From NCBI RefSeq assembly GCF_000196655.1, contig NC_014254.1, positions 1 through 64,000 on the forward strand: a stretch of 64,000 nucleotides of DNA, read 5' to 3'. A model generated the notes under the pieces. The model did no database searches and was not told the origin of the DNA. It was given only the letters and a program-made list of their open reading frames with translations. Both the position numbers and the translations under genes were made by a program. Source of the DNA: Methanohalobium evestigatum Z-7303 (GTDB taxonomy: Archaea > Halobacteriota > Methanosarcinia > Methanosarcinales > Methanosarcinaceae). Positions 1-64,000 of this stretch are shown one piece after another (the first letter of the stretch is position 1; the number at the start of each line of letters is the position of its first letter).

Positions 1-151
1 TTTAATGTATTTTTATCTAAATATTATAATAACAACAAAATAAAAAGATTTATATTAACCTTTAACAATTTATCATTTCATGTGCGAAATGGTAGCGAAC
101 ATAAAATCCAGCAAGAATAACTTAAAACTGTCATGTTAATGGAGGAATACA

Positions 152-1354
152 TTGGGGTCAATCTTCAACAAAAACAAACCTAAAATATTCAAAAACAAGT
201 ATTCTCTTAGTTCTGAATATGTTCCTGAACGTTTGATAGCAAGAGATTCACAAATTGAACAAATTGCTGAATTAGTGGAACCGGTACTATCAGGAGAAAA
301 ACCAGATAATGCTTTCATCTATGGTAAAACAGGTACTGGTAAAACTGCAGTGGTAAGATATGTTCTAAAAGAACTTCAAAAAGAATTATCTACTGATAAC
401 AGTTCTCATGTTATGCCTATTTTTATAAACTGTAATGAGATAGGTAATACATCTCATGTACTTCATGAGATTATCAAGACTGTAGATTTTAATTATAAGA
501 TACCAAGTAGCGGTATATCCATTTCTGAATATTACAGGCATTTGTGGTGGGTGTTGAATAAAAATAATTATTCAATTATTGTTGTATTTGATGAAATTGA
601 ACATTTAAAAGATGACAATGTTTTGTATAATCTTAGTAGAGCTGGAGAATACATGAAAGTAAATCCAAATGTAAATATTGGTATTATAGGTACTACTAAT
701 GATTTAATGCTTAAAGATCAAATTGACCCCAGAGTAATGTCTTCTCTTGCTCAGCATAATTTTTCATTCCCTCCTTATGATGCTGAACAGTTGACACAAA
801 TTCTTAATGATAGGGCTGAAATAGCTTTTAATGAGGATGTTCTTGATAATATGGTAATTCCATTGTGTTCTGCTCTTGCAGCTAAAGAACATGGAGATGC
901 AAGAATAGCTTTGAAATTGCTTGAGAATGCTGGAACAATTGCAAAGCATGAAAATTCTCCAGTCGTAACAGAAGAGCATGTTTACAAAGCTGATAGTAAA
1001 ATTGATAATGATTTTGTTTATGATACAGTGTATTCCCTACCATTGCATACTAAAATAGTTTTACTTGGTATTATAGAATTGCATAAAGACCAGAAAAAAA
1101 ATTGTACAACTGGTGAAGTAGTACAGAAATACCAGCAAATTTGTAATATTAATAGTGTAGATGCTTTGAGCCGTACAAGAGTATCTAAAATGATAGGGGA
1201 ATTAGACATGTTGGGGTTGATTAATGCACCATTAAAGACCAAAGGGATACGTGGGAGAACACGAACAATTACTATAAATAAGCATATAGACGTTATGGAA
1301 AATGTACTTGATAAGAGTTTGTATGGTGTTAATAGGTCATTTGTTAATGATTGA
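152..1354 (+). CDS. cdc6: Orc1/Cdc6 replication initiator
   Basis: AAA+ origin-recognition and helicase-loading protein of archaea, 400 aa, a typical length. Walker A GKTGTGKT lies at residues 58-65, Walker B VVFDEIE near 144-150, a sensor-1-like IGIIGTTND follows, and the C-terminal ~100 residues form the winged helix that binds origin repeats. The start is TTG at 152, chosen because GGAGGA at 141-146 is correctly spaced and no ATG fits. The 150 bases upstream are very AT-rich and hold no gene. The tandem repeat array immediately downstream is its likely binding target. Two further cdc6-like relics occur near 2.4 kb and 54-56 kb, making this the only intact copy in the window. Confidence 0.96.
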   Translation: MGSIFNKNKPKIFKNKYSLSSEYVPERLIARDSQIEQIAELVEPVLSGEKPDNAFIYGKTGTGKTAVVRYVLKELQKELSTDNSSHVMPIFINCNEIGNTSHVLHEIIKTVDFNYKIPSSGISISEYYRHLWWVLNKNNYSIIVVFDEIEHLKDDNVLYNLSRAGEYMKVNPNVNIGIIGTTNDLMLKDQIDPRVMSSLAQHNFSFPPYDAEQLTQILNDRAEIAFNEDVLDNMVIPLCSALAAKEHGDARIALKLLENAGTIAKHENSPVVTEEHVYKADSKIDNDFVYDTVYSLPLHTKIVLLGIIELHKDQKKNCTTGEVVQKYQQICNINSVDALSRTRVSKMIGELDMLGLINAPLKTKGIRGRTRTITINKHIDVMENVLDKSLYGVNRSFVND

Positions 1355-1374
1355 TTTTTCTACTCATAAAAGTT

Positions 1375-1602
1375 AATACGTTTACGTGCAGAGAGGGGTG
1401 GGAGTGTATCAACTCTATAACATAATACGTTTACGTGCAGAGAGGGGTTGGAGTGTATCAACTCTATAACATAATACGTTTTACGTGCAGAGAGGGGTGG
1501 GAGTGTATCAACTCTATAACATAATACGTTTTACGTGCAGAGAGGGGTTGGAGTGTATCAACTCTATAACATAATACGTTTTATGTGCAGAGAGGGGTTG
1601 GA
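1375..1602 (+). repeat. Five tandem origin-recognition-box-like repeats
   Basis: Five head-to-tail copies start at about 1375, 1424, 1473, 1523 and 1573 (period 49-50 bp). Each has an AATACGTTT(T)ACGTGC segment followed by AGAGAGGGGT. The first four then carry GAGTGTATCAACTC, which can form a small GAGT/ACTC hairpin. The fifth copy ends after GGGGTTGG. Copies differ by a few substitutions and one inserted T. A G-run box in tandem next to cdc6 is the usual appearance of archaeal ORB/mini-ORB sites, so this is probably part of oriC (inference). There is no unique spacer between copies, so it is not a CRISPR array. Confidence 0.8.
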
Positions 1603-1680
1603 AACAGATTTTCAAAAAAGGTGTTTATCCCTATTAATGGATTTTCAGAATAAGGATTAAATTGATTGGAACCAATTCCA

Positions 1681-2103
1681 TCAATTTTCTAAACCATGTC
1701 TGATATTATCAGTTCTGCTTTGTAGAAATGGTGGCAGCCATCCTTTTGGTCTTATCCTGTTATTAAATCTTGGTTTTCTTTATTTCAGGTTCTGTAATTT
1801 CCTTCTGCATCTGAAACTCCTCATGTCGTCTAATTTCTTTTTAATATTAGTTCTGTGATGTATCTGAGCTAACCAAATTACATATCTGTTGTTCTTCAGT
1901 ATGGCCAAGCCGGTATACCTTGAGCCATAATCTATCTTCAGTCTAAAATCGTCTTTTAAGTCATCAGATTTTAGTTCTTTAAGTTTGATTGTGAAAGGAT
2001 ATTTCTTATGAATCGTGGTTTTTCCAGTTTTCAAAAAAATCCTGGCTTTGACCGGATGGCACGGTGTTAAAATTTTCTTGTTCTTGTTCAGTACTAATAC
2101 CAT
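1681..2103 (-). pseudogene. iscB: IscB remnant (PLMP, RuvC-I and bridge helix only)
   Basis: The N-terminal third of an IscB RNA-guided nuclease. It begins MVLVLNKNKK with the PLMP-type region, then KIDYGSRYTGLAIL (RuvC-I, catalytic Asp) and the Arg-rich bridge helix. An in-frame TAA at 1780-1782 interrupts it. Beyond that stop the same frame still reads RKPRFNNR and PKGWLPPFLQSR, both characteristic of IscB after the bridge helix, and ends at TGA 1681-1683. RuvC-II, HNH and RuvC-III are absent; the sequence passes straight into the origin-box array. It is a decayed transposon cargo gene and cannot be catalytic. Confidence 0.85.
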
Positions 2104-2335
2104 GGATATTACCCGTTCTCTGCTTGATGCAGGTTACGCGACTTTCAACCGTTTCCTTTCGACAATGTTACCTCTGTTTGTCGTGCATGCACACATAGAG
2201 CAACGGACTAAGGAAGCATCTGAGGGAAGCGTAACTGTGATAACGTAGTTTCTGTAGAAGGAACTCAGTCTGGTCATTCAGGGTTTGCCGCACCGGACAA
2301 CCCCATCTCTTCAGAGTTAGGTTATTGACACTATC
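2104..2335 (-). ncRNA. Probable IscB omega RNA (HEARO-type)
   Basis: About 230 bases directly upstream of the iscB start contain no credible gene and are richer in G+C and in short complementary segments than the surroundings. IscB guide RNAs (the HEARO class) are encoded exactly here, on the same strand, ending at the iscB start. Read on the minus strand it contains GTCCGGTGCGGCAAACCC near its 5' side and ACGGGTAATATCC just before the ATG. The guide would lie at the high-coordinate end, around 2335-2360. Family assignment is by position and appearance; I could not fold it or search a covariance model. Confidence 0.6.
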
Positions 2336-2365
2336 AACATTTATATCCAGTGCACTTCGATAAAG

Positions 2366-2453
2366 GGGGTATTTTTTCGAAATAAAATAAAATTTTAAAA
2401 ATCAAAAACAAATATTTTCTTAGTTCTGAATACGTTTTTGAACTATTAATACT
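2366..2453 (+). pseudogene. Ghost of a second cdc6 5' end
   Basis: Bases 2404-2443 match bases 191-230 of the intact cdc6 at 35 of 40 positions. The in-frame reading KNKYFLSSEYVFEL parallels KNKYSLSSEYVPER of the intact protein. Upstream, NKIK and KILKIKNK echo NKNKPKIFKNK after a frameshift, and a GGGGGT purine run sits where a ribosome site would be. Homology then stops. This is a short relic of a duplicated or displaced cdc6 start, on the far side of the IscB relic. Confidence 0.6.
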
Positions 2454-2933
2454 GACTGCTCTCCAACGACTAAAGAACTTGTCTAACAATTTTTGAATAT
2501 TATTAATTTATATTTATCAGTTTTCTACCTTCCATTAAAATAAATATTAATCAGCTTAATTAAGGAAATAATTAAGGAAATAATACCGATACCCATAAAA
2601 CGTTTGAAATTATTATTGAATTACATATTCATTTGGAAATCTAGTTTTCTACAAATCCTCTTTGTCTAATAGAGAAAAATAGATTGATAGTAGTCCAGAA
2701 TTGTCGGACAGCCTGTTCAGTCGTGGGAGAGCAGTCAGCGGACAACCTATTTACTCGTTGAAGGGTAGTCATTCATTGGGCAGTCAGAGCTGTAGCTGTC
2801 TTTTGATTGGTGTCTTTTTTAAAATAAAATGAAAAATAATAATGATAAGTAAATGTTTTCCTAAACCCTATTTCCAAAGTAATATATTTTTTAGGGTTCA
2901 TACTTTCTAATAACATAAATGACGTGTTAGAAA
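2454..2933. other. Gene-free stretch with a 17-bp inverted repeat
   Basis: No coding sequence recognised. A 17-base arm at about 2455-2471 (GACTGCTCTCCAACGAC) is complementary, with one mismatch, to an arm at about 2722-2738, so the pair brackets ~285 bp like the ends of a small dead element. Just inside the right arm is TTGTCGGACAGCCTGT at 2701, which recurs with one change near 13510 beside a broken transposase. That suggests a leftover transposon end. Confidence 0.4.
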
Positions 2934-2992
2934 TTATCCTGCAACTCAGGATAACTTTATTAAAGGGGGTATAGGATTGAATACATACTTTA
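2934..2992 (+). promoter_or_regulatory. Hairpin, ribosome site and displaced TTG start of the adhesin gene
   Basis: A perfect TTATCCTG/CAGGATAA hairpin with a 5-base loop (2934-2954) is followed by AAAGGGGGT and a TTG at 2977-2979. The TTG opens a frame reading MNTYF and runs into the left target duplication of the IS element at 2989-2992. Removing the IS joins this frame exactly to RIIYFVAMLFLMM of the adhesin at 4184 onward and rebuilds a normal signal peptide. So this is the native 5' end of the adhesin gene. The hairpin could be a 5'-UTR or operator structure. Confidence 0.7.
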
Positions 2993-4180
2993 GAGGATTT
3001 CGATAAACTACCATTAACATGTCTCGAATCCTGTTAACTTTATATAGAATTGATTTGAAATATTTAATATGGATTCATTTACTGATTTTGCTTTTAACGA
3101 AGAATATAAACGTCTTATTGCTGTAGGGGATAAGCTTGCTGAAGTTGAAGCTTTGATAGATTGGAAGAAATTCAGACCTATACTGGAATCGAAGAAATTC
3201 AGACCTATACTGGAATCGATGTATACCAACAGGTCGGCTTCGGGCGGTAGACCCGAAGCTGACGTTATCGTCATGCTCAAGATGCTGATACTTCAGCAGT
3301 GGCATGGGTTATCTGATCAGGAGATTGAGAAACAGTGTATCGACAGGATTTCGTTCAGACATTTCCTCAAATTCCCTGAATACATACCAGACAGTACAAC
3401 TGTCTGGTTGTTCAGGAAGAGGATCATCGATACTAACAAGGAAAAAGAGGTATGGAGAGAGTTGCAGAGACAACTCGATTCTCTTGGACTCAAGATCAAG
3501 AAAGGAATGATCCAGGACGCCACGTTCATTCATTCCGACCCAGGACATGCCGGGGCTGACAAGCCCCGTGGGAGTGAAGCAAAGACCAGACGAAATAAAG
3601 ATGGTACATGGGCCAAGAAGAGTGGTAAATCTCATTTCGGTTACAAGCTACATACAATTATCGATACGGATTATCAACTGATTAGAAGATTCGAAACCAC
3701 AACAGCAACAGTTCATGATAACAAAGTCGATCTCTCAAGAGAAAATGAGGTTGTGTACAGGGATAAGGGATACTTCGGTTCAAAATGTTGTGGTTATGAT
3801 GCTACTATGCAGAGAGCAGTACGTGGAAGGCCACTGGGTATAAGAGAAATATTAAGAAACAGTAGAATCAGCGCTATCAGAGTAACCGGTGAAAGAGTAT
3901 ATGCGGTTACAAAAGGAGTGTTCAAATCAGGTACCACACTCGTTACTACTGTGAAACGCGTGAACCTGAAAATGCTGTTTACGGCCTTCGGATTCAACCT
4001 GTATCAATTGAGTACATTAAGGAGCAAAGGAGTGATTTAACCATGGGATAGCGAACGCTATCGAAAAATCCCTGAAATCAACATCAAAATAGCTAAAAAT
4101 CAGCTGTTAGAAATACAAATTAACCTAAAATATCTCTAAGTTACAAAATTAAGAAAAAACAGAGGTTAATCGAAATCCTC
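2993..4180 (+). mobile_element. IS5-type insertion sequence, complete, in adhesin signal peptide
   Basis: 1188-bp element with terminal inverted repeats GAGGATTTCGAT (2993-3004) and ATCGAAATCCTC (4169-4180). It is flanked by a 4-bp direct repeat TTTA at 2989-2992 and 4181-4184, as expected for a target duplication. It carries one transposase gene. The insertion point lies after codon 5 of the adhesin. A badly decayed relative lies at 40180-40845. Confidence 0.85.
3069..4040 (+). CDS. IS5-family transposase (DDE)
   Basis: 323-aa cut-and-paste transposase of the IS5 family. An N-terminal DUF772-like region (residues ~45-120, with HGLSDQEIEKQ and STTVWLFR) precedes the catalytic core. The core has IQDATFIHSDPG for the first Asp, VYRDKGYFG for the second, and a Glu in GERVYAVTK. 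The start is ATG at 3069, in the usual place just inside the left inverted repeat. A perfect in-frame 27-bp tandem duplication (3164-3190 and 3191-3217) repeats KKFRPILES near residues 33-50. It may or may not impair activity; otherwise the gene looks intact. Confidence 0.9.
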   Translation: MDSFTDFAFNEEYKRLIAVGDKLAEVEALIDWKKFRPILESKKFRPILESMYTNRSASGGRPEADVIVMLKMLILQQWHGLSDQEIEKQCIDRISFRHFLKFPEYIPDSTTVWLFRKRIIDTNKEKEVWRELQRQLDSLGLKIKKGMIQDATFIHSDPGHAGADKPRGSEAKTRRNKDGTWAKKSGKSHFGYKLHTIIDTDYQLIRRFETTTATVHDNKVDLSRENEVVYRDKGYFGSKCCGYDATMQRAVRGRPLGIREILRNSRISAIRVTGERVYAVTKGVFKSGTTLVTTVKRVNLKMLFTAFGFNLYQLSTLRSKGVI

Positions 4181-4204
4181 TTTAGAATAATCTATTTTGT
4201 AGCT

Positions 4205-7200
4205 ATGTTATTTTTAATGATGCTTGTTATATCTGGATTAGCAAGTGCTGTAGTAACAATTGAATGTCCCGACTGCTCTGATGATGCACAGTGTGATGGA
4301 TCTCCATGTGTGAGAGACCTTATAGCAGGTAAAAATCATTATGCTGGAGAAGTCATAGTATGGAATAATGAATCCCATATTTTTGTGAAATACGATACTA
4401 ATGATGATTGGTGTATGGAAGAAACACAAGCATATGTTGGTACTTCATATATGGGTACTGCTCCAGGGTCTTATGATTATAAAACTACTCACGATAATTG
4501 TATCGATAATTTTACCTATGAAATACCATTAAGTGACTTTTCATTAGATGATTGTGATACTGTTTATGTGGCAACTCATGCGGTTGTAAATAAGTTAAAT
4601 CCTGATGTGCCTGGAGAGCCCCAGGAAACTGCGTGGGGTGAAGGTCCAGAAATTAATGGAAACTGGGCTATGTATTTCTGTTATACGATAGCACCCACAG
4701 CTTCACTCGGTGATTATGTCTGGAACGATATGAATAAAAATGATATTCAGGATGATGAAGAAGTGGGTTTAACAGGTGTAACGGTAAATCTGTATAATTG
4801 CAGTGGTGATTCTTTAAGAGCAACCACAACAACAGATGAAAACGGTTATTACAATTTCACAAATCTGGAACCAGGGAACTATTATGTGAATTTTACCATA
4901 CCCCCTGAGTTTGAATTTACTTTACAGGATGCGGGACCTGATAATATAGATAGTGATGTCAATAGTACTACAGGTAATACATCCTGTATAATATTGGCAT
5001 CAGGTGAAAATAACGATACCATAGATGCTGGTTTGTACGAAATTGAAACACCCGAAAACAAAGCAACTATTGGAGACCGTGTATGGGAAGATTCGAATGG
5101 GAATGGAATCCAAGATGATGGAGAACTAGGAATCTCGGATATAATAGTAACTTTACATAATTGTAGTGACGATACAATCGTATCCAGTACAACAACAGAT
5201 GCTGATGGTTATTACAATTTTACAGTTACTCCTGGTAGCTATTATGTTAATTTCTCATCAGATGGTTATGTATTCACATCGGCAAACCAGGGAACCGATG
5301 ACGGTGTGGACAGTGATGCAAATTCTTCAGGTATTACTGATTGTGTAAACCTTGATAATAATGAAACTAATTATACAGTAGATGCTGGTTTGTATCGACC
5401 AGTTTCAATTGGTGATTATGTCTGGGAAGATGTAAATGCTGATGGAATCCAGAATGATGGTAATACAGGTATTGGCAATGTAACTATCAATCTATATGAT
5501 TGCGATACAGGTAATAAAATCGCAAACAATACAACCGATGTTGATGGTGACTATAATTTTACAGGTCTTTCTCCTGGAAATTACTACGTAAACTTCGAAG
5601 CTCCTCATGGATATGAATTTACTATATTAGGACAAGGAGCAAACTATGAAGATAACAATGCTAATATTTTAGGGAACACCACTTGTATAACTTTGGTTTC
5701 AGGTGAAAATAATGATACCATAGATGTTGGGTTGTACCAACCAGCCACAATAGGAGATTTCGTCTGGGAGGATTCTGACAAGGATGGTGTACAGGATCCT
5801 GGAGAAACCGGAATCTCGGGTCTAACAGTAGAACTGTACAATTGCAGTACGGATGAATTAGAATCAAGTACAATAACGAATGCTAGCGGATATTACAACT
5901 TCAGTGTAACCCCAGGCAACTATTATGTACAGTTTTCATCCGATGGTTACAATTTCACTCAGGCTAATAAGGAATCTGAAGATGTTGATAGTGATGCTGA
6001 CAGTAGCGGAAATACTACCTGTATCACAGTAGTATCAGGTGAAACCAACGAAACAATTGATGCAGGATTGTATCAACAAGCAATGATAGGAGATTTTGTC
6101 TGGGAAGATTCTGATATGGATGGGATCCAAGATGATGGAGAAACCGGAATCCCGGATATAAGGGTAGAACTATACAATTGTAGTACAGATAATTTAGTAT
6201 CCAATACAACAACTAATAATAGTGGATATTATAACTTCACAGTTGAACCTGGTGAGTATTATGTGAATTTTTCGTCAGATGGATATGAATTTACTTTACA
6301 GAACCAGGGTGGAGAAGATACAGTTGATAGCGATGCGAACAGCTCAGGCGTAACCGAATGTATTACCCTGGAATCAAATGAAACCAATGATACTATAGAT
6401 GCAGGATTGTATCAGCCAGCTTCAATCGGTGATTACGTTTGGGAAGATGTAAATGGAGATGGAGTTCAGAACGATGGTGATACAGGTATTGATAATGTAA
6501 CTGTTAATCTGTACAATTGCAATGGTGACTTTTTAGAAACTACAAAAACCAATGAATCGGGTTACTACAATTTTACAGGTCTAGCACCAGGAGATTATTA
6601 CATTAATTTCATAGATTCTCCAGGATATGAATTCACCATATTAGGACAAGGAGCAAGTTATGAAGATAATAATGCTGATCTTTTAGGAAACACTACTTGT
6701 ATAACTTTGGTTTCAGGTGAAAATAATGATACCATAGATGCAGGTTTGTACCAGCCAGCCACAATAGGAGATTTCGTCTGGGAAGATACTAATAAGAATG
6801 GTAAACAGGATATCGGTGAATCCGGTATATCGGGTCTAACAGTAGAACTGTACAATTGCAGTACAGATGACTTAGTATCCAATACAACAACTAATGCTAG
6901 CGGATATTACAACTTCAGTGTTGAACCTGGTGAATATTATGTAAACTTCTCATCCGATGGATATGAATTCACTCTGGCTAACCAGGGTGTAGATAATACA
7001 GTTGATAGTGATGCAGACAGCAGCGGTAATACTACGTGTATCACAGTAGAATCCGGAGAGACCAATGATACCGTAGATGCAGGGTTGTACCAACCAGCTA
7101 CGATAGGAGATTTCGTCTGGGAAGATACTAATAAGAATGGTAAACAGGATATCGGTGAATCCGGTATATCGGGTCTAACAGTAGAACTGTACAATTGCAG

Positions 7201-9233
7201 TACGGATGAATTAGAATCAAGTACAACAACTAATGCTAGCGGATATTACAACTTCAGTGTAACCCCAGGCAGCTATTATGTACAGTTCTCATCCGATGGT
7301 TACGAATTCACATCGTCAAACCAGGGAACCGATGACAGTATGGATAGTGATGCAGACAGCAGCGGTAATACTACGTGTATCACAGTAGAAATCCGGAGAG
7401 ACCAACGATACCGTAGATGCAGGTTTGTACCAGCCAGCCACGATAGGAGATTTCGTCTGGGAAGATACTAATAAGAATGGTAAACAGGATATCGGTGAAT
7501 CCGGTATATCGGGTCTAACAGTAGAATTGTACAATTGCAGTACGGATGAATTAGAATCAAGTACAACAACTAATGCTAGCGGATATTACAACTTCAGTGT
7601 AACCCCAGGCAACTATTATGTACAGTTCTCATCCGATGGTTACGAATTCACATCGGCAAACCAGGGAACCGATGACAGTATGGATAGTGATGCAGACAGC
7701 AGCGGTAATACTACGTGTATCACAGTAGAATCCGGAGAGACCAACGATACCGTAGATGCAGGTTTGTACCAGCCAGCCACAATAGGAGATTTCGTCTGGG
7801 AAGATACTAATAAGAATGGTAAACAGGATATCGGTGAAACCGGAATCTCGGGTCTAACAGTAGAATTGTACAATTGCAGTACGGATGAATTAGAATCAAG
7901 TACAACAACGAATGCTAGTGGATATTACAACTTCAGTGTAACCCCAGGCAGCTATTATGTAAACTTCTCATCCGATGGATATGAATTCACTCTGGCTAAC
8001 CAGGGAACCGATGACGGTGTGGATAGTGATGCAGACAGCAGCGGTAATACTACGTGTATCACAGTAGAATCCGGAAAGACCAATGATACAATTGATGCAG
8101 GTTTGTATCAACCAGAGAATCCAAAAGCCTCAATGGGTGATTTTGTTTGGGAAGATTTGGATGGTGATGGAACCCAGGATATTGGAGAGCCCGGTATATT
8201 TAATGTGACCGTTTATCTGTATGATTGTGTTACAGGTAATTTAATAGCTACAACAAATACAGATGAAGATGGAGAATATCTTTTCACAGGTCTAACTCCA
8301 GGTGTATATAATGTAAGTTTTGCAGCACCGCCAGAATCAGGATATGTGTTTACACCTAAAGACCAGGGATCTGATGAAAAGGATAGTGATGCAAACAGTA
8401 CTGGTAATACAACGTGTATAAATTTGGTTTCAGGCGAGACCAATGATACTATAGATGCAGGTATGTATCAGCCAGCGTCTGTTAGTGATTTTGTCTGGAA
8501 TGATACAAATTGTAATGGTATCCAGGACCCTGGTGAAAAAGGAGTAGCAAATGTTGAAGTTAGATTATATAACATCGATGGAGATTACATAACCAGTGAA
8601 ATAACAAACGCATCGGGTTTCTATAAATTTTTAGTGCCCCCAGGCCACTATTATCTGAATTTTGTACTCCCTGAAGGTCATGAATTTTCACCCCAGTTTA
8701 TGGGAGGTGATATCAATAAAGATAGTGATGTAGATAATACTGGCAATACATCAATTATCATGTTGACATCGGGTGAAAACAATGTAACTATAGATGCTGG
8801 AATCTTCAAAGCGTCACCCTCGATTCAAATCGAGAAATTTACAAATGGTAAAGATGCTGACGAACCAAGAGGACCAGTTGTTCAGGTGGGAACGCAGGTT
8901 ACATGGACATATAATGTAACAAACACTGGTAATGTGAACCTAACAAATATCAATGTTACAGACAGCAAGGGAGTAGAGGTCAATTGTTTGAATACAACTC
9001 TTGAACCTGATGAATCAATGGTTTGTAATGCTATAGGAACCGCCAAGCTGGGACAGTACAGTAATTACGGAAATGTTACTGCCGAATATAACGGAGTCCA
9101 GGTAAATGATAGTGACCCCAGTCATTATTTCGGACATGATCACTGGACTAAAGTACCGACTGCAAACCCTGTACTGCTTATTGGTGTTCTTGGTGTTGCA
9201 ATGCTGTTGTTGCTTAGAAGGGAGCAGAAATAA
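4205..9233 (+). pseudogene. Giant SdrD-B repeat adhesin, VPxxxP-CTERM, broken twice
   Basis: Cell-surface adhesin of about 1670 residues if repaired. Order: hydrophobic signal core (MLFLMMLVISGLASA), a Cys-containing N-domain, and twelve SdrD B-like repeats. Each repeat starts GDxVWED, has an acidic GDGIQD-type loop expected to bind calcium, and ends near TIDAGLYQP. One DUF11-like domain and C-terminal VPTANP, membrane helix and RREQK follow, the VPxxxP-CTERM signal for archaeosortase anchoring. Asn-X-Ser/Thr sequons are very dense. Two lesions: the IS5 element separates the true TTG start (2977) from 4205, and one extra A at 7389-7391 (GAAATCC against GAATCC in sister repeats) shifts frame. 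The ATG at 4205 leaves a signal peptide without its charged n-region. The downstream frame alone resumes from about 7425. Confidence 0.9.
6764..8120 (+). repeat. Four near-identical 339-bp adhesin repeats
   Basis: Repeats 7-10 of the adhesin begin at about 6764, 7103, 7443 and 7782. The spacing is 339, 340 and 339 bases; the middle value carries the extra A. They are almost identical at DNA level, including silent positions, whereas repeats 1-6, 11 and 12 have diverged. This points to recent tandem expansion or gene conversion. Confidence 0.85.
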
Positions 9234-9274
9234 GGGACTGTAGCTCTAGCAGTACTGTTCCTTATTTTTTTATC
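9232..9274 (+). terminator. Hairpin plus T-run after adhesin
   Basis: AAGGGACTGT pairs imperfectly (8 of 10) with ACTGTTCCTT and is followed by a run of seven Ts, right after the adhesin stop codon. The T-run is the more reliable archaeal termination signal. Confidence 0.45.
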
Positions 9275-9336
9275 TTATATTTAGATTTTAATTTGTTTAA
9301 GGTGATATGATGTTTTTCTGAATATATTTATTACCT

Positions 9337-12300
9337 ATGGTTTATATATTAGGTGTTAGGGAGCTACAATGGGATACATATACATTATTTAGAAGATGGT
9401 TTTCTATGAAATTGTTGCAGTATTTTAAAAACAAAAAATCGGTAATCATTGTAACATTAATGCTTGGTTTTTTTATCATATTAATAGATATTGTGACTGA
9501 TATCATTGACCCAACTGCAAGTTTATCTTTGTTTGATCTTTTCATTTATCTGGTTATTTTACCAGTATTCTTATTGTTTGGTATTGTCATTGCAAGTGCA
9601 ATGGGTGAGTACAAAAACTTAAACAATGTATTCCAATCGGTTAGCGATGTTAACCAGCTAATAATAAGGGAGAAAAATGTTGAACAGTTGTTACAAAGGA
9701 CCTGTGATATTCTAACTAACTCTCGTACATTTGAAAGCACGTGGATAATTCTATTTGATGAAGATGGAAATATAACAGCATCTTCAGAATCAGGAGTAGG
9801 TCCGAGTTTCAATGATTTCCTGAAAAGATACGAAAGAGGGGAGATGAGCCGATGTCTTCAGGATTTATTCTACCAATCTGATAATTTACTGGTTATTGAA
9901 AATAAAAAATCAAATTGTTCGGATTGTCCATTGATACTGAAAGAGACAGGTTACAATGCTCTGGTTTCAAGATTGGAACATGGAAATAAATTATATGGGA
10001 TTTTGGCTGTTTCAGGTTCTGATGATATAATCTCGGAACGGGGTAAACAATTGTTCCATGAAGTTACTAGTGATATATCCTATGCTCTATATAACCTAGA
10101 ATCTGAGAACAAATTAATAGAAAAAGAAGAAAGACATAGAACCATCGTTGATGATGTCCTTGATAGTTCTAAGGTTGGAATTTTCATACTGGATTCCTGT
10201 TTTCATGTAGTCTGGATTAATGAACCGATGGAGGATTATTTCGGAATTGATAGAGAAGATATAATCGGCAAAGATAAACGACAGCTTGTCGAAGATAAAT
10301 TGAAACATATTTTTGAGGATAGCGATGAGTTTGCAAACAGGTTATTAGCTACATACGATGATAACAGCTATATAGAGAATTTTGAATGTCATGTCCTTCC
10401 TGATAGTAACCGAGAGGAGCGATGGCTTGAACACTGGAGCCAACCGATAAAATCAGGACTTTATGCAGGCGGGCGCATAGAACATTATTACGATATCACT
10501 TACAGGAAAATAATCGAACAAGATCTTCGTACAGAAAGGGATTTTATAGAAAAAGTGGCAGATACTAGTCCTATTTGTATAACAAAAGTTGATAGAAACG
10601 GTTACATTGTTTATGCAAACCATGCAGCTGAGATGGTCTTAGGTTTGTCCAAAAGTAAAATACAGGAGCGAACCTATGACGATGTGAAATGGAAAATTAC
10701 TGATTTTGATGGAAATTATTATCCTCAAGAAGAATTACCATTTGAACTCGTCCAAAAATATCTGGAACCGGTTTATGATGTAAGACATGCTATACAATGG
10801 CCTGATGGTCAGAGAAAACTTTTGTCTATAAATGCGGCTCCTATATTTGATGATTATAACAGGTTCGATGGTTTAGTTGCAGCTATCGAAAATATATCTG
10901 AAAAAATAGAAAAAGAAAGAGAATTAAAGGAAAGTGAAAAAAAATTCCGCAATTATATAGACCATTCACCTATAGGTATATTTGTAGCCAATAAAGATGG
11001 GTATTATGTGGATGTTAACCCTGCTGCTTCATCTATTACTGGTTATACAAGAGATGAATTGTTGTCGATGAACCTGATTGATTTGCATCCACAAGATGTA
11101 CTTGAACAAATCTATCAAGCCTATAATTACCTCGTAGAAAACGGTAAAACCTCTGTAGAACTGCCGTTCATAACGAAAAAAAGCGAACTAAGATATTTCA
11201 TATTGGATGCAGTAAAACTTTCAGATGATAAATATCTGGGTTTCACTACTGATATAACTGAACGCAAAAAAGTAGAAGATGAATTGAAAGAGAGTGAGGG
11301 TAGGTTCAGAACTGTTATAGAACAGGCAGCGGATGCTATAATAGCTCATGATTTTGACGGCAATATATTATATGTTAACGACCTTACCTGTGATAATTTA
11401 GGGTATACAAAAGATGAATTGTTGTCGATGAATCTTGCTGATATTGACCCAAATATTGATACTTATGAACCCAGAAAGAGATATTGGGATAAATTATCAT
11501 ATCACAGTTCATACCTTATAGAGACGGTAAACAGACGCAAAGATGGTTCAGAGTTCCCGGTAGAGGTTAAAATGACATTAATGAACCTATCTGGAAAACC
11601 TGTAATCTTGGGTTTCGTTCGCGATATAACTGTCAGAAAACAGGCAGAAGAAAAGTTAATAAACGCAAAATTAGAAGCTGAAGCTGCTAACCAGGCAAAA
11701 AGTGAATTGCTGGCTAATGTAAGCCATGAACTAAGAACTCCTCTAACATCGATTATCGGTTTTTCTGATGTGATTTTGAAAAGAAAAGTAGGAGATTTGA
11801 ACGACAATCAAACACGTTACTTAGATAAAATCCATAAAAGCGGTCAACATCTACTTGACCTGATAAATGATATACTCGATTTAGCAAAAATTGAATCTGG
11901 TAAACTTGAACTTCATCGGGAAAAAATATCAATACCAGCACTACTTAATGATTTGGAATCTAAATTGTATCCTTTTGCATCAAAAAAAGGTCTGTCTTTA
12001 GATTCGGAAATCGATCCAAATATTGAATATATATATGCAGATGAAATAAAACTCAGGCAAATACTTTACAATTTAATTTACAACGCTATAAAATTTACAA
12101 ATAAAGGCTCCGTAACTGTTACTGTTAGGCAGAAAAATGATGCATACCAATTTTCAGTTATCGATACGGGTATCGGTATACCGGAAGACAAACAGGATGA
12201 AATATTTGAGTCGTTCAGACAATTGGATACTGGTGCTAGCCGGCGATATGCTGGAACCGGTCTTGGATTGGCACTTGTTAAGAGATTGGTTGAAATCCAT

Positions 12301-12393
12301 GGTGGACAAATCTGGGTTGAAAGTGAGGAAAGCAAAGGAACAACTTTTACTTTCACTATTCCATCAACGAAAAGTGAACTACCATTTGGCTAA
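9337..12393 (+). CDS. Multi-PAS sensor histidine kinase
   Basis: 1018-aa membrane sensor kinase. Two transmembrane helices (residues ~37-57 and ~65-88) precede a GAF-like domain (~95-250, with a CSDCPL cysteine pair) and four PAS/PAC domains (~265-385, 395-525, 530-645, 650-770). HisKA follows with NVSHELRTP (phospho-acceptor His797), then HATPase_c with an N-box (LIYNAIKFTNKG), DTGIGIP and GTGLGLALV. It has no receiver domain and no response regulator beside it. The start is uncertain: ATG 9406 (MKLLQYFKNKK) is also good. The last residues KSELPFG and the TAA at 12391-12393 are encoded by an inserted TnpB-transposon right end, so the native C-terminus was replaced, but only after the last conserved HATPase strand. 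Confidence 0.93.
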   Translation: MVYILGVRELQWDTYTLFRRWFSMKLLQYFKNKKSVIIVTLMLGFFIILIDIVTDIIDPTASLSLFDLFIYLVILPVFLLFGIVIASAMGEYKNLNNVFQSVSDVNQLIIREKNVEQLLQRTCDILTNSRTFESTWIILFDEDGNITASSESGVGPSFNDFLKRYERGEMSRCLQDLFYQSDNLLVIENKKSNCSDCPLILKETGYNALVSRLEHGNKLYGILAVSGSDDIISERGKQLFHEVTSDISYALYNLESENKLIEKEERHRTIVDDVLDSSKVGIFILDSCFHVVWINEPMEDYFGIDREDIIGKDKRQLVEDKLKHIFEDSDEFANRLLATYDDNSYIENFECHVLPDSNREERWLEHWSQPIKSGLYAGGRIEHYYDITYRKIIEQDLRTERDFIEKVADTSPICITKVDRNGYIVYANHAAEMVLGLSKSKIQERTYDDVKWKITDFDGNYYPQEELPFELVQKYLEPVYDVRHAIQWPDGQRKLLSINAAPIFDDYNRFDGLVAAIENISEKIEKERELKESEKKFRNYIDHSPIGIFVANKDGYYVDVNPAASSITGYTRDELLSMNLIDLHPQDVLEQIYQAYNYLVENGKTSVELPFITKKSELRYFILDAVKLSDDKYLGFTTDITERKKVEDELKESEGRFRTVIEQAADAIIAHDFDGNILYVNDLTCDNLGYTKDELLSMNLADIDPNIDTYEPRKRYWDKLSYHSSYLIETVNRRKDGSEFPVEVKMTLMNLSGKPVILGFVRDITVRKQAEEKLINAKLEAEAANQAKSELLANVSHELRTPLTSIIGFSDVILKRKVGDLNDNQTRYLDKIHKSGQHLLDLINDILDLAKIESGKLELHREKISIPALLNDLESKLYPFASKKGLSLDSEIDPNIEYIYADEIKLRQILYNLIYNAIKFTNKGSVTVTVRQKNDAYQFSVIDTGIGIPEDKQDEIFESFRQLDTGASRRYAGTGLGLALVKRLVEIHGGQIWVESEESKGTTFTFTIPSTKSELPFG

Positions 12394-12497
12394 AGACCAA
12401 GTGGCTTCAGAAGGAGTTTGCTTTACCGACATGTGTTGCCGAAAAACCTTATCCTTCCTGGATGGTTCACACACCCACTATCGGTTATCCCTTTACG
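12374..12497 (-). mobile_element. Right-end remnant of a TnpB (IS1341-type) element
   Basis: Read on the minus strand this is a degraded tnpB 3' end (GGGATAACCGATAGTGGG, as in the intact element at 15.3-16.7 kb), a spacer, then the hairpin CCACTTGGTCTTTAGCCAAATGG and TTCAC at 12374-12378. It matches the right end of that element but carries a different stem. It abuts and terminates the kinase gene. The rest of the element was lost where the next transposase begins. Confidence 0.75.
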
Positions 12498-13407
12498 ATC
12501 AGCTTGATGAAACCAGTAAAAATCGAGTAAAATCCATATGCAAGAAGTATGCTGATAAGCTTAATAATACTAATCAGGATAAAAACTTGAGACACCTGGA
12601 TAACGTAAAGATAGCTAAGCAAGAATCTGTTAAAGATGATGTTAGAAGATTTAGCTTAACAGACCCGGAATCAAGGTTTATTAAGAATAAGAAAGGCAGA
12701 ATCGAACTGGGATGCAACACTCAAATCACTGTTGACCATAAGGAAGGAATCATAATTGCTAATGATGTATGCCAACAAAGAAGTGATGCTCACCAGCTTA
12801 AACCACAACTTGAACTTGTTGAAAAGTATTGTGGAAGATTAGGTAAAGGTACAAAGATATGTGCTGATAGCGGTTACATTCATGAGATAAATGTACAATA
12901 CTTGAAACAAAAAGATTTAGACCCTTATATACCGGAACAATCCGATAAAGATAACATAAAAAAGGTACGGAAACATAAAAAATAAAACCGGTTCAATGTT
13001 TCTAATTTTATATATGATGAGCAAAAGGATGTGTACATCTGTCCTGAAAATCGGATTTTAAAATATTCATATGAAATATATGACGAAAAAAGGTCTCAAA
13101 AACGTTGGGTTTACAGAGGTACTCATTGCAGAGACTGTAAATCAAATCAACAGTGTACAAATAGAAAAGATAGAATCAGGCAACTGAAGGTTAATCATCT
13201 ATCCCGGGATAGAAAACGACTGAAAGAAAAGATGAGTACTGATAAAGCGCAGTCAATCTTTAAACAGAGAAAATATACTGTAGAACCGGTTATAGGAAAC
13301 TACAAACAAAATTTAAGATTCAGGGAATTTATTACAAGGGGATTGAATTCAGTTAAAAAATGTTTAACCTGGTATGTGCTGCTATAAACCTGAAAAAGTA
13401 TGGTTGA
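12498..13407 (+). pseudogene. Broken IS1182-like transposase
   Basis: C-terminal two thirds of a DDE transposase. It includes DPESRFIKNKKGRIELGCN and VDHKEGIIIANDV, then CADSGY, PENRILKY, a CRDCKSNQQCT cysteine motif and VEPVIGNYKQNLRFREF. The N-terminus is missing where it meets the TnpB remnant. A TAA at 12983-12985 interrupts the frame, which continues at once with NRFNVSNF. A second lesion at the A-run near 13352 shifts out the natural end (CAAINLKKYG). It cannot be functional. The family is assigned from overall layout and is not certain within the IS1182/IS5 superfamily. Confidence 0.8.
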
Positions 13408-13561
13408 ATTCCAAGTAGTACAAACAATTGATTGAAAATCAATCATTGTATTGCAGAATAACAAAAATCTACAAAACTTAAGCAGTTAATATTATAATTT
13501 GATTAAAGCTTGTTGGACAGCCTGTAAAGTTGTTGTAGCTAATTTGCTAAAAAAATAAGTT

Positions 13562-13604
13562 AAAATGAGGAAATCAAAAATTGGAAAGCATTAATCCTCA
13601 TTTT
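13562..13604 (-). terminator. Hairpin overlapping the VWA gene stop
   Basis: A perfect 10-bp inverted repeat AAAATGAGGA (13562-13571) and TCCTCATTTT (13595-13604). The right arm contains the VWA gene stop codon (complement of 13598-13600). A 3'-end stability or termination element is likely. Confidence 0.4.
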
Positions 13605-15307
13605 TGTTCTCTTTTCAGGAATAATAGTACTGCGATGCCCAGTACACCTACAAGCAAGACCGGGTTAGCAGTCGGTACTCCAGCCCAGTGGTCAAATCCT
13701 AGATAATGGCTTGGGTCACTGGCATTTACCTGTATTTTTTCATCATACATCTCATTTTCATAAACTGCAGTGACATTACCATTATAGTTTTGTTGTCCTA
13801 GTTTCGATACTCCTGTAGTAGAGTAGGTGAATGATTCACCTGGCTCAAGATTAATATTTGGATACGTCTTTTCAATGCTTCCATTTTTGGTAATATTAAT
13901 CTCTGTTAGATTCACATTACCGGTGTTTGTTATTTCATATGTCCATGTTACTTCATTGCCAACCTGGACGGCAGGTCCTTGAGGTTCATCAGCGTCTTCA
14001 CCCATAGTATACATTTCAATATCTATCGATGGGTCAGCACCGAAGTAATAGCTGGAATCATAACCCTCGATACTGAGTCCATTATAATCGCCTGTGGCGA
14101 TGCCTTCATTTTCATATTGTCCTTTTTCTGCTTTACTGCTATTGGTTACATTACACCATTCACCAGGTTCCAATTTTCCACAGTAATGAGTGAAACCAGT
14201 CTCATCATCTTTGATAATTACATCGGTCAGGTTGACATTACCATTATTGGTAACGTTATAACTCCAAGTCACAGTATCATTTTCAAGTATTTCAGGCCCT
14301 GTAGGACTGCTGGCGTTCATTCCATTGGTATATTTTTCCATATCTATAGATGGATTTGCTCCAAAATAATAGCTGGAATCTTGATCACTATAATTGGTGT
14401 CATTATATTGACCGGTAGCGTTCCCTATATTTTCATATTGTCCCTTTTCTGCTGTACTACTATAGGTCACGTTACACCATTCACCTGGTACTAATTTTCC
14501 ACAATCATGGGTAAAACCTGTAACATCATCTTTGATGGTTACATTTGTGAGATTTTTATCACCTTGGTTTGTAACGTTATAGCTCCATGTAACCGTTTCA
14601 CCTACAAGAATCTGCTGACCTGGTTTTGTGTCTGAATCTTTGCCGTTAGTATACTTTTCGAGTTTTATCGGTTTTTGACCTACTTCTTTTCCAGCTTTCT
14701 TTTCAAATTCTTTTTGGAATGTATCAAAATCACCAGCAAAGGTGTAAAAACCTGGGTATTCATCTGATGGTTGAGGGAAAACTAATTCTTTTAGAAAAGT
14801 TTCATTTACTCCTATACCAACTCCTAAGGTATTTAATTCCTCAAAACCGCTGTTATTTGCATTATCTCTTGCATCATATGATGCCTGTATACCGTTTACA
14901 TTCGGTACACCATCAGTGGAAAGGTCAATGATTTGTTTTCCTGATAAATCATCTGGTAATTTTTGAACCGAGAGGTTTATTGCTCCAGATATATTGGTAC
15001 TACCTCCGACTTGATTAATTGCTATTATATCAGAAGAAATATTGTCGGCATCAGATTGGCTGTTGATTGTTGTTAGTGGTATTTCCACTTGTGCAATGTT
15101 ACTAAATTGGATTACACTGATTGATACACTACCATCCTGTGGAACTATTGATGAGTTATTTATCGTATTTGCCATTCCTTCTAATTGTAGTTCAAAATCA
15201 GAAGAACTGATACTACCCGAACCATCGACAAGAAGGTATAAATCAACCTTTTCGTTTGCTGCACTTGCAGAACCTGTTGTAACTACAAATAGTAATGCTA
15301 ATATCAT
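13598..15307 (-). CDS. VWA-domain surface protein, VPxxxP-CTERM
   Basis: 569-aa exported protein. A short signal core (MILALLFVVTTGSASA) precedes a von Willebrand A domain (~23-210) with the MIDAS motif DGSGS and GGSTN. Three DUF11-like domains follow, each starting with EKYTNG or EMYTMG and containing VTWSYNVTN, then VPTANPVLLVGVLG and KREQK. This C-terminus is nearly the same as that of the adhesin at 4.2-9.2 kb, so the same archaeosortase class should anchor both. The signal peptide lacks a basic n-region. A TnpB element begins only ~20 bp upstream, so the native promoter, and perhaps the first codons, were displaced by that insertion. Confidence 0.9.
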   Translation of the reverse strand: MILALLFVVTTGSASAANEKVDLYLLVDGSGSISSSDFELQLEGMANTINNSSIVPQDGSVSISVIQFSNIAQVEIPLTTINSQSDADNISSDIIAINQVGGSTNISGAINLSVQKLPDDLSGKQIIDLSTDGVPNVNGIQASYDARDNANNSGFEELNTLGVGIGVNETFLKELVFPQPSDEYPGFYTFAGDFDTFQKEFEKKAGKEVGQKPIKLEKYTNGKDSDTKPGQQILVGETVTWSYNVTNQGDKNLTNVTIKDDVTGFTHDCGKLVPGEWCNVTYSSTAEKGQYENIGNATGQYNDTNYSDQDSSYYFGANPSIDMEKYTNGMNASSPTGPEILENDTVTWSYNVTNNGNVNLTDVIIKDDETGFTHYCGKLEPGEWCNVTNSSKAEKGQYENEGIATGDYNGLSIEGYDSSYYFGADPSIDIEMYTMGEDADEPQGPAVQVGNEVTWTYEITNTGNVNLTEINITKNGSIEKTYPNINLEPGESFTYSTTGVSKLGQQNYNGNVTAVYENEMYDEKIQVNASDPSHYLGFDHWAGVPTANPVLLVGVLGIAVLLFLKREQK

Positions 15308-15324
15308 TATAAATTTATAAAGAT

Positions 15325-16685
15325 GAAGAAAACCACGATGTCTTTAGCATCGTGGTATAATAAATAGTCAAAAAAAGATAAGTATTTTGATAAACGATTG
15401 TATAATGTATGTATCTGACCCAGAAGAATCATCTCCGTGCTGATAAGCAGACGTATGAAACTTTGAAGAGGTTGACCAAACTGTCCAAGAACCTGTACAA
15501 TTTCACATTGTACAATATCAGGCAGTACTTCTTCAATAATGGTAAATATCTCAATAAGAATACTGCTTATCACACGGTTAAAGAGAACGAAAACTATAAA
15601 CTACTGCCATCTCAGGTCGCCCAGAATACCATAGAGACTGTAGATGGCAGTATGAAATCGTTCTTCAAACTTCTGGATAAGAAGAGAAAAGGTGAATATG
15701 AGAAACCAGTTTCTCTTCCAAAATATCTAGCTAAAGACGGAAACTTCATTTGTACTTTCAAGAAAGATCAGCTGAAAGTAATCGACAACAAAATCAGGCT
15801 GTCATTGGGTTTAGATTATTACAGAAAATACGGAACAAAATTCCTGTATTTCAAGACTCCTGACAACATAATAGGTCAATACATCAATCAGGTCAGGATT
15901 GTTCCAAAATACAAGGGTAGATGGTTCGAGATAGAATTTGTCTATCATGAAGATGGGGAGATAGCTGAACTGGATTATAACAATCATCTATCGATAGATC
16001 TTGGTGTGGACAACTTTGCAACCTGTGTTACGACCAGTGGGACTGCCTTCATATTAGACGGCAGAGGTATCAAATCTTATAACCGCTGGTGGAACAAGGA
16101 GAAGAGCAGGTTGCAGTCAGTCTACGACAAACAGAATGTAGATGATGGTTTGAAGATGAACCAGTTTTCATGGAAAAGGTTCTGGAAGATAAACGATTAC
16201 ATGAACCAGTGTGTTAATCACATCGTTAAACACTGTCTGGAGAATAGAATCGGCAATGTTGTGATTGGAGAACTCAAAGAAATCAACCAAGAACAAAATA
16301 TCGGCAAGGAAAATACCCAGAACTTCCAGACGATACCGTTTGCTAGATTTAAACAGAAATTAGCTTCAAAATGCAAATATCACGGTATAAAGTATCACGA
16401 AGTAGACGAGGCTTTTACCAGTAAAGTTGATGCACTGGCGCTGGAACCCATCAGAAAACATAAGAAATATCTTGGTAAGAGATCGAAACGGGGTATCTTC
16501 CAGTCGTCAACAGGTAGACTGATCAATGCCGATATCAACGGTGCATTGAACATCTTAAGAAAGGTAATCGGTGATTCCCTCAAAGGGATAACCGATAGTG
16601 GGGATGTGAACTCCCCTGAGAGAATAAGACTTTCATGGTAAACTTCTCTCGAAGCCGCTGAGTCTTTAGCTCAGCGGTAGTTCAC
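15325..16685 (+). mobile_element. TnpB-only transposon (IS1341 type), apparently complete
   Basis: The left-end hairpin CCACGATG/CATCGTGG at 15333-15355 and the right-end hairpin CCGCTGA/TCAGCGG at 16655-16677 share the loop GTCTTTAGC. The right end finishes TTCAC at 16681-16685. It encodes TnpB but no TnpA, so it would depend on a transposase elsewhere. The TnpB guide RNA is expected to cover the tnpB 3' end and right end, with its guide read from about 16686 outward. Confidence 0.8.
15409..16641 (+). CDS. tnpB: TnpB RNA-guided nuclease, zinc-finger-less type
   Basis: 410-aa OrfB/TnpB protein. The RuvC triad is visible: Asp197 in SIDLGVDN, Glu288 in VIGELKE, Asp375 in INADINGALN. Where most TnpBs have a four-cysteine ribbon between the last two acidic residues, this one has TSKVDALALEPIRKHKKYL and GKRSKRGIFQSS with no cysteines, the same plan as the TnpB at 55.1 kb. 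The start is ATG at 15409; a TTG lies at 15385-15399 but without a better context. A truncated sister copy is at 59977-60250 and shares almost the same C-terminus. Confidence 0.9.
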   Translation: MYLTQKNHLRADKQTYETLKRLTKLSKNLYNFTLYNIRQYFFNNGKYLNKNTAYHTVKENENYKLLPSQVAQNTIETVDGSMKSFFKLLDKKRKGEYEKPVSLPKYLAKDGNFICTFKKDQLKVIDNKIRLSLGLDYYRKYGTKFLYFKTPDNIIGQYINQVRIVPKYKGRWFEIEFVYHEDGEIAELDYNNHLSIDLGVDNFATCVTTSGTAFILDGRGIKSYNRWWNKEKSRLQSVYDKQNVDDGLKMNQFSWKRFWKINDYMNQCVNHIVKHCLENRIGNVVIGELKEINQEQNIGKENTQNFQTIPFARFKQKLASKCKYHGIKYHEVDEAFTSKVDALALEPIRKHKKYLGKRSKRGIFQSSTGRLINADINGALNILRKVIGDSLKGITDSGDVNSPERIRLSW

Positions 16686-17105
16686 GTTTAGAAAAATTCG
16701 TGTTAAAAAATAGAGTAAAGGAAAAATTGAAAAGTGGGTTTTTGTCGGGGTATAGGAATGGAGGTGATAGAAGCCAATAACAAAGTTATTGGTTGCAACT
16801 GAATAATGGATATGGAGGAAAGCAAATGATGTGAGGGTTTCCAAATGGGAGTTACACAATCACCTATAAAGTTGTCATGTTACTTTGTAAAATATCCATT
16901 GATTCAGATATATTAAATAATGTTGTGGAACGATATATATAGATAGGAAAATCAGATGCTGAAAACAATTAAGAAACAATTTTCAGTTTTAATTTTATTA
17001 ATTTTAGTTATATTACAAACTTAATACTTTAAACTTTATAGTATTAAGTTAAAAGTTAAAATGCAAACTATCAACTCTTTAATATTTCAGGTTTTTCTAA
17101 TACTA
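16686..17105. other. Gene-free stretch with two hairpins
   Basis: No gene recognised. It holds a perfect CCAATAAC/GTTATTGG hairpin near 16775-16793 and a CTTAATACT/AGTATTAAG hairpin at 17020-17048. The latter is 60 bp beyond the uppS stop and may end that transcript. The first ~20 bases adjoin the TnpB right end and would be its guide segment. Confidence 0.4.
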
Positions 17106-17960
17106 TCAATCAGACTGACTGTTTGCTAAAATGTACAGGTTTTTCAGGAAATGGCTAATCCTTGATAACCTCCCATAACCTTTCTTTTTTGTCAGACGTG
17201 CCTGGTACACTCTGATAGCTCTTAAGAAATCGATTTTCCTGAACATCGGCCAGTATGGAGCGCAAAAATATGCAGTACATTCGTTACCGTTAGCTTGCCA
17301 GGGCAGAAAATTTGATACCCTTTCATTGCCACCGGTTCTTACAATCATGTCCACATCCGAAACAGGCTGTTCACAATCAGGGTAGAGATGGTTAGATATT
17401 GTGGACTCATTTACTTTTTCTACAGTCAAATCCCCTCTTTTGACTTTTCTTGCGATTTCCTGAACTGCCTGGATTATATCCTGCCTGCCGCCGTATGCAA
17501 GGGCTACATTCAGTTTGAAATTTTCGTAGTGGCAGGTAGCTTTTTCAGCTCTTTCTATGGAATCCTGAAGATATTGAGGTAAACGTTTTCTGTCGCCAAC
17601 AGCTCTTATTTTCATCTGGCGGTTGTGGGTGCGTTCGTCCTCGACCATCTCATTGAGTCTGGTATCGATAAGTTCAAACAGTTTTTCAGTTTCTTCAGGA
17701 GGTCTGCTAAAATTTTCAGTTGAAAATGCATAAACAGTCATCTCTTCGATACCTATCTCACATGCCCATTCTATGACTTTTTCTGTTGTATCAGAACCCA
17801 GTTTGTGACCGTAATAACCAGCTTTTCCCATGTTTTTGGCGTATCTACGATTACCATCCATGATTATGGCTACGTGTTTTGGTACCGGGAACTCCTCAAC
17901 TTCTCTAGTTAAAAGGTACTCGTAGCTCTTGTAGACAACATCCAGTATACCTTTTAACAC
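17106..17960 (-). CDS. uppS: Cis-prenyltransferase (UPP/dolichol-type synthase)
   Basis: 284-aa cis-isoprenyl diphosphate synthase, the enzyme that builds the long polyprenyl carrier for envelope glycans. Diagnostic motifs: HVAIIMDGNRRYAK (catalytic Asp35), VYAFSTENFSRP, NVALAYGGRQDI, and the C-terminal DMIVRTGGNERVSNFLPW. Residues 1-27 form a short extra helix. The usual Asp-Leu-Xaa-Ile-RTGGE is here MIVRTGGNE. It stands alone between two intergenic regions but fits the nearby UDP-GlcNAc and glycan genes. Start ATG 17960 follows GGAGGAAAGT. Confidence 0.95.
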   Translation of the reverse strand: MLKGILDVVYKSYEYLLTREVEEFPVPKHVAIIMDGNRRYAKNMGKAGYYGHKLGSDTTEKVIEWACEIGIEEMTVYAFSTENFSRPPEETEKLFELIDTRLNEMVEDERTHNRQMKIRAVGDRKRLPQYLQDSIERAEKATCHYENFKLNVALAYGGRQDIIQAVQEIARKVKRGDLTVEKVNESTISNHLYPDCEQPVSDVDMIVRTGGNERVSNFLPWQANGNECTAYFCAPYWPMFRKIDFLRAIRVYQARLTKKKGYGRLSRISHFLKNLYILANSQSD

Positions 17961-18192
17961 TTAACTTTCCTCCCTATTCCTAAACTTCGTAATTGTAATT
18001 AAATCTTATTAATAACTATTTGCAAAGATATTTTCTTATTAATGCAATGTTGATAACTAACTTATATTTATCTGTTTTTTCGAGCACAGAAGAATAGATG
18101 AAATGTGATTTTGATATTAGTAGGTTTCTGACAGACAAAAAACTAAAAAATAAAAGCTATATCAGCATGTAATCACACTGATGGGTTATTGC

Positions 18193-21100
18193 TTAGTTTT
18201 TCTTCTTTTTGATACAATAAACTGCCAGAATAATTCCAATAGCTATTAAAGCACTAAATCCTGGGGTACTACTTGAATTCTCTGTATCTCCTGTAGGAGA
18301 TGATTCATTGGTTTCCATCGGTGGTTTAGTTTCAGGAGAATACATCGATTCATTGGATCCAGTTGTAGCTTTTGATTCTTCTTCTATACCCATGGCAGTT
18401 ATCGCAAATGGTGAAAAACCAGGAGTATCAGACTCAAAGTACATGTATCCCTCATCTTCACTCAATTTCCGGGTAGTTAATGGGTCCCATGTTCCATCAT
18501 TGCACCTGCATAATCTTATAGTAGATTCATCGATATTGTTATTTTCAATCCAGGATTTTTCGACCCTAAAACCAATCACGGGATTTTCGATGTTCTCGGG
18601 TATTGCGAATCCAGCTTTACCAACCCACACATTTACGTTGCAGTAAATGTTTCCAGGTGCTTCATTTTCAACCAATGCAGAAGTATCATCCAATACTTCG
18701 ATTGTTGTTGATACATCGCCTCTGGTCCTTAAAGCATCGAATCTGACATATTCTATGACATTTTCAGTATCATCAAAATCATAAAATACTGAATCCCCTT
18801 TCATTACATATTCAGATTTGACATCTTTGAACACGATGTTTTCGAAATCTTCACCGGTGGAGCCGCCTCCACCACCGCCACCGCTTGATCCTCCACTGCT
18901 TCCACTACTGCTAGGTGTTTGTTTATCATCTTTTTCTATTAAAGTGGTCTTAATATGCGGATTTTCTGTTCGATCTTTTATACCGTCACCGTTATCATCG
19001 ACATCCATCAAATAAGACTCATCACTTTGATTTACATTAACCTTCGCAGTTGTATTTTCATTTATTGAAATGTTTTTATAAGTTGCAGTTTTTATTGCTG
19101 ATTTTGTTTTTTGTGTTAGAGTTAAGGTAAAATTACCCTTATCTAAAGCATCAATTTCAAAGTTAATATCTTCACTTTGGTTAAAAATTATAATATTTTC
19201 AGATTCAGAATCAACGCCAGTATAAATTGAACCGGGGACATCTAAATCAATTCCACCTGAAGAATTTAGACCCACATGACGACCTTTTGAATCAAAAGCG
19301 TGTAGATTAACTGGGCATTCTGCAGAAGCTTTAATACACGGTGTTTGTAATGCATCTGATTGTATTTCTTCTGCATATTTGTCAAATGAATTTTCTATAT
19401 CTTCTATCATCCTTTCATTTTTAGCTCTTATTAATCCAGCATCTTTAACAGCATCTAAATCTTTTACTAGACTTTGAATTTCTGTATATGCATTGTCATC
19501 AAATTTGATAATACCACTAGTAGCCCCACTTATTACATTTTCAGTTACAGATTTCATTTGTGAACAAAAATCTTCACCAGGAAGGAGATTATGTGATAAG
19601 TTCATGTTAGTCATTCCAGTTGTTAGACCTTTTGAGTAATTTGTATAAAAAATATGAGCTTCTTGATATGTATAAACTTTGTTTTTGTCGTGATTCTCGA
19701 TTACCTTTATGGCATTATCTAAATTATTAGATGCAAGATGCAATTTATGAACAGAATCTGCCCACAGTATTTCTTTAATTTTTGTTTCCGTTAATTCGGC
19801 TTTAGGTAAATTCTTTAAGTCATTTATTAACGTCTTTCCCATTCCTTTTGCAATTTCATTTGTAGCGATTTTTACAGATTTTTTAAAAGCTTGATCTACA
19901 AAAAGGTCTTTACTAAGGGACGAGCTACCAGTTGCAGCAGCCATCCCATATTTTCCGAGCTGATAAGAAGCAGTATCTCGCACCCATAATACAATTTTAG
20001 CTAAAAAATTCAGGTTTCCCATAGTATCAAAGCTATTTTTAATATCTTTCAAGTTATCTGCTGTACTTGGAGTTAGATAATTATAATATACCATAGTAGC
20101 TGCTTCAGCAGCACGTTTATAAGTTGTTAGATCTTTTTCTACATTACCTTCTTCATCAAGTATTAACCATGAAGATTTGCCTAGTGTAATAGCAGGAATA
20201 GCAGTGTACATTTTTCCATTTACATTTACTTCTATGGTATCATCATCATCAGAACTCAAGTCCCACCCAGAAACAGCCATATCACCTTTTTCTATAAAGA
20301 AACAATTTTGAAATATTTTTTTATCAAGGTTTTCATATAAATATGTATTTTGCTGTAAAGCCCAGACTGCAATTATGATATCATATTTGGAATTATATGC
20401 TACATTATTTTGAACCTTCCAAGTTAAAGTTACATCTTCAGTTTCACTTGGTTCTAAAGTTATAGCTTTATACGGAGCATCCCATATTTCATTTGAAAAT
20501 GCGCATCTTGTAGAATAACCTGCATAAAATTTATGTTTAACATTTCCCGTATTTTTAATTGTATACGTTACTGGTATTTCATCACCAATAATATATGACA
20601 CGGTAGGTTTATTCTCTTGTTCGGTGTCGATAATCTCAGCATTAATTATAGACTCATCTATATTTCCGATAATTGGGTCGGCCTTTGTTGTAGAGCTACT
20701 TGAAATCTTAACATCTAATGAATTAAATTTATAACCGTTTTTTTCAGCTAATATATTGTACTTTCCAGATGGGAGGTTTTTGAAAGAATAATATCCATTT
20801 GGGTAGGTAGTTTTTGTGATATCTCCAGGAGTTAATTTTACAGTAACATCTGAAATCCCATTTTTAGAACTGTCTAATAGAACTTTACCTTCAAGGTTTA
20901 TTAATTTCAAATTTTTTGTCAGGGTATTATTACTATTATCGGTATCATCAATTTCTCCAGACTCGTCTGCAACTATTTTTATTATATACTCACTTCCAGT
21001 TGCTTTCCATGTACGTGTAAAGATATTCTTTTTAGATTCACCAGAAGCTAAAGTGCATTGAGAAGTATCCCAAAGTTCATCGTTAATGTACAATTTGTTA

Positions 21101-23937
21101 GTAAATTTAGATTTGGTATCTGCTTTTCCTAAATTCTTTACTTCATAACTGAAAGTTAATTCGTCACCAATTTTCGGGTTTTCTTTATCCCAAGAGATAT
21201 TAGTTATAGTTAAATCAGGTTTTTTACCTTCAGTTTCTTTCTTTTTAACTGTTATAAAAACTCTTTCTGTGGTGAAATCTTTATTGTCCATTACTTTAAC
21301 ATCTACAAAGAAATCACCGATAATTGGGGGTTCTCCAGGTGAAGCTTTATCTGAAGTCCATGTGACTTTATCTCCTTCTCCTGTAATCTTACCTCCACTT
21401 GGTTCATAATAATAGTTTAAATTGTCTCCATCAGGGTCGCTTGCATCCACTATTATATCACATGAATTCCCTTCAAAGATGGTTGAGGGATTAACTTGAA
21501 TATCATTTATCACAGGTCTATGATTGATATCTTCTTTAAGTTCAATCAACCATATATCATAATTACCTGCTCTGTTTGAGCTGAACGCAATTTTAGTACC
21601 ATCCGGATTCCAAGTTGGATACATATCATCTGCAGAATTTACCGTCAACTGTGTTTTATTACTACCATCAACGTTCATCATCCAGATGTCATTATTCCCT
21701 TCCCTGTTAGAAACAAATACAATTTTAGAACCATCTGGCGAAAAAAATGAATCAGTGTCTTTAGCTGAGTTGGTAGTGAGTTGGGTTCTGTCTGTACCAT
21801 CAATATTTATTGTATAAATATCTCTATTACCATTTTCATCTGAATGATACACAATTTTAGAGCCGTCAGGTGACCAGATTTGGCTCTGCCATGGTTGAGT
21901 TTGCGGTCTAAAATATCCCTGTGAAATTTCAGTTAAACCGGAACCATCGGCATTTATAATCCGAATCCCCTGGTTTCCTATATGTCCAGAAACCGCTATT
22001 TTGGATCCATCTGGAGACCAAGAAAATCTATTTGCATATTTTTGACCTGTAAGAATGGTCTCCTTGTTTGAACCATCAGGATTCATTATAATTACATCTT
22101 CAGGTAAATCAGAATTATCAGAATGCTTGTAAACAATTTTAGATCCACTAGGTGACCAGACTGCACATTCACTTTGTGCATCATTTGTAAGAGCTGTTTG
22201 AGATGAACCATCTGAGTTCATTATCCAAACATTATACCAACCATTAGTATTATCTTTCTTATATAATATTTTATTACCATCAGGCGACCACCTAGGATGA
22301 CCTTCTATATTTGGTAAATTTGTTAGTACAGATTCATATTTATTATCAACAGAAACTTTATAAATATCATATTTTTCTTCCGTAGGTATAGATTTTCCGA
22401 ATACTATTTCATTCCCTGTTGGGGACCATACAGGATTAGAATCTTTTTCAGGATTAAATGTAAATTGTTCTATTTTTTTGACTATACCATTATAAGAACT
22501 ATCACCATATTCGTAAACTTTCACATTGTCAAATAATATACGAGTATCTCCACTGTTTTCACCAGATAACCTGATACCTTTATAGTATCCATCTTCGGAT
22601 ATAGGTAAATTTGAACCTATCAGTTTATCGTCTATCCAGGCACTGTATACACGATTAATCATGTCGGTTTCAATTTTCACATGATACCATTGATTAAAGT
22701 TGTAATCAATATCGTTTTTAATAATTCCATCAGCTCCAAATCCAACAAATCCATAATGTTTTCCCCATCCATTGTCAGGGTCTACAAAGCTTACATATGC
22801 ATTGCACCATCCACTAGGTGATCCCCCTTGTAAAACATTTACATCAGCTTCCAACACAATATGCTTTGGTTTTTCAGGCAAAATGTAATCTGCAGAAGCT
22901 GACCACCCACTTTGTCCTTCAAGTTTTAAGGAATTAGGGGTGGAAATTGATTTAGTATTATATACTTCCTGATATGCTGAACCTTTACCGTCATATTTTA
23001 AGTTCCAACCACCAGATGATGGAAAAACTCCAGAAGAATAAGAATCAAAATTATCCTCAAATATTAATTCATGACTACTATCTAATTTTTTGATATAATA
23101 TGAATCTGAATTACACAAGTTTAGATAGTATTCTGATAATGAATGGCCAGATATAGAATTGTCGGATGGATGCAATTTACCATAAACTTCTATTTTATCA
23201 TGTATCTTTGGATCATCAAAGGGATTATGACCACTGAATGCATCACAGGATAGATATCCATGAACTAATACTTTATCACCTACATTAATATCTAGGTCAT
23301 TTTCATTTTCTATTACATCTTCAATTTTTATCATGCAATCAAGCATAGAATCAAAAACCTTATTGTCAGATTCTATCACTGTACCCTGTATTTTTATATC
23401 ACCTTGGTCAATTTTTGAAGATTCTTTACTCTCAAATATTAATTTATAATTACAATCATCATCCAAATAAATAGAACTTTCAGAACGAAGCTTTCCAGAC
23501 TCTCCTGGAAGTTTTTCAGCAATCCAATTATAGTCTCCAGGTACAAGTTCTAATCTTTCAGTTGAACCTTTTACAACGGTTGTTGTATAGGGTTTATTTG
23601 CAGAATTATCGTAAAAAGATATTTGAAAATCCATTATTAACTTGTTTGTAACATGTACAGTTGGATTGCCTGACCCTTGTACATATTCTCTTTCCCAACG
23701 AATTGGAACATTGTCTGGAAAAGTCGGTAGTTTATGAAGCTGAGATGAGTCTCCTAGTAAATAATTTGAACTTGGTACTAATGTATTTATGTTGTTGTAT
23801 TTGTCAGTAGCTTTCTTTGTATCAGACTCAAAGTTTTCATTTACAGAAAATTTTGATGACGATTCTGCTGTAGTTGACCCTATTACAAGGAAAAACAAAA
23901 TTAATATTATTACGATTACCAAGATATTTTTATCCAA
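18193..23937 (-). CDS. 1914-aa TolB-propeller surface protein with PGF-pre-PGF and PGF-CTERM
   Basis: Secreted or anchored protein. The signal peptide is MDKNILVIVIILILFFLVI. A LamG-like segment (~300-490) with DNVKVYE, then about seven TolB/WD40-like blades (~505-820, repeated WSPDGSKI and DGS(N/G) motifs) follow. Next come a cadherin/PKD-like domain, two CARDB-like domains with a carboxypeptidase-regulatory domain between (~930-1190), a helical stretch (~1300-1540), a GSS/GGGGG linker, the PGF-pre-PGF domain (~1680-1830, ending DTPGFSPFAITA), an acidic Ser/Thr tail and PGFSALIAIGIIL-KKKK (PGF-CTERM). The start is TTG 23937, behind GGGGGGAT. The anchor class differs from the two VPxxxP proteins nearby. 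Confidence 0.9.
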   Translation of the reverse strand: MDKNILVIVIILILFFLVIGSTTAESSSKFSVNENFESDTKKATDKYNNINTLVPSSNYLLGDSSQLHKLPTFPDNVPIRWEREYVQGSGNPTVHVTNKLIMDFQISFYDNSANKPYTTTVVKGSTERLELVPGDYNWIAEKLPGESGKLRSESSIYLDDDCNYKLIFESKESSKIDQGDIKIQGTVIESDNKVFDSMLDCMIKIEDVIENENDLDINVGDKVLVHGYLSCDAFSGHNPFDDPKIHDKIEVYGKLHPSDNSISGHSLSEYYLNLCNSDSYYIKKLDSSHELIFEDNFDSYSSGVFPSSGGWNLKYDGKGSAYQEVYNTKSISTPNSLKLEGQSGWSASADYILPEKPKHIVLEADVNVLQGGSPSGWCNAYVSFVDPDNGWGKHYGFVGFGADGIIKNDIDYNFNQWYHVKIETDMINRVYSAWIDDKLIGSNLPISEDGYYKGIRLSGENSGDTRILFDNVKVYEYGDSSYNGIVKKIEQFTFNPEKDSNPVWSPTGNEIVFGKSIPTEEKYDIYKVSVDNKYESVLTNLPNIEGHPRWSPDGNKILYKKDNTNGWYNVWIMNSDGSSQTALTNDAQSECAVWSPSGSKIVYKHSDNSDLPEDVIIMNPDGSNKETILTGQKYANRFSWSPDGSKIAVSGHIGNQGIRIINADGSGLTEISQGYFRPQTQPWQSQIWSPDGSKIVYHSDENGNRDIYTINIDGTDRTQLTTNSAKDTDSFFSPDGSKIVFVSNREGNNDIWMMNVDGSNKTQLTVNSADDMYPTWNPDGTKIAFSSNRAGNYDIWLIELKEDINHRPVINDIQVNPSTIFEGNSCDIIVDASDPDGDNLNYYYEPSGGKITGEGDKVTWTSDKASPGEPPIIGDFFVDVKVMDNKDFTTERVFITVKKKETEGKKPDLTITNISWDKENPKIGDELTFSYEVKNLGKADTKSKFTNKLYINDELWDTSQCTLASGESKKNIFTRTWKATGSEYIIKIVADESGEIDDTDNSNNTLTKNLKLINLEGKVLLDSSKNGISDVTVKLTPGDITKTTYPNGYYSFKNLPSGKYNILAEKNGYKFNSLDVKISSSSTTKADPIIGNIDESIINAEIIDTEQENKPTVSYIIGDEIPVTYTIKNTGNVKHKFYAGYSTRCAFSNEIWDAPYKAITLEPSETEDVTLTWKVQNNVAYNSKYDIIIAVWALQQNTYLYENLDKKIFQNCFFIEKGDMAVSGWDLSSDDDDTIEVNVNGKMYTAIPAITLGKSSWLILDEEGNVEKDLTTYKRAAEAATMVYYNYLTPSTADNLKDIKNSFDTMGNLNFLAKIVLWVRDTASYQLGKYGMAAATGSSSLSKDLFVDQAFKKSVKIATNEIAKGMGKTLINDLKNLPKAELTETKIKEILWADSVHKLHLASNNLDNAIKVIENHDKNKVYTYQEAHIFYTNYSKGLTTGMTNMNLSHNLLPGEDFCSQMKSVTENVISGATSGIIKFDDNAYTEIQSLVKDLDAVKDAGLIRAKNERMIEDIENSFDKYAEEIQSDALQTPCIKASAECPVNLHAFDSKGRHVGLNSSGGIDLDVPGSIYTGVDSESENIIIFNQSEDINFEIDALDKGNFTLTLTQKTKSAIKTATYKNISINENTTAKVNVNQSDESYLMDVDDNGDGIKDRTENPHIKTTLIEKDDKQTPSSSGSSGGSSGGGGGGGSTGEDFENIVFKDVKSEYVMKGDSVFYDFDDTENVIEYVRFDALRTRGDVSTTIEVLDDTSALVENEAPGNIYCNVNVWVGKAGFAIPENIENPVIGFRVEKSWIENNNIDESTIRLCRCNDGTWDPLTTRKLSEDEGYMYFESDTPGFSPFAITAMGIEEESKATTGSNESMYSPETKPPMETNESSPTGDTENSSSTPGFSALIAIGIILAVYCIKKKKN

Positions 23938-24210
23938 AACTATCCCCCCACTAGATAGGCAATTATGGTCGATGAATTAAATCAATAAAGTTTGATATCC
24001 CACCACCAGAGTTATTATTGCTTAAACAATTGATTTTAGGTAAAAATCTGATATATACTTAACTGTGTATATATTTTAAAGTATATTTATTAAATAAAAA
24101 TAATATAAAAAGAATAACCACTAAGCGATGTGAAAGTAATCCGGTTTTTTAAAATAAAAAAGCAATTCCTTTTTGAAAAAATCTATAAAATTCAGTTTTC
24201 AGTTAAAATC

Positions 24211-24354
24211 GATGGCTGCAGAGAAAAAGGTTCTTGGGGGTTTGAGTGGGGTTGCAACCATCTAATTAATAATATGTATCAAACTATATAACTATTTTTA
24301 GAAGCAAAGTTTCAGAATTTAGTTACATTTTAAATCATTTTATCATTTAATTAC
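24211..24354. repeat. Left copy of ~144-bp direct repeat flanking wHTH-NTase pair
   Basis: Begins GATGGCTGCAGAGAAAAA, contains CTTGGGGGTTTGAGTGGGG and a terminal segment AGTTACATTTTAAAT, and is colinear with 26354-26497. ATGGCTGCA and TGCAACCAT can pair as a stem around a G-rich loop (one mismatch here, none in the right copy). The two copies lie 2143 bp apart and enclose exactly the two-gene module. Confidence 0.8.
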
Positions 24355-24409
24355 CAGTTAATTATGAATAAAATTAACAACATGATTTATATATAATGTT
24401 GTTATAATT

Positions 24410-25333
24410 GTGCATAAGATAATGTTGAACAGAACTGAAATTAGGATTTTTAATCTCGTATCGGAACCAAAAAATATCTCGCAACTAAAAAACGAATTGA
24501 AATTAGACCATTCTACTGTATCACTAGCTGTTAAATCTCTGATAAGTAATGGTTTTGCAATAAAATATAGTCAAGGTAAAAACACGTTTGTTCATCAATC
24601 GGAATTGGCACACTCAATAGTTCTGTCTGTTCTTTTGAAAGAATACCCACGTTTGCCTTGGTCCAAACTTTTGAATAAATCATCACTTCATGTGATGAGC
24701 GTATTGAAAAATGATTCCCTGAATATAAAAGAGATTTCCTATGTTACAGGGCTTCACAGGAATACAATCTCATCAGTGATTAATTCACTATCCATGTATG
24801 GCGTTATTCTGAAAAGTAATGGCTGTTATTACTTGAACCAAAAACATAGAATATCCGATTTCATCGATTATTACTGGAATTATATAAACAATAAAAAACT
24901 AAAAAAATTAGCAAAAGAAGGGACTATCATCTGGCAGAGAGGTTCTGAATTTCTGTTCAAAACCGATACTTTGCTAAATACAAGTGAAGATGGGAGACTC
25001 CAGCCAACAGCACTTACAATGTTCCCTAATTATGACCTCAAAATAATGAGTGAATTTCATTACTATTTCTACAGTAAGCAGAAATTGAGAGTTGAGGATT
25101 ATATTTTACATACTATCCTTATAAGTCCCGAGAATGCAATTTACAACACTTACGCACTTGCTCTCTACTCTAAAAGTGATGTTAGTAAAACCGAATTGAT
25201 GGAATACGCTAGATACTACAATCTTAAAGATCATGTCGAAATTTTATTGAAATATCTTGATTACAGAGAAAAGATTAACGAATATACGCTCCCATGGAGT
25301 GAACACCGCGAAATAATTGATAGTCTGGTATAA
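24410..25333 (+). CDS. Double winged-helix regulator of an NTase module
   Basis: 307 aa. The N-terminus has two winged-helix DNA-binding units: residues ~5-70 (NISQLKNELKLDHSTVSLAVKSL) and ~90-140 (NIKEISYVTGLHRNTISSVINSL). The remainder is of unknown fold. The GTG start at 24410 lies ~15-20 bases after TTTATATATAATG, so the message may be leaderless; ATG 24422 is the alternative. It ends 2 bases before the next gene, so the pair is co-transcribed. Function inferred: DNA-binding partner, possibly antitoxin, of the nucleotidyltransferase, as in AbiE-like type IV toxin-antitoxin pairs. I cannot show that it neutralises anything. Confidence 0.7.
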   Translation: MHKIMLNRTEIRIFNLVSEPKNISQLKNELKLDHSTVSLAVKSLISNGFAIKYSQGKNTFVHQSELAHSIVLSVLLKEYPRLPWSKLLNKSSLHVMSVLKNDSLNIKEISYVTGLHRNTISSVINSLSMYGVILKSNGCYYLNQKHRISDFIDYYWNYINNKKLKKLAKEGTIIWQRGSEFLFKTDTLLNTSEDGRLQPTALTMFPNYDLKIMSEFHYYFYSKQKLRVEDYILHTILISPENAIYNTYALALYSKSDVSKTELMEYARYYNLKDHVEILLKYLDYREKINEYTLPWSEHREIIDSLV

Positions 25334-25335
25334 TT

Positions 25336-26142
25336 ATGGCAAAGTTCTCAAGAAGTTACCTGGAAGAAGAATTGGAAAAACTTGATAGGCATCTGGAAAA
25401 TCCGGTGGTACTATATCTTATAGGTGGGGGAGCGATGAGCTTCCAGAAACTAAAAGATGCCACCAAAGACATTGATGTGGTTGTTCTATCTGTTGATGAA
25501 CTCAAAAGTCTAAAAAAATCGCTTTCATCACTCGGATATAAAAAACCCCATTTAAGCGATGAATACAATAAGTTAAGTGCAAATCTTATATTGGAAAACA
25601 TAGACGGTTTTAGATGGGATATTTTTGTAAAAGTTGTCTGCAATGGACTACAATTGTCAACTGGTATGAAATGTCGATCAATAAAAATATTTGACTTAAC
25701 TAACATATCTGTATATTCTATAACTCCTGAAGATATATTCATTTTCAAAAGTATTACTTCAAGGGAACACGATTTATTGGACATGTATACGTTATTCAGT
25801 AGTGGTTTGGATTTTGAAATCATAAAAGATGAAATAATTTGGCAGAACGAGAACCGTTCAACAGAATTTGCATGGGTTGCTTACTTTTATACCGGTTTTG
25901 AGGAATTTTTGGATGAATATAACCTTTCACATCCTTTATTTTCGGATTTGAGGGATATGGCTTATGAAAATATGATGGAGCAGATGATTATTGACCTCTT
26001 AAAAGAGAAACCATCAGACTTAGAAACAGTATCCACAAGGTTAAATGTTAACAAAAAAGAAACTGATAAAATCCTTAAAAATTTGCTGGCTAAAGATATA
26101 ATCGAAAAAACAGCTTCCAGCTGCTATAAAAATAAAAATTAA
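25336..26142 (+). CDS. DUF6036/AbiEii-like nucleotidyltransferase with C-terminal wHTH
   Basis: 268 aa. The N-terminal polymerase-beta-type nucleotidyltransferase signature is LIGGGAMSF followed by KDIDVVVLS, giving the G-G and D-x-D pattern near residues 27-50. A helical middle region has SREHDLLDMYTLF, which resembles the KxRDxxDl segment of this superfamily. Residues ~215-260 form a winged helix (DLETVSTRLNVNKKETDKI). It follows the wHTH gene by 2 bp. Minimal nucleotidyltransferases of this type act as toxins or tRNA/nucleotide modifiers in several systems; the actual target is not visible here. Confidence 0.72.
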   Translation: MAKFSRSYLEEELEKLDRHLENPVVLYLIGGGAMSFQKLKDATKDIDVVVLSVDELKSLKKSLSSLGYKKPHLSDEYNKLSANLILENIDGFRWDIFVKVVCNGLQLSTGMKCRSIKIFDLTNISVYSITPEDIFIFKSITSREHDLLDMYTLFSSGLDFEIIKDEIIWQNENRSTEFAWVAYFYTGFEEFLDEYNLSHPLFSDLRDMAYENMMEQMIIDLLKEKPSDLETVSTRLNVNKKETDKILKNLLAKDIIEKTASSCYKNKN

Positions 26143-26353
26143 AGCCTAAGACCAAAGATGCTAGATAGAATTTTCTAATTTTTCTAAGAATAACCCTCTG
26201 TAAAAGACGTTAAGAAACCAACCATACAATTCAGGTTACTTTTTGCAGATACAATAAAAAACTAGAATATGATGTATTTATGCTAACTATTTAGATTTCG
26301 ATAATTCTAAACATCCTTAATAGGACTGAATTAACCCTTAACCTGTAATGATT

Positions 26354-26497
26354 GATGGCTGCAGAGAAAAAAATGCTTGGGGGTTTGAGTGGGGTATGCA
26401 GCCATTTCTTTCACAATTATTATAGATGTATTAAGTTATATAACTATTTTTAGAAATAAAGTTTCAGGACTTAGTTACATTTTAAATTATTTTACCA
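26354..26497. repeat. Right copy of ~144-bp direct repeat; overlaps 3' end of glmU-like gene
   Basis: Same sequence order as 24211-24354 at roughly 80-85% identity by eye with small indels. The stem ATGGCTGCA/TGCAGCCAT is perfect here, so the loop is G-rich (GGGGGTTTGAGTGGGG). Its last ~11 bases overlap the stop codon of the glmU-like gene on the opposite strand. The left copy is therefore probably a duplicate of this locus, created when the two-gene module arrived. Confidence 0.8.
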
Positions 26498-27674
26498 AAA
26501 CTTCTCCGGGTTTAGTGTTCCTCTCAAGGACAACTCCTACATTGATGCTGGTGTTTATACCGGTATGAACATCATCAGCCATGATTACTCCCAGTTTCCT
26601 CCTGCCGGTATCCACACGTTTGCCTTTAGTAGTGGATTTGATGGTTTTATCATCGTGCCGAAGGTTAGCGACTTTTGTACCTGCACCAAAATTACACCGT
26701 TTTCCGACGACACTGTCTCCTACATATGCCAGATGTCCGATATTGGTAGCGTCCATCACTATGGTATTCTTGACTTCAACAGCGTTACCGATTTTCACAT
26801 GATTCCCTATACACGTCGACGGCCGGATGTAGCAGTTTGGTCCGATATCGCAATCTTCGCCGATAACTACAGGTCCTTCAATGTATGAACCGTTTTTCAC
26901 GACAGTATTTTTACCGATAACAACTTCGCCTTTTATGGTTGCGTAGGGTTCTACAGATCCCTTATTATTAGATTTTATATTCTGGAGCAGTAATTTGTTG
27001 GCATCCAGCATATCCCATGGACGACCTATATCTATCCACTCGTTATCCAGTAGCTTGTAGGTGACCTGTTTGCCGTCATCAATCATCATCTGCATGGAAT
27101 CTGTGATTTCGAGTTCGCCACGCTCGGATAACGGTGTCCTGTCGATATATTCAAAAATAGAATCATGAAACAGATAAATACCGGTGTTGGCAAGGTTTGT
27201 CGGAGGATTGCTGGATTTTTCTACAATCTGTGTAACATTATCTCCTGACACATCGATGACTCCAAACTCGGATGGATTATCCACCTCTTTGGCGGTGATT
27301 ACAGCATCGGATTTTTTCGATACTAGTTTTTTAAGATAATCTTTGGTAACAAGTACATCGCCGTTTAACACGATGAAATGTCCGTCTACATAGCCGTCTG
27401 CATGTTTTATCGCGTCAGCAGTTCCTTTCTGTTCTAACTGGGTCACGTACTGGATATCCACACCCCAGGAGGATCCATCACCGAAATACTCTTTGACAGC
27501 ATTTTCATGGAATCCTGTGATGAACACGAATTCATCGATACCTGCACCTATTGTAGCATCCATTATATGTTCCAGTATGGGTTTGTTGGCAACAGTCAGC
27601 ATTACCTTTGGACATGAATATGTCAGCGGGCGCATCCTGGTGCCTTCACCTGCTGCCAAAATTACTGCTTTCAA
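26487..27674 (-). CDS. Bifunctional sugar-1-phosphate nucleotidyltransferase/acetyltransferase
   Basis: 395-aa archaeal GlmU-type enzyme: GlcN-1-P acetylation and UTP transfer to make UDP-GlcNAc. The N-terminal Rossmann-like domain starts [15 protein letters not shown] with [12 protein letters not shown] and NGDVLV. From residue ~240 a left-handed beta-helix of hexapeptides ([19 protein letters not shown] and following) ends with a hairpin containing [11 protein letters not shown]. It overlaps the upstream glmM by 4 bp (ATGA), so the two are translationally coupled. The architecture is the archaeal one, unrelated in domain detail to bacterial GlmU. A paralogue at 30943-32157 heads the same cluster. 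Confidence 0.9.
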
Positions 27675-28975
27675 TCCATGACCTCCTTTATTGTATCCTC
27701 AGCTAATTGATAGAGTTCTTCTACATCATCCCGTGATTCGACAGTAATTCGGATTTTGGGTTCTGTACCTGATGGTCTTACCAGAACCCAACCACCGTCC
27801 ATGTCGATTCTAACACCATCGATGCTGTTGATTTCACCGTACTGTGACAGCTGGTTTTGTACGTTGTCCATGACACGGTCTTTCTCGGAGTTATCACAGG
27901 CAATTGTTTCGCGTTTTGTGATGTATTCGGGTAATTGTTCCCTGAGTTCACCCAGCGGTCTGTCCTGAACAATTTCTACGAGTTTGGCTGCTGCATAGAT
28001 ACCGTCCGGACAATAGGAAATCTTCGGGAATATCCAGCTGCCTGATGCTTCACCACCGAAATCGGCACCGGTTCTCTTGATCTCTTCGGCAACGTATACA
28101 TCACCGACTCTGGTTCTCTTGATTTCACAATCCAGAGCATCATCCAGTATCATCGAAGTGTCCACGGGAGCGATGACCGTCGAATCAGAACCACAAACGT
28201 TCATGGCAAAAATCGCTAACATCTCGTCGCCAGATACGAACTCACCATTTTTATCCACAGCCATCATCCTGTCAGCATCACCGTCATGAGCGATTCCAAG
28301 ATCTGCATCAGCTGATTTTACTGTTTCTTTAAGTAGCTGCAGGTTCTTTTCGTTGGGTTCGGGTTTTCTGGCAGGGAAATGGCCGTCTAGCTGGGCGTTC
28401 AGGGTTATTACTTCACACCCGAGTTCTCGTAGTAAGTACGGTGTGATAGTACTGCCGGCACCGGATCCACAGTCCACAACTACTTTTACCGGTTTTGTAA
28501 CAGGGTTGGTTTTATCCATTATCATCTCACAGTGCTGCTGTATCGCGTTTGTGGATTCGTTGATATTTCCGATGTTATCCCAGCTGACGAGTTTAGGTTT
28601 GTAGTCCTCGATTTCCTGCTCGATTTCTTCCTGCTGGCTGGAATCAAATGCCATGCCGTCAGGATTCCATAGTTTGATACCGATGTATTCTGCAGGGTTA
28701 TGGGATGCAGTTATCATCACTCCGCAATCATAATCTTTAGCTGCATAGGCAAGAGTTGGTGTAGTAACGAGACCTGTACGCATGACACTGCCACCGGATG
28801 AGGTTAGACCCGAAATCATGGCGTACTCTATCATCTCAGCCGAAACTCTGGGGTCTTTCCCAATCACGATGTTTTTGTATTTCTTCCCGAGCACGTGACC
28901 GAGTTTGAGTGCCAGCTCCACAGTCACGTCTTTGTTGGCCATCCCCCTGATGCCGGATGAACCGAATAATTTCAT
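27671..28975 (-). CDS. glmM: Phosphoglucosamine mutase
   Basis: 434-aa alpha-D-phosphohexomutase converting GlcN-6-P to GlcN-1-P. The active-site phosphoserine loop TASHNPAEY is near residue 90, the metal-binding loop DGDADRM near 230, the sugar-binding GEASGSW near 310, and the C-terminal phosphate-binding [11 protein letters not shown] near 405. Full length. The start is ATG 28975; only ~100 bp separate it from glmS upstream, consistent with one transcript through glmS, glmM and the glmU-like gene. Confidence 0.93.
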
Positions 28976-29075
28976 TATTTAAAATCTCCTGTTTACTCCT
29001 CTAATTCTTATATTTTCAATCCCGGTTTCAATCTCTGGTTCTAAAATTAAACTCTTTTTTGATTTTTCTGATTAT

Positions 29076-30905
29076 TCACTCGACTGTAACGCTTTTTGCA
29101 AGGTTTCTGGGTTTGTCTATAGAACAACCTTTAGCCAGTGCTGTATAATATGCGAGTAACTGCAGGACAATATTTGACAGTATAGGTGATAATAGTTCGT
29201 CGGTCTTTGGTATTCTCAGGACAAGGTCCACGTATTTTTCGATTTCATTATCGTCTTCTTCAGCGACTGCTATTACCGTCGCGTTCCTGGCTTTGACTTC
29301 CATTATATTGCTGATTATCTTATCATAAGTATGTCCTGATGTGGCGATTGCTACCACCGGTGTATCTTCTGTGATAAGTGCCAGTGGTCCGTGTTTCAAT
29401 TCACCGGCAGCATAACCTTCCGCATGTATGTAAGAAATTTCTTTCAGTTTGAGAGCGCCTTCAAGAGCCACGGGATAGTTCATGTATCTCCCGATGAAAA
29501 AATAATCCGAAACCTCGGAAAACTGTTTGGCGTATTTGCGGACTGTGTCTTTTGCGTTCAGTATCCGCTGTATATTTCCCGGTAATTTTTTTAGCGCTTT
29601 GATGAAATTCCTGGATTCTTCTATATCGATGTTTCTCCTGATTCTTGCAAAATGTACTGCCAGCAGATATAATATGGTTAATTGTGAAGTGAACGTCTTG
29701 GTTGCAGCGACTCCTAGTTCAGGTCCCGCTTTGATGTACATCACATCGTCTGCATCGCGTGTGATGGAACTCCCCATTACGTTCGTGATGGCGAGCGTCC
29801 TGCAGCCCGATGATTTCAAACTCTGCAGTGCTGCTATTGTATCGGCGGTTTCTCCCGATTGACTGATGGCTATGCTCAGGACGTCGTCGCTGTCGCAAAA
29901 CACTGGGTACCTGTACCGGTATTCTGAACCCGTGTCGATGTTGGTGTGGATACCTGCAAGCTGTTCGAAAAGGTATTTGGCGATCAACCCGGCGTTGTAT
30001 GACGTTCCGCAGGCGATTAGTTCTATACGGGTAAGGTTTCGTATCTGTTTCTTGGTCAGGTTCAGTTCCTCAAGGTTTATGGAACCGTCAAGTTCAGACA
30101 ATTTCCCTGCGAATGTATTGTAAACCGATTTTGTCTGTTCATGGATTTCTTTCAGCATGAAATGTTCATAACCGGCTTTCTCGGCATCCTCTAAATCCCA
30201 TTCAACTCGTTGTTTCTTTTTCTGTATAGGGTTGCCTTCAAGGTCAAAGAACTGTACTTCGTTTTGTTGCACCTGTGCGATCTCAAGGTCTTCCAGAAAC
30301 ACCACGTCTTTTGTGTGTTTCAAAAAAGCTGTTATATCGGATGCTGCGAAATTGCATCCGTTACCCAGTCCAACGACCAGTGGACTGTTTTTCTTGCCGG
30401 TTATTATTATATCAGGCATGTCATCACAGACTGCTGCGACTGCGTATGACCCGTCCAGTCGTTTCAAGGTATTCTGGAACGCTGTATGGAAATCATCATT
30501 TTGTTGATAGTAAGAATTCAGCAGGTGAGCGATGACTTCTGTATCAGTTTCGGATCTGAATTCGTAGCCAGCTTCGATGAGTTCTTCTTTGAGCTGTTGA
30601 TAATTCTCGATTATACCGTTGTGTACGATTGAGATGTTGCCTGAAAGGTGGGGATGTGCGTTTTGTTTGGTGGGCTGGCCGTGGGTCGCCCATCGAGTGT
30701 GTCCGATCCCTGTATACCCGTCGATGTCTACCGGCAATATTGTTTCAAGGTCTGCAATTTTACCGGGTGATTTGTAGGTGTCAAGTGAACTGTTCAGGAT
30801 GGTGATACCCACGGAATCATAGCCGCGGTACTCCAGTTTTTTCAATGAGTCTATCAATTCCTGTTTAGCTGGATTAACCCCCACATAGCCTACTATACCG
30901 CACAT
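29076..30905 (-). CDS. glmS: Glutamine-fructose-6-phosphate aminotransferase
   Basis: 609 aa, the expected length. The N-terminal Ntn glutaminase begins MCGIVGYVG (nucleophile Cys2) with YRGYDSVG, GHTRWATHG and HNGIIENY. Two SIS domains bind the sugar phosphate (IACGTSYNAG, SQSGETADT, LKEISYIHAEGYAAGELKHGP). It catalyses the first committed step to UDP-GlcNAc and supplies glmM directly downstream. The ATG at 30905 lies ~35 bp after the second glmU-like gene. Confidence 0.97.
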   Translation of the reverse strand: MCGIVGYVGVNPAKQELIDSLKKLEYRGYDSVGITILNSSLDTYKSPGKIADLETILPVDIDGYTGIGHTRWATHGQPTKQNAHPHLSGNISIVHNGIIENYQQLKEELIEAGYEFRSETDTEVIAHLLNSYYQQNDDFHTAFQNTLKRLDGSYAVAAVCDDMPDIIITGKKNSPLVVGLGNGCNFAASDITAFLKHTKDVVFLEDLEIAQVQQNEVQFFDLEGNPIQKKKQRVEWDLEDAEKAGYEHFMLKEIHEQTKSVYNTFAGKLSELDGSINLEELNLTKKQIRNLTRIELIACGTSYNAGLIAKYLFEQLAGIHTNIDTGSEYRYRYPVFCDSDDVLSIAISQSGETADTIAALQSLKSSGCRTLAITNVMGSSITRDADDVMYIKAGPELGVAATKTFTSQLTILYLLAVHFARIRRNIDIEESRNFIKALKKLPGNIQRILNAKDTVRKYAKQFSEVSDYFFIGRYMNYPVALEGALKLKEISYIHAEGYAAGELKHGPLALITEDTPVVAIATSGHTYDKIISNIMEVKARNATVIAVAEEDDNEIEKYVDLVLRIPKTDELLSPILSNIVLQLLAYYTALAKGCSIDKPRNLAKSVTVE

Positions 30906-30942
30906 GTTATTCCTTTGGTATCGATTTATATCATTAATGTCA

Positions 30943-32157
30943 TTATATCACGATTGAACTTTTTTCCAGTCTCTCTTGCACTACATTTCCGGATTCTACC
31001 CTGCAATCCGTGCCTATTAAAGTACCGGCTTTGACCAGTACATTATCTCTGATTAGATTATCGTCTCCTATTATCGTACCTAACCTGTCAGCTTTGTGCA
31101 ACATTCCTTTTATCTCGATTTTTAAGCTATCTTTCTCTTCAGTAATAAAATGTGTGCCTATAGTGTTATTGTTGCCGATGACAGAGTTTGATAGGTAGCT
31201 GTGTGTGCTGATTCTGGTATCGTTCATTACGATGGCGTTTTGCAGGTGCGTGAACGATTCAACGGATGAATTGTGGCCTATTGTTGTAGACGGCAGGATT
31301 ACAGCGTTGGGTCCGATTTCGCAGTTGTCACCGATAATCACGGGTCCTATGATGTAGCATCCGGACCTTATAGTGGTGTTTTCTCCTATCTCTACATCAC
31401 CTTTTATTACCGCACCGTCTTCGATATCGCCTTTCCTCTTGAAATCTTCGTATTCACCAAGCACGATTGAATTTGCAGTCAGGAGGTCCCATGCGAATAT
31501 CGCGTCGATCCACCGGGATTTGGTGTTGACGTTTGTCACCTGGTAGCCGTAGTCAATCATCAGCTGGAGAGTATCGGTGATCGCGTATTCACCCTTTTCA
31601 GAAATCGGTGTCTGTTTGATGATCTGGAAAATATTCGGGGTGAACAGGTATATCCCGGTGTTTACAAGGTTGCTGATTTTTTCCTCAGGTTTCTCCACGA
31701 TTTTTTCTATCTTCTTGTTGTCTGTGATGACAACCCCGTAATTGCTGGTGTTTTTCATCTTCTGGGTCAAAACGGAAGCATCACCTTCAGCGTCTTCTAT
31801 CAGGTCTGATATGGTTTCGGGTTCCACGACATTGTCGCCATTTAGTACCAGGAACTGGTTTTCATCTTTTACATGTTCCTGGGTCTGCAGGAGTGCATGG
31901 GCGGTACCAAGCTGTGCGCTCTGGTGGATGTAGGTGATGTTGACTCCAAAGTCCTTGCCGTCTTCAAAATGGTCCATTATCCTTTCTTTCTCGTAATCCA
32001 CTATCAGGATAATGTCTGTTATACTGCATTTTTCCAGTGATTCGATGATGTGTTCCAGGACAGGTTTATTTGCCACTGGCAACATCACTTTGGATTTGGT
32101 TAATGTAAGGGGTCGACATCTTGAACCCTCTCCCGCTGCAAGTATGACTGCTTTCAT
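30943..32157 (-). CDS. Second GlmU-like nucleotidyltransferase/acyltransferase paralogue
   Basis: 404 aa with the same two-domain plan as the gene at 26487: LAAGEGSRCRPLTLTKSKVM and LNGDNVVEPE, then hexapeptide turns from ~250 (IKGDVEIGENTTIRSG). It differs at key places. LTYSCPKVM becomes LTLTKSKVM, and the C-terminal segment lacks the NLRHDD hairpin, so it may use another sugar or have lost acetylation. It is the first gene of the minus-strand glm cluster. Substrate not resolvable from sequence alone. Confidence 0.85.
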   Translation of the reverse strand: MKAVILAAGEGSRCRPLTLTKSKVMLPVANKPVLEHIIESLEKCSITDIILIVDYEKERIMDHFEDGKDFGVNITYIHQSAQLGTAHALLQTQEHVKDENQFLVLNGDNVVEPETISDLIEDAEGDASVLTQKMKNTSNYGVVITDNKKIEKIVEKPEEKISNLVNTGIYLFTPNIFQIIKQTPISEKGEYAITDTLQLMIDYGYQVTNVNTKSRWIDAIFAWDLLTANSIVLGEYEDFKRKGDIEDGAVIKGDVEIGENTTIRSGCYIIGPVIIGDNCEIGPNAVILPSTTIGHNSSVESFTHLQNAIVMNDTRISTHSYLSNSVIGNNNTIGTHFITEEKDSLKIEIKGMLHKADRLGTIIGDDNLIRDNVLVKAGTLIGTDCRVESGNVVQERLEKSSIVI

Positions 32158-32380
32158 TATTACACTCTTAATATTCGTTTTTTGATAAATAAATGTTTAT
32201 TGTTGGTTTTAATATTTTTTGTTTTGGTTTTTTTATTTGTTAGGTTTGTGTTTTTATATTTTATAACAATGTTTCATGTGATTTTATTTTTTGTATTTGA
32301 GATAAATTATATCAGGTGATATTTTGGTGGATGATAAAGAACATCTAATAAAGGATGAGGATTTTCTTAAATGGATAAGA

Positions 32381-33650
32381 GTCAGCTACTAACCACTGAA
32401 GTGGTTAGCTTGTCCTTCCATATCTTAACTTCGACTAACAGAAGCTAAGCGGAGGACATTAGGGAGGCTGACGGCTCCCCTGTGTGCTATGTTCTTCGAA
32501 GCATTGTAGTCAGCGTTCTCTCTATGACCGCATCTCTTACACTTGAAGTTAGCCTGTTTCTGACGGTTATTTTTATCGATGTACCCGCACTCAGAACACT
32601 GCTGCGAAGTATACATCGGGTTGATAATCACGACAGGTACACCTTCAAGTTTGGCTTTGTATAATATGAAATCGGTCAATTCAGAGAACGCCCATTTACC
32701 TAACCTATCTTTCTGCGCTTTAGTAACCGTAGCCGCCGGGCGAAAACCGTTGAGGTTTTCCAGTGCTATAGACCGGGACGTGTCTTTAGCGCGTTCAACC
32801 AACTGTTTGGCAACCCGATGGTTCAAATCACGTTTGAACCGGCGTTCCTTTTTGGATAATTTCTTGAGGTGCTTCTTGGCTGACCAAGTTCCTTTAGATT
32901 GTAATCTTGATTTCAGACTGGTATATCGTTCTCGTATTTCATCTGCTTTTGTGCCTTTGTAAACTTCGTTATCAGAAGTGGTTGCTATATTGACTACGCC
33001 AAGGTCTACACCCATAACATCTTCGTAACATTTGACTTCATTTTCAGCCACTTCCATTACAAGCATCATGTAAAAGTTGCCATCTTCGTAAATCAGGTCT
33101 GTTTGACCTCGGATTTTACTTATGTCAAAAGGTCGAAAATCACCATAAGATATTCCTATCTTCTCACGACCATCCAGTGTAAGTATAGAAACCATATCGT
33201 TTCCCTTGAACGACAGTACCCTCTGGTCGTAGACCACTGCTCCTTTTCTATCGAATTTGTGCATGGTTTTTCTGTCGTTGCTGTAGCTTTCAGCTACTTT
33301 ACCGATTGCCCTGACAGTCAATTGAGCAGACAGAGTGAATTTTTGCCTGATGTCATAATAAGTCAGTTTCTGAATCCCGGTTTTACCAAATTTCTTGTTG
33401 TGCCATGCAATCTCAGAAGCATAGTTGCAGGCCTCATTGAAAGTTTGCATGGTTGTCAATAGTTTATCGCGTTGTTCTCTATCGGGATTCAGTTTAACTT
33501 TCAATGTCAGGTACATGCTATTTACAAATATGTCATATACATATAAAATAATTATGAAACAGAGATGTTACTGCTGGTCATTAATGGTTTATTTAATAGT
33601 TAGACGCATTCCTCCAACAGTTAAAACTGTTGGCTTCCTGCTCCATTTCT
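32381..33650 (-). mobile_element. TnpB-only transposon (IS1341 type), second family
   Basis: It is bracketed by the two halves of the PH-like gene, which fixes its limits to within a few bases. The right end (low coordinates) has the hairpin CTAACCACT/AGTGGTTAG at ~32388-32408. The left end has CCAACAGTT/AACTGTTGG at ~33613-33633. Neither shares the GTCTTTAGC loop of the other TnpB family here. No tnpA. Confidence 0.75.
32425..33516 (-). CDS. tnpB: TnpB RNA-guided nuclease, canonical zinc-ribbon type
   Basis: 363 aa and apparently intact. RuvC residues are Asp171 (MGVDLGVVN), Glu253 (ALENLNG) and Asp336 (NADYNASKN). Zinc-ribbon cysteines are 307, 310, 326 and 329 (CSECGYIDK, CKRCGHREN). The N-terminal wedge domain begins MYLTLKVKLNPDREQ. 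In this family TnpB cuts DNA next to a short TAM using a guide read from the element right end. It contrasts with the two cysteine-less TnpBs in this window. Confidence 0.95.
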   Translation of the reverse strand: MYLTLKVKLNPDREQRDKLLTTMQTFNEACNYASEIAWHNKKFGKTGIQKLTYYDIRQKFTLSAQLTVRAIGKVAESYSNDRKTMHKFDRKGAVVYDQRVLSFKGNDMVSILTLDGREKIGISYGDFRPFDISKIRGQTDLIYEDGNFYMMLVMEVAENEVKCYEDVMGVDLGVVNIATTSDNEVYKGTKADEIRERYTSLKSRLQSKGTWSAKKHLKKLSKKERRFKRDLNHRVAKQLVERAKDTSRSIALENLNGFRPAATVTKAQKDRLGKWAFSELTDFILYKAKLEGVPVVIINPMYTSQQCSECGYIDKNNRQKQANFKCKRCGHRENADYNASKNIAHRGAVSLPNVLRLASVSRS

Positions 33651-34058
33651 CGTGAAGAACAAAATTTCTATGTAACAAATAAAAGATTACTTTTTTCAGA
33701 TAGCAAGAATAAAGCCTTTAGAGATATAAAATTGGATAAGATCGTATCTATCGACTGGAGTATGCAACGGAATGGAGCATATCTTGTTTTGGGTATATTA
33801 TTTGTATTGGTTGGAGGAGTTTTTTATCAGTTATATCGCATGGATGCATATTCTGATCCTATTTTTTCGATACCAATGTTTGTATTAGGAGGAATTTTGA
33901 TTGTTTATTATTTTTTCTCTGGAGCTTTTGTTGTTAACCTTAGTGCTGGAAATAAAGATTACAGGTATAAAATTGATGGTTCCCATGCTAAAGGGGAGAT
34001 AGCGGATTTCTTCAGAACAGTTAGAGATGCAGAAGAATATTACAAAAATGAAAAGTAA

Positions 34059-34648
34059 GATTTTTATTTTCTAACCTTTTGAAAGAGTAGCAGTCAGGAT
34101 TGATGATTGTCTAGTTATTCTAATTTGAGTCGATAATCGATATTTTATCCAAATCTGGATGGTTACAGAGATGTTGTATCTCGTTCCACTATTATATATA
34201 TCGATGAACAGGTATTTGCAATTGTTAAAGAAATCTGTTATTTTCGATGTTTGTTGTCACACAGAAAATTGATGTACATTAATTAAAACAAGTGCTGTTA
34301 ACATTTTTAATTATTTACTATAGAGTTTTGTTGTTGTTAGGGGTGATTGGTGTTGTATTTTTTTGTTGCAGGTTTTCTATGTATTTTCTTGGTATTAAAT
34401 TTGTAAATCGACATCAAGAAATTTCATGTTTTAAAAGATATTTATACACAGAATATTGAAATTCGAGGTTGGATGAATAACTGGATGTATTTGGATACTT
34501 CGGATTTGCTATATACAATATATTATAATGGATTTAGACAGATAAGCGTCAAAATAACAATTAATCATCCGTTTTTTGTTTGTTGTATCTACGTTTGGGA
34601 GTAAATTTTTGAAAACATTTATTTATTCTTTTGACTTTTCCATAGGAC
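34059..34648. other. Gene-free upstream region of the glycan locus
   Basis: About 590 AT-rich bases between the PH-like gene and the epimerase. I see no coding sequence, transposon end or strong hairpin. The last ~50 bases presumably hold the epimerase promoter. Confidence 0.4.
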
Positions 34649-35536
34649 ATGATGAATATTTTAGTCACCGGTGGAGCAGGGTTTATAGGTTCGCATATTG
34701 CCGAGTATTTCCTGTCAGAAGGTCATAATGTCCGGATAGTTGATAACTTAAGTTCAGGGTATCAGGAGAATATACCAGAAAGTGCGGAGTTTGTTAATGA
34801 GGATATCTATAGTGTATCTCCAGATGTATTTGAAGGAGTAGATTATGTGTTCCATGAAGCTGCGCTGGTCTCTGTACCTGTAAGCTGTCAGCAGCCGGAA
34901 GAAGCATTCAGGATAAATACTCTGGGTACCATGAACGTTTTGCAGAATTCTCTGGATGCAGGTGTGGAGAAAGTAGTGCTTGCATCCTCAGCTGCGGTTT
35001 ATGGCAACAATCCGATTTTACCGAAGATGGAGGACATGCTTCCTGAACCTGCTTCTCCGTATGCTATCTCAAAGATGGACTGTGAGTACCTGGCCGGCAT
35101 GTTCCATGATAAAGGTTTAAGAACTACCTGTCTGAGGTATTTCAATGTCTATGGTCCGCGTCAGGATCCGAATTCTCCCTATGCTGCAGTGATACCTATA
35201 TTCATGAAAAGAGCGAAAGAAGGTAAAGACCTGGTTATTTATGGTGATGGTACACAGACCAGGGATTTTGTGAATATACAGGATGTAGTAAGAGCCAATG
35301 TAGCTGCCATGGATAACGGAGATGGAGATGTCTTCAATGTAGCTACTGGTACCAGTGTGAGTGTTCAGGAGATCGCCGAAACCATAATCGAGATTACAGG
35401 CTCATCCAGTGATATCGTGTATGAAGAAGAAAGAGAAGGAGACATCAAGGATTCTGTGGCTGATGTATCAAAGATTTCAGGTTGGTGGGAATCTAAAGTA
35501 GATTTAGAGGAAGGGTTGAAAAATTTTGATGGTTAA
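34649..35536 (+). CDS. NAD-dependent nucleotide-sugar epimerase/dehydratase
   Basis: 295-aa extended short-chain dehydrogenase of the UDP-glucose 4-epimerase group. The NAD-binding GGAGFIGS is at residues 8-15, the Ser of LASSAAVYG near 113, and the catalytic Tyr138 and Lys142 in SPYAISK. RYFNVYGPRQDP follows, the usual substrate-side motif. It probably makes a UDP-sugar such as UDP-Gal or UDP-GalNAc for surface glycans; exact substrate unknown. It opens the plus-strand half of the glycan locus. Confidence 0.92.
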   Translation: MMNILVTGGAGFIGSHIAEYFLSEGHNVRIVDNLSSGYQENIPESAEFVNEDIYSVSPDVFEGVDYVFHEAALVSVPVSCQQPEEAFRINTLGTMNVLQNSLDAGVEKVVLASSAAVYGNNPILPKMEDMLPEPASPYAISKMDCEYLAGMFHDKGLRTTCLRYFNVYGPRQDPNSPYAAVIPIFMKRAKEGKDLVIYGDGTQTRDFVNIQDVVRANVAAMDNGDGDVFNVATGTSVSVQEIAETIIEITGSSSDIVYEEEREGDIKDSVADVSKISGWWESKVDLEEGLKNFDG

Positions 35537-35635
35537 ATCCTAACCTTTTTATATTTCATCACTATGAGTTATATGTGTATAATTTTTATTTGTATATGGA
35601 TATAAATACATAACAAAATCCGGGGATTATGTAAA

Positions 35636-36526
35636 ATGACATTTACCATAGCTGCCATGCCTGCTTACAATGAAGCGAATACGATAGGTGAAGTGATTCA
35701 TGGGTGTCAGAAGTATGTAGATAAAGTAGTTGTAGTGGATGATGGTAGCGTAGATGACACAATTAAAATCGCTGAGTCATTAGGTGCATATGTAGTTAGA
35801 CATCCTCAAAATGAAGGGTATGGTGCATCACTTAGAGATTGTTTTAAAACTGCTCTGAAACTTGATGCCGACATGATGGTGATAATCGATTCTGATGGTC
35901 AGCATGACCCGGATGAAATTACTCATGTATTAGAACCTCTGGATAGAGGAATTAACGTTGCTATCGGGTCTAGGTTTATCAATGGTAATGGAGATGATGT
36001 ACCTGCATACCGTAAAGTAGGTATGAAGGTTCTGGACGTAGCTACTAATTTTGTAGGTGGTATCAATGTATCAGATACTCAATGTGGGTTCCGTGCTTAT
36101 GATAAAGAGGCGATAAAAAATATAGACATCAAAGGCGATGACATGTCTGCAGGTTCTGAAATCCTGCTTGAGGTGGGTAATAATAAACTAAGTTATGAAG
36201 AAGTTGAAGTACACTGCAGGTATGATATAGATGACACCTCTACCCAGAACCCGGTAAGACACGGAACAATGGCACTTGTACAGATTCTAAAAGATATGGA
36301 GTTCAGGAGACCATTATATTATTTTACAGCACCAGGACTTCTCATGGGTTTAGTAGGAGTTTTTCTGGGATTGAGTTTTCTTCAGGATTTCTATCATGGG
36401 GACAGTTTGAGTTTTGGTCCTACATTGTTAATGATATTACTAACTCTGGTTGGAACTTTCATGGCATTTACAGGAATAATTTTGCATGCCATGTCGAAGT
36501 TAATAAGGGAAACTAAGCGTTTATGA
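35636..36526 (+). CDS. GT2 glycosyltransferase, dolichyl-phosphate-sugar synthase-like
   Basis: 296 aa. The GT-A domain has PAYNEANTIGEVI, VVDDGSVDDT and the metal-binding IDSDGQHDPDEI, then GSRF and DTQCGFRAYDKEA. Two C-terminal membrane helices lie at ~230-250 and ~262-285. Similar archaeal proteins charge dolichyl phosphate with a sugar for N-glycosylation (AglD/DPM1 group). The start ATG 35636 follows a GGGGA run. Base composition is still close to the housekeeping genes, unlike the AT-rich genes after it. Confidence 0.9.
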   Translation: MTFTIAAMPAYNEANTIGEVIHGCQKYVDKVVVVDDGSVDDTIKIAESLGAYVVRHPQNEGYGASLRDCFKTALKLDADMMVIIDSDGQHDPDEITHVLEPLDRGINVAIGSRFINGNGDDVPAYRKVGMKVLDVATNFVGGINVSDTQCGFRAYDKEAIKNIDIKGDDMSAGSEILLEVGNNKLSYEEVEVHCRYDIDDTSTQNPVRHGTMALVQILKDMEFRRPLYYFTAPGLLMGLVGVFLGLSFLQDFYHGDSLSFGPTLLMILLTLVGTFMAFTGIILHAMSKLIRETKRL

Positions 36527-36547
36527 ATTAAATAAAGAGGTATTTTA

Positions 36548-37519
36548 TTGGATTACCCATTTGTATCTATTGTTGTTGGAACTAGAAACGAAGAAAAATA
36601 TATAGCAGAATGCATCAACTCATTGTTGAATCTTAATTACCCAAAAGACTCTTTTGAAATTTTGATAGTAGATGGTATGTCTACTGATAATACTCAAAAC
36701 ATTGTGAAAAATTATCCTGTAAATCTCTTGATTAATGAAAAAATAAACGTTGCATCCGCAAGGAATCTTGGAATAAAACACTCACAAGGTGATTTAATAG
36801 CCTTTACAGATGGAGATTGTAAAGTTAATAATCTTTGGTTAAAAACATTAGTTTATGAAATTCAAAATGCTCCTGAAGATGTAGCTTGTGTTGGGGGACC
36901 AAATTTAGTTATTGATAATGACCCTATTTTTGCAAGAGTGGTTGGATATGTTCAAGAAACTTTTTTGAGTTCAGGTGGGTCTGCACAGTGTCATAGTTAT
37001 TCTAAAAAACAATATGTTCAATCAATACCTAACTGTAATGCTCTATATAAAAAATCTATAATCAGAAATGTCGGTTTTTTTGACGAATATTTTAAAGTGG
37101 GTCAAGATGGAGATTTAAATTTTAGAATAAGCAAGATTGGCTATAGATTTTTGTATATTCCAGAAGCAAAAGTATGGCACCATAGAAGAGGTAATTTAAA
37201 ATCATTTTCTAAACAAATGTTTAAATATGGTTCTTGGATGGCTGAACTTTTTAAGAAACATCGAGATTTAGTAAGATGGTATGCATTAATACCTCCTATT
37301 GCTATTCTATTTTCATTGGTGTCTATTATAAGTTCAATTGTAAATCTTAATTTATTGTATATTTTTATATGTTTATTGTTTACTTATATTATTCTAATCT
37401 TATTAACCGCATTAAAAATTAGTTTTAAAATGAAATCTGTTTATGGTTTACTAACTGTTATTATTTTACCATTGCAGCACTTAATGTATGGATTAGGTAT
37501 GTTATCAAATATTTGTTAA
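36548..37519 (+). CDS. GT2 glycosyltransferase with membrane tail
   Basis: 323 aa. GT-A signatures are SIVVGTRNEEKYIAECI, VDGMSTDNT and the D-x-D-like FTDGDCKVN, with GQDGDLNFRIS as the acceptor-side ED/QD motif. Three hydrophobic helices fill the last ~90 residues. The start at 36548 is TTG, preceded by AAAGAGGT. The gene begins 22 bp after the previous one. From here to ~50.2 kb the sequence becomes strikingly AT-rich. Confidence 0.9.
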   Translation: MDYPFVSIVVGTRNEEKYIAECINSLLNLNYPKDSFEILIVDGMSTDNTQNIVKNYPVNLLINEKINVASARNLGIKHSQGDLIAFTDGDCKVNNLWLKTLVYEIQNAPEDVACVGGPNLVIDNDPIFARVVGYVQETFLSSGGSAQCHSYSKKQYVQSIPNCNALYKKSIIRNVGFFDEYFKVGQDGDLNFRISKIGYRFLYIPEAKVWHHRRGNLKSFSKQMFKYGSWMAELFKKHRDLVRWYALIPPIAILFSLVSIISSIVNLNLLYIFICLLFTYIILILLTALKISFKMKSVYGLLTVIILPLQHLMYGLGMLSNIC

Positions 37520-37668
37520 TTTAATTCGATAGTATGAATTATGTATCTATAAGTTTATGAAGAATGTTATTATGTTATTAATCAAGAGCTATAATATAAG
37601 GGTCAAAAATTATTCTTTTTATTTTGCTTTCATAAATAATTGTAATCATTTATAAATTATTAATCAGG

Positions 37669-39039
37669 TTGATAAATATGTATGAACGTATAATAAAAAA
37701 AATAATATACCCATTAATGGAACTTTATTTTGGCACACAGACATTATCTAATTTGGAAATATTGAAGGAAACTCAATGGTATAATTCAGAAGAAATAAAA
37801 AAGTTACAAAACGAAAGACTTCAAAGAATTATCACTCATGCATATTATAATGTACCTTACTATAATAAATTGTTTAAGGATTTAAATTTAAAACCTTCTG
37901 ATATAAAAACAACTGATGATTTAGTAAAACTTCCAATATTAACAAAAGAAGATATAAAAAACAATTTTGATGATTTAATAGCTAAAAACATCCCAAGAAA
38001 GAAATTGTTATTTACGAATACTGGGGGATCTACAGGTGTTCCATTATATTTTGTAAGAGATAAGGCATCCATGGGTCATATAAGAGCTGCTCAGTACCGA
38101 TTTTTTGAATGGGCCAATTTAAACTTTTTTGGAGACAAATGGGTTTGTTTAACATCTTCACTATATGACGATGAATTATTTAAACAATTACAGGCAAAAT
38201 TATATTTAAAATTACTTCGCCAAAAAAGGTTAGGAACATTTGGAGCAAATGATAAAATATTCCAAAGATATGTTAATATAATAAAAAAATTCAAACCAAA
38301 AGTAATTTATGGATACTCATCATCGCTATATGCTTTATCGAAATACCTTTATAGATATAACATAAATGATTTAAATTTAAAATCAATTATATCAGATTCT
38401 GAAACATTATATCCTCACTATCGGAAAATGATTGAAAAACAATTTAATTGTAAAGTATATGACCATTATGGTAGTAAAGAAGCAACCTATGCACAAGAAT
38501 GTGAAGAACACGATGGCTACCATATTGCGGCAGAAAATGTATTTTTAGAATTTTTAGATAGTAATGGGAAAAGAGTTAATGAGGGTAATTTTGGGAAAAT
38601 TTTTGTGACTGATTTTACGAATTTTGGAATGCCTCTTATACGCTATGAAAACGGTGATTTAGGAATTCCATCTAACAAAAAATGTCCATGCGGAAGAAGT
38701 TTACCATTAATGGAGTCAATTATGGGTAGAACAACCGAATCACTAGTTACAAGCAAAGGGGAAATATTACCAGTACATTTTATAACAATATTATTTGGAA
38801 AATTAAGTCAATACATAAAAAAATATCAAATTGTACAAAATTCTATAAATGAATTGGATATAAAAATTGTTCCAGAAGAAAATTATAATGATGAAATTAC
38901 CAAACAAATTAAAAACAGTTTAAAAGAATATTTTGATGAAGACTGCGTCATTAAATTTAATTTTGTTGAAGATATAGATGTACCAGAATCAGGAAAACAC
39001 AGGTTTATAATTTCAAATGTAATAGATGAATACCTATAA
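37669..39039 (+). CDS. CapK/PaaK-like adenylate-forming enzyme
   Basis: 456 aa of the phenylacetate-CoA-ligase-like ANL superfamily. FTNTGGSTGVPLYF is the ATP-binding P-loop near residue 115, KVYDHYGSKEA near 260, and RYENGDLG near 325. A cysteine pair CPCGR lies at the hinge. Members within polysaccharide loci (CapK type) are thought to activate acyl groups that decorate the glycan. The chemistry here is inferred from context. ATG 37678 (MYERII) is an alternative start. Confidence 0.85.
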   Translation: MINMYERIIKKIIYPLMELYFGTQTLSNLEILKETQWYNSEEIKKLQNERLQRIITHAYYNVPYYNKLFKDLNLKPSDIKTTDDLVKLPILTKEDIKNNFDDLIAKNIPRKKLLFTNTGGSTGVPLYFVRDKASMGHIRAAQYRFFEWANLNFFGDKWVCLTSSLYDDELFKQLQAKLYLKLLRQKRLGTFGANDKIFQRYVNIIKKFKPKVIYGYSSSLYALSKYLYRYNINDLNLKSIISDSETLYPHYRKMIEKQFNCKVYDHYGSKEATYAQECEEHDGYHIAAENVFLEFLDSNGKRVNEGNFGKIFVTDFTNFGMPLIRYENGDLGIPSNKKCPCGRSLPLMESIMGRTTESLVTSKGEILPVHFITILFGKLSQYIKKYQIVQNSINELDIKIVPEENYNDEITKQIKNSLKEYFDEDCVIKFNFVEDIDVPESGKHRFIISNVIDEYL

Positions 39040-39083
39040 GTAAAAAAACTTAATAGTTTACCTTTGCACAAAATTTACTAATT

Positions 39084-40172
39084 GTGGTCAAAATGAATGA
39101 TTTGGAGAAGATATTAATACTTGGCCCAACACCTCCACCCTATGGAGGAATTGCGACTTTTGTAGAAGAAGTTTTAAAATCTAATTTAAAGAATGAATAC
39201 AATCTACTGCATATCAATACAAATCGAAATAATTCTAAATCTCTTAAAGAAAATATCAATGTGTTTTTACGAGTTACCTTTCAATTATTGTACTTATTGA
39301 GTTATAAAAGACCGAAATTAGTACATATACACGCTTCATCATATCTATCCTTTTGGGAAAAAACTTTTTTTGCGTTTATTTCTAAACTTTATCTAAGAAA
39401 AGTGGTTTACCATATCCATGGAGGAGCATTTAAACAATTTTATGAACAATCCTTATTTAAAAAAATTATAAGGTTTTGTTTCTATTTTTTTGATGGTATT
39501 ATAGTTTTATCTGATAATTGGAAAAATTATTTACATGAACAAAACCTAACTTATAAAGAGAAAATATTTGTTGTTAATAATTTTGTTGATTTGAATGTTT
39601 CAAAACCTAAACAAACAGTAAATGTAAATTATAATGTAACATTTGTAGGAAGACTAGAAAAGAGTAAAGGTATATATGAACTACTTAATGCAATTCCACA
39701 TGTATTGAATAAGTATAAGTATGTGAATTTCGTTTTAGTAGGACCATATGAAAAAAAAGATTTTATTAGAATTAATTCTTTTTTAAAACAACATAATATA
39801 TGTAATAATGTGTTTCTTACTGGTCCAATTTCTAAATTAAAAGTTTACCAAGAACTTTCTAAATCTAAAATATTTGTATTACCATCTCATGTAGAAGCTT
39901 TCCCTATATCGATATTAGAGGCAATGGGTATAGGCTTACCAATAATAGCAACTCCTATTGGTGACGTACCTGAAATTGTTGAAAATAACATAAATGGTTT
40001 TTTAATTAAAGAAAATGATTTTCTAGACATGGCTAACAAGATTATGTACTTAATTGAAAACGAAGAATTGAGATTAAAGATGGTGAATAATAACTTGAAA
40101 AAGTTTAACGAAAAATATAATATAAATACTGCGTGTGGTAATTTAAAGTCTGTATATGAAAGCATTTTATAA
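39084..40172 (+). CDS. GT4 glycosyltransferase
   Basis: 362-aa GT-B enzyme. The N-terminal domain has GPTPPPYGGIATFVEEV and LVHIHASS. The C-terminal nucleotide-sugar domain has VTFVGRLEKSKGIYELL, then PSHVEAFPISILEAMGIGLPIIAT (the E-x7-E retaining motif) and GDVPEIVENNINGFLI. It starts GTG 39084; ATG 39093 is the alternative. The gene ends only a few bases before IS5 debris, so anything that followed it may have been lost. Confidence 0.92.
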   Translation: MVKMNDLEKILILGPTPPPYGGIATFVEEVLKSNLKNEYNLLHINTNRNNSKSLKENINVFLRVTFQLLYLLSYKRPKLVHIHASSYLSFWEKTFFAFISKLYLRKVVYHIHGGAFKQFYEQSLFKKIIRFCFYFFDGIIVLSDNWKNYLHEQNLTYKEKIFVVNNFVDLNVSKPKQTVNVNYNVTFVGRLEKSKGIYELLNAIPHVLNKYKYVNFVLVGPYEKKDFIRINSFLKQHNICNNVFLTGPISKLKVYQELSKSKIFVLPSHVEAFPISILEAMGIGLPIIATPIGDVPEIVENNINGFLIKENDFLDMANKIMYLIENEELRLKMVNNNLKKFNEKYNINTACGNLKSVYESIL

Positions 40173-40179
40173 TATGCTT

Positions 40180-40845
40180 AATGGATACCAATAAACCCAT
40201 CTAATGATTTTGCACTTAATGGATATACAAACATCTTTTTTATGTGGAGAATAAACTTGTTGAGATTGAAGCTTTGATTAAAAGGAATTCAGAACGACCT
40301 TTGAATTGATATATATTAATGGTTAGTTTTGGGAAAAGCAAACTGGTATCTAACTTTATAACATTATGAAGATGCTATTAATTCATCTATGCCACAGAAA
40401 TTCTTACTAGGAATTTAGGAAAACGTTAATCAACAAATCCAACGAGATACTGAGTGGATTGCAGAATCAGTTATAGTATTTTAGTCTTATAACCAAAAAA
40501 TGAATTATCTAGGGTGGCTACGTTAATTCATTCTGATTTGGGACATTCAGAGTTTAACAAATCCATGGAATAACGACTGTACCAAACAAAAATTCGAAAC
40601 TACCAGATCATCATCATGATAACAGAATTTATTTCTCAAGAGAGAATAATGTTGTATATATGAATAAAGGATACTTTAGCTCCAAATTCATTGGATTATG
40701 ATGCTATTATGCAGTAAGTGGTACGAGAAAATATTATAGGTAAAAGGATATCTTAAGGAACATTTGGGTTAGCTCTGTCATAGTTCTAATGAAAGAGTCT
40801 ATGCTGTTACAAAGGGACCCCATTCCAAAACTTTAAGATTTTAAT
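40180..40845 (+). pseudogene. Degenerate IS5 transposase relic
   Basis: A patchwork of stretches colinear with the intact transposase at 3069-4040. ATGGATAC and TGATTTTGC match its start, AAACTTGTTGAGATTGAAGC its residues ~20-27, ATTCATTCTGATTTGGGACA the FIHSDPGH catalytic site, and AAGAGTCTATGCTGTTACAA the RVYAVTK motif. Many frameshifts and deletions; no terminal repeats recognisable. It is an old copy of the same IS family. Confidence 0.75.
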
Positions 40846-40879
40846 AATCCCACATACAATTTCTGTATGAGGGGAGTGA

Positions 40880-41686
40880 ATGGAATTCAAAGAACTTACA
40901 GATGAACAATGGGAATTCATTGAACCTTATCTACCGCCGCAACCTTCAACCGGTAGGAAAAGGGTTGATGACCGCAAGGTCATCAACGGTATACTGTTTG
41001 TACTGATTACTGGTTGTCGGTGGGGAGATATGCCCAAACGTTATGGATCACCTATAACTGCATGGAGACGATTGAAAACTTAGTCACAAGAAGGTATATG
41101 GAATAATATTATACAAGCTCTACGCGATACCGCATACATCAACGGTAACCTGTCGTTAGATACGATATATATTGACAGCAAATCCAGCGAGACCAAAAAG
41201 GGGAAAATAACACGATATAGATATCATGTTTACAAGAAAAGAAAAGGAATAAAACTCCACGCTTGTATAACTAACGATGGATTTCTTGTAGGATTGATTA
41301 TCTTACAAGGTGTCGAATATAATAGTAAAAAGTTCTTTGAACTCATAGAATCTATCAAAATCAATACTAGATCCAGACCCAGAACAAGACCTGATGAAGT
41401 ATTGGCTAATTCTGCATTTGATACATTAGATATCCGTGGGTATTTAAAGTCCAGATTGATTAAAAATAATATTCAAGTAAATCCCGGAATCCAGAAAAGG
41501 AGGAGTTTAGGAAGACCTGCAAGATTTGAACCCAGGTTTTATCACAAGAGAACTACTATAGAACGGTTATTTGCATGGTTGAAAATGAGATTCAGAAAAG
41601 TGAACAACAGATACGAAAGATTGGACTCAGTATTTAAGGGGTTATTAAATATCGCATGTTTTATGTTATGCTGGAACAAGGTTTAA
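40880..41686 (+). CDS. IS5-family transposase with in-frame TAG (possible pyrrolysine)
   Basis: A 269-codon frame, full length for this IS5/IS1031 subgroup. The N-terminal LTDEQWEFIEPYLPP and GCRWGDMPKRYG precede LSLDTIYIDSKSSETKKG and YKKRKGIKLH (first Asp), EVLANSAFDT (second) and YHKRTTIERLFAWLKMRFRK (Glu). The only defect is a TAG at 41081-41083, codon 68, at a place where relatives often have Trp (RLKxWSQEG). The frame is otherwise clean on both sides. If UAG is decoded as pyrrolysine, as in methylotrophic Methanosarcinaceae, the protein is complete; otherwise it is a nonsense mutant (TGG to TAG). Confidence 0.85.
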
Positions 41687-41841
41687 ACCATGTTTTGAAA
41701 TGAGTTCATATGAAAATTAACTATCCATATTATATTTAGAGAATCAATATTTGTTACTTATATTCTTTATCGACAAATATGAAATATATCTAAGTTAATA
41801 ACAAATAACCTGTGATCAACTAAAAATATTATTTAACCTGT

Positions 41842-43035
41842 TTAATCCAGTATAGTTTCCCATTGTGGAATTATATTTTTAATATCAAAATCTTCTGCTC
41901 TTTTCTGTGCAAGTAATCCATATTTTTCCTTTAACTCATCATTTTTTAAGATTTGATTGATAGCATCTGACAGCATATTTTCTTCGTTTTTTAAACTTAA
42001 TCTGTCACCATCATTACAAACGGGTGTTAGAATACCATAGGGAGCATATTCAACTACATTTGTTTGATAGTTAATATCAGTGTCAGGAGCAAGAATTTCT
42101 CTTGGGCCCGAAAAACAATCCGTAGATATAATAGGTATACCGCAGGCCATGGATTCTACAATAGCATTTGGAAAACCTTCATTTGTTGAGGACAATACAA
42201 AAACAGATGAATTTTTTATGAATTTAAAAGGATTCTTTTGGAATCCCATAAAAAATATATCATTTTCTAGCCTATATTTTTCTGCCAACTCCTTTAACTC
42301 ATTTTCAAGTTCACCCCTTCCAAGGAATACAAGTTTTGCATTATCAACTTCATCTTTTACTTTACTGAATGCTTTTATTAAATGATTTTGACCTTTTACA
42401 TCAACTAGTCTACCTACATTAATTATTACAGGTGACTCAAAAATATCTTGGTACTCTTGTTCGATCTCGTAATCTGCTAATTTTTGAATCTTATCAGTTT
42501 CATATGGATTATGAATTACTTTTATTTTTTCGGGTTTTATTCTAAAATTATTGACTAAATCTTTTTTAACACCTTTAGAAACAGCAATAATAAGGTAAGC
42601 GTGGTTGTAAAATAATTTAATTAACTGTTTATGGATTTTACCTTCTAAACCTTTTAACCCCTGTGATATCTGACTATGAACAGATATTATAACATTGTCA
42701 CTTAATTTAGAAAATAAATTTAAAATGTTGGGAGCTGTAAGAAAACTTATCGTTGCTTGTGGTTCATATTGTTTTTTGATGTTTTTACTTTTCTGGATTA
42801 AAGAAAAAAAAGTAAAAACTCTTATGAACATGTTTTTTAGAGATTTATCAGGTTCTGGAATGCTTATATTTAAATCTATTATTTCTCCATTATATTGGTA
42901 ATCAATTTGGTCAGTATGATAAACCATAAGCTTTATTTTATATTTATCAGGTAAGTTTATTGAAAGATTGGATACTACCTTTTCCGCTCCACCATTTTCT
43001 AGTGAACTTATGAATAGAGCTATTGTTTTACTCAT
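41842..43035 (-). CDS. GT4 glycosyltransferase
   Basis: 397-aa GT-B enzyme similar to GalNAc/glucosyl transferases of capsule loci. ISSLENGGAEKVVSNL at residues ~10-25 is the acceptor-domain loop. PVIINVGRLVDVKGQNHLI opens the donor domain, and VLSSTNEGFPNAIVESMACGIPIISTDCFSGPREIL carries the E-x7-E pair. It lies on the strand opposite to its neighbours and is separated from the next gene by a small inverted-repeat element. Confidence 0.93.
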   Translation of the reverse strand: MSKTIALFISSLENGGAEKVVSNLSINLPDKYKIKLMVYHTDQIDYQYNGEIIDLNISIPEPDKSLKNMFIRVFTFFSLIQKSKNIKKQYEPQATISFLTAPNILNLFSKLSDNVIISVHSQISQGLKGLEGKIHKQLIKLFYNHAYLIIAVSKGVKKDLVNNFRIKPEKIKVIHNPYETDKIQKLADYEIEQEYQDIFESPVIINVGRLVDVKGQNHLIKAFSKVKDEVDNAKLVFLGRGELENELKELAEKYRLENDIFFMGFQKNPFKFIKNSSVFVLSSTNEGFPNAIVESMACGIPIISTDCFSGPREILAPDTDINYQTNVVEYAPYGILTPVCNDGDRLSLKNEENMLSDAINQILKNDELKEKYGLLAQKRAEDFDIKNIIPQWETILD

Positions 43036-43093
43036 AATTATTCTAATAATTCATATGAGCTTAAATATTATAAAACTTCGGTTCAGAGAAACT

Positions 43094-43199
43094 GCACTGT
43101 TCAGTTAATAGTAGTAGCACTATTTTAGATTTTTAGTACTTCTTAGTACAAAGATTTAGAGTTATAAATTAGGTGAAGATTGTCTTAACTGAACAGTGC
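43094..43199. mobile_element. 106-bp MITE-like inverted-repeat element
   Basis: Perfect 15-bp terminal inverted repeats GCACTGTTCAGTTAA (43094-43108) and TTAACTGAACAGTGC (43185-43199) enclose 76 AT-rich bases with no coding capacity. It sits between two divergently transcribed genes, so it may also influence their promoters. No target duplication is obvious. Confidence 0.6.
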
Positions 43200-43253
43200 C
43201 TACTTAAAAACCAAATTGTATTTATAATAGATAAATAATGAAGAAAAATATAG

Positions 43254-45110
43254 ATGAATAAAATAAGAGATCGTATAATTAACTATTTTAAAACTTTTGA
43301 TTCGCATTTAGCTATAAAAATAGTTTCTTTATTAGGTTTTATATTATTACTCATAGCTTTATTTACCTTTGTAAAAATACCTCCTGCTGATAATTATGAA
43401 TTCTCTCTATACAAAACCTTTCCATGGTACTTTTGGCTACTTGTAATATTATGTGTCTTTATTGGGCAATCGATTTTAGTATTTAATTCATATTTAAAGG
43501 TTAATATAAGAAGTTGGGTTTATGGTTATTTATTATTATTTTTATCAAATTCAATATTATTAGTTATCCCATTTTCTAGATATTTTACATTTGGGAGAGG
43601 AGATGTATTAACTCATATAGGGTATATGTTGGATATTGAGAAATATTTTAACATAGGTTCTAATCACTATCCTGCAAACCATTTATTGGGGTCCATTCTT
43701 AACTATTATACAGACTTAGGATTTACAGATATAGTTATGATTATCCCTCCTCTTTTTTCATTATTTTTTGTTTTATCCTGGTATATACTAGGAAAACAAA
43801 TATTTAAAAAAAATGCAACAAATTTATTGATTTTATCTTTATCCTCAATATTATCATTTGGTATGTTACATGTTTTATTTACACCATTCCATCAATCTAC
43901 TTTACTTATACCTTTCGTATTATACCTTTTTTTTAGAACAAATAATACAATTGGTAAATATCAATATAATTATTCAATCTTTAGTTTGTTATTGATTACT
44001 TTTTGTGTCTTTATTGTATTTTATCATCCACTAACAACTTTAATTCTTATCGTTATTTTTTTGTTACTTAGGTTTGCATCAGCAATTCAATATAAGCTTT
44101 TAGGTAACAAGGAACTCAAAATTAGGATGAATAATCTAGTATTAATTATTTTTATTGTTTTTTCTATGTGGAGTTCATATTTGTATATAGCAGTTAATAA
44201 ATTAAAACCAATATTTGCTTCTATCTTAGGCACTGATGAAACACATTCTCAATTAGAAGAATACGTTAGCATAATAAATTATTCCGATGCGAATTTCTAT
44301 CAATTAGCAGAGATATTTGTCTTCAAATATGGTGTTGAAGCAATATTAGGTTTTTTTTCAATAATGTGCATGATAGTTATATTGAAAGCAATAAAAAAAC
44401 GTGACAAAAATATTTATTATTACCATATTTTTTCAATAATAGGATTTGCCTTATTTTCATCTTTTTCGTTTTTAATATTGATTACAAATATTTCTTTTAG
44501 TTTCTTACGTATTTACACCTATTCTGAACTTTTTTCGTTAATCTTAATTCCATCAACATTTTATTATTTTTTCATTAAACAAGGAAAAATATTTAAAAAA
44601 ATTAATACGAAACAGATATCGTGCATATTGTTATGCATAATATTAATTTTATTTTCAATTCTATCTATATATAGTTTATACTTATCTCCATTAACTAAAA
44701 CTGTTAATTCTCAAGTGACTGAAGCCCAATTTTTAGGAATGGAAACGTTTTATCAAAATCAAAATGATTCTTATAATATTTTGGAATTAGGTATATCTCA
44801 ATATAGGTATTATGAAGCGATATTTGGGGAAAGATATCCAGAATATAATGTAAAACGTCCTGGAGCAAATAATTTAAAACCCATAGAACATTTCAATTAT
44901 GTAAATGGTACATCATTTGGAACAGTTTATAATGATACATATTATTTTTTACTCAATGATATAGGAAGAAATGTTTATCCTGAAGTACACCCTGAATTTA
45001 GAGAAAAGTGGAAATTTACTCCTACTGATTTTGACAACCTCAATTACGACTGTAATATTGATAAAATTTATACTAACAAAGAACTTGATATATTTATAAT
45101 AAATGAATAA
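43254..45110 (+). CDS. Polytopic membrane protein of the glycan locus
   Basis: 618 aa with about twelve transmembrane helices through residue ~480, then a soluble C-terminal domain (~490-618). The first loops contain RGDVLTHIGYMLDIEKY and SNHYPANHLLGSIL, an acidic/His-rich extracytoplasmic loop of the kind seen in GT-C glycosyltransferases and O-antigen polymerases. No family motif is decisive. Position between glycosyltransferases suggests glycan polymerisation or transfer. It begins ATG 43254. Confidence 0.7.
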   Translation: MNKIRDRIINYFKTFDSHLAIKIVSLLGFILLLIALFTFVKIPPADNYEFSLYKTFPWYFWLLVILCVFIGQSILVFNSYLKVNIRSWVYGYLLLFLSNSILLVIPFSRYFTFGRGDVLTHIGYMLDIEKYFNIGSNHYPANHLLGSILNYYTDLGFTDIVMIIPPLFSLFFVLSWYILGKQIFKKNATNLLILSLSSILSFGMLHVLFTPFHQSTLLIPFVLYLFFRTNNTIGKYQYNYSIFSLLLITFCVFIVFYHPLTTLILIVIFLLLRFASAIQYKLLGNKELKIRMNNLVLIIFIVFSMWSSYLYIAVNKLKPIFASILGTDETHSQLEEYVSIINYSDANFYQLAEIFVFKYGVEAILGFFSIMCMIVILKAIKKRDKNIYYYHIFSIIGFALFSSFSFLILITNISFSFLRIYTYSELFSLILIPSTFYYFFIKQGKIFKKINTKQISCILLCIILILFSILSIYSLYLSPLTKTVNSQVTEAQFLGMETFYQNQNDSYNILELGISQYRYYEAIFGERYPEYNVKRPGANNLKPIEHFNYVNGTSFGTVYNDTYYFLLNDIGRNVYPEVHPEFREKWKFTPTDFDNLNYDCNIDKIYTNKELDIFIINE

Positions 45111-45154
45111 CGTAGATATCGAAACTTTAAATTAATTTATCTAGGGGATAATAT

Positions 45155-46060
45155 ATGGTAAAAGTAAGTGTAATAATTCCAACCTATAATAGATCACAAA
45201 CGGTAAGTAAAACAATAAAAAGTGTATTAAACCAAACTTACCAGGATTTTGAAATTATTATAGTAGATGATAATTCATCTGATAATACAGAATTTATTAT
45301 TAAATCTTTTTCACATTTTGATAGCCGTGTAAAATATATTAAACATAATAAAAATAAAGGCGCACCAGAAGCCCGTAATACAGGAATTAAAAACTCTAAA
45401 GGCGATTACATTGCTTTATTAGATGATGACGATGAATGGTTTCCTCAGAAACTTGAAAAACAAGTTAAATTATTTGCTAAAGAATCTGATGATATTGGAT
45501 TAATACATTGTGGATATGAAAAAATAGATGAGAATGGAAATATTCTTATACCTAAAAAAAAACTAAAGGAAACTGGAAATATGTTTTATGAGCTTCTTGA
45601 ATCTAATATTATTGGTTCACCTACGAATTTAATTCGAAGTGAATGTTTCAAAAAAATTGGTTATTGTGATGTACAATTAAAAAGTTGTCAGGATTGGGAT
45701 TTATGGATTCGTATATCTAAACACTATAAGATTAACTATATACCAGAGATATTAGCTCGTTATAATGTATCAGATGTATCTATATCTAAAAATATAGATT
45801 CCGTATTATCAGGTCATAAGCAAATTTTAGATAAATATTTTTTATACATATGTAAAAATAATAAAATACATAGCAAACACATGAAAGATATTGGATTATT
45901 ATATCTACATAAAGGAGATTATTCTAAAAGTCTTAAATATTTAACTCTGTCTATACATTACAATCCTTTGAATTGGAAATCTGTAATAAATTATTTAACT
46001 ATTAGGTTCTTTAAAAAATCAGCAGGTAACTATCTAAGATTGGTAAAAAATCTTATATGA
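45155..46060 (+). CDS. GT2 glycosyltransferase
   Basis: 301 aa. It has classic GT-A motifs SVIIPTYNRSQTVSKTI, VDDNSSDNT, NKGAPEARNTGI and LDDDDEWFP (D-x-D), then SCQDWDLWIRIS as the catalytic-base region. The C-terminal ~70 residues resemble tetratricopeptide-like helices. There are no membrane helices, so it would act at the cytoplasmic face on a lipid-linked glycan. The start ATG 45155 has GGGGAT upstream. Confidence 0.93.
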   Translation: MVKVSVIIPTYNRSQTVSKTIKSVLNQTYQDFEIIIVDDNSSDNTEFIIKSFSHFDSRVKYIKHNKNKGAPEARNTGIKNSKGDYIALLDDDDEWFPQKLEKQVKLFAKESDDIGLIHCGYEKIDENGNILIPKKKLKETGNMFYELLESNIIGSPTNLIRSECFKKIGYCDVQLKSCQDWDLWIRISKHYKINYIPEILARYNVSDVSISKNIDSVLSGHKQILDKYFLYICKNNKIHSKHMKDIGLLYLHKGDYSKSLKYLTLSIHYNPLNWKSVINYLTIRFFKKSAGNYLRLVKNLI

Positions 46061-46231
46061 AATGTACAAATTTCAGCTCTGTAGAAATCTTATTAATATA
46101 AATACCATGAACTATAAAAATGAAATTATAGCGATCTTCACAATTACATTATAATCAACTTAATTAACCTTTGAATATTGAAGGTTTCTACAAAGCACAA
46201 GTTTCAAAAAATTATAAAGATGAAATAGAAG

Positions 46232-47485
46232 ATGTATTATATAAGGGGATCAAAATTGAAAATAGCGTTTATTGTTAATGCATTTCCAAAATTGTCAGAA
46301 ACATTCATACTAAATCAGATCACAGGACTCTTAGATAATGGTCACGATGTAAAAATTTTTGCATCATCTCATCCTAATGAAAATATAGTACATGAAGATA
46401 TAAAAAAATATAACCTTATGTCTAGAGTACATTACTTAAATTTACCTAAAAATTTTATTTTTCGTTTTTTAAAAGGCATAACATTAATAGTTTTTAATCT
46501 CTACAAAAATCCAGTTTTAATAATAAGGTCTTTAAATATATTTAAATTCGGTAAATTTGCATTATCTTTGAAAATGCTATATATAACTATTAATTTCCTA
46601 AATAAAAATGAATTTGATATAATACATTGTCATTTTGGGCCTAATGGTATTTTAGGAGTATATCTAAAAGAAATCGGTGTTAACGCTAAGTATATTACAA
46701 GTTTTCATGGATATGATGTAAATAAATATCCAAAAAAATATGGATGCAATGTCTATAATAAATTGTTTGAAGAAGGTGATTTATTTACAGTAAATACCGA
46801 ATATACTAAAAATCAAGTAAAAAAACTAGGATGTAATGAAAATAAATTAGTTACTTTACCAGTAGGTCTCAATATAAGAAATTATAGTTTTTTAAAAAGA
46901 TCATATGACAGTAGAAAACCTATTAAACTTTTATCGGTAGGAAGATTAGTTGAAAAAAAAGGACATGAATATGCTATTGAAGCTATGTATGAAGTATTAA
47001 AAAGATATCAAAATGTAGAATATTTAATAGTAGGAGATGGACCATTATATAACTATTTACAAAAATTAATCTCTAAGTTAAACATTGAGAATCATGTGAA
47101 ATTATTGGGTTCTATTGACGACAAGTCCCTCTTTCAAGTTTACCAAAAATCTCACATCTTTGTGTTTCCAAGTGTAACTTCTAAAGAAGGGGATAAAGAA
47201 GGACAAGGATTAGTTCTCCAAGAAGCTCAAGCAGTTGGTCTACCTGTAATTTCAACTTTCCATAATGGTATACCAGAAGGAGTTATTGATGGAATCTCTG
47301 GTTTTCTTGTACCCGAAAAAGATGTTGACGCGTTGGCAGATAAAATGGAATATTTAATAGAAAACCCTTTTCTTTGGTCACATATGGGGTATAATGGTAG
47401 GAAATTTGTAGAAAAAAATTATGATATTAATAAACTTAATAAACAACTAGAAATAATTTATCTAAGAGCTATATCTGCTTATTAA
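46232..47485 (+). CDS. GT4 glycosyltransferase
   Basis: 417 aa. The first residues up to MYYIRGSKL are weak; TTG at 46256 (LKIAFIVNAFPKLSETF) is the more natural start. The N-domain has DIIHCHFGPNG and SFHGYD. The donor domain has LLSVGRLVEKKGHEYAIEA, VGDGPL and GQGLVLQEAQAVGLPVISTFHNGIPEGV with the E-x7-E-type acidic pair. It resembles WcaL/colanic-type transferases in layout. Confidence 0.92.
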   Translation: MYYIRGSKLKIAFIVNAFPKLSETFILNQITGLLDNGHDVKIFASSHPNENIVHEDIKKYNLMSRVHYLNLPKNFIFRFLKGITLIVFNLYKNPVLIIRSLNIFKFGKFALSLKMLYITINFLNKNEFDIIHCHFGPNGILGVYLKEIGVNAKYITSFHGYDVNKYPKKYGCNVYNKLFEEGDLFTVNTEYTKNQVKKLGCNENKLVTLPVGLNIRNYSFLKRSYDSRKPIKLLSVGRLVEKKGHEYAIEAMYEVLKRYQNVEYLIVGDGPLYNYLQKLISKLNIENHVKLLGSIDDKSLFQVYQKSHIFVFPSVTSKEGDKEGQGLVLQEAQAVGLPVISTFHNGIPEGVIDGISGFLVPEKDVDALADKMEYLIENPFLWSHMGYNGRKFVEKNYDINKLNKQLEIIYLRAISAY

Positions 47486-47497
47486 TTTTCAGGTAAA

Positions 47498-48985
47498 TTA
47501 GATTTTTGGATTAATTAAATTTTTAAAAAATTTAAGCTCTTTTTTATCAAAACCATTTAATAATATTAAAATTACAAAATAACTTATTGCACATACACAA
47601 ATTGTAAATATAAGATTTAATATCCCAGATGGATTCAATATGAAAATTAATAAAGACATTATGATAGACGCCAATATACTTTTTAATATAAATTTAAAAT
47701 TCATATTAAATTTTAAAATCTTCAAAGAGTAATAAGAAACGATAACTAGGCTAATTGTAAATGATAATAATGTAGTAAGAGCTGCAGCTATAATGCCTAT
47801 AAGAGGGATCAATATAATATTCAGTACAAGGTTTAATATCGCTGCTATTACCCAGATTTTAGCGTCAATTTTTGTTTTTTTTTCTAATAGGATCACTTTT
47901 TTAAAAATCTCAAAAGTGCCATATAATAATATACTTAATGCTACAAAAGGTGTTATAATATAAGCTTGAGATGCTATATCAGGTGTGGATAAAATTCTTA
48001 ATATGGGTTTTGATAACAGAGATAACCCAAACACCGAAGGTATAGTAACTGCGAAAAAGTATTTTGAAGTATAGCTTAATAAATTTTTTACTTCATCGAT
48101 TTCATGTTCATCATAATGTTTAGATAATACCATTGGAAGCATGAAATTTAATGGAATAAAAAATATTTTCAATATGTCCCCTAAAGCATAGCCTGGATTG
48201 TAATATCCAACAAATGTAGTACCTAAAAAAAATCCAATCAAATAACGGTCGCTTGCATCTATTATCCATTTTGATAAACTTCCAGGTATTAAAGGTAACC
48301 CGTATTTAAGGTATTTTTTTATGTTTATAAAACTTGGTATCTTAATATTTATTTGATAAATAACTGTTAGTATTGTAATAAAAAATACAAGTGAAGAACT
48401 TATCAAAAGTCCTGATATTGCTCCAATTATTCCTCCATTATTTAACACAAAAAGCACAACAAAAAAAATTTTGAGTGATGTTTTTGTAAATTGTAAAATA
48501 GAATGTATTTTTACTTGTTGTGTCGCTCTAAAATAATTTTTTAAAAAGGCGTTCAATGATTCTATTAAAACAATTATAGATAAAATTTTGACAATTAGAA
48601 TTTGGTTGTCAAATAAAGCTGACGCAATTATTCCTGAAAATATATATATTAATATGGATATAGTTAAACTCGTAAATAAAACAAAGATTAAAAAAGAATA
48701 CACAAGTTCTTGAAGGTTCTCCTTTGTTTTTATTGAAGGTACAAACCTATGCATTGCCCTTTGTAATCCAAGCATTACAAATTCTGGAACTAACCCAAGA
48801 GTAATTACAATTTGAGCCCAAATTCCATAATCTTGGACTGGGATATTTTTTGTTAATATTGGTAATAATATAATTCCACTAAAGCTTACAAGTAAATTTG
48901 TTAAACCAACTAATCCTATCCTTTTGGCTAAAAGTTTATAAGCATCCATTTTGTACCTATAAAATAATTTATTATATACTTGCAA
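47498..48985 (-). CDS. Wzx-type polysaccharide flippase
   Basis: 495 aa of the MATE/MOP superfamily: about fourteen hydrophobic helices. The N-terminal GLTNLLVSFSGIILLPILTKNIPVQDYG and FRATQQVK loops are typical of lipid-linked oligosaccharide flippases. It converges on the GT4 gene with only 12 bp between stop codons. ATG 48952 (MDAYKLLAKRIG) is a plausible shorter start. It probably moves the assembled lipid-linked glycan across the membrane. Confidence 0.92.
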   Translation of the reverse strand: MQVYNKLFYRYKMDAYKLLAKRIGLVGLTNLLVSFSGIILLPILTKNIPVQDYGIWAQIVITLGLVPEFVMLGLQRAMHRFVPSIKTKENLQELVYSFLIFVLFTSLTISILIYIFSGIIASALFDNQILIVKILSIIVLIESLNAFLKNYFRATQQVKIHSILQFTKTSLKIFFVVLFVLNNGGIIGAISGLLISSSLVFFITILTVIYQINIKIPSFINIKKYLKYGLPLIPGSLSKWIIDASDRYLIGFFLGTTFVGYYNPGYALGDILKIFFIPLNFMLPMVLSKHYDEHEIDEVKNLLSYTSKYFFAVTIPSVFGLSLLSKPILRILSTPDIASQAYIITPFVALSILLYGTFEIFKKVILLEKKTKIDAKIWVIAAILNLVLNIILIPLIGIIAAALTTLLSFTISLVIVSYYSLKILKFNMNFKFILKSILASIIMSLLIFILNPSGILNLIFTICVCAISYFVILILLNGFDKKELKFFKNLINPKI

Positions 48986-49260
48986 ATACCTAATAGTAGT
49001 TTATTTTTTTAGAATTAAATAAAGTTCATGGTACTCGATTGTTAAGTTATATTTATTAATCATAATTTCTCTACTTATGATAATATGAAATAATTAAAGC
49101 TTCAGATATAAGTTTAGATACGCTATATTATAGTATTAAATTTTGTACATAAACGCGACATTTAATATATTATTTTATCATATTGCTTCAAGTAATTTGT
49201 ATGTAGTTATAATATACTGGTCTAAATGTACTCAGATAGATATAAATTTTATTAAAAATA

Positions 49261-50169
49261 TTATTTCTTAGTAGTTTTTCTTCCTATATATCCATATTTA
49301 ATACCTAATGGCCATGCAAATATTAAGAAAGGTAACTGATTTTTATACGATAATTTTTCCTTCCATTTATAATCAGGTTGTAATTTTATGGTTTTATAAT
49401 TTCTAATCCTATTCCCAGCCAGTAAATGGTTAATTTTTATTTCTTTTTTATTAACTAGTTTTTCTGATACCTGTGATAAGTTAATGCCAGCTACTTCACC
49501 AATAAGTTTTAGTGTTTTTACAGGGTAGTTAACAAAATCTTCGTAACGTATCTGGGCTTTATTAGAACCAATTGTGTAAAAAACTATCTCTGAAAGGAGA
49601 TTGTTATACATCCAACCTAATGGGAAGCGTAAACTTTTCTTCCCCTCTTTCATTCCTGAATATGTTACTCCTCTTCCGTCTCTTACCAAGTGGATAAGGC
49701 ATAAATCTACATTTGGCATCATAGATATCGCTAATGCACGAGAAGGTTTTTTTGACGAGTCAACAATAATGTTTTTCCCACTTACTGTACTTATTGAATG
49801 ATAAAGTGCCTGTGTATAAAAAATATAATCATTAATATTAGAATTGTTTTTGTTTTTAAGTAATAAACTTAAACCCTTTAAACTTTCTACTTTTTTTTGT
49901 AAGTTTTCATAGAATGCTAAATCATCAATCTTTGTTTGTTCTTTCCACCTATTTATCACATCAATCCAAAAGGGACATATTTGACTAGGTGTATCACAAG
50001 AGCATAATTCATTATTCTCGTATTTTTTAATTATATCGTATAATTCACCTTTGCTTTCTATTTCAGGATGATTCCCCAATACTATATCAATTAGTGTTGA
50101 ACCACTACGTCCTGACCCCAATATATAGATGACCTTTATTTTTTGGCTATTAGATGTTTTATAATCCAT
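49261..50169 (-). CDS. Sulfotransferase
   Basis: 302-aa PAPS-dependent sulfotransferase. The 5'-phosphosulfate loop VIYILGSGRSGSTLID is at residues ~13-28. The 3'-phosphate-binding segment DLCLIHLVRDGRGVTYSGM is at ~152-170, and RYEDFVNYP at ~205. A cysteine-containing insert (CSCDTPSQICPFW) follows the loop. It would sulfate the surface glycan, matching the sulfated polymers of methanogens. A relic of a P-loop kinase, possibly APS kinase, lies upstream. Confidence 0.88.
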   Translation of the reverse strand: MDYKTSNSQKIKVIYILGSGRSGSTLIDIVLGNHPEIESKGELYDIIKKYENNELCSCDTPSQICPFWIDVINRWKEQTKIDDLAFYENLQKKVESLKGLSLLLKNKNNSNINDYIFYTQALYHSISTVSGKNIIVDSSKKPSRALAISMMPNVDLCLIHLVRDGRGVTYSGMKEGKKSLRFPLGWMYNNLLSEIVFYTIGSNKAQIRYEDFVNYPVKTLKLIGEVAGINLSQVSEKLVNKKEIKINHLLAGNRIRNYKTIKLQPDYKWKEKLSYKNQLPFLIFAWPLGIKYGYIGRKTTKK

Positions 50170-50299
50170 ACTAAACCATTTCCTTACTATATTTACTTTT
50201 ATACTTTATATTAAAGTTTTAAACTTTAAAAGCATTACAAGAATCTCACTTTTGTAAATCTGAAGCCAGTACTTAAACATTTGCATATCTCATCCTCAT

Positions 50300-50410
50300 T
50301 CATGGTTTAGTACATAAATCCTTTTCTTTGAATATTTTAGTAAGCTCTGATAAGATTGTTGATTTGCCTGTTCCTAGAATCCTGTTAACTAGACTACAAA
50401 TTCGTTGTTA
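50300..50410 (-). pseudogene. P-loop kinase relic
   Basis: A ~35-codon fragment reads RILGTGKSTILSELTKIFKEKDL and then stops. This resembles the Walker A and first helix of APS kinase, thymidylate kinase or similar P-loop kinases. There is no start codon and no continuation. The rest of 50170-50593 shows nothing codable. The link to the neighbouring sulfotransferase through PAPS supply is a guess. Confidence 0.4.
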
Positions 50411-50593
50411 CTATTACTGTTGTTCATACACCCATCTGTTAAATTTGTTTCTAATTATTTTGTGCTAAATTATCGTATTAATTATAAATTATTAGGGTAT
50501 CGTTTTTTAATTGGTTATTTTAGTTTTAAGACTAAGTCAACTAATTTTTTACTTATGAAAAAGTAAAATAAATTCTTTACCTTCAGTTAAAGC

Positions 50594-51334
50594 TTATTTC
50601 TTGGTTTTATTGTTATTTTTAAGATAATACTCGTTAGCTTTCATCAGATCTTCAGGAGTTCCAACATCGATATGGATACCGCCGATTTCCCTGTAGACAA
50701 CGTTTTTCCCCTGCTCCACCATCACTTTGATTGAATCTGTGAGCTGGTACTCATCCTTGTAGCCGGGTTTTGTATCACTGATAGCATCGAATATCTCAGG
50801 TTCGAAAACATACATACCAGCGATACCCAGTTTACTCGGTGCTTCGCCAACTTCGGGTTTCTCGATCAAATCCACGATATTGTTACCATCTGTTTGAATG
50901 ATACCGTGGCGAGTAACATCTAACACTTCCATGACACCAACGGTGGCATCGGCATTGTTATCTTCATGGAACTGTTTTAGATCCTGCAGGATGGTATCAG
51001 GTGAGAAAAAATTGTCACCCAAAACGACCGCAACAGGAGAACCGTTGACCACATGTTCACCGGCTGCAACTGCGTTTGCGAGTCCCAATCTATCATCCTG
51101 GACAACATAAGTTATATCCACACCGAACCGCTCACCTGAACCGAAGTAATCGGATAACCCGTGTTTATTCGGACTTACAACTATAATAATGTCATCTATC
51201 CCGGCTTTTACGAATGATTCTACCACGTGTTCGATAACCGCTTTATCCCCTACAGGCAACAGTTCTTTCGGCATCGCATGAGTAAACGGACCTAAACGAG
51301 TTCCGCTCCCAGCTGCTGGTATCAACCCCTTCAT
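50594..51334 (-). CDS. Glucose-1-phosphate nucleotidyltransferase (RmlA/GalU-like)
   Basis: 246 aa. GLIPAAGSGTRLGPFTHAMPKELLPV is the nucleotide-binding signature, and VVLGDNFF carries the metal Asp. EKPEVGEAP and AGMYVFEPEIF are substrate motifs, and HIDVGTPEDLMKAN closes the fold. It is the short form without the C-terminal extension of bacterial RmlA. It would supply an NDP-glucose (dTDP or UDP) to the glycan locus. Codon use is less AT-rich than in the sulfotransferase, so the acquired block ends about here. Confidence 0.9.
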   Translation of the reverse strand: MKGLIPAAGSGTRLGPFTHAMPKELLPVGDKAVIEHVVESFVKAGIDDIIIVVSPNKHGLSDYFGSGERFGVDITYVVQDDRLGLANAVAAGEHVVNGSPVAVVLGDNFFSPDTILQDLKQFHEDNNADATVGVMEVLDVTRHGIIQTDGNNIVDLIEKPEVGEAPSKLGIAGMYVFEPEIFDAISDTKPGYKDEYQLTDSIKVMVEQGKNVVYREIGGIHIDVGTPEDLMKANEYYLKNNNKTKK

Positions 51335-51459
51335 ATTTCACTCCTCTAACAAATTCCTGATTCTAATTTTAAATGTTACATGAAACACAAAAATTTGGAT
51401 GTATCTGCTTATTTTCTTTTTAACCATATTATGGTACTACTATAAGCTTTTTGGTTTTT

Positions 51460-52240
51460 TATCTACTATAGATTCTATAGCTGGATATTTTGCTTTCGAT
51501 TTACCCATGGATTGTTCGGTGTAGTTTATGGGACAGTAATTCCTGCGATACCCTTTCGATACTGGAATAATGACGATTTCTGGTAGATTATTCATTAAAG
51601 GTACTATACATCCATAATTGTTCGAGTACTCTAAAAACTAATTTTAGCCATCAAAAACCAATCATCTGTCCAGGAAACTTATGAAAATCTAAATGTAAAT
51701 TTCTCTGTAGATTTTTTTATATTGACCTGTTTAAATGTCATATACCAAATTCCAAGATTCGAAACATTATCATGGATATAATGGCCAAATAGTGAACTTG
51801 TTATTTTGTATCTTTTCTTCCAAACTCAGGGTGTTTTTGTGGTCTTCAATAATATCGATAATAAAGGCTTAACACTGCTTATAGATGCTCCTCATTTTAC
51901 CTCTTACCAGAATCTGTCATCTATAAGCAGATTATAGATTCAAAAAGTTATCATATACACAAGATAATAATCGGAAATACATCACCTGTGTCTATTGAGT
52001 ATCATCAACGACATATTTGAAAGTAATAATACACTACACACTATTGTGAGCATTACATCTGTTTTAGATACTAATATTTCTTAACGGTAACAAACCATGG
52101 AATGCATTAACCGCTGTCTAACATAATCGGTCTAAATCGTTTCAACAAGCTACCGAAAATCGATCTACAGTAAATCAGGAAACTCTGACACACCTTTTCT
52201 AATGAGTTCTGATTATCAGGACAAAATACTCTTTAGATTC
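51460..52240 (-). pseudogene. Heavily decayed transposase-like relic
   Basis: On the minus strand, broken frames give TDDWFLMAKISF, then FLEYSNNYGCIVPLMNNL, PEIVIIPVSKGYRRNYCPIN and YTEQSMGKSK. This resembles the central part of a DDE transposase where the second Asp and the strand after it are followed by a Lys/Arg-rich stretch. Several stops of all kinds interrupt it. Part of it (52165-52215) recurs at 53232-53285, reading ELIRKGVSEFPDLL and KLIKRGVSGFPALL. Family not resolved. Confidence 0.35.
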
Positions 52241-52362
52241 ACTTTTCAAAGCAGAATCTAGATATAATTAGTATCTAAAACCAGACATTAAGTCCTGTTT
52301 TACAAACTAAATAATGAACAAGCAAATTAATTCAAAACTAATTTATCTAATAGACAATTAAA

Positions 52363-52430
52363 TTTATAAATCTGCAAAACTTATTTTAGTGTGATGAATC
52401 GCGCACTATCTAACTGATGCGACTCATCAC
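52363..52430 (+). promoter_or_regulatory. TATA-like box and 12-bp inverted repeat (probable operator)
   Basis: TTTATAAAT near 52363 is followed by an inverted repeat GTGATGAATCGC (52391-52402) and GCGACTCATCAC (52419-52430), matching at 11 of 12 positions. The spacing puts the first arm at the expected transcription start, so a dimeric regulator bound here would block the gene at 52468. Confidence 0.5.
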
Positions 52431-52467
52431 TATCAAACTAAAAAACAGAAAAACGGAATTGATTAAT

Positions 52468-53028
52468 ATGGACATAAAAGATGAAGTTCATCTAAACTTA
52501 GGAACGGCAGCAACAAGAAATTCAGCACCAAAAAACAAATATGATGAAGAAGCGCCCTACGAACTCACTGAATTCCTTGAAGATCTTGGAATGGTTACAG
52601 GAGATGAACTCTGTGACGAGATGTTTATCACCAGTCCAAATGAAATAAAATTTGATATTGGGTTCGCTCCTGAAAACATGGAAATTGGTTTGACAGAGGA
52701 AAATAAAGAAATCATCACATCGGATGTAGGTGAAATAAGAATTTTTTATGACCCAGAAACTGATAGTTGGAAAAAAGATCTGCATGATATACAGAAAGCC
52801 CTCGATAGTATCAAACCGTTGGGTAATGATTTCTGGGACGAGAAAACTGATGATAATGGAGATATAACAGAACCAGTGATTGAAAATAAAGGGTCTGTGG
52901 AATTTGTCTATGATGATTGCGATGAATGTTGTTTGGATGTTGAACAGAGAAGACGTGCAGAAGAATTTTTTAATGCGATTTTCAGATATCTTTGGGATCT
53001 AAAAGATAATGGATGGCATTTGCAGTAA
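52468..53028 (+). CDS. Acidic hypothetical protein
   Basis: About 186 aa from ATG 52468. The ATG at 52417 is in frame but lies within the inverted repeat, so I prefer the later start. Very acidic, no membrane segment, no recognised domain. Features seen: an FDIGFAPENMEIGLTEEN strand region and CDECC near residue 153, a possible metal or disulfide site. A basic RRRAEEFF helix follows and the protein ends NGWHLQ. The putative operator upstream suggests regulated expression. Function unknown. Confidence 0.6.
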   Translation: MDIKDEVHLNLGTAATRNSAPKNKYDEEAPYELTEFLEDLGMVTGDELCDEMFITSPNEIKFDIGFAPENMEIGLTEENKEIITSDVGEIRIFYDPETDSWKKDLHDIQKALDSIKPLGNDFWDEKTDDNGDITEPVIENKGSVEFVYDDCDECCLDVEQRRRAEEFFNAIFRYLWDLKDNGWHLQ

Positions 53029-53317
53029 CCATTCCTTCTATCTTTTTTTATTTTTTTATTTTTGTGACCAATTAAAGCCTGTTATTTTATAAATATCAAA
53101 ATTATAAATATCATAATAGAAGATGTGTCTTAACTGGATTAATGTTATCATCTGTTACTTGTCCTGTAGATTGATAGTAATCACAATTTCACAAAGGCAT
53201 TTAATTTTTAGCCTGAAAAAAGAAGAATCTATAGTAGAGCAGGAAACCCAGACACACCTCTTTTAATGAGTTTTTGCTGGATTTTGTCAACATCTACTAT
53301 AGATTAAAATCGTTTTT

Positions 53318-53623
53318 TTACCATGACCATCCATTTTTCTCAAAAGCATCCAATATTTCTTCTCCATTAGATTCCAGGGATTCGACTACCATGGTAATGG
53401 ATTCTGGTGTCATTTCTTTGACATATACGTGTGACTCAATGTCACCATTTACGCCATTGCTGAGTTCCTTGATTTCAGACCTGATGTTTTTATGTTCTTC
53501 ATTATTTTCGATACCGTATACAGTAACAGTAAGATTTACAAAGAATTCAAGGAATTCTTTAAAAGTTTCGTATTTTTCGATTTTCTTTTTTAATTTATTT
53601 GTTTTTACTATGTTGGTATTTAT
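53318..53623 (-). CDS. Small acidic ORF with no standard start codon (AUA?)
   Basis: An open frame of 102 codons reads INTNIVKTNKLKKKIEKYE, then FKEFLEFFVNLTVTVYGIEN, and ends FEKNGWSW. A strong GGAGGT lies 6 bases before an ATA at 53623-53621, and no ATG, GTG or TTG lies near the beginning. The codon pattern and composition look genuine (no stops, acidic amphipathic). It is either initiated at AUA/AUU or its ATG mutated to ATA. The C-terminal NGW echoes the neighbour at 52468-53028. Function unknown. Confidence 0.45.
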   Translation of the reverse strand: MNTNIVKTNKLKKKIEKYETFKEFLEFFVNLTVTVYGIENNEEHKNIRSEIKELSNGVNGDIESHVYVKEMTPESITMVVESLESNGEEILDAFEKNGWSW

Positions 53624-53649
53624 AAAAATACCTCCGTTTTTTTCTTAAT

Positions 53650-54072
53650 ATATAATATATTTATTCTGTATTAGAATTATTATATGAGATGATTTCCAGA
53701 TTTATAAGATTAATGGTTTTTGAAAACGTTATAAATGACTAACAAACTTTTATGATTGATAATTTAATGTTATAATATTTATTTGAACTTGAAAGTCATT
53801 ATTATATGCTGATAAAATTAGTAACCATTTTATCAAGTCATAAAAGTAAATCAAAACCTTATGATAGATTTATTTTTATAAAAATGCTTATCCATGTTTA
53901 TCAATTTTTCATTCAAGTATATAGGGAAAAAGTGAGAAAAATTAGACAGTTTCTTATCTGGTGTAGTTATTGTATCCCGTATTACCGGGGAAGAATACAA
54001 TATTGTTTTAGAGTCATCGACTCATCCCGTATAAACAGAATCTAATTTCACCTTGGATGAAACAAGAAGCAC
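53650..54072. other. Mostly non-coding stretch with a doubtful 79-codon frame
   Basis: An open frame at 53806-54045 (+) starts MLIKLVTILSSHKSKSK and is basic, without ribosome site or recognised domain. I regard it as unproven. The surrounding sequence is AT-rich and leads into the transposon right end at 54073. Confidence 0.25.
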
Positions 54073-54149
54073 TTTAAATCATAGATTTAAAGTTATCCTT
54101 AAATTAAAATTTAAGGAGCCACTTGGTCTTTAGCCAAGTGGTAGTTCAC
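54073..54149 (+). mobile_element. Solo TnpB-transposon right end with three perfect hairpins
   Basis: Three consecutive perfect hairpins: TTTAAATC/GATTTAAA (54073-54091), CCTTAAAT/ATTTAAGG (54097-54116) and CCACTTGG/CCAAGTGG around the loop GTCTTTAGC (54119-54141). The sequence ends TTCAC at 54145-54149. No tnpB accompanies it. It abuts the cdc6 pseudogene and supplies that gene's stop codon (complement of 54146-54148). Confidence 0.75.
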
Positions 54150-55107
54150 AAGTATAAGTCTTCAAAAATGGGATTCGCTTCTTTAATAGCATCAAAAAGA
54201 ACGTATGGATCTTCTGTGGGCTCCAACACTCGGCTATTTCCTCTTCCTCCTCTATCATTAGCAGTGATGAGTCCTATTTTATCAAGCTCAGTGATATATT
54301 CAGAAATTCTATTATTGCTGGGAATACTCATATCTAATTTTTTTCCGTATTTCTTATACATATTTATAATATTTCCCGAATATGGTTTTTTGTTATTTAT
54401 ATATGATTTCAGTATTACAAATAATACAAAACCTTGCTTTAATGATAAACTCTTAGTAGCTTGAATTTTCTTATTTTGATTTAATTTTTTATATGCATCT
54501 AACACATGATCTTGTGTTATTATATCTGAATTTTCAAAATCTGCTATATCTCCAGTGGTTTTTAAAATTTCTAGTGAATATCTCGCATCTTTTTTATCAC
54601 TTGCTGTCAGAGCTGCACAATATGGTATGGTACCTTCATCTAAACAACCATCTTTGAAAGCTATACTTGAACGTTCATTTAATATATTTACCAGTTCTTG
54701 TGAATCGTATCCTGGGAATTCAAGAGATTCATTACCAAATGACGATTTAACCCCTGGACCAATTTTTCCAAAAAAGCTATAATCATTGGTAATGCCTACC
54801 ATCGATATGAACAATTTGTCATCAATATCTTCAAAATCTTCACGACTGAGATTATATATTATCCCCTCATCTTCTAGGTAATCTATTTCATCAAAGATAA
54901 CAATCAAAGATGTTCTTCTTATTTTCAAGAGGTTGATGAGGGTTTCATAATGCTGAGATTTTGAAACCCCATTACGTGGGTGGTCTATAGAACTATCAAT
55001 AGTATAGATTAGATTGTATAAAATATCTGTGGATGTGTTAGTTTTCCGACAATTGATTAGAGCAGGAATTATGCTAACGTCATTGTAATTGATAAACTTA
55101 GTAACAT
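54146..55107 (-). pseudogene. Second cdc6/orc1, 5' end lost to a TnpB insertion
   Basis: The frame is open from about 55107, without a start codon, through TTG 54928 to TGA 54146. It reads IIPALINCRKTNTSTDILYN, a Walker B region LIVIFDEIDYL, sensor-1 SMVGITNDYSF, SLEFPGYDSQEL, ARYSLEILKTTGDIA and a C-terminal winged helix (RISEYITELDKIGLI). Walker A and everything before it are missing: a TnpB element occupies that place. The last codons and stop come from a solo transposon end. The downstream-initiated piece would lack ATP binding. Confidence 0.85.
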
Positions 55108-55109
55108 TA

Positions 55110-56335
55110 GATAACTAATTTTATTATCAATTACATTCGTGAGCTATACTCACCGGGTGTAACGCTACACCCTCTATCCCATCTAAATCAGGGATTGCTT
55201 TTTTCATAATATTATAGGCACCATTTACATCGGCATTGATTATAGTGCCGTTAGATGATTGGAAAAGCCCTCTTTTAATTCTTTTACCAAGATAAGAAGT
55301 CCTTCTCTCAACTGGTTCACCATCGAGGAAAGAACACTTCGATGTATAGGATTCTTCTTGCTCAATCACTTTCAATCCAACATCTTCGGCTTTGTATTTT
55401 AGTTGTTCAAGAAGTCTATGAAATGGAATCTGTGTAAACTTTTGGTTATTGCGCTTACCCATATCCACTTCTTGTTTCCACCCTTCGTTATACCCAATGA
55501 CTAGTGTGCCGATGTTGTGTTTGACACAAAAATCAACAATCCTTTTACTTGCTTTATGGAAGAAGTCATTGATTTTCATTTTATATTTATGGTATAGTTT
55601 TTTCAGTTTTTTGCTATTTTTGATGCCTAATTTATCATAAATAGATTTTAGTTTTCCAGATTTTTTGTTGTAGAACTGGTTTATTGATTTTGCGACTCCG
55701 CCCTTAATAACAATCGGTTTTTCACCGATGTTATTCACCATAGTGACGATATTATTAATACCCAGGTCGATACTGGCGATGTTTTCTTCGTTTAGATCTG
55801 GTGTTTCCAAATCCTTCTCGTAAACAATTTCACACTTATAACCAACTCCCATAGGAAGAATTCGAACTTGATTTAATTTAGTGTCATCTGCAAGACGAGT
55901 TTCTACTTGCAGGTTCGTTTTCTTCGGTAACTTGAGGACACCGTTTTTTATCTTACACTGTTGGTTTGTGAAAGTGAGAATATTTTCGCCATTTTTCTTT
56001 TTATATTTTGGTGGGTTGGGTTTTGAATAGTAATTTTCTGGGTTCTTTTTCCAGTCTTTAATTGATTGGAAGAAAGATTTCCAGTTTTTATCCATCAGTT
56101 TTAGTGTCTGTTGTGCTGTTTGTGTGGGTAAAACAGAATAATTTTCAGTACCTTTTAACTGTTTATTTAGTTCTTCGTATCTTACCCAACCACCTTCATC
56201 ATTTAGAGATTGTTTAACTATGAAGTTTGCCTGGTTGTATAAGTTCTTGGAAATATGACACAACCAGCTAAGGTTTTTATCATAATTTAGGTATATCGTT
56301 TCGGTCCTTTTTACCATAACAATCTCCATGATGAA
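55110..56335 (-). mobile_element. TnpB-only transposon inserted in cdc6 pseudogene
   Basis: The limits are approximate. The low-coordinate boundary is where the cdc6 frame begins (~55107-55115). The other lies just beyond the tnpB start, before the cdc6 5' ghost at 56376. No tnpA, and no end hairpin with the GTCTTTAGC loop. Confidence 0.6.
55127..56329 (-). CDS. tnpB: TnpB RNA-guided nuclease, zinc-finger-less type
   Basis: 400 aa. RuvC motifs are SIDLGINNIVTM (first Asp), VIGYNEGWKQ (second acidic, Glu within YNEG) and INADVNGAYNI (third Asp). Between the last two lies YTSKCSFLDGEPVERR and YLGKRIKRGLFQSS: one cysteine only, no ribbon, like the TnpB at 15.4 kb but only distantly similar elsewhere. 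The start is ATG 56329, or MVKRTETIYL 12 bases later. Apparently intact. Confidence 0.9.
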   Translation of the reverse strand: MEIVMVKRTETIYLNYDKNLSWLCHISKNLYNQANFIVKQSLNDEGGWVRYEELNKQLKGTENYSVLPTQTAQQTLKLMDKNWKSFFQSIKDWKKNPENYYSKPNPPKYKKKNGENILTFTNQQCKIKNGVLKLPKKTNLQVETRLADDTKLNQVRILPMGVGYKCEIVYEKDLETPDLNEENIASIDLGINNIVTMVNNIGEKPIVIKGGVAKSINQFYNKKSGKLKSIYDKLGIKNSKKLKKLYHKYKMKINDFFHKASKRIVDFCVKHNIGTLVIGYNEGWKQEVDMGKRNNQKFTQIPFHRLLEQLKYKAEDVGLKVIEQEESYTSKCSFLDGEPVERRTSYLGKRIKRGLFQSSNGTIINADVNGAYNIMKKAIPDLDGIEGVALHPVSIAHECN

Positions 56336-56375
56336 TATAATTGATTATATTTTATGTTATCAATTCTTATATATT

Positions 56376-56459
56376 TTACTTATAAAGTATACTATATATC
56401 ATCCAGGCAGTTTAATATTTTTCAATAATATATTCAATCTCTTCCTGATTGACCAAATT
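56376..56459 (-). pseudogene. Ghost of cdc6 5' region on the far side of the transposon
   Basis: Minus-strand reading NLVNQEEIEYIIEKY, a stop, then MIYSILYK. This parallels the region of Cdc6 just before and into Walker A (ARDSQIEQIAELVEPVL, then FIYGKTGTGK). It lies immediately beyond the TnpB element that truncates the cdc6 at 54146-55107, so it is probably the missing 5' part in decayed form. The similarity is short. Confidence 0.4.
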
Positions 56460-56598
56460 CTAAAAAATAGCATAATTTTAGATGATAGGAAAACTGAATT
56501 ATATACTTATAGATGTAAAAAAGATAAAAGGAAAGTAGGTTTAAAACACCATCTAACAACCGATAATTAATTTTGTTGCTACTAATTGAATTAGATGT

Positions 56599-57720
56599 TT
56601 ATTCTTCTTTTTTAAACAGTTTGTGATGCGATATTATTAAATTTCGCAGTTCCTCCCTGTTTATCAATTTTACATCATTTGCTTTTGCAAGGTCTACGGC
56701 TTCAGATGTATAGTAATTATTTGTAACGACCATTGCTGAATTGCATAGATAATACCGCATTGAAGCAACAACTTCCTGAACTGCACTGTTTCCCACTTTT
56801 GAACTAGATTGTTTGACCTGTACAGCAATGCGTTTAGATCCAAGTTTGGTCAATATCACATCCGCACCCTGATCTTTGTCATTGGTTTTTTTAGTTCTGC
56901 TTGCATAATATCCCTTATCTCTGTAGATCTTGCATACAGCCTGTTCAAGTTCTTTGGGTGTCAGTTTATCCGGGTTGTCGGGTAATTCTTCATCCTCGCC
57001 ATCTCTGCTTATAAGTAGCAATATATCCTTTAAAGGAACATTTCCTATTTCGCAGATGATTTCAGCGATTTGGCATTTGAACATAAGGTCATCTGTTTCT
57101 TTTAGATATTCTTGAAGTCGGTCTTCAAAATCCTCATCTTTCAACATATCCTCAAGCAATTCCCTTGTTTCAGGATCCCAATTTTCATTAAGTGCATTAA
57201 TAATTGGGTCGATTGCTTCAGGTTCTAATTCCTGAAATATTTCAATTAGGATTTCGCGTTCATCTTCTACAGATTCTCGGAAATAAACAAGAGTTGAAAG
57301 CTCCTTGATCATTTCCCTTTCTTCATGTCTCAAGTAATCAATAATCAGATTTGCAGTATACTTGCTGTGTCTATTTAATATCGATTTATAAGTGAATATT
57401 TTAATCCTATGGTGGATTGTTTCTGGTCTTGGAAGTTTATTCCTGAGTTCATGTAGAACAAATGGAACAGCAGAATCATTATTTTCAAGAATACTTAAAA
57501 ACTCTCTAATTAATTCCTCTGAATTTTCATCATTTCTGATTTCCTCTTTAACTTGTATGACAGCAGGTTCCCTGATATCAGCCAGTATATCTTTTATTTC
57601 TGAGTTCGGGTATGTTTCTTTGAGACAATTAATTAGAGGTTCTACTGCTTTTTCTCCATGGTTTACAAGAGCTCCTTTAATCTCAAGATTGTCCATTGTA
57701 TTGTTTTGTTCATTATTCAA
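56599..57720 (-). CDS. HEAT-repeat protein with Mrr-type endonuclease domain
   Basis: 373 aa. Residues ~1-240 are helical HEAT-like repeats (NHGEKAVEPLINCLKE, EPEAIDPIINALNENW). Residues ~260-370 form an Mrr_cat restriction-endonuclease fold: ELEQAVCKIYRDKGYYASRT, GADVILTKLGSKRIAVQVKQ with the catalytic Asp and Q-x-K, and NSAMVVTNNYYTSEAVDLA. It is expected to bind and cut DNA, perhaps modified or foreign DNA. The motif appears complete. A shorter paralogue follows upstream at 57944-58678 on the same strand. Confidence 0.8.
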   Translation of the reverse strand: MNNEQNNTMDNLEIKGALVNHGEKAVEPLINCLKETYPNSEIKDILADIREPAVIQVKEEIRNDENSEELIREFLSILENNDSAVPFVLHELRNKLPRPETIHHRIKIFTYKSILNRHSKYTANLIIDYLRHEEREMIKELSTLVYFRESVEDEREILIEIFQELEPEAIDPIINALNENWDPETRELLEDMLKDEDFEDRLQEYLKETDDLMFKCQIAEIICEIGNVPLKDILLLISRDGEDEELPDNPDKLTPKELEQAVCKIYRDKGYYASRTKKTNDKDQGADVILTKLGSKRIAVQVKQSSSKVGNSAVQEVVASMRYYLCNSAMVVTNNYYTSEAVDLAKANDVKLINREELRNLIISHHKLFKKEE

Positions 57721-57943
57721 TTCTTTTATAAGCGGCTATATGGATATTTTTTCAATTTTGTTCACATTTAAACCTCCTTAATTTTATATTTATATTTTTA
57801 TAAAATTCAATTAAACGTTTGGTTTTTTTGTGCAGATAATTTTGAGAATAAAACAACTGAGAAAAGTGATTTTTTCAAATTCTGGAAAAATAAAATCCAT
57901 GTAGAAGAATGGACTTAAAAACTGATTTAAAACCGGAAATTCT

Positions 57944-58678
57944 TTACAGATTAACCATTTCTTCCAGTTGTTCTCTATTGATTAGGGAAACATTATTCGA
58001 TTCCGCTAGTTTTACTGCTTTTTGTGTAAAATCCTGGTTGGAAACGACTATGGCACTGTTGCAATGGTAGTAGCTCTTTGCCGCAACGATTTCCTGAACA
58101 GCATTTCTCGTGACTTTTTGACCTGGGTTTAGATGTTTTATAAGAACCGCGGTTCTCTCGACTCCGTATTCAGTTATGACAAAATCTGCACCCATATCTT
58201 TGATGCCAGTTCTTTCGACCAGATATCCTTTATCTCTGTACATCGACTCGATAAAATCTTCAAATTCTTTCCATGACATTTCGTCCAGGTTATTATTCTG
58301 CTGAGAATTACCAGTTGTCTGTATCTTTTGATTCTGTTTCCTCGAATCGGAACTATCCTGGTTTTCAATGTTTTCCTCGACTCGGTCAAGTATCAACTGC
58401 AGCTGATGGGTGTCCCCATATCGCTGGTACTGTTTTATTTTTCCTGACAGACAATCGACAGCCGGTTGTCCAATCTGTATGAGGATATTTTCTAGGTCCT
58501 GATAGTATCCGTCATGATAGAGGTGTTCGATGATTGTATCTGCTGCCAGATGTTCCATCCTTATCAGGCAATCTTCGATTTCTTTTTTGGTACAGTGGCT
58601 GTCTGTGGATAACATTACTTCTAACATCGATTCTACTGCACTGTCGATTATCTTATCTTTATTTTCTACTTTCATCAT
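57944..58678 (-). CDS. Short HEAT-Mrr paralogue with altered catalytic motif
   Basis: 244 aa. One or two HEAT-like units (~25-85), a Gln/Asn-rich linker (~95-130), then an Mrr-like domain: SWKEFEDFIESMYRDKGYLVERT, GADFVITEYGVERTAVLIKHL, NSAIVVSNQDFTQKAVKLA and NVSLINREQLEEMV. The Q-V-K of its neighbour is L-I-K here, so the catalytic Gln/Glu is lost while the fold motifs remain. It is probably a non-cutting partner or regulator of the paralogue. The two genes are ~220 bp apart on the same strand. Confidence 0.75.
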   Translation of the reverse strand: MMKVENKDKIIDSAVESMLEVMLSTDSHCTKKEIEDCLIRMEHLAADTIIEHLYHDGYYQDLENILIQIGQPAVDCLSGKIKQYQRYGDTHQLQLILDRVEENIENQDSSDSRKQNQKIQTTGNSQQNNNLDEMSWKEFEDFIESMYRDKGYLVERTGIKDMGADFVITEYGVERTAVLIKHLNPGQKVTRNAVQEIVAAKSYYHCNSAIVVSNQDFTQKAVKLAESNNVSLINREQLEEMVNL

Positions 58679-58786
58679 GCGAAATCCTCCTTTTATTCTT
58701 GGTTTAAATCCGGGTGATAGCTCCTGCAGCTCTTTTTCCTATTAGTGTCAAAAGATCTCAGGATTCTATATTTTCTACAATTACCC

Positions 58787-58850
58787 GCTCTTGCAATTAA
58801 CAGCTAGTTTCCTGCTACCGTTAATTGCATTGGTTCGTATGGTTATTTTT
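58787..58850. repeat. Hairpin repeat, copy A (partial)
   Basis: CAATTAAC (58794-58801) and GTTAATTG (58820-58827) form a stem around TTTCCTGCTACC. It is a diverged half-copy of the second hairpin in copies B and C, including the GGTTATTTTT tail. Confidence 0.55.
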
Positions 58851-58923
58851 TGTAGTGGTTTAGAGAACAAAAGCAGCTGGAATAATCTGATCATATCCAG
58901 TAATCAACATAGAAAATAAAAAA

Positions 58924-59070
58924 GAGAGGACCAGGCACTCCCCCTGTTAGCCTGCTCCTCTGTATACCCCTATTAAACCCCCCAACGCACGCTCTCTCGT
59001 AATCAACAACCAATTTCCTCGTTACTGTTGATTACATGAATTTGTTTGGTTATTTTTGTGCGTAATTTGA
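58924..59070. repeat. Double-hairpin repeat, copy B
   Basis: Hairpin 1 has arms GAGGACCAGGC and GCCTGCTCCTC (58926-58960). After ~40 bases hairpin 2 has arms TAATCAACA (59000-59008) and TGTTGATTA (59026-59034). It is nearly identical to copy C over ~130 bp. The mazEF-like pair lies between B and C. Confidence 0.75.
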
Positions 59071-59153
59071 TACATAAACAACTGTAATAATATATTAATT
59101 AAAAATTCTGTAAAAAAACAATTTTATCACTGATCGAAATAAGTTAATAAGAG

Positions 59154-59486
59154 TTAACTCGTAAAGATGTTAACTAACTTCTTTTCCACTTCATCTGTTT
59201 TATCATTTTTTAGGTATCCTACTTTGTATAATATTAATGATTTATCAGCGGTAAAAATCCTATTTGGCCGAATGTTGCTATTTTTGCGTAAAGTTCCATA
59301 TTCAAAATCATTATCATTTAACGTTATTGAATAATTATCAATTTTGACCGCGCTTGTAATCATACAAAGAATTATATCTTCTCCTTGTAAATTGGCTAAC
59401 ACAAGAGCAGGTCTCTTTTTAGAATTACTCATATCAGAAAAAGGGAATGGTAATACAACAACATCTCCTTTTACAAATCTTTCCAT
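59154..59486 (-). CDS. MazF/PemK-type toxin
   Basis: 110 aa. MERFVKGDVVVLPFPFSD is the MazF N-terminal beta-strand pair, KRPALVLANLQ carries the conserved basic/Pro segment, and ILCMITSA the catalytic-site strand. Members of this family cleave mRNA (mRNA interferases). It overlaps its antitoxin by 16 bases and is translated after it, the usual toxin-antitoxin order. Confidence 0.85.
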   Translation of the reverse strand: MERFVKGDVVVLPFPFSDMSNSKKRPALVLANLQGEDIILCMITSAVKIDNYSITLNDNDFEYGTLRKNSNIRPNRIFTADKSLILYKVGYLKNDKTDEVEKKLVNIFTS

Positions 59487-59719
59487 GTTTCATCCTCTTC
59501 TTCTGTATCCCATTCTTTTTTGAGGACCTTTTCGCTTGCTAAAGCAGTAGAGATTTTTTCATCCAACTGGTCCATGGATCTCAACTCTATTCTATCATCG
59601 TATGCAAGTATCACAATTTTAGAACCTTCTTTAAAATTTTCAAGTTCCCTTATTTCTTTAGGTATTGATATTTGACCTTTCTTTGTAATCTTAGCGCTTC
59701 TGAAATCGATAAGTGTCAT
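59471..59719 (-). CDS. AbrB/MazE-type antitoxin
   Basis: 82 aa. The swapped-hairpin AbrB fold is at residues ~8-50: KITKKGQISIPKEIRE and GSKIVILAYDDRIELR. An acidic C-terminal tail (WDTEEEDETWKDL) would wrap the toxin. It probably binds its own promoter, which lies within or beside repeat copy C. Confidence 0.85.
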   Translation of the reverse strand: MTLIDFRSAKITKKGQISIPKEIRELENFKEGSKIVILAYDDRIELRSMDQLDEKISTALASEKVLKKEWDTEEEDETWKDL

Positions 59720-59821
59720 ATAAGTAAGAAATGTAAGAATAATATTTAATGGTTTTGTACATTCCAGAATAGCGATTTCAACCTATAAAATTTTAGATTT
59801 TGATTAAAAATTATATTAAAA

Positions 59822-59953
59822 TGAGGAACAGGCTCCCCCATTAGCCTGCTCCTCCATACCCCAATGAACTCCCCAACACGCTCTCTCGTAATCAACAACC
59901 AATTTCCTCGTTACTGTTGATTACATGAATTTGTTTGGTTTTTTGTGCGTTAT
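59822..59953. repeat. Double-hairpin repeat, copy C
   Basis: Hairpin 1 is GAGGAACAGGCT/AGCCTGCTCCTC (59823-59854) and hairpin 2 TAATCAACA/TGTTGATTA (59889-59923), followed by the same GAATTTGTTTGGTT tail as copy B. It lies in the promoter-side flank of the mazEF-like pair and directly precedes a TnpB remnant. Confidence 0.75.
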
Positions 59954-59976
59954 TTGCTATTTTGAACAGCTGCAAA

Positions 59977-60250
59977 GTGAACTACCGCTGAGCTAAAGAC
60001 TCAGCGGCTTCGGAAGAAGGTTACCATGAAAGCCTTACTCTTTAAATCAAAGATTTAAAGATATTTGTAAATTTTCAATTTACAAAGTTCTTCCCGGGGA
60101 GTTCACGTCCCCACTATCGGTTATCCCTGCAAGGGAATCACCGATTACCTTTCTCAAGATGTTCAATGCACCGTTGATATCGGCATTGATCAGCCTACCT
60201 GTAGATGACTGGAAGATTCCTCTCTTAGGTCTTTTACCGAATTTGTAAGC
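59977..60250 (-). mobile_element. Truncated TnpB element (right end and tnpB 3' end)
   Basis: On the minus strand it encodes GKRPKRGIFQSSTGRLINAD and NGALNILRKVIGDSL, almost the C-terminus of the TnpB at 15.4 kb. Two extra AT-rich perfect hairpins follow, TTTGTAAAT/ATTTACAAA (60064-60086) and TTTAAATC/GATTTAAA (60041-60059). Then comes the right-end hairpin CCGCTGA/TCAGCGG (59985-60007) with the usual loop and TTCAC (59977-59981). The intact element lacks the AT hairpins. The 5' part is lost against the 3' end of the GmrSD-like gene. Confidence 0.75.
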
Positions 60251-60339
60251 GTGGAGGAGTTTGATGAGATGATAGATAGCCGGATAAATTTTGACAACCT
60301 TTGGCTTAACCATCAACTCTCTAATATTTATAGAGGCAA

Positions 60340-62010
60340 TTATGGGTATTGCCAAACTTCAAGAGCTTTGTTGGCTAAAGTTTTGCTACGGTTGATTATT
60401 GAATCTTTGTTCCATGCATCATATTCTCTTAAATCACTGTTTAGATATAGAGGACTTTTATCAAATATTTCTTTCTTTTCTTTGAAAGTGGAATCACCAA
60501 GTTCAGGATTATGAGCAGTAAGAGTCAGGTTACCTATTGTGTGCAAATAATGGTTCTGAACTTCTTTCCAGTTTGGACCCAGTTGATCGATCCAGGCTTC
60601 TGGTAAATTGGGATTCTGGGGCATTATATGTTCTATTGTGTAATTATCCATGTATATAGGTTCTTTAGTTCTGAAGTCATTTGCATTTTCTAGTTTAGTT
60701 AGCAGATATTTACAGTTTCTAAAATTATATACATCCTTATTCATCAGTTCATTGTAAAATTCATCGTCTTCTGGGAACCTTCTATAGGTTTCTTTTGACA
60801 TTAGTGCAGCTTTAACACTTTCAACATAGTTATCCTTGTCTACTTCATTCATCAAAGTAGAAAAAGTTTTATTGAGTGAATTTGTTGGGATACTGCAGAT
60901 AGCTCTACGGAATACATAAGAGATTACAACATCAAGTATTTCAATAAAATCTTTTTTATCTATATTGCCATCTTGATAATCGTAATATACCTGTAGTAGG
61001 AATGGATAAGCAACTTCGACTTTCAAGATGTTGATTTCATTAAATTTCTCATTTAAACCATCGTCATTTTCTTTATTGAAGGCGATGTTCATATACAATT
61101 TAGAATGACAGTATATGTCCTGAATTATTTCTTGAGTGGTGTTTTCTAGCCCTTTATAGTACTGTTTAAATTCTTCATATATTTCGTTAAAACGTGGAAT
61201 CCTATTTAATTTGATAGTTAGATAATCACGCATGAACCTATCAAATCGTTCTTGATAATTTTCATGTCCAAAAATTTGTTCCATTTTGTACCAGTAATTA
61301 TTGTACAGATTTTTCTGGTGTTGTTGTTCCAGACCCATTAGTAGATAATTTCTTATTAAATCAGATTGTGACAAATCAAGCCCTGTAGAATTTAAACTTT
61401 CAAAAATAAGTTGTGGATTGTCCATGTTGGCATCTAACGAAATATCTACAATGATTAATTTTTGAAGAGCTTTGAATATCTATTCTAAGTTTTCAGGTGC
61501 GTATTCTGTTATTTTATTTTTGAAAAAGTAGTAGTTTTTGATTATATTTGGAGAATAATCATTTTGGATTTCATTGTTTTCCAAAATATTTACGTAAGTA
61601 TCGTTATCGTTTCTATTCAATACCAGTTTATACCTTAATTCATCCTCTTCATCTTGATTTAAAAGATAATAGTTTTTGATTTTACGTGAATTAATACCTT
61701 TTACTTGGTCACTATTATTTTTTATAGCTTCTCTTAAAGCCTGCAATAACAAAGAAATCGTAGTCAAACGCTGCTGTCCGTCTATAACATGTAGTTTTGT
61801 AATTGTTGATATCTGGTAAATGTCACTATTGATATAAACAATAGATCCCAAAAAATGGCTCTGATATTGACCATTCAGAAGACGTTCAATGTCCTCCCAT
61901 AATTTCTGGCAATGGTTTTCGTTCCAGCTGTATGTACGTTGATATATAGGGACAATGAACTGTTTTTGCCCTTCTAAAAATTTATGCAGGTTAATTTCTC
62001 CAGCTTTCAT
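60340..62010 (-). CDS. GmrSD-like DUF262/DUF1524 nuclease with in-frame TAG
   Basis: A 557-codon frame from ATG 62010 to TAA 60340, interrupted only by TAG at 61480-61482 (codon 177). DUF262 (ParB-like nucleotide-dependent domain): PIYQRTYSWN and HVIDGQQRLTT (~75-84). Immediately after the TAG the conserved family sequence continues: IFKALQKLIIVDISLD and DNPQLIFESLNSTGLDLS. The C-terminal DUF1524 HNH nuclease has NYTIEHIMPQNPN near 455-467 and HTIGNLTLT. The family includes type IV restriction enzymes that attack modified phage DNA. No frame is lost on either side of the TAG, so pyrrolysine read-through would give a complete enzyme. Confidence 0.85.
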
Positions 62011-62236
62011 GGAGCTTTATTTTGAAACTAAAATATTTAAAAGTTAAGTTTTGCAGATAGTTAGGGTATGCCAAATACAACGAAAAAACCAACCATACAA
62101 CACATGTTAATGTTTTCAGGTCTATAAAATAATAAAAAACTGGAGCAGAAACTCCTAAAAAATCCTAAATTCTATTTTTTTAAGTAAAAAAGTTTTGAAA
62201 CAATCGCAGCTTTGCTACATGGTGGTTAATTCTCAA

Positions 62237-62405
62237 TCAGTCAAAGAAATACTTTTCCAAAAACCGCATGACTTCGCTTCTATATAACATATCATGGCAA
62301 AATTGGTTTTTGTAATTTCTAAGACACGCATAACAACTAGAGTTCCCATCTTCTCCTCCACAGTTACAATTTGACATCTTTGTGTAAGTGGATTCTAATA
62401 TATTA
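62237..62405 (-). pseudogene. Relic of a DUF1998-type protein C-terminus
   Basis: About 55 codons read LESTYTKMSNCNCGGEDG, then NSSCYACLRNYKNQFCHDML and YRSEVMRFLEKYFFD before TGA at 62237-62239. The CxC...CxxCLRNYxNQ...HDxLxR pattern is the signature end of DUF1998 proteins (as in DrmB of DISARM and MrfA/helicase relatives). The rest of the gene is absent: it begins beside the stop of the next surface-protein gene. The remaining bases 62011-62236 hold nothing recognisable. Confidence 0.65.
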
Positions 62406-62406
62406 C

Positions 62407-64000
62407 TTATCGTTTTTTTATGTATATTGATATACTAACTATCATACTCAAAATTGCCAATATAATCCACTTCAGGTCCCATGCACCGACACCTATAGTA
62501 TCATCTTCTTGGTCGCTATCAACAGGAGTTGATTCATTAGAAACATTGTTGTTTGTTCTGTTATTTTCAACTTGGGTATCAGTAGTGATACTTTGTGTCT
62601 GTTTCATTTTACCTGTTATTGCAAACGGTGAGAACCCGGGTGTATCAGATCTGAATTTGATAATGGTTTCATTTTCAGACAGTTTCTCGGTTTCAAGTTC
62701 ATCCCATGAACTACCGTGATGTCTACACATCTTAATAGTGGATCTTTCAATGTTGTTGTTTCTAATCCATGTTTTATCCACTATGAAATCAATGGATGCA
62801 TTTTCAACAATATTATCAAAACCTGCTTTACCAACCCAGATATTAATATTCTGATAAGCTTTACCGGGTGGTTTTTCATCAACCATTGTAGAATTGGATT
62901 TTAGTATAACTAGGCGTGTATTTGTTTTGCCTCTTGCTTCAGCTGCATCAAAATGTACACTTTTGACTTTGCTGATTTTGTTATCGAAGTTATACCAAAT
63001 ATGCCTATCATTGCCAACATATTTCTGGTTAACGAAATCATCTATAATATTATCTAAATCTTCATCAGTGTTAGAAGAACCACCACCCCCACCACCGCTA
63101 CTACTGGAACCACTGTTTATGTTTGTGTCCGTGTTCGTAACATTTTCATCGGTTTTTTGTTCTGCGATCTCGAAACTGGTGGTATATGTCTTGCTATTAC
63201 CGGCATTATCATATACAGTTACAGTCGAATTATATTTGCCTACACTTAACTCAGTGGAATTGTATGTTGCATATTCGCTGGTAATAGTGGTATTATCACT
63301 GGTTGTTTTGTCATCACTTTCAAACTTGATTGTAGTTTTACTTGTATTGATTCCGGATTGACCATCGCTGTAACTAAATTTAACTTTGACTTTTGATGTG
63401 CTGGAATCTAATATTGAACCCTCTGCAGGATACACTTCATCAATGTTTGGTTTCATATCATCATCAGCGATTGCACCATATGTTGAGAAGTGGTTTACAT
63501 TTGATGTCCAGTATTTGGTACCATCCAGCGATTTTTTATTAGTATTTACTTTATCCCATGATTCATTTGATTTGTTGTAATACCGGATTGAGACGTTATT
63601 ATCATCTAATCCTTTTGGTAACTCATTTTCATCTACTTTTATCTTGATAGTAGCATTTGTAAGATTGGCTGTTAACTTGTCACCTACATGCACATCCAGG
63701 AAATGTATCCCTACAAACTTTTTATCAAGTTCTACCTGTGGCATACTGGTTTCTGTAATGGTAACAGTACCTTTTGTATTATCAGATGTGTTAAATGTTA
63801 TCGACGTGCCAGTTTTTTCGTTTGACATTTTCCCTGTATTGTTAGATGTTTCAATTGTTTCTACATTGGCAGTCGATGAGTCATTTCCGGTGTTACCGGA
63901 TAGGTCAGAACCTGTTGTATTGATATCATAACTGCTGCCAGTTAATTGGAAGACACCTGACCAGTAATCATTTTCAGGTGTGACAGGGACATCATTGCCA
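62407..64000 (-). CDS. PGF-pre-PGF surface protein, 5' end beyond window
   Basis: The frame is open to the window edge (readable upstream of ATG 63828: DVPVTPENDYWSG and others), so this is the C-terminal part of a longer protein. Visible order: a strand-rich repeat region and a Thr-rich Ig-like domain (PNIDEVYPAEGS onward). A GSSSSGGGGGGSS linker leads to the PGF-pre-PGF domain (~260-400 of the visible part, ending DTPGFSPFAITG), an acidic linker, one membrane helix and KKR. It lacks the terminal PGF tripeptide of the 18.2-23.9 kb protein, so anchoring may be by the helix itself. The stop TAA is at 62407. Confidence 0.88.
   Translation of the reverse strand, partial: GNDVPVTPENDYWSGVFQLTGSSYDINTTGSDLSGNTGNDSSTANVETIETSNNTGKMSNEKTGTSITFNTSDNTKGTVTITETSMPQVELDKKFVGIHFLDVHVGDKLTANLTNATIKIKVDENELPKGLDDNNVSIRYYNKSNESWDKVNTNKKSLDGTKYWTSNVNHFSTYGAIADDDMKPNIDEVYPAEGSILDSSTSKVKVKFSYSDGQSGINTSKTTIKFESDDKTTSDNTTITSEYATYNSTELSVGKYNSTVTVYDNAGNSKTYTTSFEIAEQKTDENVTNTDTNINSGSSSSGGGGGGSSNTDEDLDNIIDDFVNQKYVGNDRHIWYNFDNKISKVKSVHFDAAEARGKTNTRLVILKSNSTMVDEKPPGKAYQNINIWVGKAGFDNIVENASIDFIVDKTWIRNNNIERSTIKMCRHHGSSWDELETEKLSENETIIKFRSDTPGFSPFAITGKMKQTQSITTDTQVENNRTNNNVSNESTPVDSDQEDDTIGVGAWDLKWIILAILSMIVSISIYIKKR

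What the first reader, a model, noticed from the sequence alone, without database searches (positions are those of the whole stretch)
56599..58678. Tandem HEAT-Mrr pair: one apparently active, one with a broken nuclease motif
Both share the rare combination of HEAT repeats and an Mrr-type domain. One keeps G-A-D...Q-V-K, the other has L-I-K. Paired active/inactive nucleases with scaffold repeats often form sensor-effector complexes, so this may be an undescribed restriction or genome-surveillance system. It lies amid a toxin-antitoxin pair, a GmrSD-like nuclease and a DUF1998 relic.
Basis: partly seen in the sequence, partly recalled or inferred. Interest (0 to 1): 0.65.

Follow-up and report, generated by a model that had tools for sequence, protein, structure and literature searches.

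The report
Mrr nuclease module with pyrrolysine codon
A salt-loving methane-making archaeon carries several copies of a small gene module pairing a DNA-cutting enzyme with apparently disabled look-alikes, and the gene for the cutting enzyme seems to be read through a 'stop' codon that this organism uses for the rare amino acid pyrrolysine.

Summary
The pair is real. A (57944-58678, minus) and B (56599 to a corrected GTG start at 57765, minus) both carry Mrr nuclease domains. B keeps D-Q-G-A-D...Q-V-K; A has L in place of Q, as its three homologues have L or V. HEAT repeats are likely but score below curated cut-offs.

It is not a lone pair. It is an A-B-C module present three times in this genome and once in another Methanohalobium genome. 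C is a small Mrr domain with a wrecked active site; the window's C is deleted to a 46-bp remnant. One chromosomal copy keeps the whole window order GmrSD-MazE-MazF-A-B-C. A 147-bp intergenic element occurs exactly five times, always upstream of A or mazE, and a short box recurs upstream of module genes.

The unexpected part: B's reading frame crosses an in-frame TAG at codon 10, conserved in three B genes, below the only conserved Shine-Dalgarno and start codon. Both genomes encode PylS and a tRNA with CTA anticodon. The GmrSD gene also crosses a TAG, so it is not obviously broken.

Outside the genus I found no A or B N-terminal domain. Sensor-effector action and antiviral role remain inference. 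A new variant of a known kind.

The parts
57944..58678 (-). Gene A: helical N-domain + Mrr domain, GAD...L-I-K (Q replaced by L); 244 aa; ATG start with AAAGGAGG upstream
56599..57765 (-). Gene B, corrected: 388 aa including one in-frame TAG; HEAT-like N-domain + Mrr domain with D-Q-G-A-D...Q-V-K
57736..57738 (-). In-frame TAG, codon 10 of B, also TAG in B1 (L011) and Bg1 (L035)
57773..57779 (-). Shine-Dalgarno-like AAGGAGG of B, 7 nt before GTG 57765
57805..57834 (-). TGCACAAAAAAACCAAAC-type box upstream of B; also upstream of B1, B2, Bg1 at -66 to -71
56396..56441 (-). 46-bp remnant of the 3' end of gene C; the rest of C is deleted in this copy
58926..59072 (-). 147-bp-type intergenic element (hairpin, then terminator-like hairpin) upstream of A; one of exactly five genome copies
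59813..59959 (-). Second window copy of the intergenic element, upstream of mazE
58828..58843 (-). Inner box ACCATACGAACCAATG upstream of A (1 mismatch to ACCAWACRAAYYCATG)
59154..59486 (-). MazF/PemK-like toxin of the toxin-antitoxin pair, 89% identical to the copy near M1
59471..59719 (-). MazE-like antitoxin, 96% identical to the copy near M1
60340..62010 (-). GmrSD-like gene, one 556-aa frame with a TAG at 61480-61482 inside the GmrSD_N domain
55127..56329 (-). IS605-type TnpB next to the C remnant; the same TnpB follows C in the sister genome

Best explanation
A genus-specific defence-island module. B is the catalytic member, a Mrr-type PD-(D/E)xK DNA endonuclease on a HEAT-like arm. A, and where present C, are catalytically weakened or dead paralogues that pair with B through the shared Mrr fold and control when or where it cuts (inferred). 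B is translated from GTG 57765 through a TAG read as pyrrolysine at the start of its first predicted helix, so full-length B needs the pyrrolysine machinery. The module is transcribed from boxes shared with a neighbouring mazEF pair, and the set acts against foreign DNA or plasmids (inferred). Shown by sequence: the domains, motifs, repetition, co-conservation, selection, TAG and shared cis elements. Inferred: TAG decoding as Pyl, A-B contact, cutting and biological role.
For: Module in three copies in G000 and one in G001. dN/dS 0.18-0.30 for A and 0.19-0.24 for B1/B3/Bg. Q kept in 35 of 37 Mrr rows and lost only in A. C has E to L, Q to K, K to C and Q to H in both C rows of the 18-row alignment. 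Island order GmrSD-MazE-MazF-A-B-C repeated at M1. The 147-bp element has exactly five copies, all upstream of A or mazE; the box at 1 mismatch or fewer has 10 places in G000, 9 in the modules. TAG: same codon in B1, B3, Bg1 with no indel and no second-position change over 16 codons; SD and start conserved while no downstream start codon is shared by all three; PylS over cut-off and tRNA-Pyl (CTA) in both genomes; TAG ends 3 of 98 long ORFs though it is 19.6% of stop trinucleotides. The Mrr part of the B model aligns with AF1548 (Z 13.0, 111 residues, rmsd 2.3), MspJI (Z 10.3) and AspBHI (Z 9.8). In M2 the flanks of B match M1/M3 while B itself is only 27-28% identical, as if the effector had been exchanged.
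Against: Only one genus has it. C is deleted in M3, cut short in G001 and has a different end in M2, so a strict three-part complex is unlikely. A differs from an active Mrr by one motif residue and might still cut. HEAT scores are below cut-off. No A-B complex was modelled. The TAG could be bypassed by a downstream start (TTG 57720 or ATG) in B3. The sister genome is a metagenome bin and its second TAG and truncated C could be errors or decay. The PADLOC hits are to Mrr domains of other systems, not to this architecture.
Confidence: 0.42

Rival explanations
1. A, B and C are simply duplicated Mrr nucleases that diverged; each acts alone (for example as separate type IV restriction enzymes) and the motif change in A is a neutral or specificity change.
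For: A keeps E, D, D, K and the downstream Q. Intergenic gaps of about 180-220 bp with a separate SD and box for each gene suggest separate expression. Orphan C and orphan B-like genes exist alone in the genome.
Against: A and B stay adjacent in four of four modules, including one where B was replaced or diverged to 27-28% identity. Q loss is in all A copies, C loses four active-site-type residues in the two copies tested, and A and B1/B3/Bg remain under purifying selection.
Confidence: 0.3
2. The TAG of B is not sense: codons 1-9 are an upstream short ORF or leader, and B starts downstream at TTG/ATG; the leader may regulate B according to amber decoding.
For: The TTG at 57720 opens the table-11 ORF in B3, and a TTG does so in Bg1. 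The Mrr domain is entirely downstream.
Against: The TTG is TTA in B1, the ATG of B1/B3 is absent in Bg1, none of these has an SD, and the HEAT_2 match improves when the upstream residues are added (Bg1 E 5.8e-3 to 2.5e-4; B1 1.4e-3 to 1.6e-4; hardly any gain in B3, 0.11 to 0.082). Diverged paralogues B2 and Bsolo align through the same place with E, A1 with K (alignment by eye).
Confidence: 0.2
3. The modules are mobile-element cargo or plasmid-maintenance genes with no defence role, spread by plasmid integration and now decaying.
For: TnpB genes flank or interrupt three of four modules, an Orc1/Cdc6 gene lies near M2 and a shortened one near M3. C is decaying in three of four modules.
Against: A is intact in all four copies, and A and B1/B3/Bg show purifying selection; they travel with GmrSD and MazEF rather than with transposase genes of one family.
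Confidence: 0.2

Closest known systems
Mrr / type IV modification-dependent endonucleases (Pfam Mrr_cat; structural neighbours MspJI, AspBHI, AF1548)
   Same: Catalytic domain family, fold and D...QxK motif of B
   Different: HEAT-like N-domain instead of a known base-recognition domain; encoded with motif-altered paralogues; TAG in the B frame
NA-iREase1 (Pfam PF22722, NACHT-associated inactive restriction endonuclease)
   Same: A, B and C-type domains also match this family of domains named inactive
   Different: Weaker than Mrr_cat in every protein tested; no NACHT ATPase found among the module genes
CoCoNuT and other tandem-nuclease type IV systems
   Same: Tandem nucleases, some with inactivating replacements, near other nucleases; HEAT-like helical domain in one type (passages of PMC11090510)
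   Different: No McrB-type GTPase, coiled-coil or HEPN domain seen here; the paper's passage says CoCoNuTs are nearly absent in archaea
Pyrrolysine-containing proteins of Methanosarcinaceae (methylamine methyltransferases, some transposases, Thg1)
   Same: In-frame amber codon in a PylS/tRNA-Pyl organism
   Different: A restriction-type nuclease is not among the examples in the passages of PMC8211752; the residue is at a predicted helix start, not in the active site, of window B

Membership tests
Mrr_cat nuclease (PF04471) | Profile match over curated cut-off | tested here: met
   B 98.1 bits, A 87.0 bits against cut-off 21; C1 38.3, orphan C 36.6
Mrr_cat nuclease (PF04471) | Intact D...(Q/E)xK motif | tested here: met
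   B only: D, D, Q, K all kept; A lacks Q in all copies; C lacks Q and K
Mrr_cat nuclease (PF04471) | PD-(D/E)xK fold | tested here: met
   B model residues 269-381 align with AF1548 at Z 13.0, Mrr part mostly pLDDT over 80; A only at low confidence
HEAT-repeat protein | HEAT profile over cut-off / paired-helix solenoid | tested here: inconclusive
   HEAT_2 best E 1.6e-4 but under the 27.7-bit cut-off; helix pairs at modest pLDDT; solenoid matches at Z 6-8 only
Type IV restriction system | Cuts modified foreign DNA | not testable with these tools
   No assay; only domain and neighbourhood evidence
Active/inactive nuclease sensor-effector pair | One catalytic and one non-catalytic partner, co-inherited | tested here: inconclusive
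   Co-inheritance in four of four modules and motif loss in A; inactivity and contact untested
Pyrrolysine-containing protein | Organism has PylS and tRNA-Pyl | tested here: met
   pylBCD not tested
Pyrrolysine-containing protein | Conserved in-frame TAG with coding-type conservation on both sides | tested here: met
   three sequences only
Pyrrolysine-containing protein | Pyl found in the protein | not testable with these tools
   needs mass spectrometry

The most novel reading that the evidence does not exclude
A pyrrolysine-gated immune nuclease: the effector B is made in full only when the cell charges tRNA-Pyl, its cutting is governed by the pseudo-nucleases A and C, and the antitoxin MazE (or another regulator of the shared box) controls module and toxin together, so that amber decoding, a toxin-antitoxin pair and a nuclease/pseudo-nuclease pair form one regulated defence circuit.
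Probability: 0.12. Interest if true: 0.85.

Novelty: new variant of a known kind. Interest (0 to 1): 0.58.

Why it matters
If right, it extends pyrrolysine beyond methylamine enzymes to restriction-type nucleases (B and GmrSD in one island) and gives a compact, multi-copy natural test case of catalytic and non-catalytic Mrr paralogues kept together. It also warns that table-11 annotation truncates B and splits GmrSD in such genomes, so defence genes can be missed.

Tried and rejected
B as a broken gene in the sister genome: its TAG at the Q of DQGAD is the same codon type as the conserved one, so under Pyl decoding it need not be broken; left open. GmrSD as a frameshift relic: rejected, both halves lie in one frame across a TAG, the GmrSD_N match rises from 102.3 to 133.6 bits across it, and a chromosomal paralogue reads E there. 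CARD domain in B: a sub-cut-off hit (E 2.4e-4) seen only in B3 and not in B1, B2, Bsolo or Bg1; dropped. Rfam match for the intergenic element: one hit far under its gathering score (17.7 against 50, E 0.46); rejected. Covariation support for the element's hairpins: none, 0 of 38 pairs with changes on both sides; the five copies are too alike. Viral contigs: no relatives of A or B, seven Mrr-domain hits only. PLSDB megablast of 54000-60000: no match, but the tool warns that the window's own records may be left out. NCBIfam: no family for six proteins. The single-sequence A model (mean pLDDT 46) was not used for fold search. dN/dS of C2 was mis-framed and is replaced; the GmrSD dN/dS failed (script error after the B and C rows) and is not reported. 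The Foldseek search gave no hit at E 0.001 or better.

Full report
What the window is. The window lies on the smaller contig (C2) of a two-contig genome of 2,406,232 bases; C1 is 2,242,317 bases. A same-genus genome, G001, matches record NZ_JAHENT010000097.1, titled Methanohalobium sp., so the genus is Methanohalobium. The contig sizes fit M. evestigatum Z-7303 and its plasmid from memory only.

Observation. A and B exist as described and both are Mrr_cat proteins. In 37 aligned Mrr rows, E, D, G, D, K and a later Q are invariant; Q of QxK is present in 35 of 37 and replaced by L only in the two A rows. In the 18-row alignment the three A rows read L, L and V, the B rows Q, and the two C rows differ at four otherwise conserved places (E to L, Q to K, K to C, Q to H). 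HEAT is likely, not proven: HEAT_2 is below cut-off in B1, B3 and Bg1 and absent from B2, Bsolo and all A proteins scanned.

A module, not a pair. Searching the own genome with A gave three A copies (100, 85 and 75% identity), each followed by a B-type gene, two of them also by C. G001 has A, B and a shortened C between two TnpB genes. In the window, homology to M1 stops at 56456 and resumes at 56441-56396 against the end of C1: C has been deleted. M2 keeps matching flanks up to the B start and again at C, but B2 is only 27-28% identical to B1 and B3 by BLASTP, so B was exchanged or diverged fast. Upstream of M1 on the chromosome lie a GmrSD gene (67 and 72% identical over the two window halves), MazE (96%) and MazF (89%) in the window's order.

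Distribution. With A as query, 33 of 149 relatives match at 1e-4, but outside the genus no listed match begins before residue 96. With B, 51 of 149 match and outside the genus none begins before residue 232. A profile of A's N-domain gives strong hits only in G000 and G001 among 294 genomes of the phylum; four others are weak (E 0.0016 to 0.0065). A B-family profile matches 39 of 294 at 1e-10; outside the genus none begins before profile position 173. A genome-contig scan kept 80 of 124 relatives; one is the sister genome, the rest begin at query residue 117 or later. Of 87 loci, the sister genome and L114 hold more than one Mrr gene, and L157 has one domain split over two ORFs. The first A scan of genome contigs found none.

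The TAG. A profile match to B ran upstream past a TAG. Upstream of it lie GTG 57765 and AAGGAGG. B1 (L011:8336) and Bg1 (L035:2053) have the same arrangement: start, eight more codons, TAG, PLI. Over the first 16 codons there are no indels; differences per pair at codon positions 1, 2, 3 are 1,0,3; 3,0,2; 2,0,3, while the 5' region has indels. The annotated TTG start is TTA in B1, and the next ATG is missing in Bg1. At the TAG column, paralogues B2 and Bsolo appear to have E and A1 K (alignment by eye). Both genomes have PylS over cut-off and a tRNA-Pyl with CTA anticodon; pylB, C and D were not sought. In seven held stretches, 3 of 98 non-overlapping ORFs of 100 aa or more end in TAG (71 TAA, 24 TGA), TAG being 19.6% of stop trinucleotides; one of the three is the GmrSD half-gene. 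Domains cross a TAG in two more window genes: GmrSD and an IS5-type transposase (PF13340 match 6-77 around codon 68). The sister-genome B has a second TAG at the Q of DQGAD. PMC8211752 (passages seen) names methyltransferases, some transposases and Thg1 as the Pyl proteins known, says that no cis element was found or required in E. coli, and that in Acetohalobium UAG is sense only on trimethylamine. PMC3639795 (passages) included M. evestigatum in a Pyl-gene screen; its known positives were methyltransferases, transposases and a TetR; I did not see its full candidate list. I recall, without having seen it here, a recent report that some archaea read all TAG codons as Pyl; searches did not return it.

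Shared cis elements. A 147-bp element has exactly five matches in G000, upstream of A1, A2, A3, mazE1 and mazE3, and none in G001, where a TnpB sits in its place upstream of A. It folds into a hairpin and a second, T-followed hairpin, without covariation support. The hairpin pattern occurs only at these five places. The box ACCAWACRAAYYCATG with at most one mismatch has 10 places in G000, nine in the modules (two each upstream of A1, A2 and A3, one upstream of C1, mazE1, mazE3) and one elsewhere; in G001 two, one upstream of C. The reversed-pattern control was reported only for up to two mismatches (15 against 36 in G000; 15 against 20 in G001). A similar box lies 66-71 bp before B1, B2, B3 and Bg1. 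A looser window scan for a related word gave 3 matches where 7 of 100 shuffles reach that number, so the box is not significant by that word in the window alone. That MazE binds it is a guess from antitoxin autoregulation.

Structure. B with 37 rows: mean pLDDT 65; ten-residue blocks of the Mrr part mostly 82-98 with one at 67 and the last at 55; the N-part paired helices at 29-74; residue 10 sits in the first helix. Foldseek's best were MspJI chains at E 0.0014 and above; VIA-align gave AF1548 Z 13.0, MspJI 10.3, AspBHI 9.8, while solenoid matches of the N-part reached only about 6-8. Only one PDB sequence matched the profile, LlaBIII at E 2.2e-4.

Mechanism. Shown: B has the residues of an active Mrr enzyme; A and C do not; the genes stay together and A and B under selection (dN/dS A 0.18-0.30, B1/B3/Bg 0.19-0.24; C 0.28-0.52, two of six C pairs with upper bootstrap bounds over 1; B2 and Bsolo were too diverged to be counted). 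Inferred: B cuts DNA, A restrains or directs it, Pyl is inserted at codon 10, and the module guards against foreign DNA. One search shows PADLOC matches of B to Mrr domains of ZorD, PDC-S02 and mREase_IV, and GmrSD matches to Orf5, HEC-06 and SspE profiles, which supports the defence setting, not this system.

Literature on the architecture: searches listed no paper on a HEAT-Mrr active/inactive module in archaea (search listings; PMC11090510 passages read). The library lacks most subscription papers.

Noticed in passing
window 60340-62010 (-): GmrSD-like gene is one 556-aa frame with a TAG at 61480-61482 inside GmrSD_N; homologues in other genomes have no stop inside, and the chromosomal paralogue has E and a longer C-terminus.
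   Followed up: yes
window 40880-41686 (+): IS5-type transposase frame crosses a TAG at 41081-41083 inside its DUF4096 domain.
   Followed up: partly
window 58926-59072 and 59813-59959; G000 C1 1187132, 1190016, 1200012: 147-bp element with a terminator-like second hairpin, five copies in the genome, all upstream of A or mazE; possibly a small RNA or leader.
   Followed up: partly
L035/L073 2098-3219: Sister-genome B has a second TAG exactly at the Q of the DQGAD active-site motif; decay, assembly error or pyrrolysine next to the catalytic Asp.
   Followed up: partly
L013:4419-4778 (-) and L014:4781-5929 (+): Orphan C-type and orphan B-type genes elsewhere on the chromosome.
   Followed up: partly
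window 54146-54928 (-); L012:1973-3328 (+): Shortened Cdc6/Orc1 gene beside M3 and a long Orc1/Cdc6-like gene beside M2.
   Followed up: no
L011:15588-16001, L012:528-998, L012:1336-1845: Three related genes of unknown function (about 48-53% identical) around M2.
   Followed up: no

Follow-up and report, generated by a model that had tools for sequence, protein, structure and literature searches.

An in-frame UAG codon in a plasmid-borne GmrSD-type nuclease gene of Methanohalobium evestigatum: a likely pyrrolysine codon at a tolerant position

GmrSD proteins are Type IV restriction enzymes that cut modified (glucosyl-hydroxymethylcytosine) DNA and hydrolyse NTP, and their fused form carries the domains PF03235 and PF07510. 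In GmrS of E. coli two stretches are conserved, residues 8-98 and 181-278, and the DGQQR motif has been defined for the family (PMC4619093). A gene on the plasmid of the archaeon Methanohalobium evestigatum Z-7303 encodes a nuclease with much in common with these enzymes. Both domains, DGQQR, the E-H-N-N residues and the fused layout are shared, and the gene likewise sits in a neighbourhood of defence and mobile-element genes. The likeness is one known from sequence. The plasmid gene differs from the family in having an in-frame TAG within GmrSD_N, and it is without the C-terminal extension of its chromosomal paralogue. The closest solved folds are those of DndI and SspE, which are DUF262 nucleases linked to phosphorothioation (PDB 9jfl, 6jiv, 7drs). 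Foldseek comparison with the DndI/SspE folds gave 1e-16 and 2.4e-12 and the profile match to 9jfl reached 1.5e-40, but identity to DndI is only 17-18%. The best matches in the PADLOC defence library, over almost the full length of the protein, are 'Orf5' (2.3e-176) and HEC-06 (3.1e-80), and no partner genes of either were identified on the plasmid.

The in-frame TAG invites a second comparison. The methyltransferase genes mtmB, mtbB and mttB of the Methanosarcinaceae resemble the nuclease gene in having an ORF that is intact but for a lone in-frame UAG, in an organism with PylS and tRNA-Pyl. However, the pyrrolysine of the methyltransferases is in the active site, whereas the UAG of the nuclease is on a variable column and is unique there. 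Kivenson et al., in Science in 2025, are said to have proposed an archaeal code in which UAG always means pyrrolysine. The very low use of UAG as a stop and the in-frame TAG in unrelated genes are also seen in the sequence of M. evestigatum. Outside the methyltransferases, in-frame UAG has been annotated in transposases and a TetR gene of M. acetivorans (PMC3639795).

The nuclease gene and its surroundings

The window analysed is the first 64 kb of the 163,915-base plasmid, which is one of two contigs (C2) in a genome of 2,406,232 bases. Positions 60340-62010 on its minus strand hold an ORF for a single-chain GmrSD/DUF262-DUF1524 (HNH) nuclease of 556 aa, terminated by TAA. Read with table 11, this frame falls into two ORFs of 176 aa (61480-62010) and 361 aa (60340-61425). 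With TAG taken as sense it is one ORF whose sole TAG is codon 177 (61480-61482, minus strand), and no second stop or frameshift was found in the 556 codons.

A first-pass annotation had assigned the nuclease to the GmrSD type, and Pfam agrees. GmrSD_N (DUF262) covers residues 9-224 (61339-61986, minus strand; 1.3e-38, 133.6 bits with a cut-off of 33.2) and GmrSD_C (DUF1524, the HNH domain) covers residues 412-547 (60370-60777, minus strand; 9e-26, 90.8 bits with a cut-off of 23). The DGQQR motif is present at residues 77-81 (61768-61782, minus strand) and the HNH residues E460, H461, N494 and N501 are invariant across 40 sequences. The product appears to be a member of the GmrSD family and is probably a virus-defence nuclease.

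The position of the TAG has to be redrawn. It had been described as separating DUF262 from the remainder of the protein, with termination leaving the sensor half. In fact it lies inside GmrSD_N, in a helix predicted for residues 172-183 ahead of a strand at residues 185-192, and a stop at codon 177 would break the GmrSD_N fold itself. By position, codon 177 would belong to the variable region that separates DGQQR from the second conserved stretch of GmrS. The expectation of a coherent readthrough product has held up. The 556-aa ORF contains both domains, is predicted to fold as one confident chain (pLDDT 92) and matches the chromosomal paralogue (C1:1184829-1186493, 670 aa, uninterrupted) from end to end at 70% identity. 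This match argues that the interrupted ORF is more than chance. A TATA-like TTTTAAATAT (62033-62042, minus strand) stands approximately 23-32 nt ahead of the ATG and is retained in the chromosomal copy; its placement would suit leaderless transcription. An Rfam search of the 64-kb window gave no match.

The plasmid nuclease is without the last 114 residues of the paralogue. Homology to the chromosome stops near 60352 and picks up again at 59959, and the relic of a multi-copy element lies between (59974-60350, minus strand). The relic, apparently of the IS605/TnpB type, has taken the place of the gene's 3' end and may carry a TnpB-like C-terminal frame. Part of it (59974-60240) has 56 matches in the genome, the best at 97%, and looks like a shortened IS605/TnpB derivative. 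Perhaps the truncation is harmless, because some distant homologues (L016-L018) likewise end near residue 556.

Upstream of the gene, a complete DruE-type helicase is absent from the plasmid. What is left there of a DruE-like gene is its final 46 codons (62237-62377, minus strand), whereas the chromosome has the full-length counterpart (1607 aa). The chromosomal defence block (L028:419-11832) consists of a gene for a 1446-aa protein, the gene for the 1607-aa DruE-like helicase and then the intact GmrSD gene. The 1446-aa protein had no PADLOC match, and the block is possibly a Druantia-like system with a GmrSD partner. Nucleotide identity between plasmid and chromosome is 99% in the DruE tail. 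It is 91% and then 77% in the intergenic region, which includes the TATA-like box, and close to 70% in the nuclease coding sequence. A longer collinear block of mosaic identity extends over window positions 56456-62421 (L028 9414-17647 on the chromosome); it includes a toxin-antitoxin-like pair at 92% and two Mrr-like proteins at 80%. The mosaic identity suggests recombination between plasmid and chromosome. With 114 C-terminal residues and the Druantia-like partner both gone, the plasmid nuclease copy may be dispensable.

Codon 177 among homologues

What kind of position does the UAG occupy? An ordinary codon in the same species had been named as something that would count against dependence on pyrrolysine, and this is part of what was found, in the form of a GAG at the codon 177 column of the chromosomal paralogue in the same genome. 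A comparison of this codon among orthologues had also been proposed, to see whether TAG is present in pyrrolysine-using species. TAG is at the aligned column in none of the 117 other loci (118 with the window's own gene). The column contains 15 residue kinds, including E, Q, P, D, K, A, S, V and T, and is at the 99th percentile of variability among 114 homologous matches. A random TAG, weighted by mutation, would fall on so variable a site with P = 0.02. With 15 residue kinds and no TAG among the homologues, there is no sign that the residue encoded by the UAG has a conserved role of the kind seen in the methyltransferases. In 14 other Methanosarcinaceae genomes the matching regions are free of stops, and a search for near copies in a plasmid collection gave no match.

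The rest of the protein has been well kept. Seven relatives share 135 invariant columns; the plasmid copy retains every one of these, and 100 of the 135 are located after the TAG. The relative rate of the plasmid copy equals that of the chromosomal copy on both sides of the TAG, and it has no excess of unique changes over the paralogue either before or after. dN between the two copies is 0.218 before the TAG and 0.183 after it, with synonymous sites saturated. Selection appears to have acted on the nuclease gene during most of its history after the two copies diverged, a constraint that leaves the TAG itself undated.

UAG in the rest of the genome

The pyrrolysine machinery that the first-pass annotation presupposed is present in the same genome. 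PylS is encoded on the chromosome (C1:298792-299508, 366.6 bits; ORF of 439 aa) and a tRNA-Pyl with a CTA anticodon is close by. Published accounts credit M. evestigatum with tRNA-Pyl and pylS and place pylTS in a different cluster from pylBCD (PMC3639795, PMC9499178). In the release factor aRF1 the NIKS and YxCxxxF motifs are normal, although the reading of UAG is not deducible from motifs alone. Because these motifs are normal, UAG should still be able to terminate and its reading as an amino acid would be a competition with aRF1, a situation that has been reviewed (PMC9499178). An altered aRF1 as the cause of readthrough was dropped for the same reason.

Stop use was counted for non-overlapping ORFs of at least 150 aa in a sample of about 700 kb of the chromosome and the whole plasmid. 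TAG terminates only 2 of 478 chromosomal ORFs, compared with its 17.7% share of stop trinucleotides. It ends 4 of 287 ORFs in the sister species, and its share of ORF ends is 0 to 8.6% in 100-kb samples of four other family members. On the plasmid TAG is the apparent end of 7 of 83 ORFs, several of which are really internal TAGs of longer genes: those for a BCCT transporter, a PAS histidine kinase and the nuclease itself. An interrupted transposase gene was identified independently of this count. Since UAG is almost never a stop in this genome, readthrough would be a general rule and not a property of the nuclease gene. An argument from backup stops was dropped: a second stop follows within 10 codons for 39% of TAG-ended ORFs, compared with 48% for TAA and 46% for TGA.

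A related question is which stops interrupt genes. Of the long homologous ORFs that a single internal stop interrupts, five had TAG, one TAA and one a doubtful TGA. Mutational opportunity predicts 29% TAG and 47% TAA among internal stops. Therefore, if decay were the sole cause, TAA should dominate the lone stops, yet TAG does. This excess is suggestive. For it, as for the test of the TAG site against random sites, the genes are few, the criteria were chosen while the analysis was under way and the significance is moderate. Domain-spanning and homology counts were adopted because a codon-usage scan for interrupted genes produced mostly TAA and TGA cases that looked like tandem genes.

In-frame UAG is present in several unrelated intact genes of the plasmid, encoding a BCCT transporter, a PAS kinase and a transposase in addition to the GmrSD nuclease. 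The BCCT (betaine-type) transporter gene (L025:3414-5003, plasmid 127414-129003, minus strand) is intact but for one TAG in frame, at codon 305, and the Pfam BCCT match (1.6e-172) runs across it. Codon 305 is in an insertion relative to most homologues, and the chromosomal copy (C1:435426-436997, 74% identical) is intact. The PAS histidine kinase gene (737 aa; L023:276-2489, plasmid 84276-86489, plus strand) has a lone TAG at codon 453, where an intact chromosomal copy, 88% identical, has Ser. Taken alone, this TAG site is not significantly different from mutation-weighted random sites (P = 0.2). The IS4/5-type transposase gene (window 40880-41686, plus strand) has a lone TAG at codon 68, inside DUF4096. 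In the sister species, a histidine kinase gene with a lone in-frame TAG (L114:11617, minus strand) has an uninterrupted counterpart of 79% identity in the M. evestigatum genome.

Not every interrupted ORF is of this kind. A PAS-GAF ORF on the plasmid (L026:16739-17563) contains a pair of in-frame TAGs, one of them in place of a Trp that is invariant elsewhere, and looks decayed. In contrast to the TAG cases, a DDE transposase gene in the window (12116-13384, plus strand) has an in-frame TAA and is a plain pseudogene. Another stretch with a TAG (L025:17934-18974) was not counted as a gene, having no Pfam match and an odd composition.

Explanations for the interrupted nuclease gene

The best explanation, with a probability of roughly 0.6, is that pyrrolysine is the default reading of the UAG in the nuclease gene, at a site that tolerates it, as part of a genome-wide habit and without a gate specific to the nuclease. 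Codon 177 would be decoded by Pyl-tRNA(CUA) in plain competition with aRF1, in a host cell that hardly uses UAG as a stop any more, and the product would be the 556-aa protein. The UAG would have come from a point change at a tolerant position, with GAG, AAG and CAG each one step away. Pyrrolysine would have no special role at codon 177. In other words, there would be no dedicated switch and the dependence on pyrrolysine would be incidental. The plasmid copy would presumably be expressed, with pyrrolysine inserted, and active as a nuclease. What if the TAG is instead an ordinary nonsense change, making a recent pseudogene of a redundant plasmid copy from which the 3' end and partner genes were already disappearing? 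This is the main rival, a serious one, although the less probable account. It gains from the redundancy offered by the intact chromosomal copy (70% identical, with GAG), from the replacement of the C-terminal 114 aa by the IS605-type relic and from the reduction of the DruE-like neighbour to a 46-aa tail. The lack of TAG in any homologue and the other decayed plasmid genes (the TAA transposase and the PAS-GAF ORF) fit it too. Against it, there is no second lesion in 556 codons, with no conserved residue lost and no rate excess after the TAG, and the TAG is on a highly tolerant column. Lone internal stops of long ORFs are mostly TAG, and homologues that end near residue 556 suggest that truncation need not inactivate.

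Could the UAG be a regulated gate that deliberately ties nuclease output to pyrrolysine or methylamine supply? The first-pass annotation had raised a nuclease gated by amino-acid supply or amber suppression. aRF1 looks able to compete, and pyrrolysine-dependent UAG reading in Acetohalobium changes with growth substrate, as far as the account of Prat 2012 in PMC8211752 goes. Nevertheless, a gate is very improbable when the codon is unconserved on a variable column, absent from every homologue and matched by similar TAGs in non-defence genes (transporter, kinase, transposase), when UAG stops are nearly absent genome-wide and when termination at codon 177 would cut GmrSD_N in mid-fold. Least credible is a restart of translation that yields two proteins. 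The 361-aa ORF does open with an in-frame ATG, 18 codons after the TAG, and in some GmrSD systems GmrS and GmrD are separate proteins (PMC4619093). The cut here is unlike the known S/D split, as it falls inside GmrSD_N and leaves out the strand of residues 185-192, and close homologues are fused across codon 177. The two-protein reading was disfavoured on account of this cut within a domain.

Default reading of UAG as pyrrolysine could be taken one step further. If UAG were an all-purpose pyrrolysine codon, plasmid accessory genes such as the nuclease would be translatable only in hosts that read it this way and would be silent elsewhere, creating a code-based barrier. This extension is unlikely. 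The more immediate meaning of default reading at codon 177 is that, if readthrough takes place, pyrrolysine would be present in a protein unconnected with methylamine metabolism, as a residue that is merely tolerated. Such tolerated sites would show UAG drifting towards the status of an ordinary sense codon. Annotation with the standard code fragments the genes for the nuclease, the betaine-type transporter and the sensor kinase. Therefore, surveys of defence systems in these archaea would miss or misread genes of this kind.
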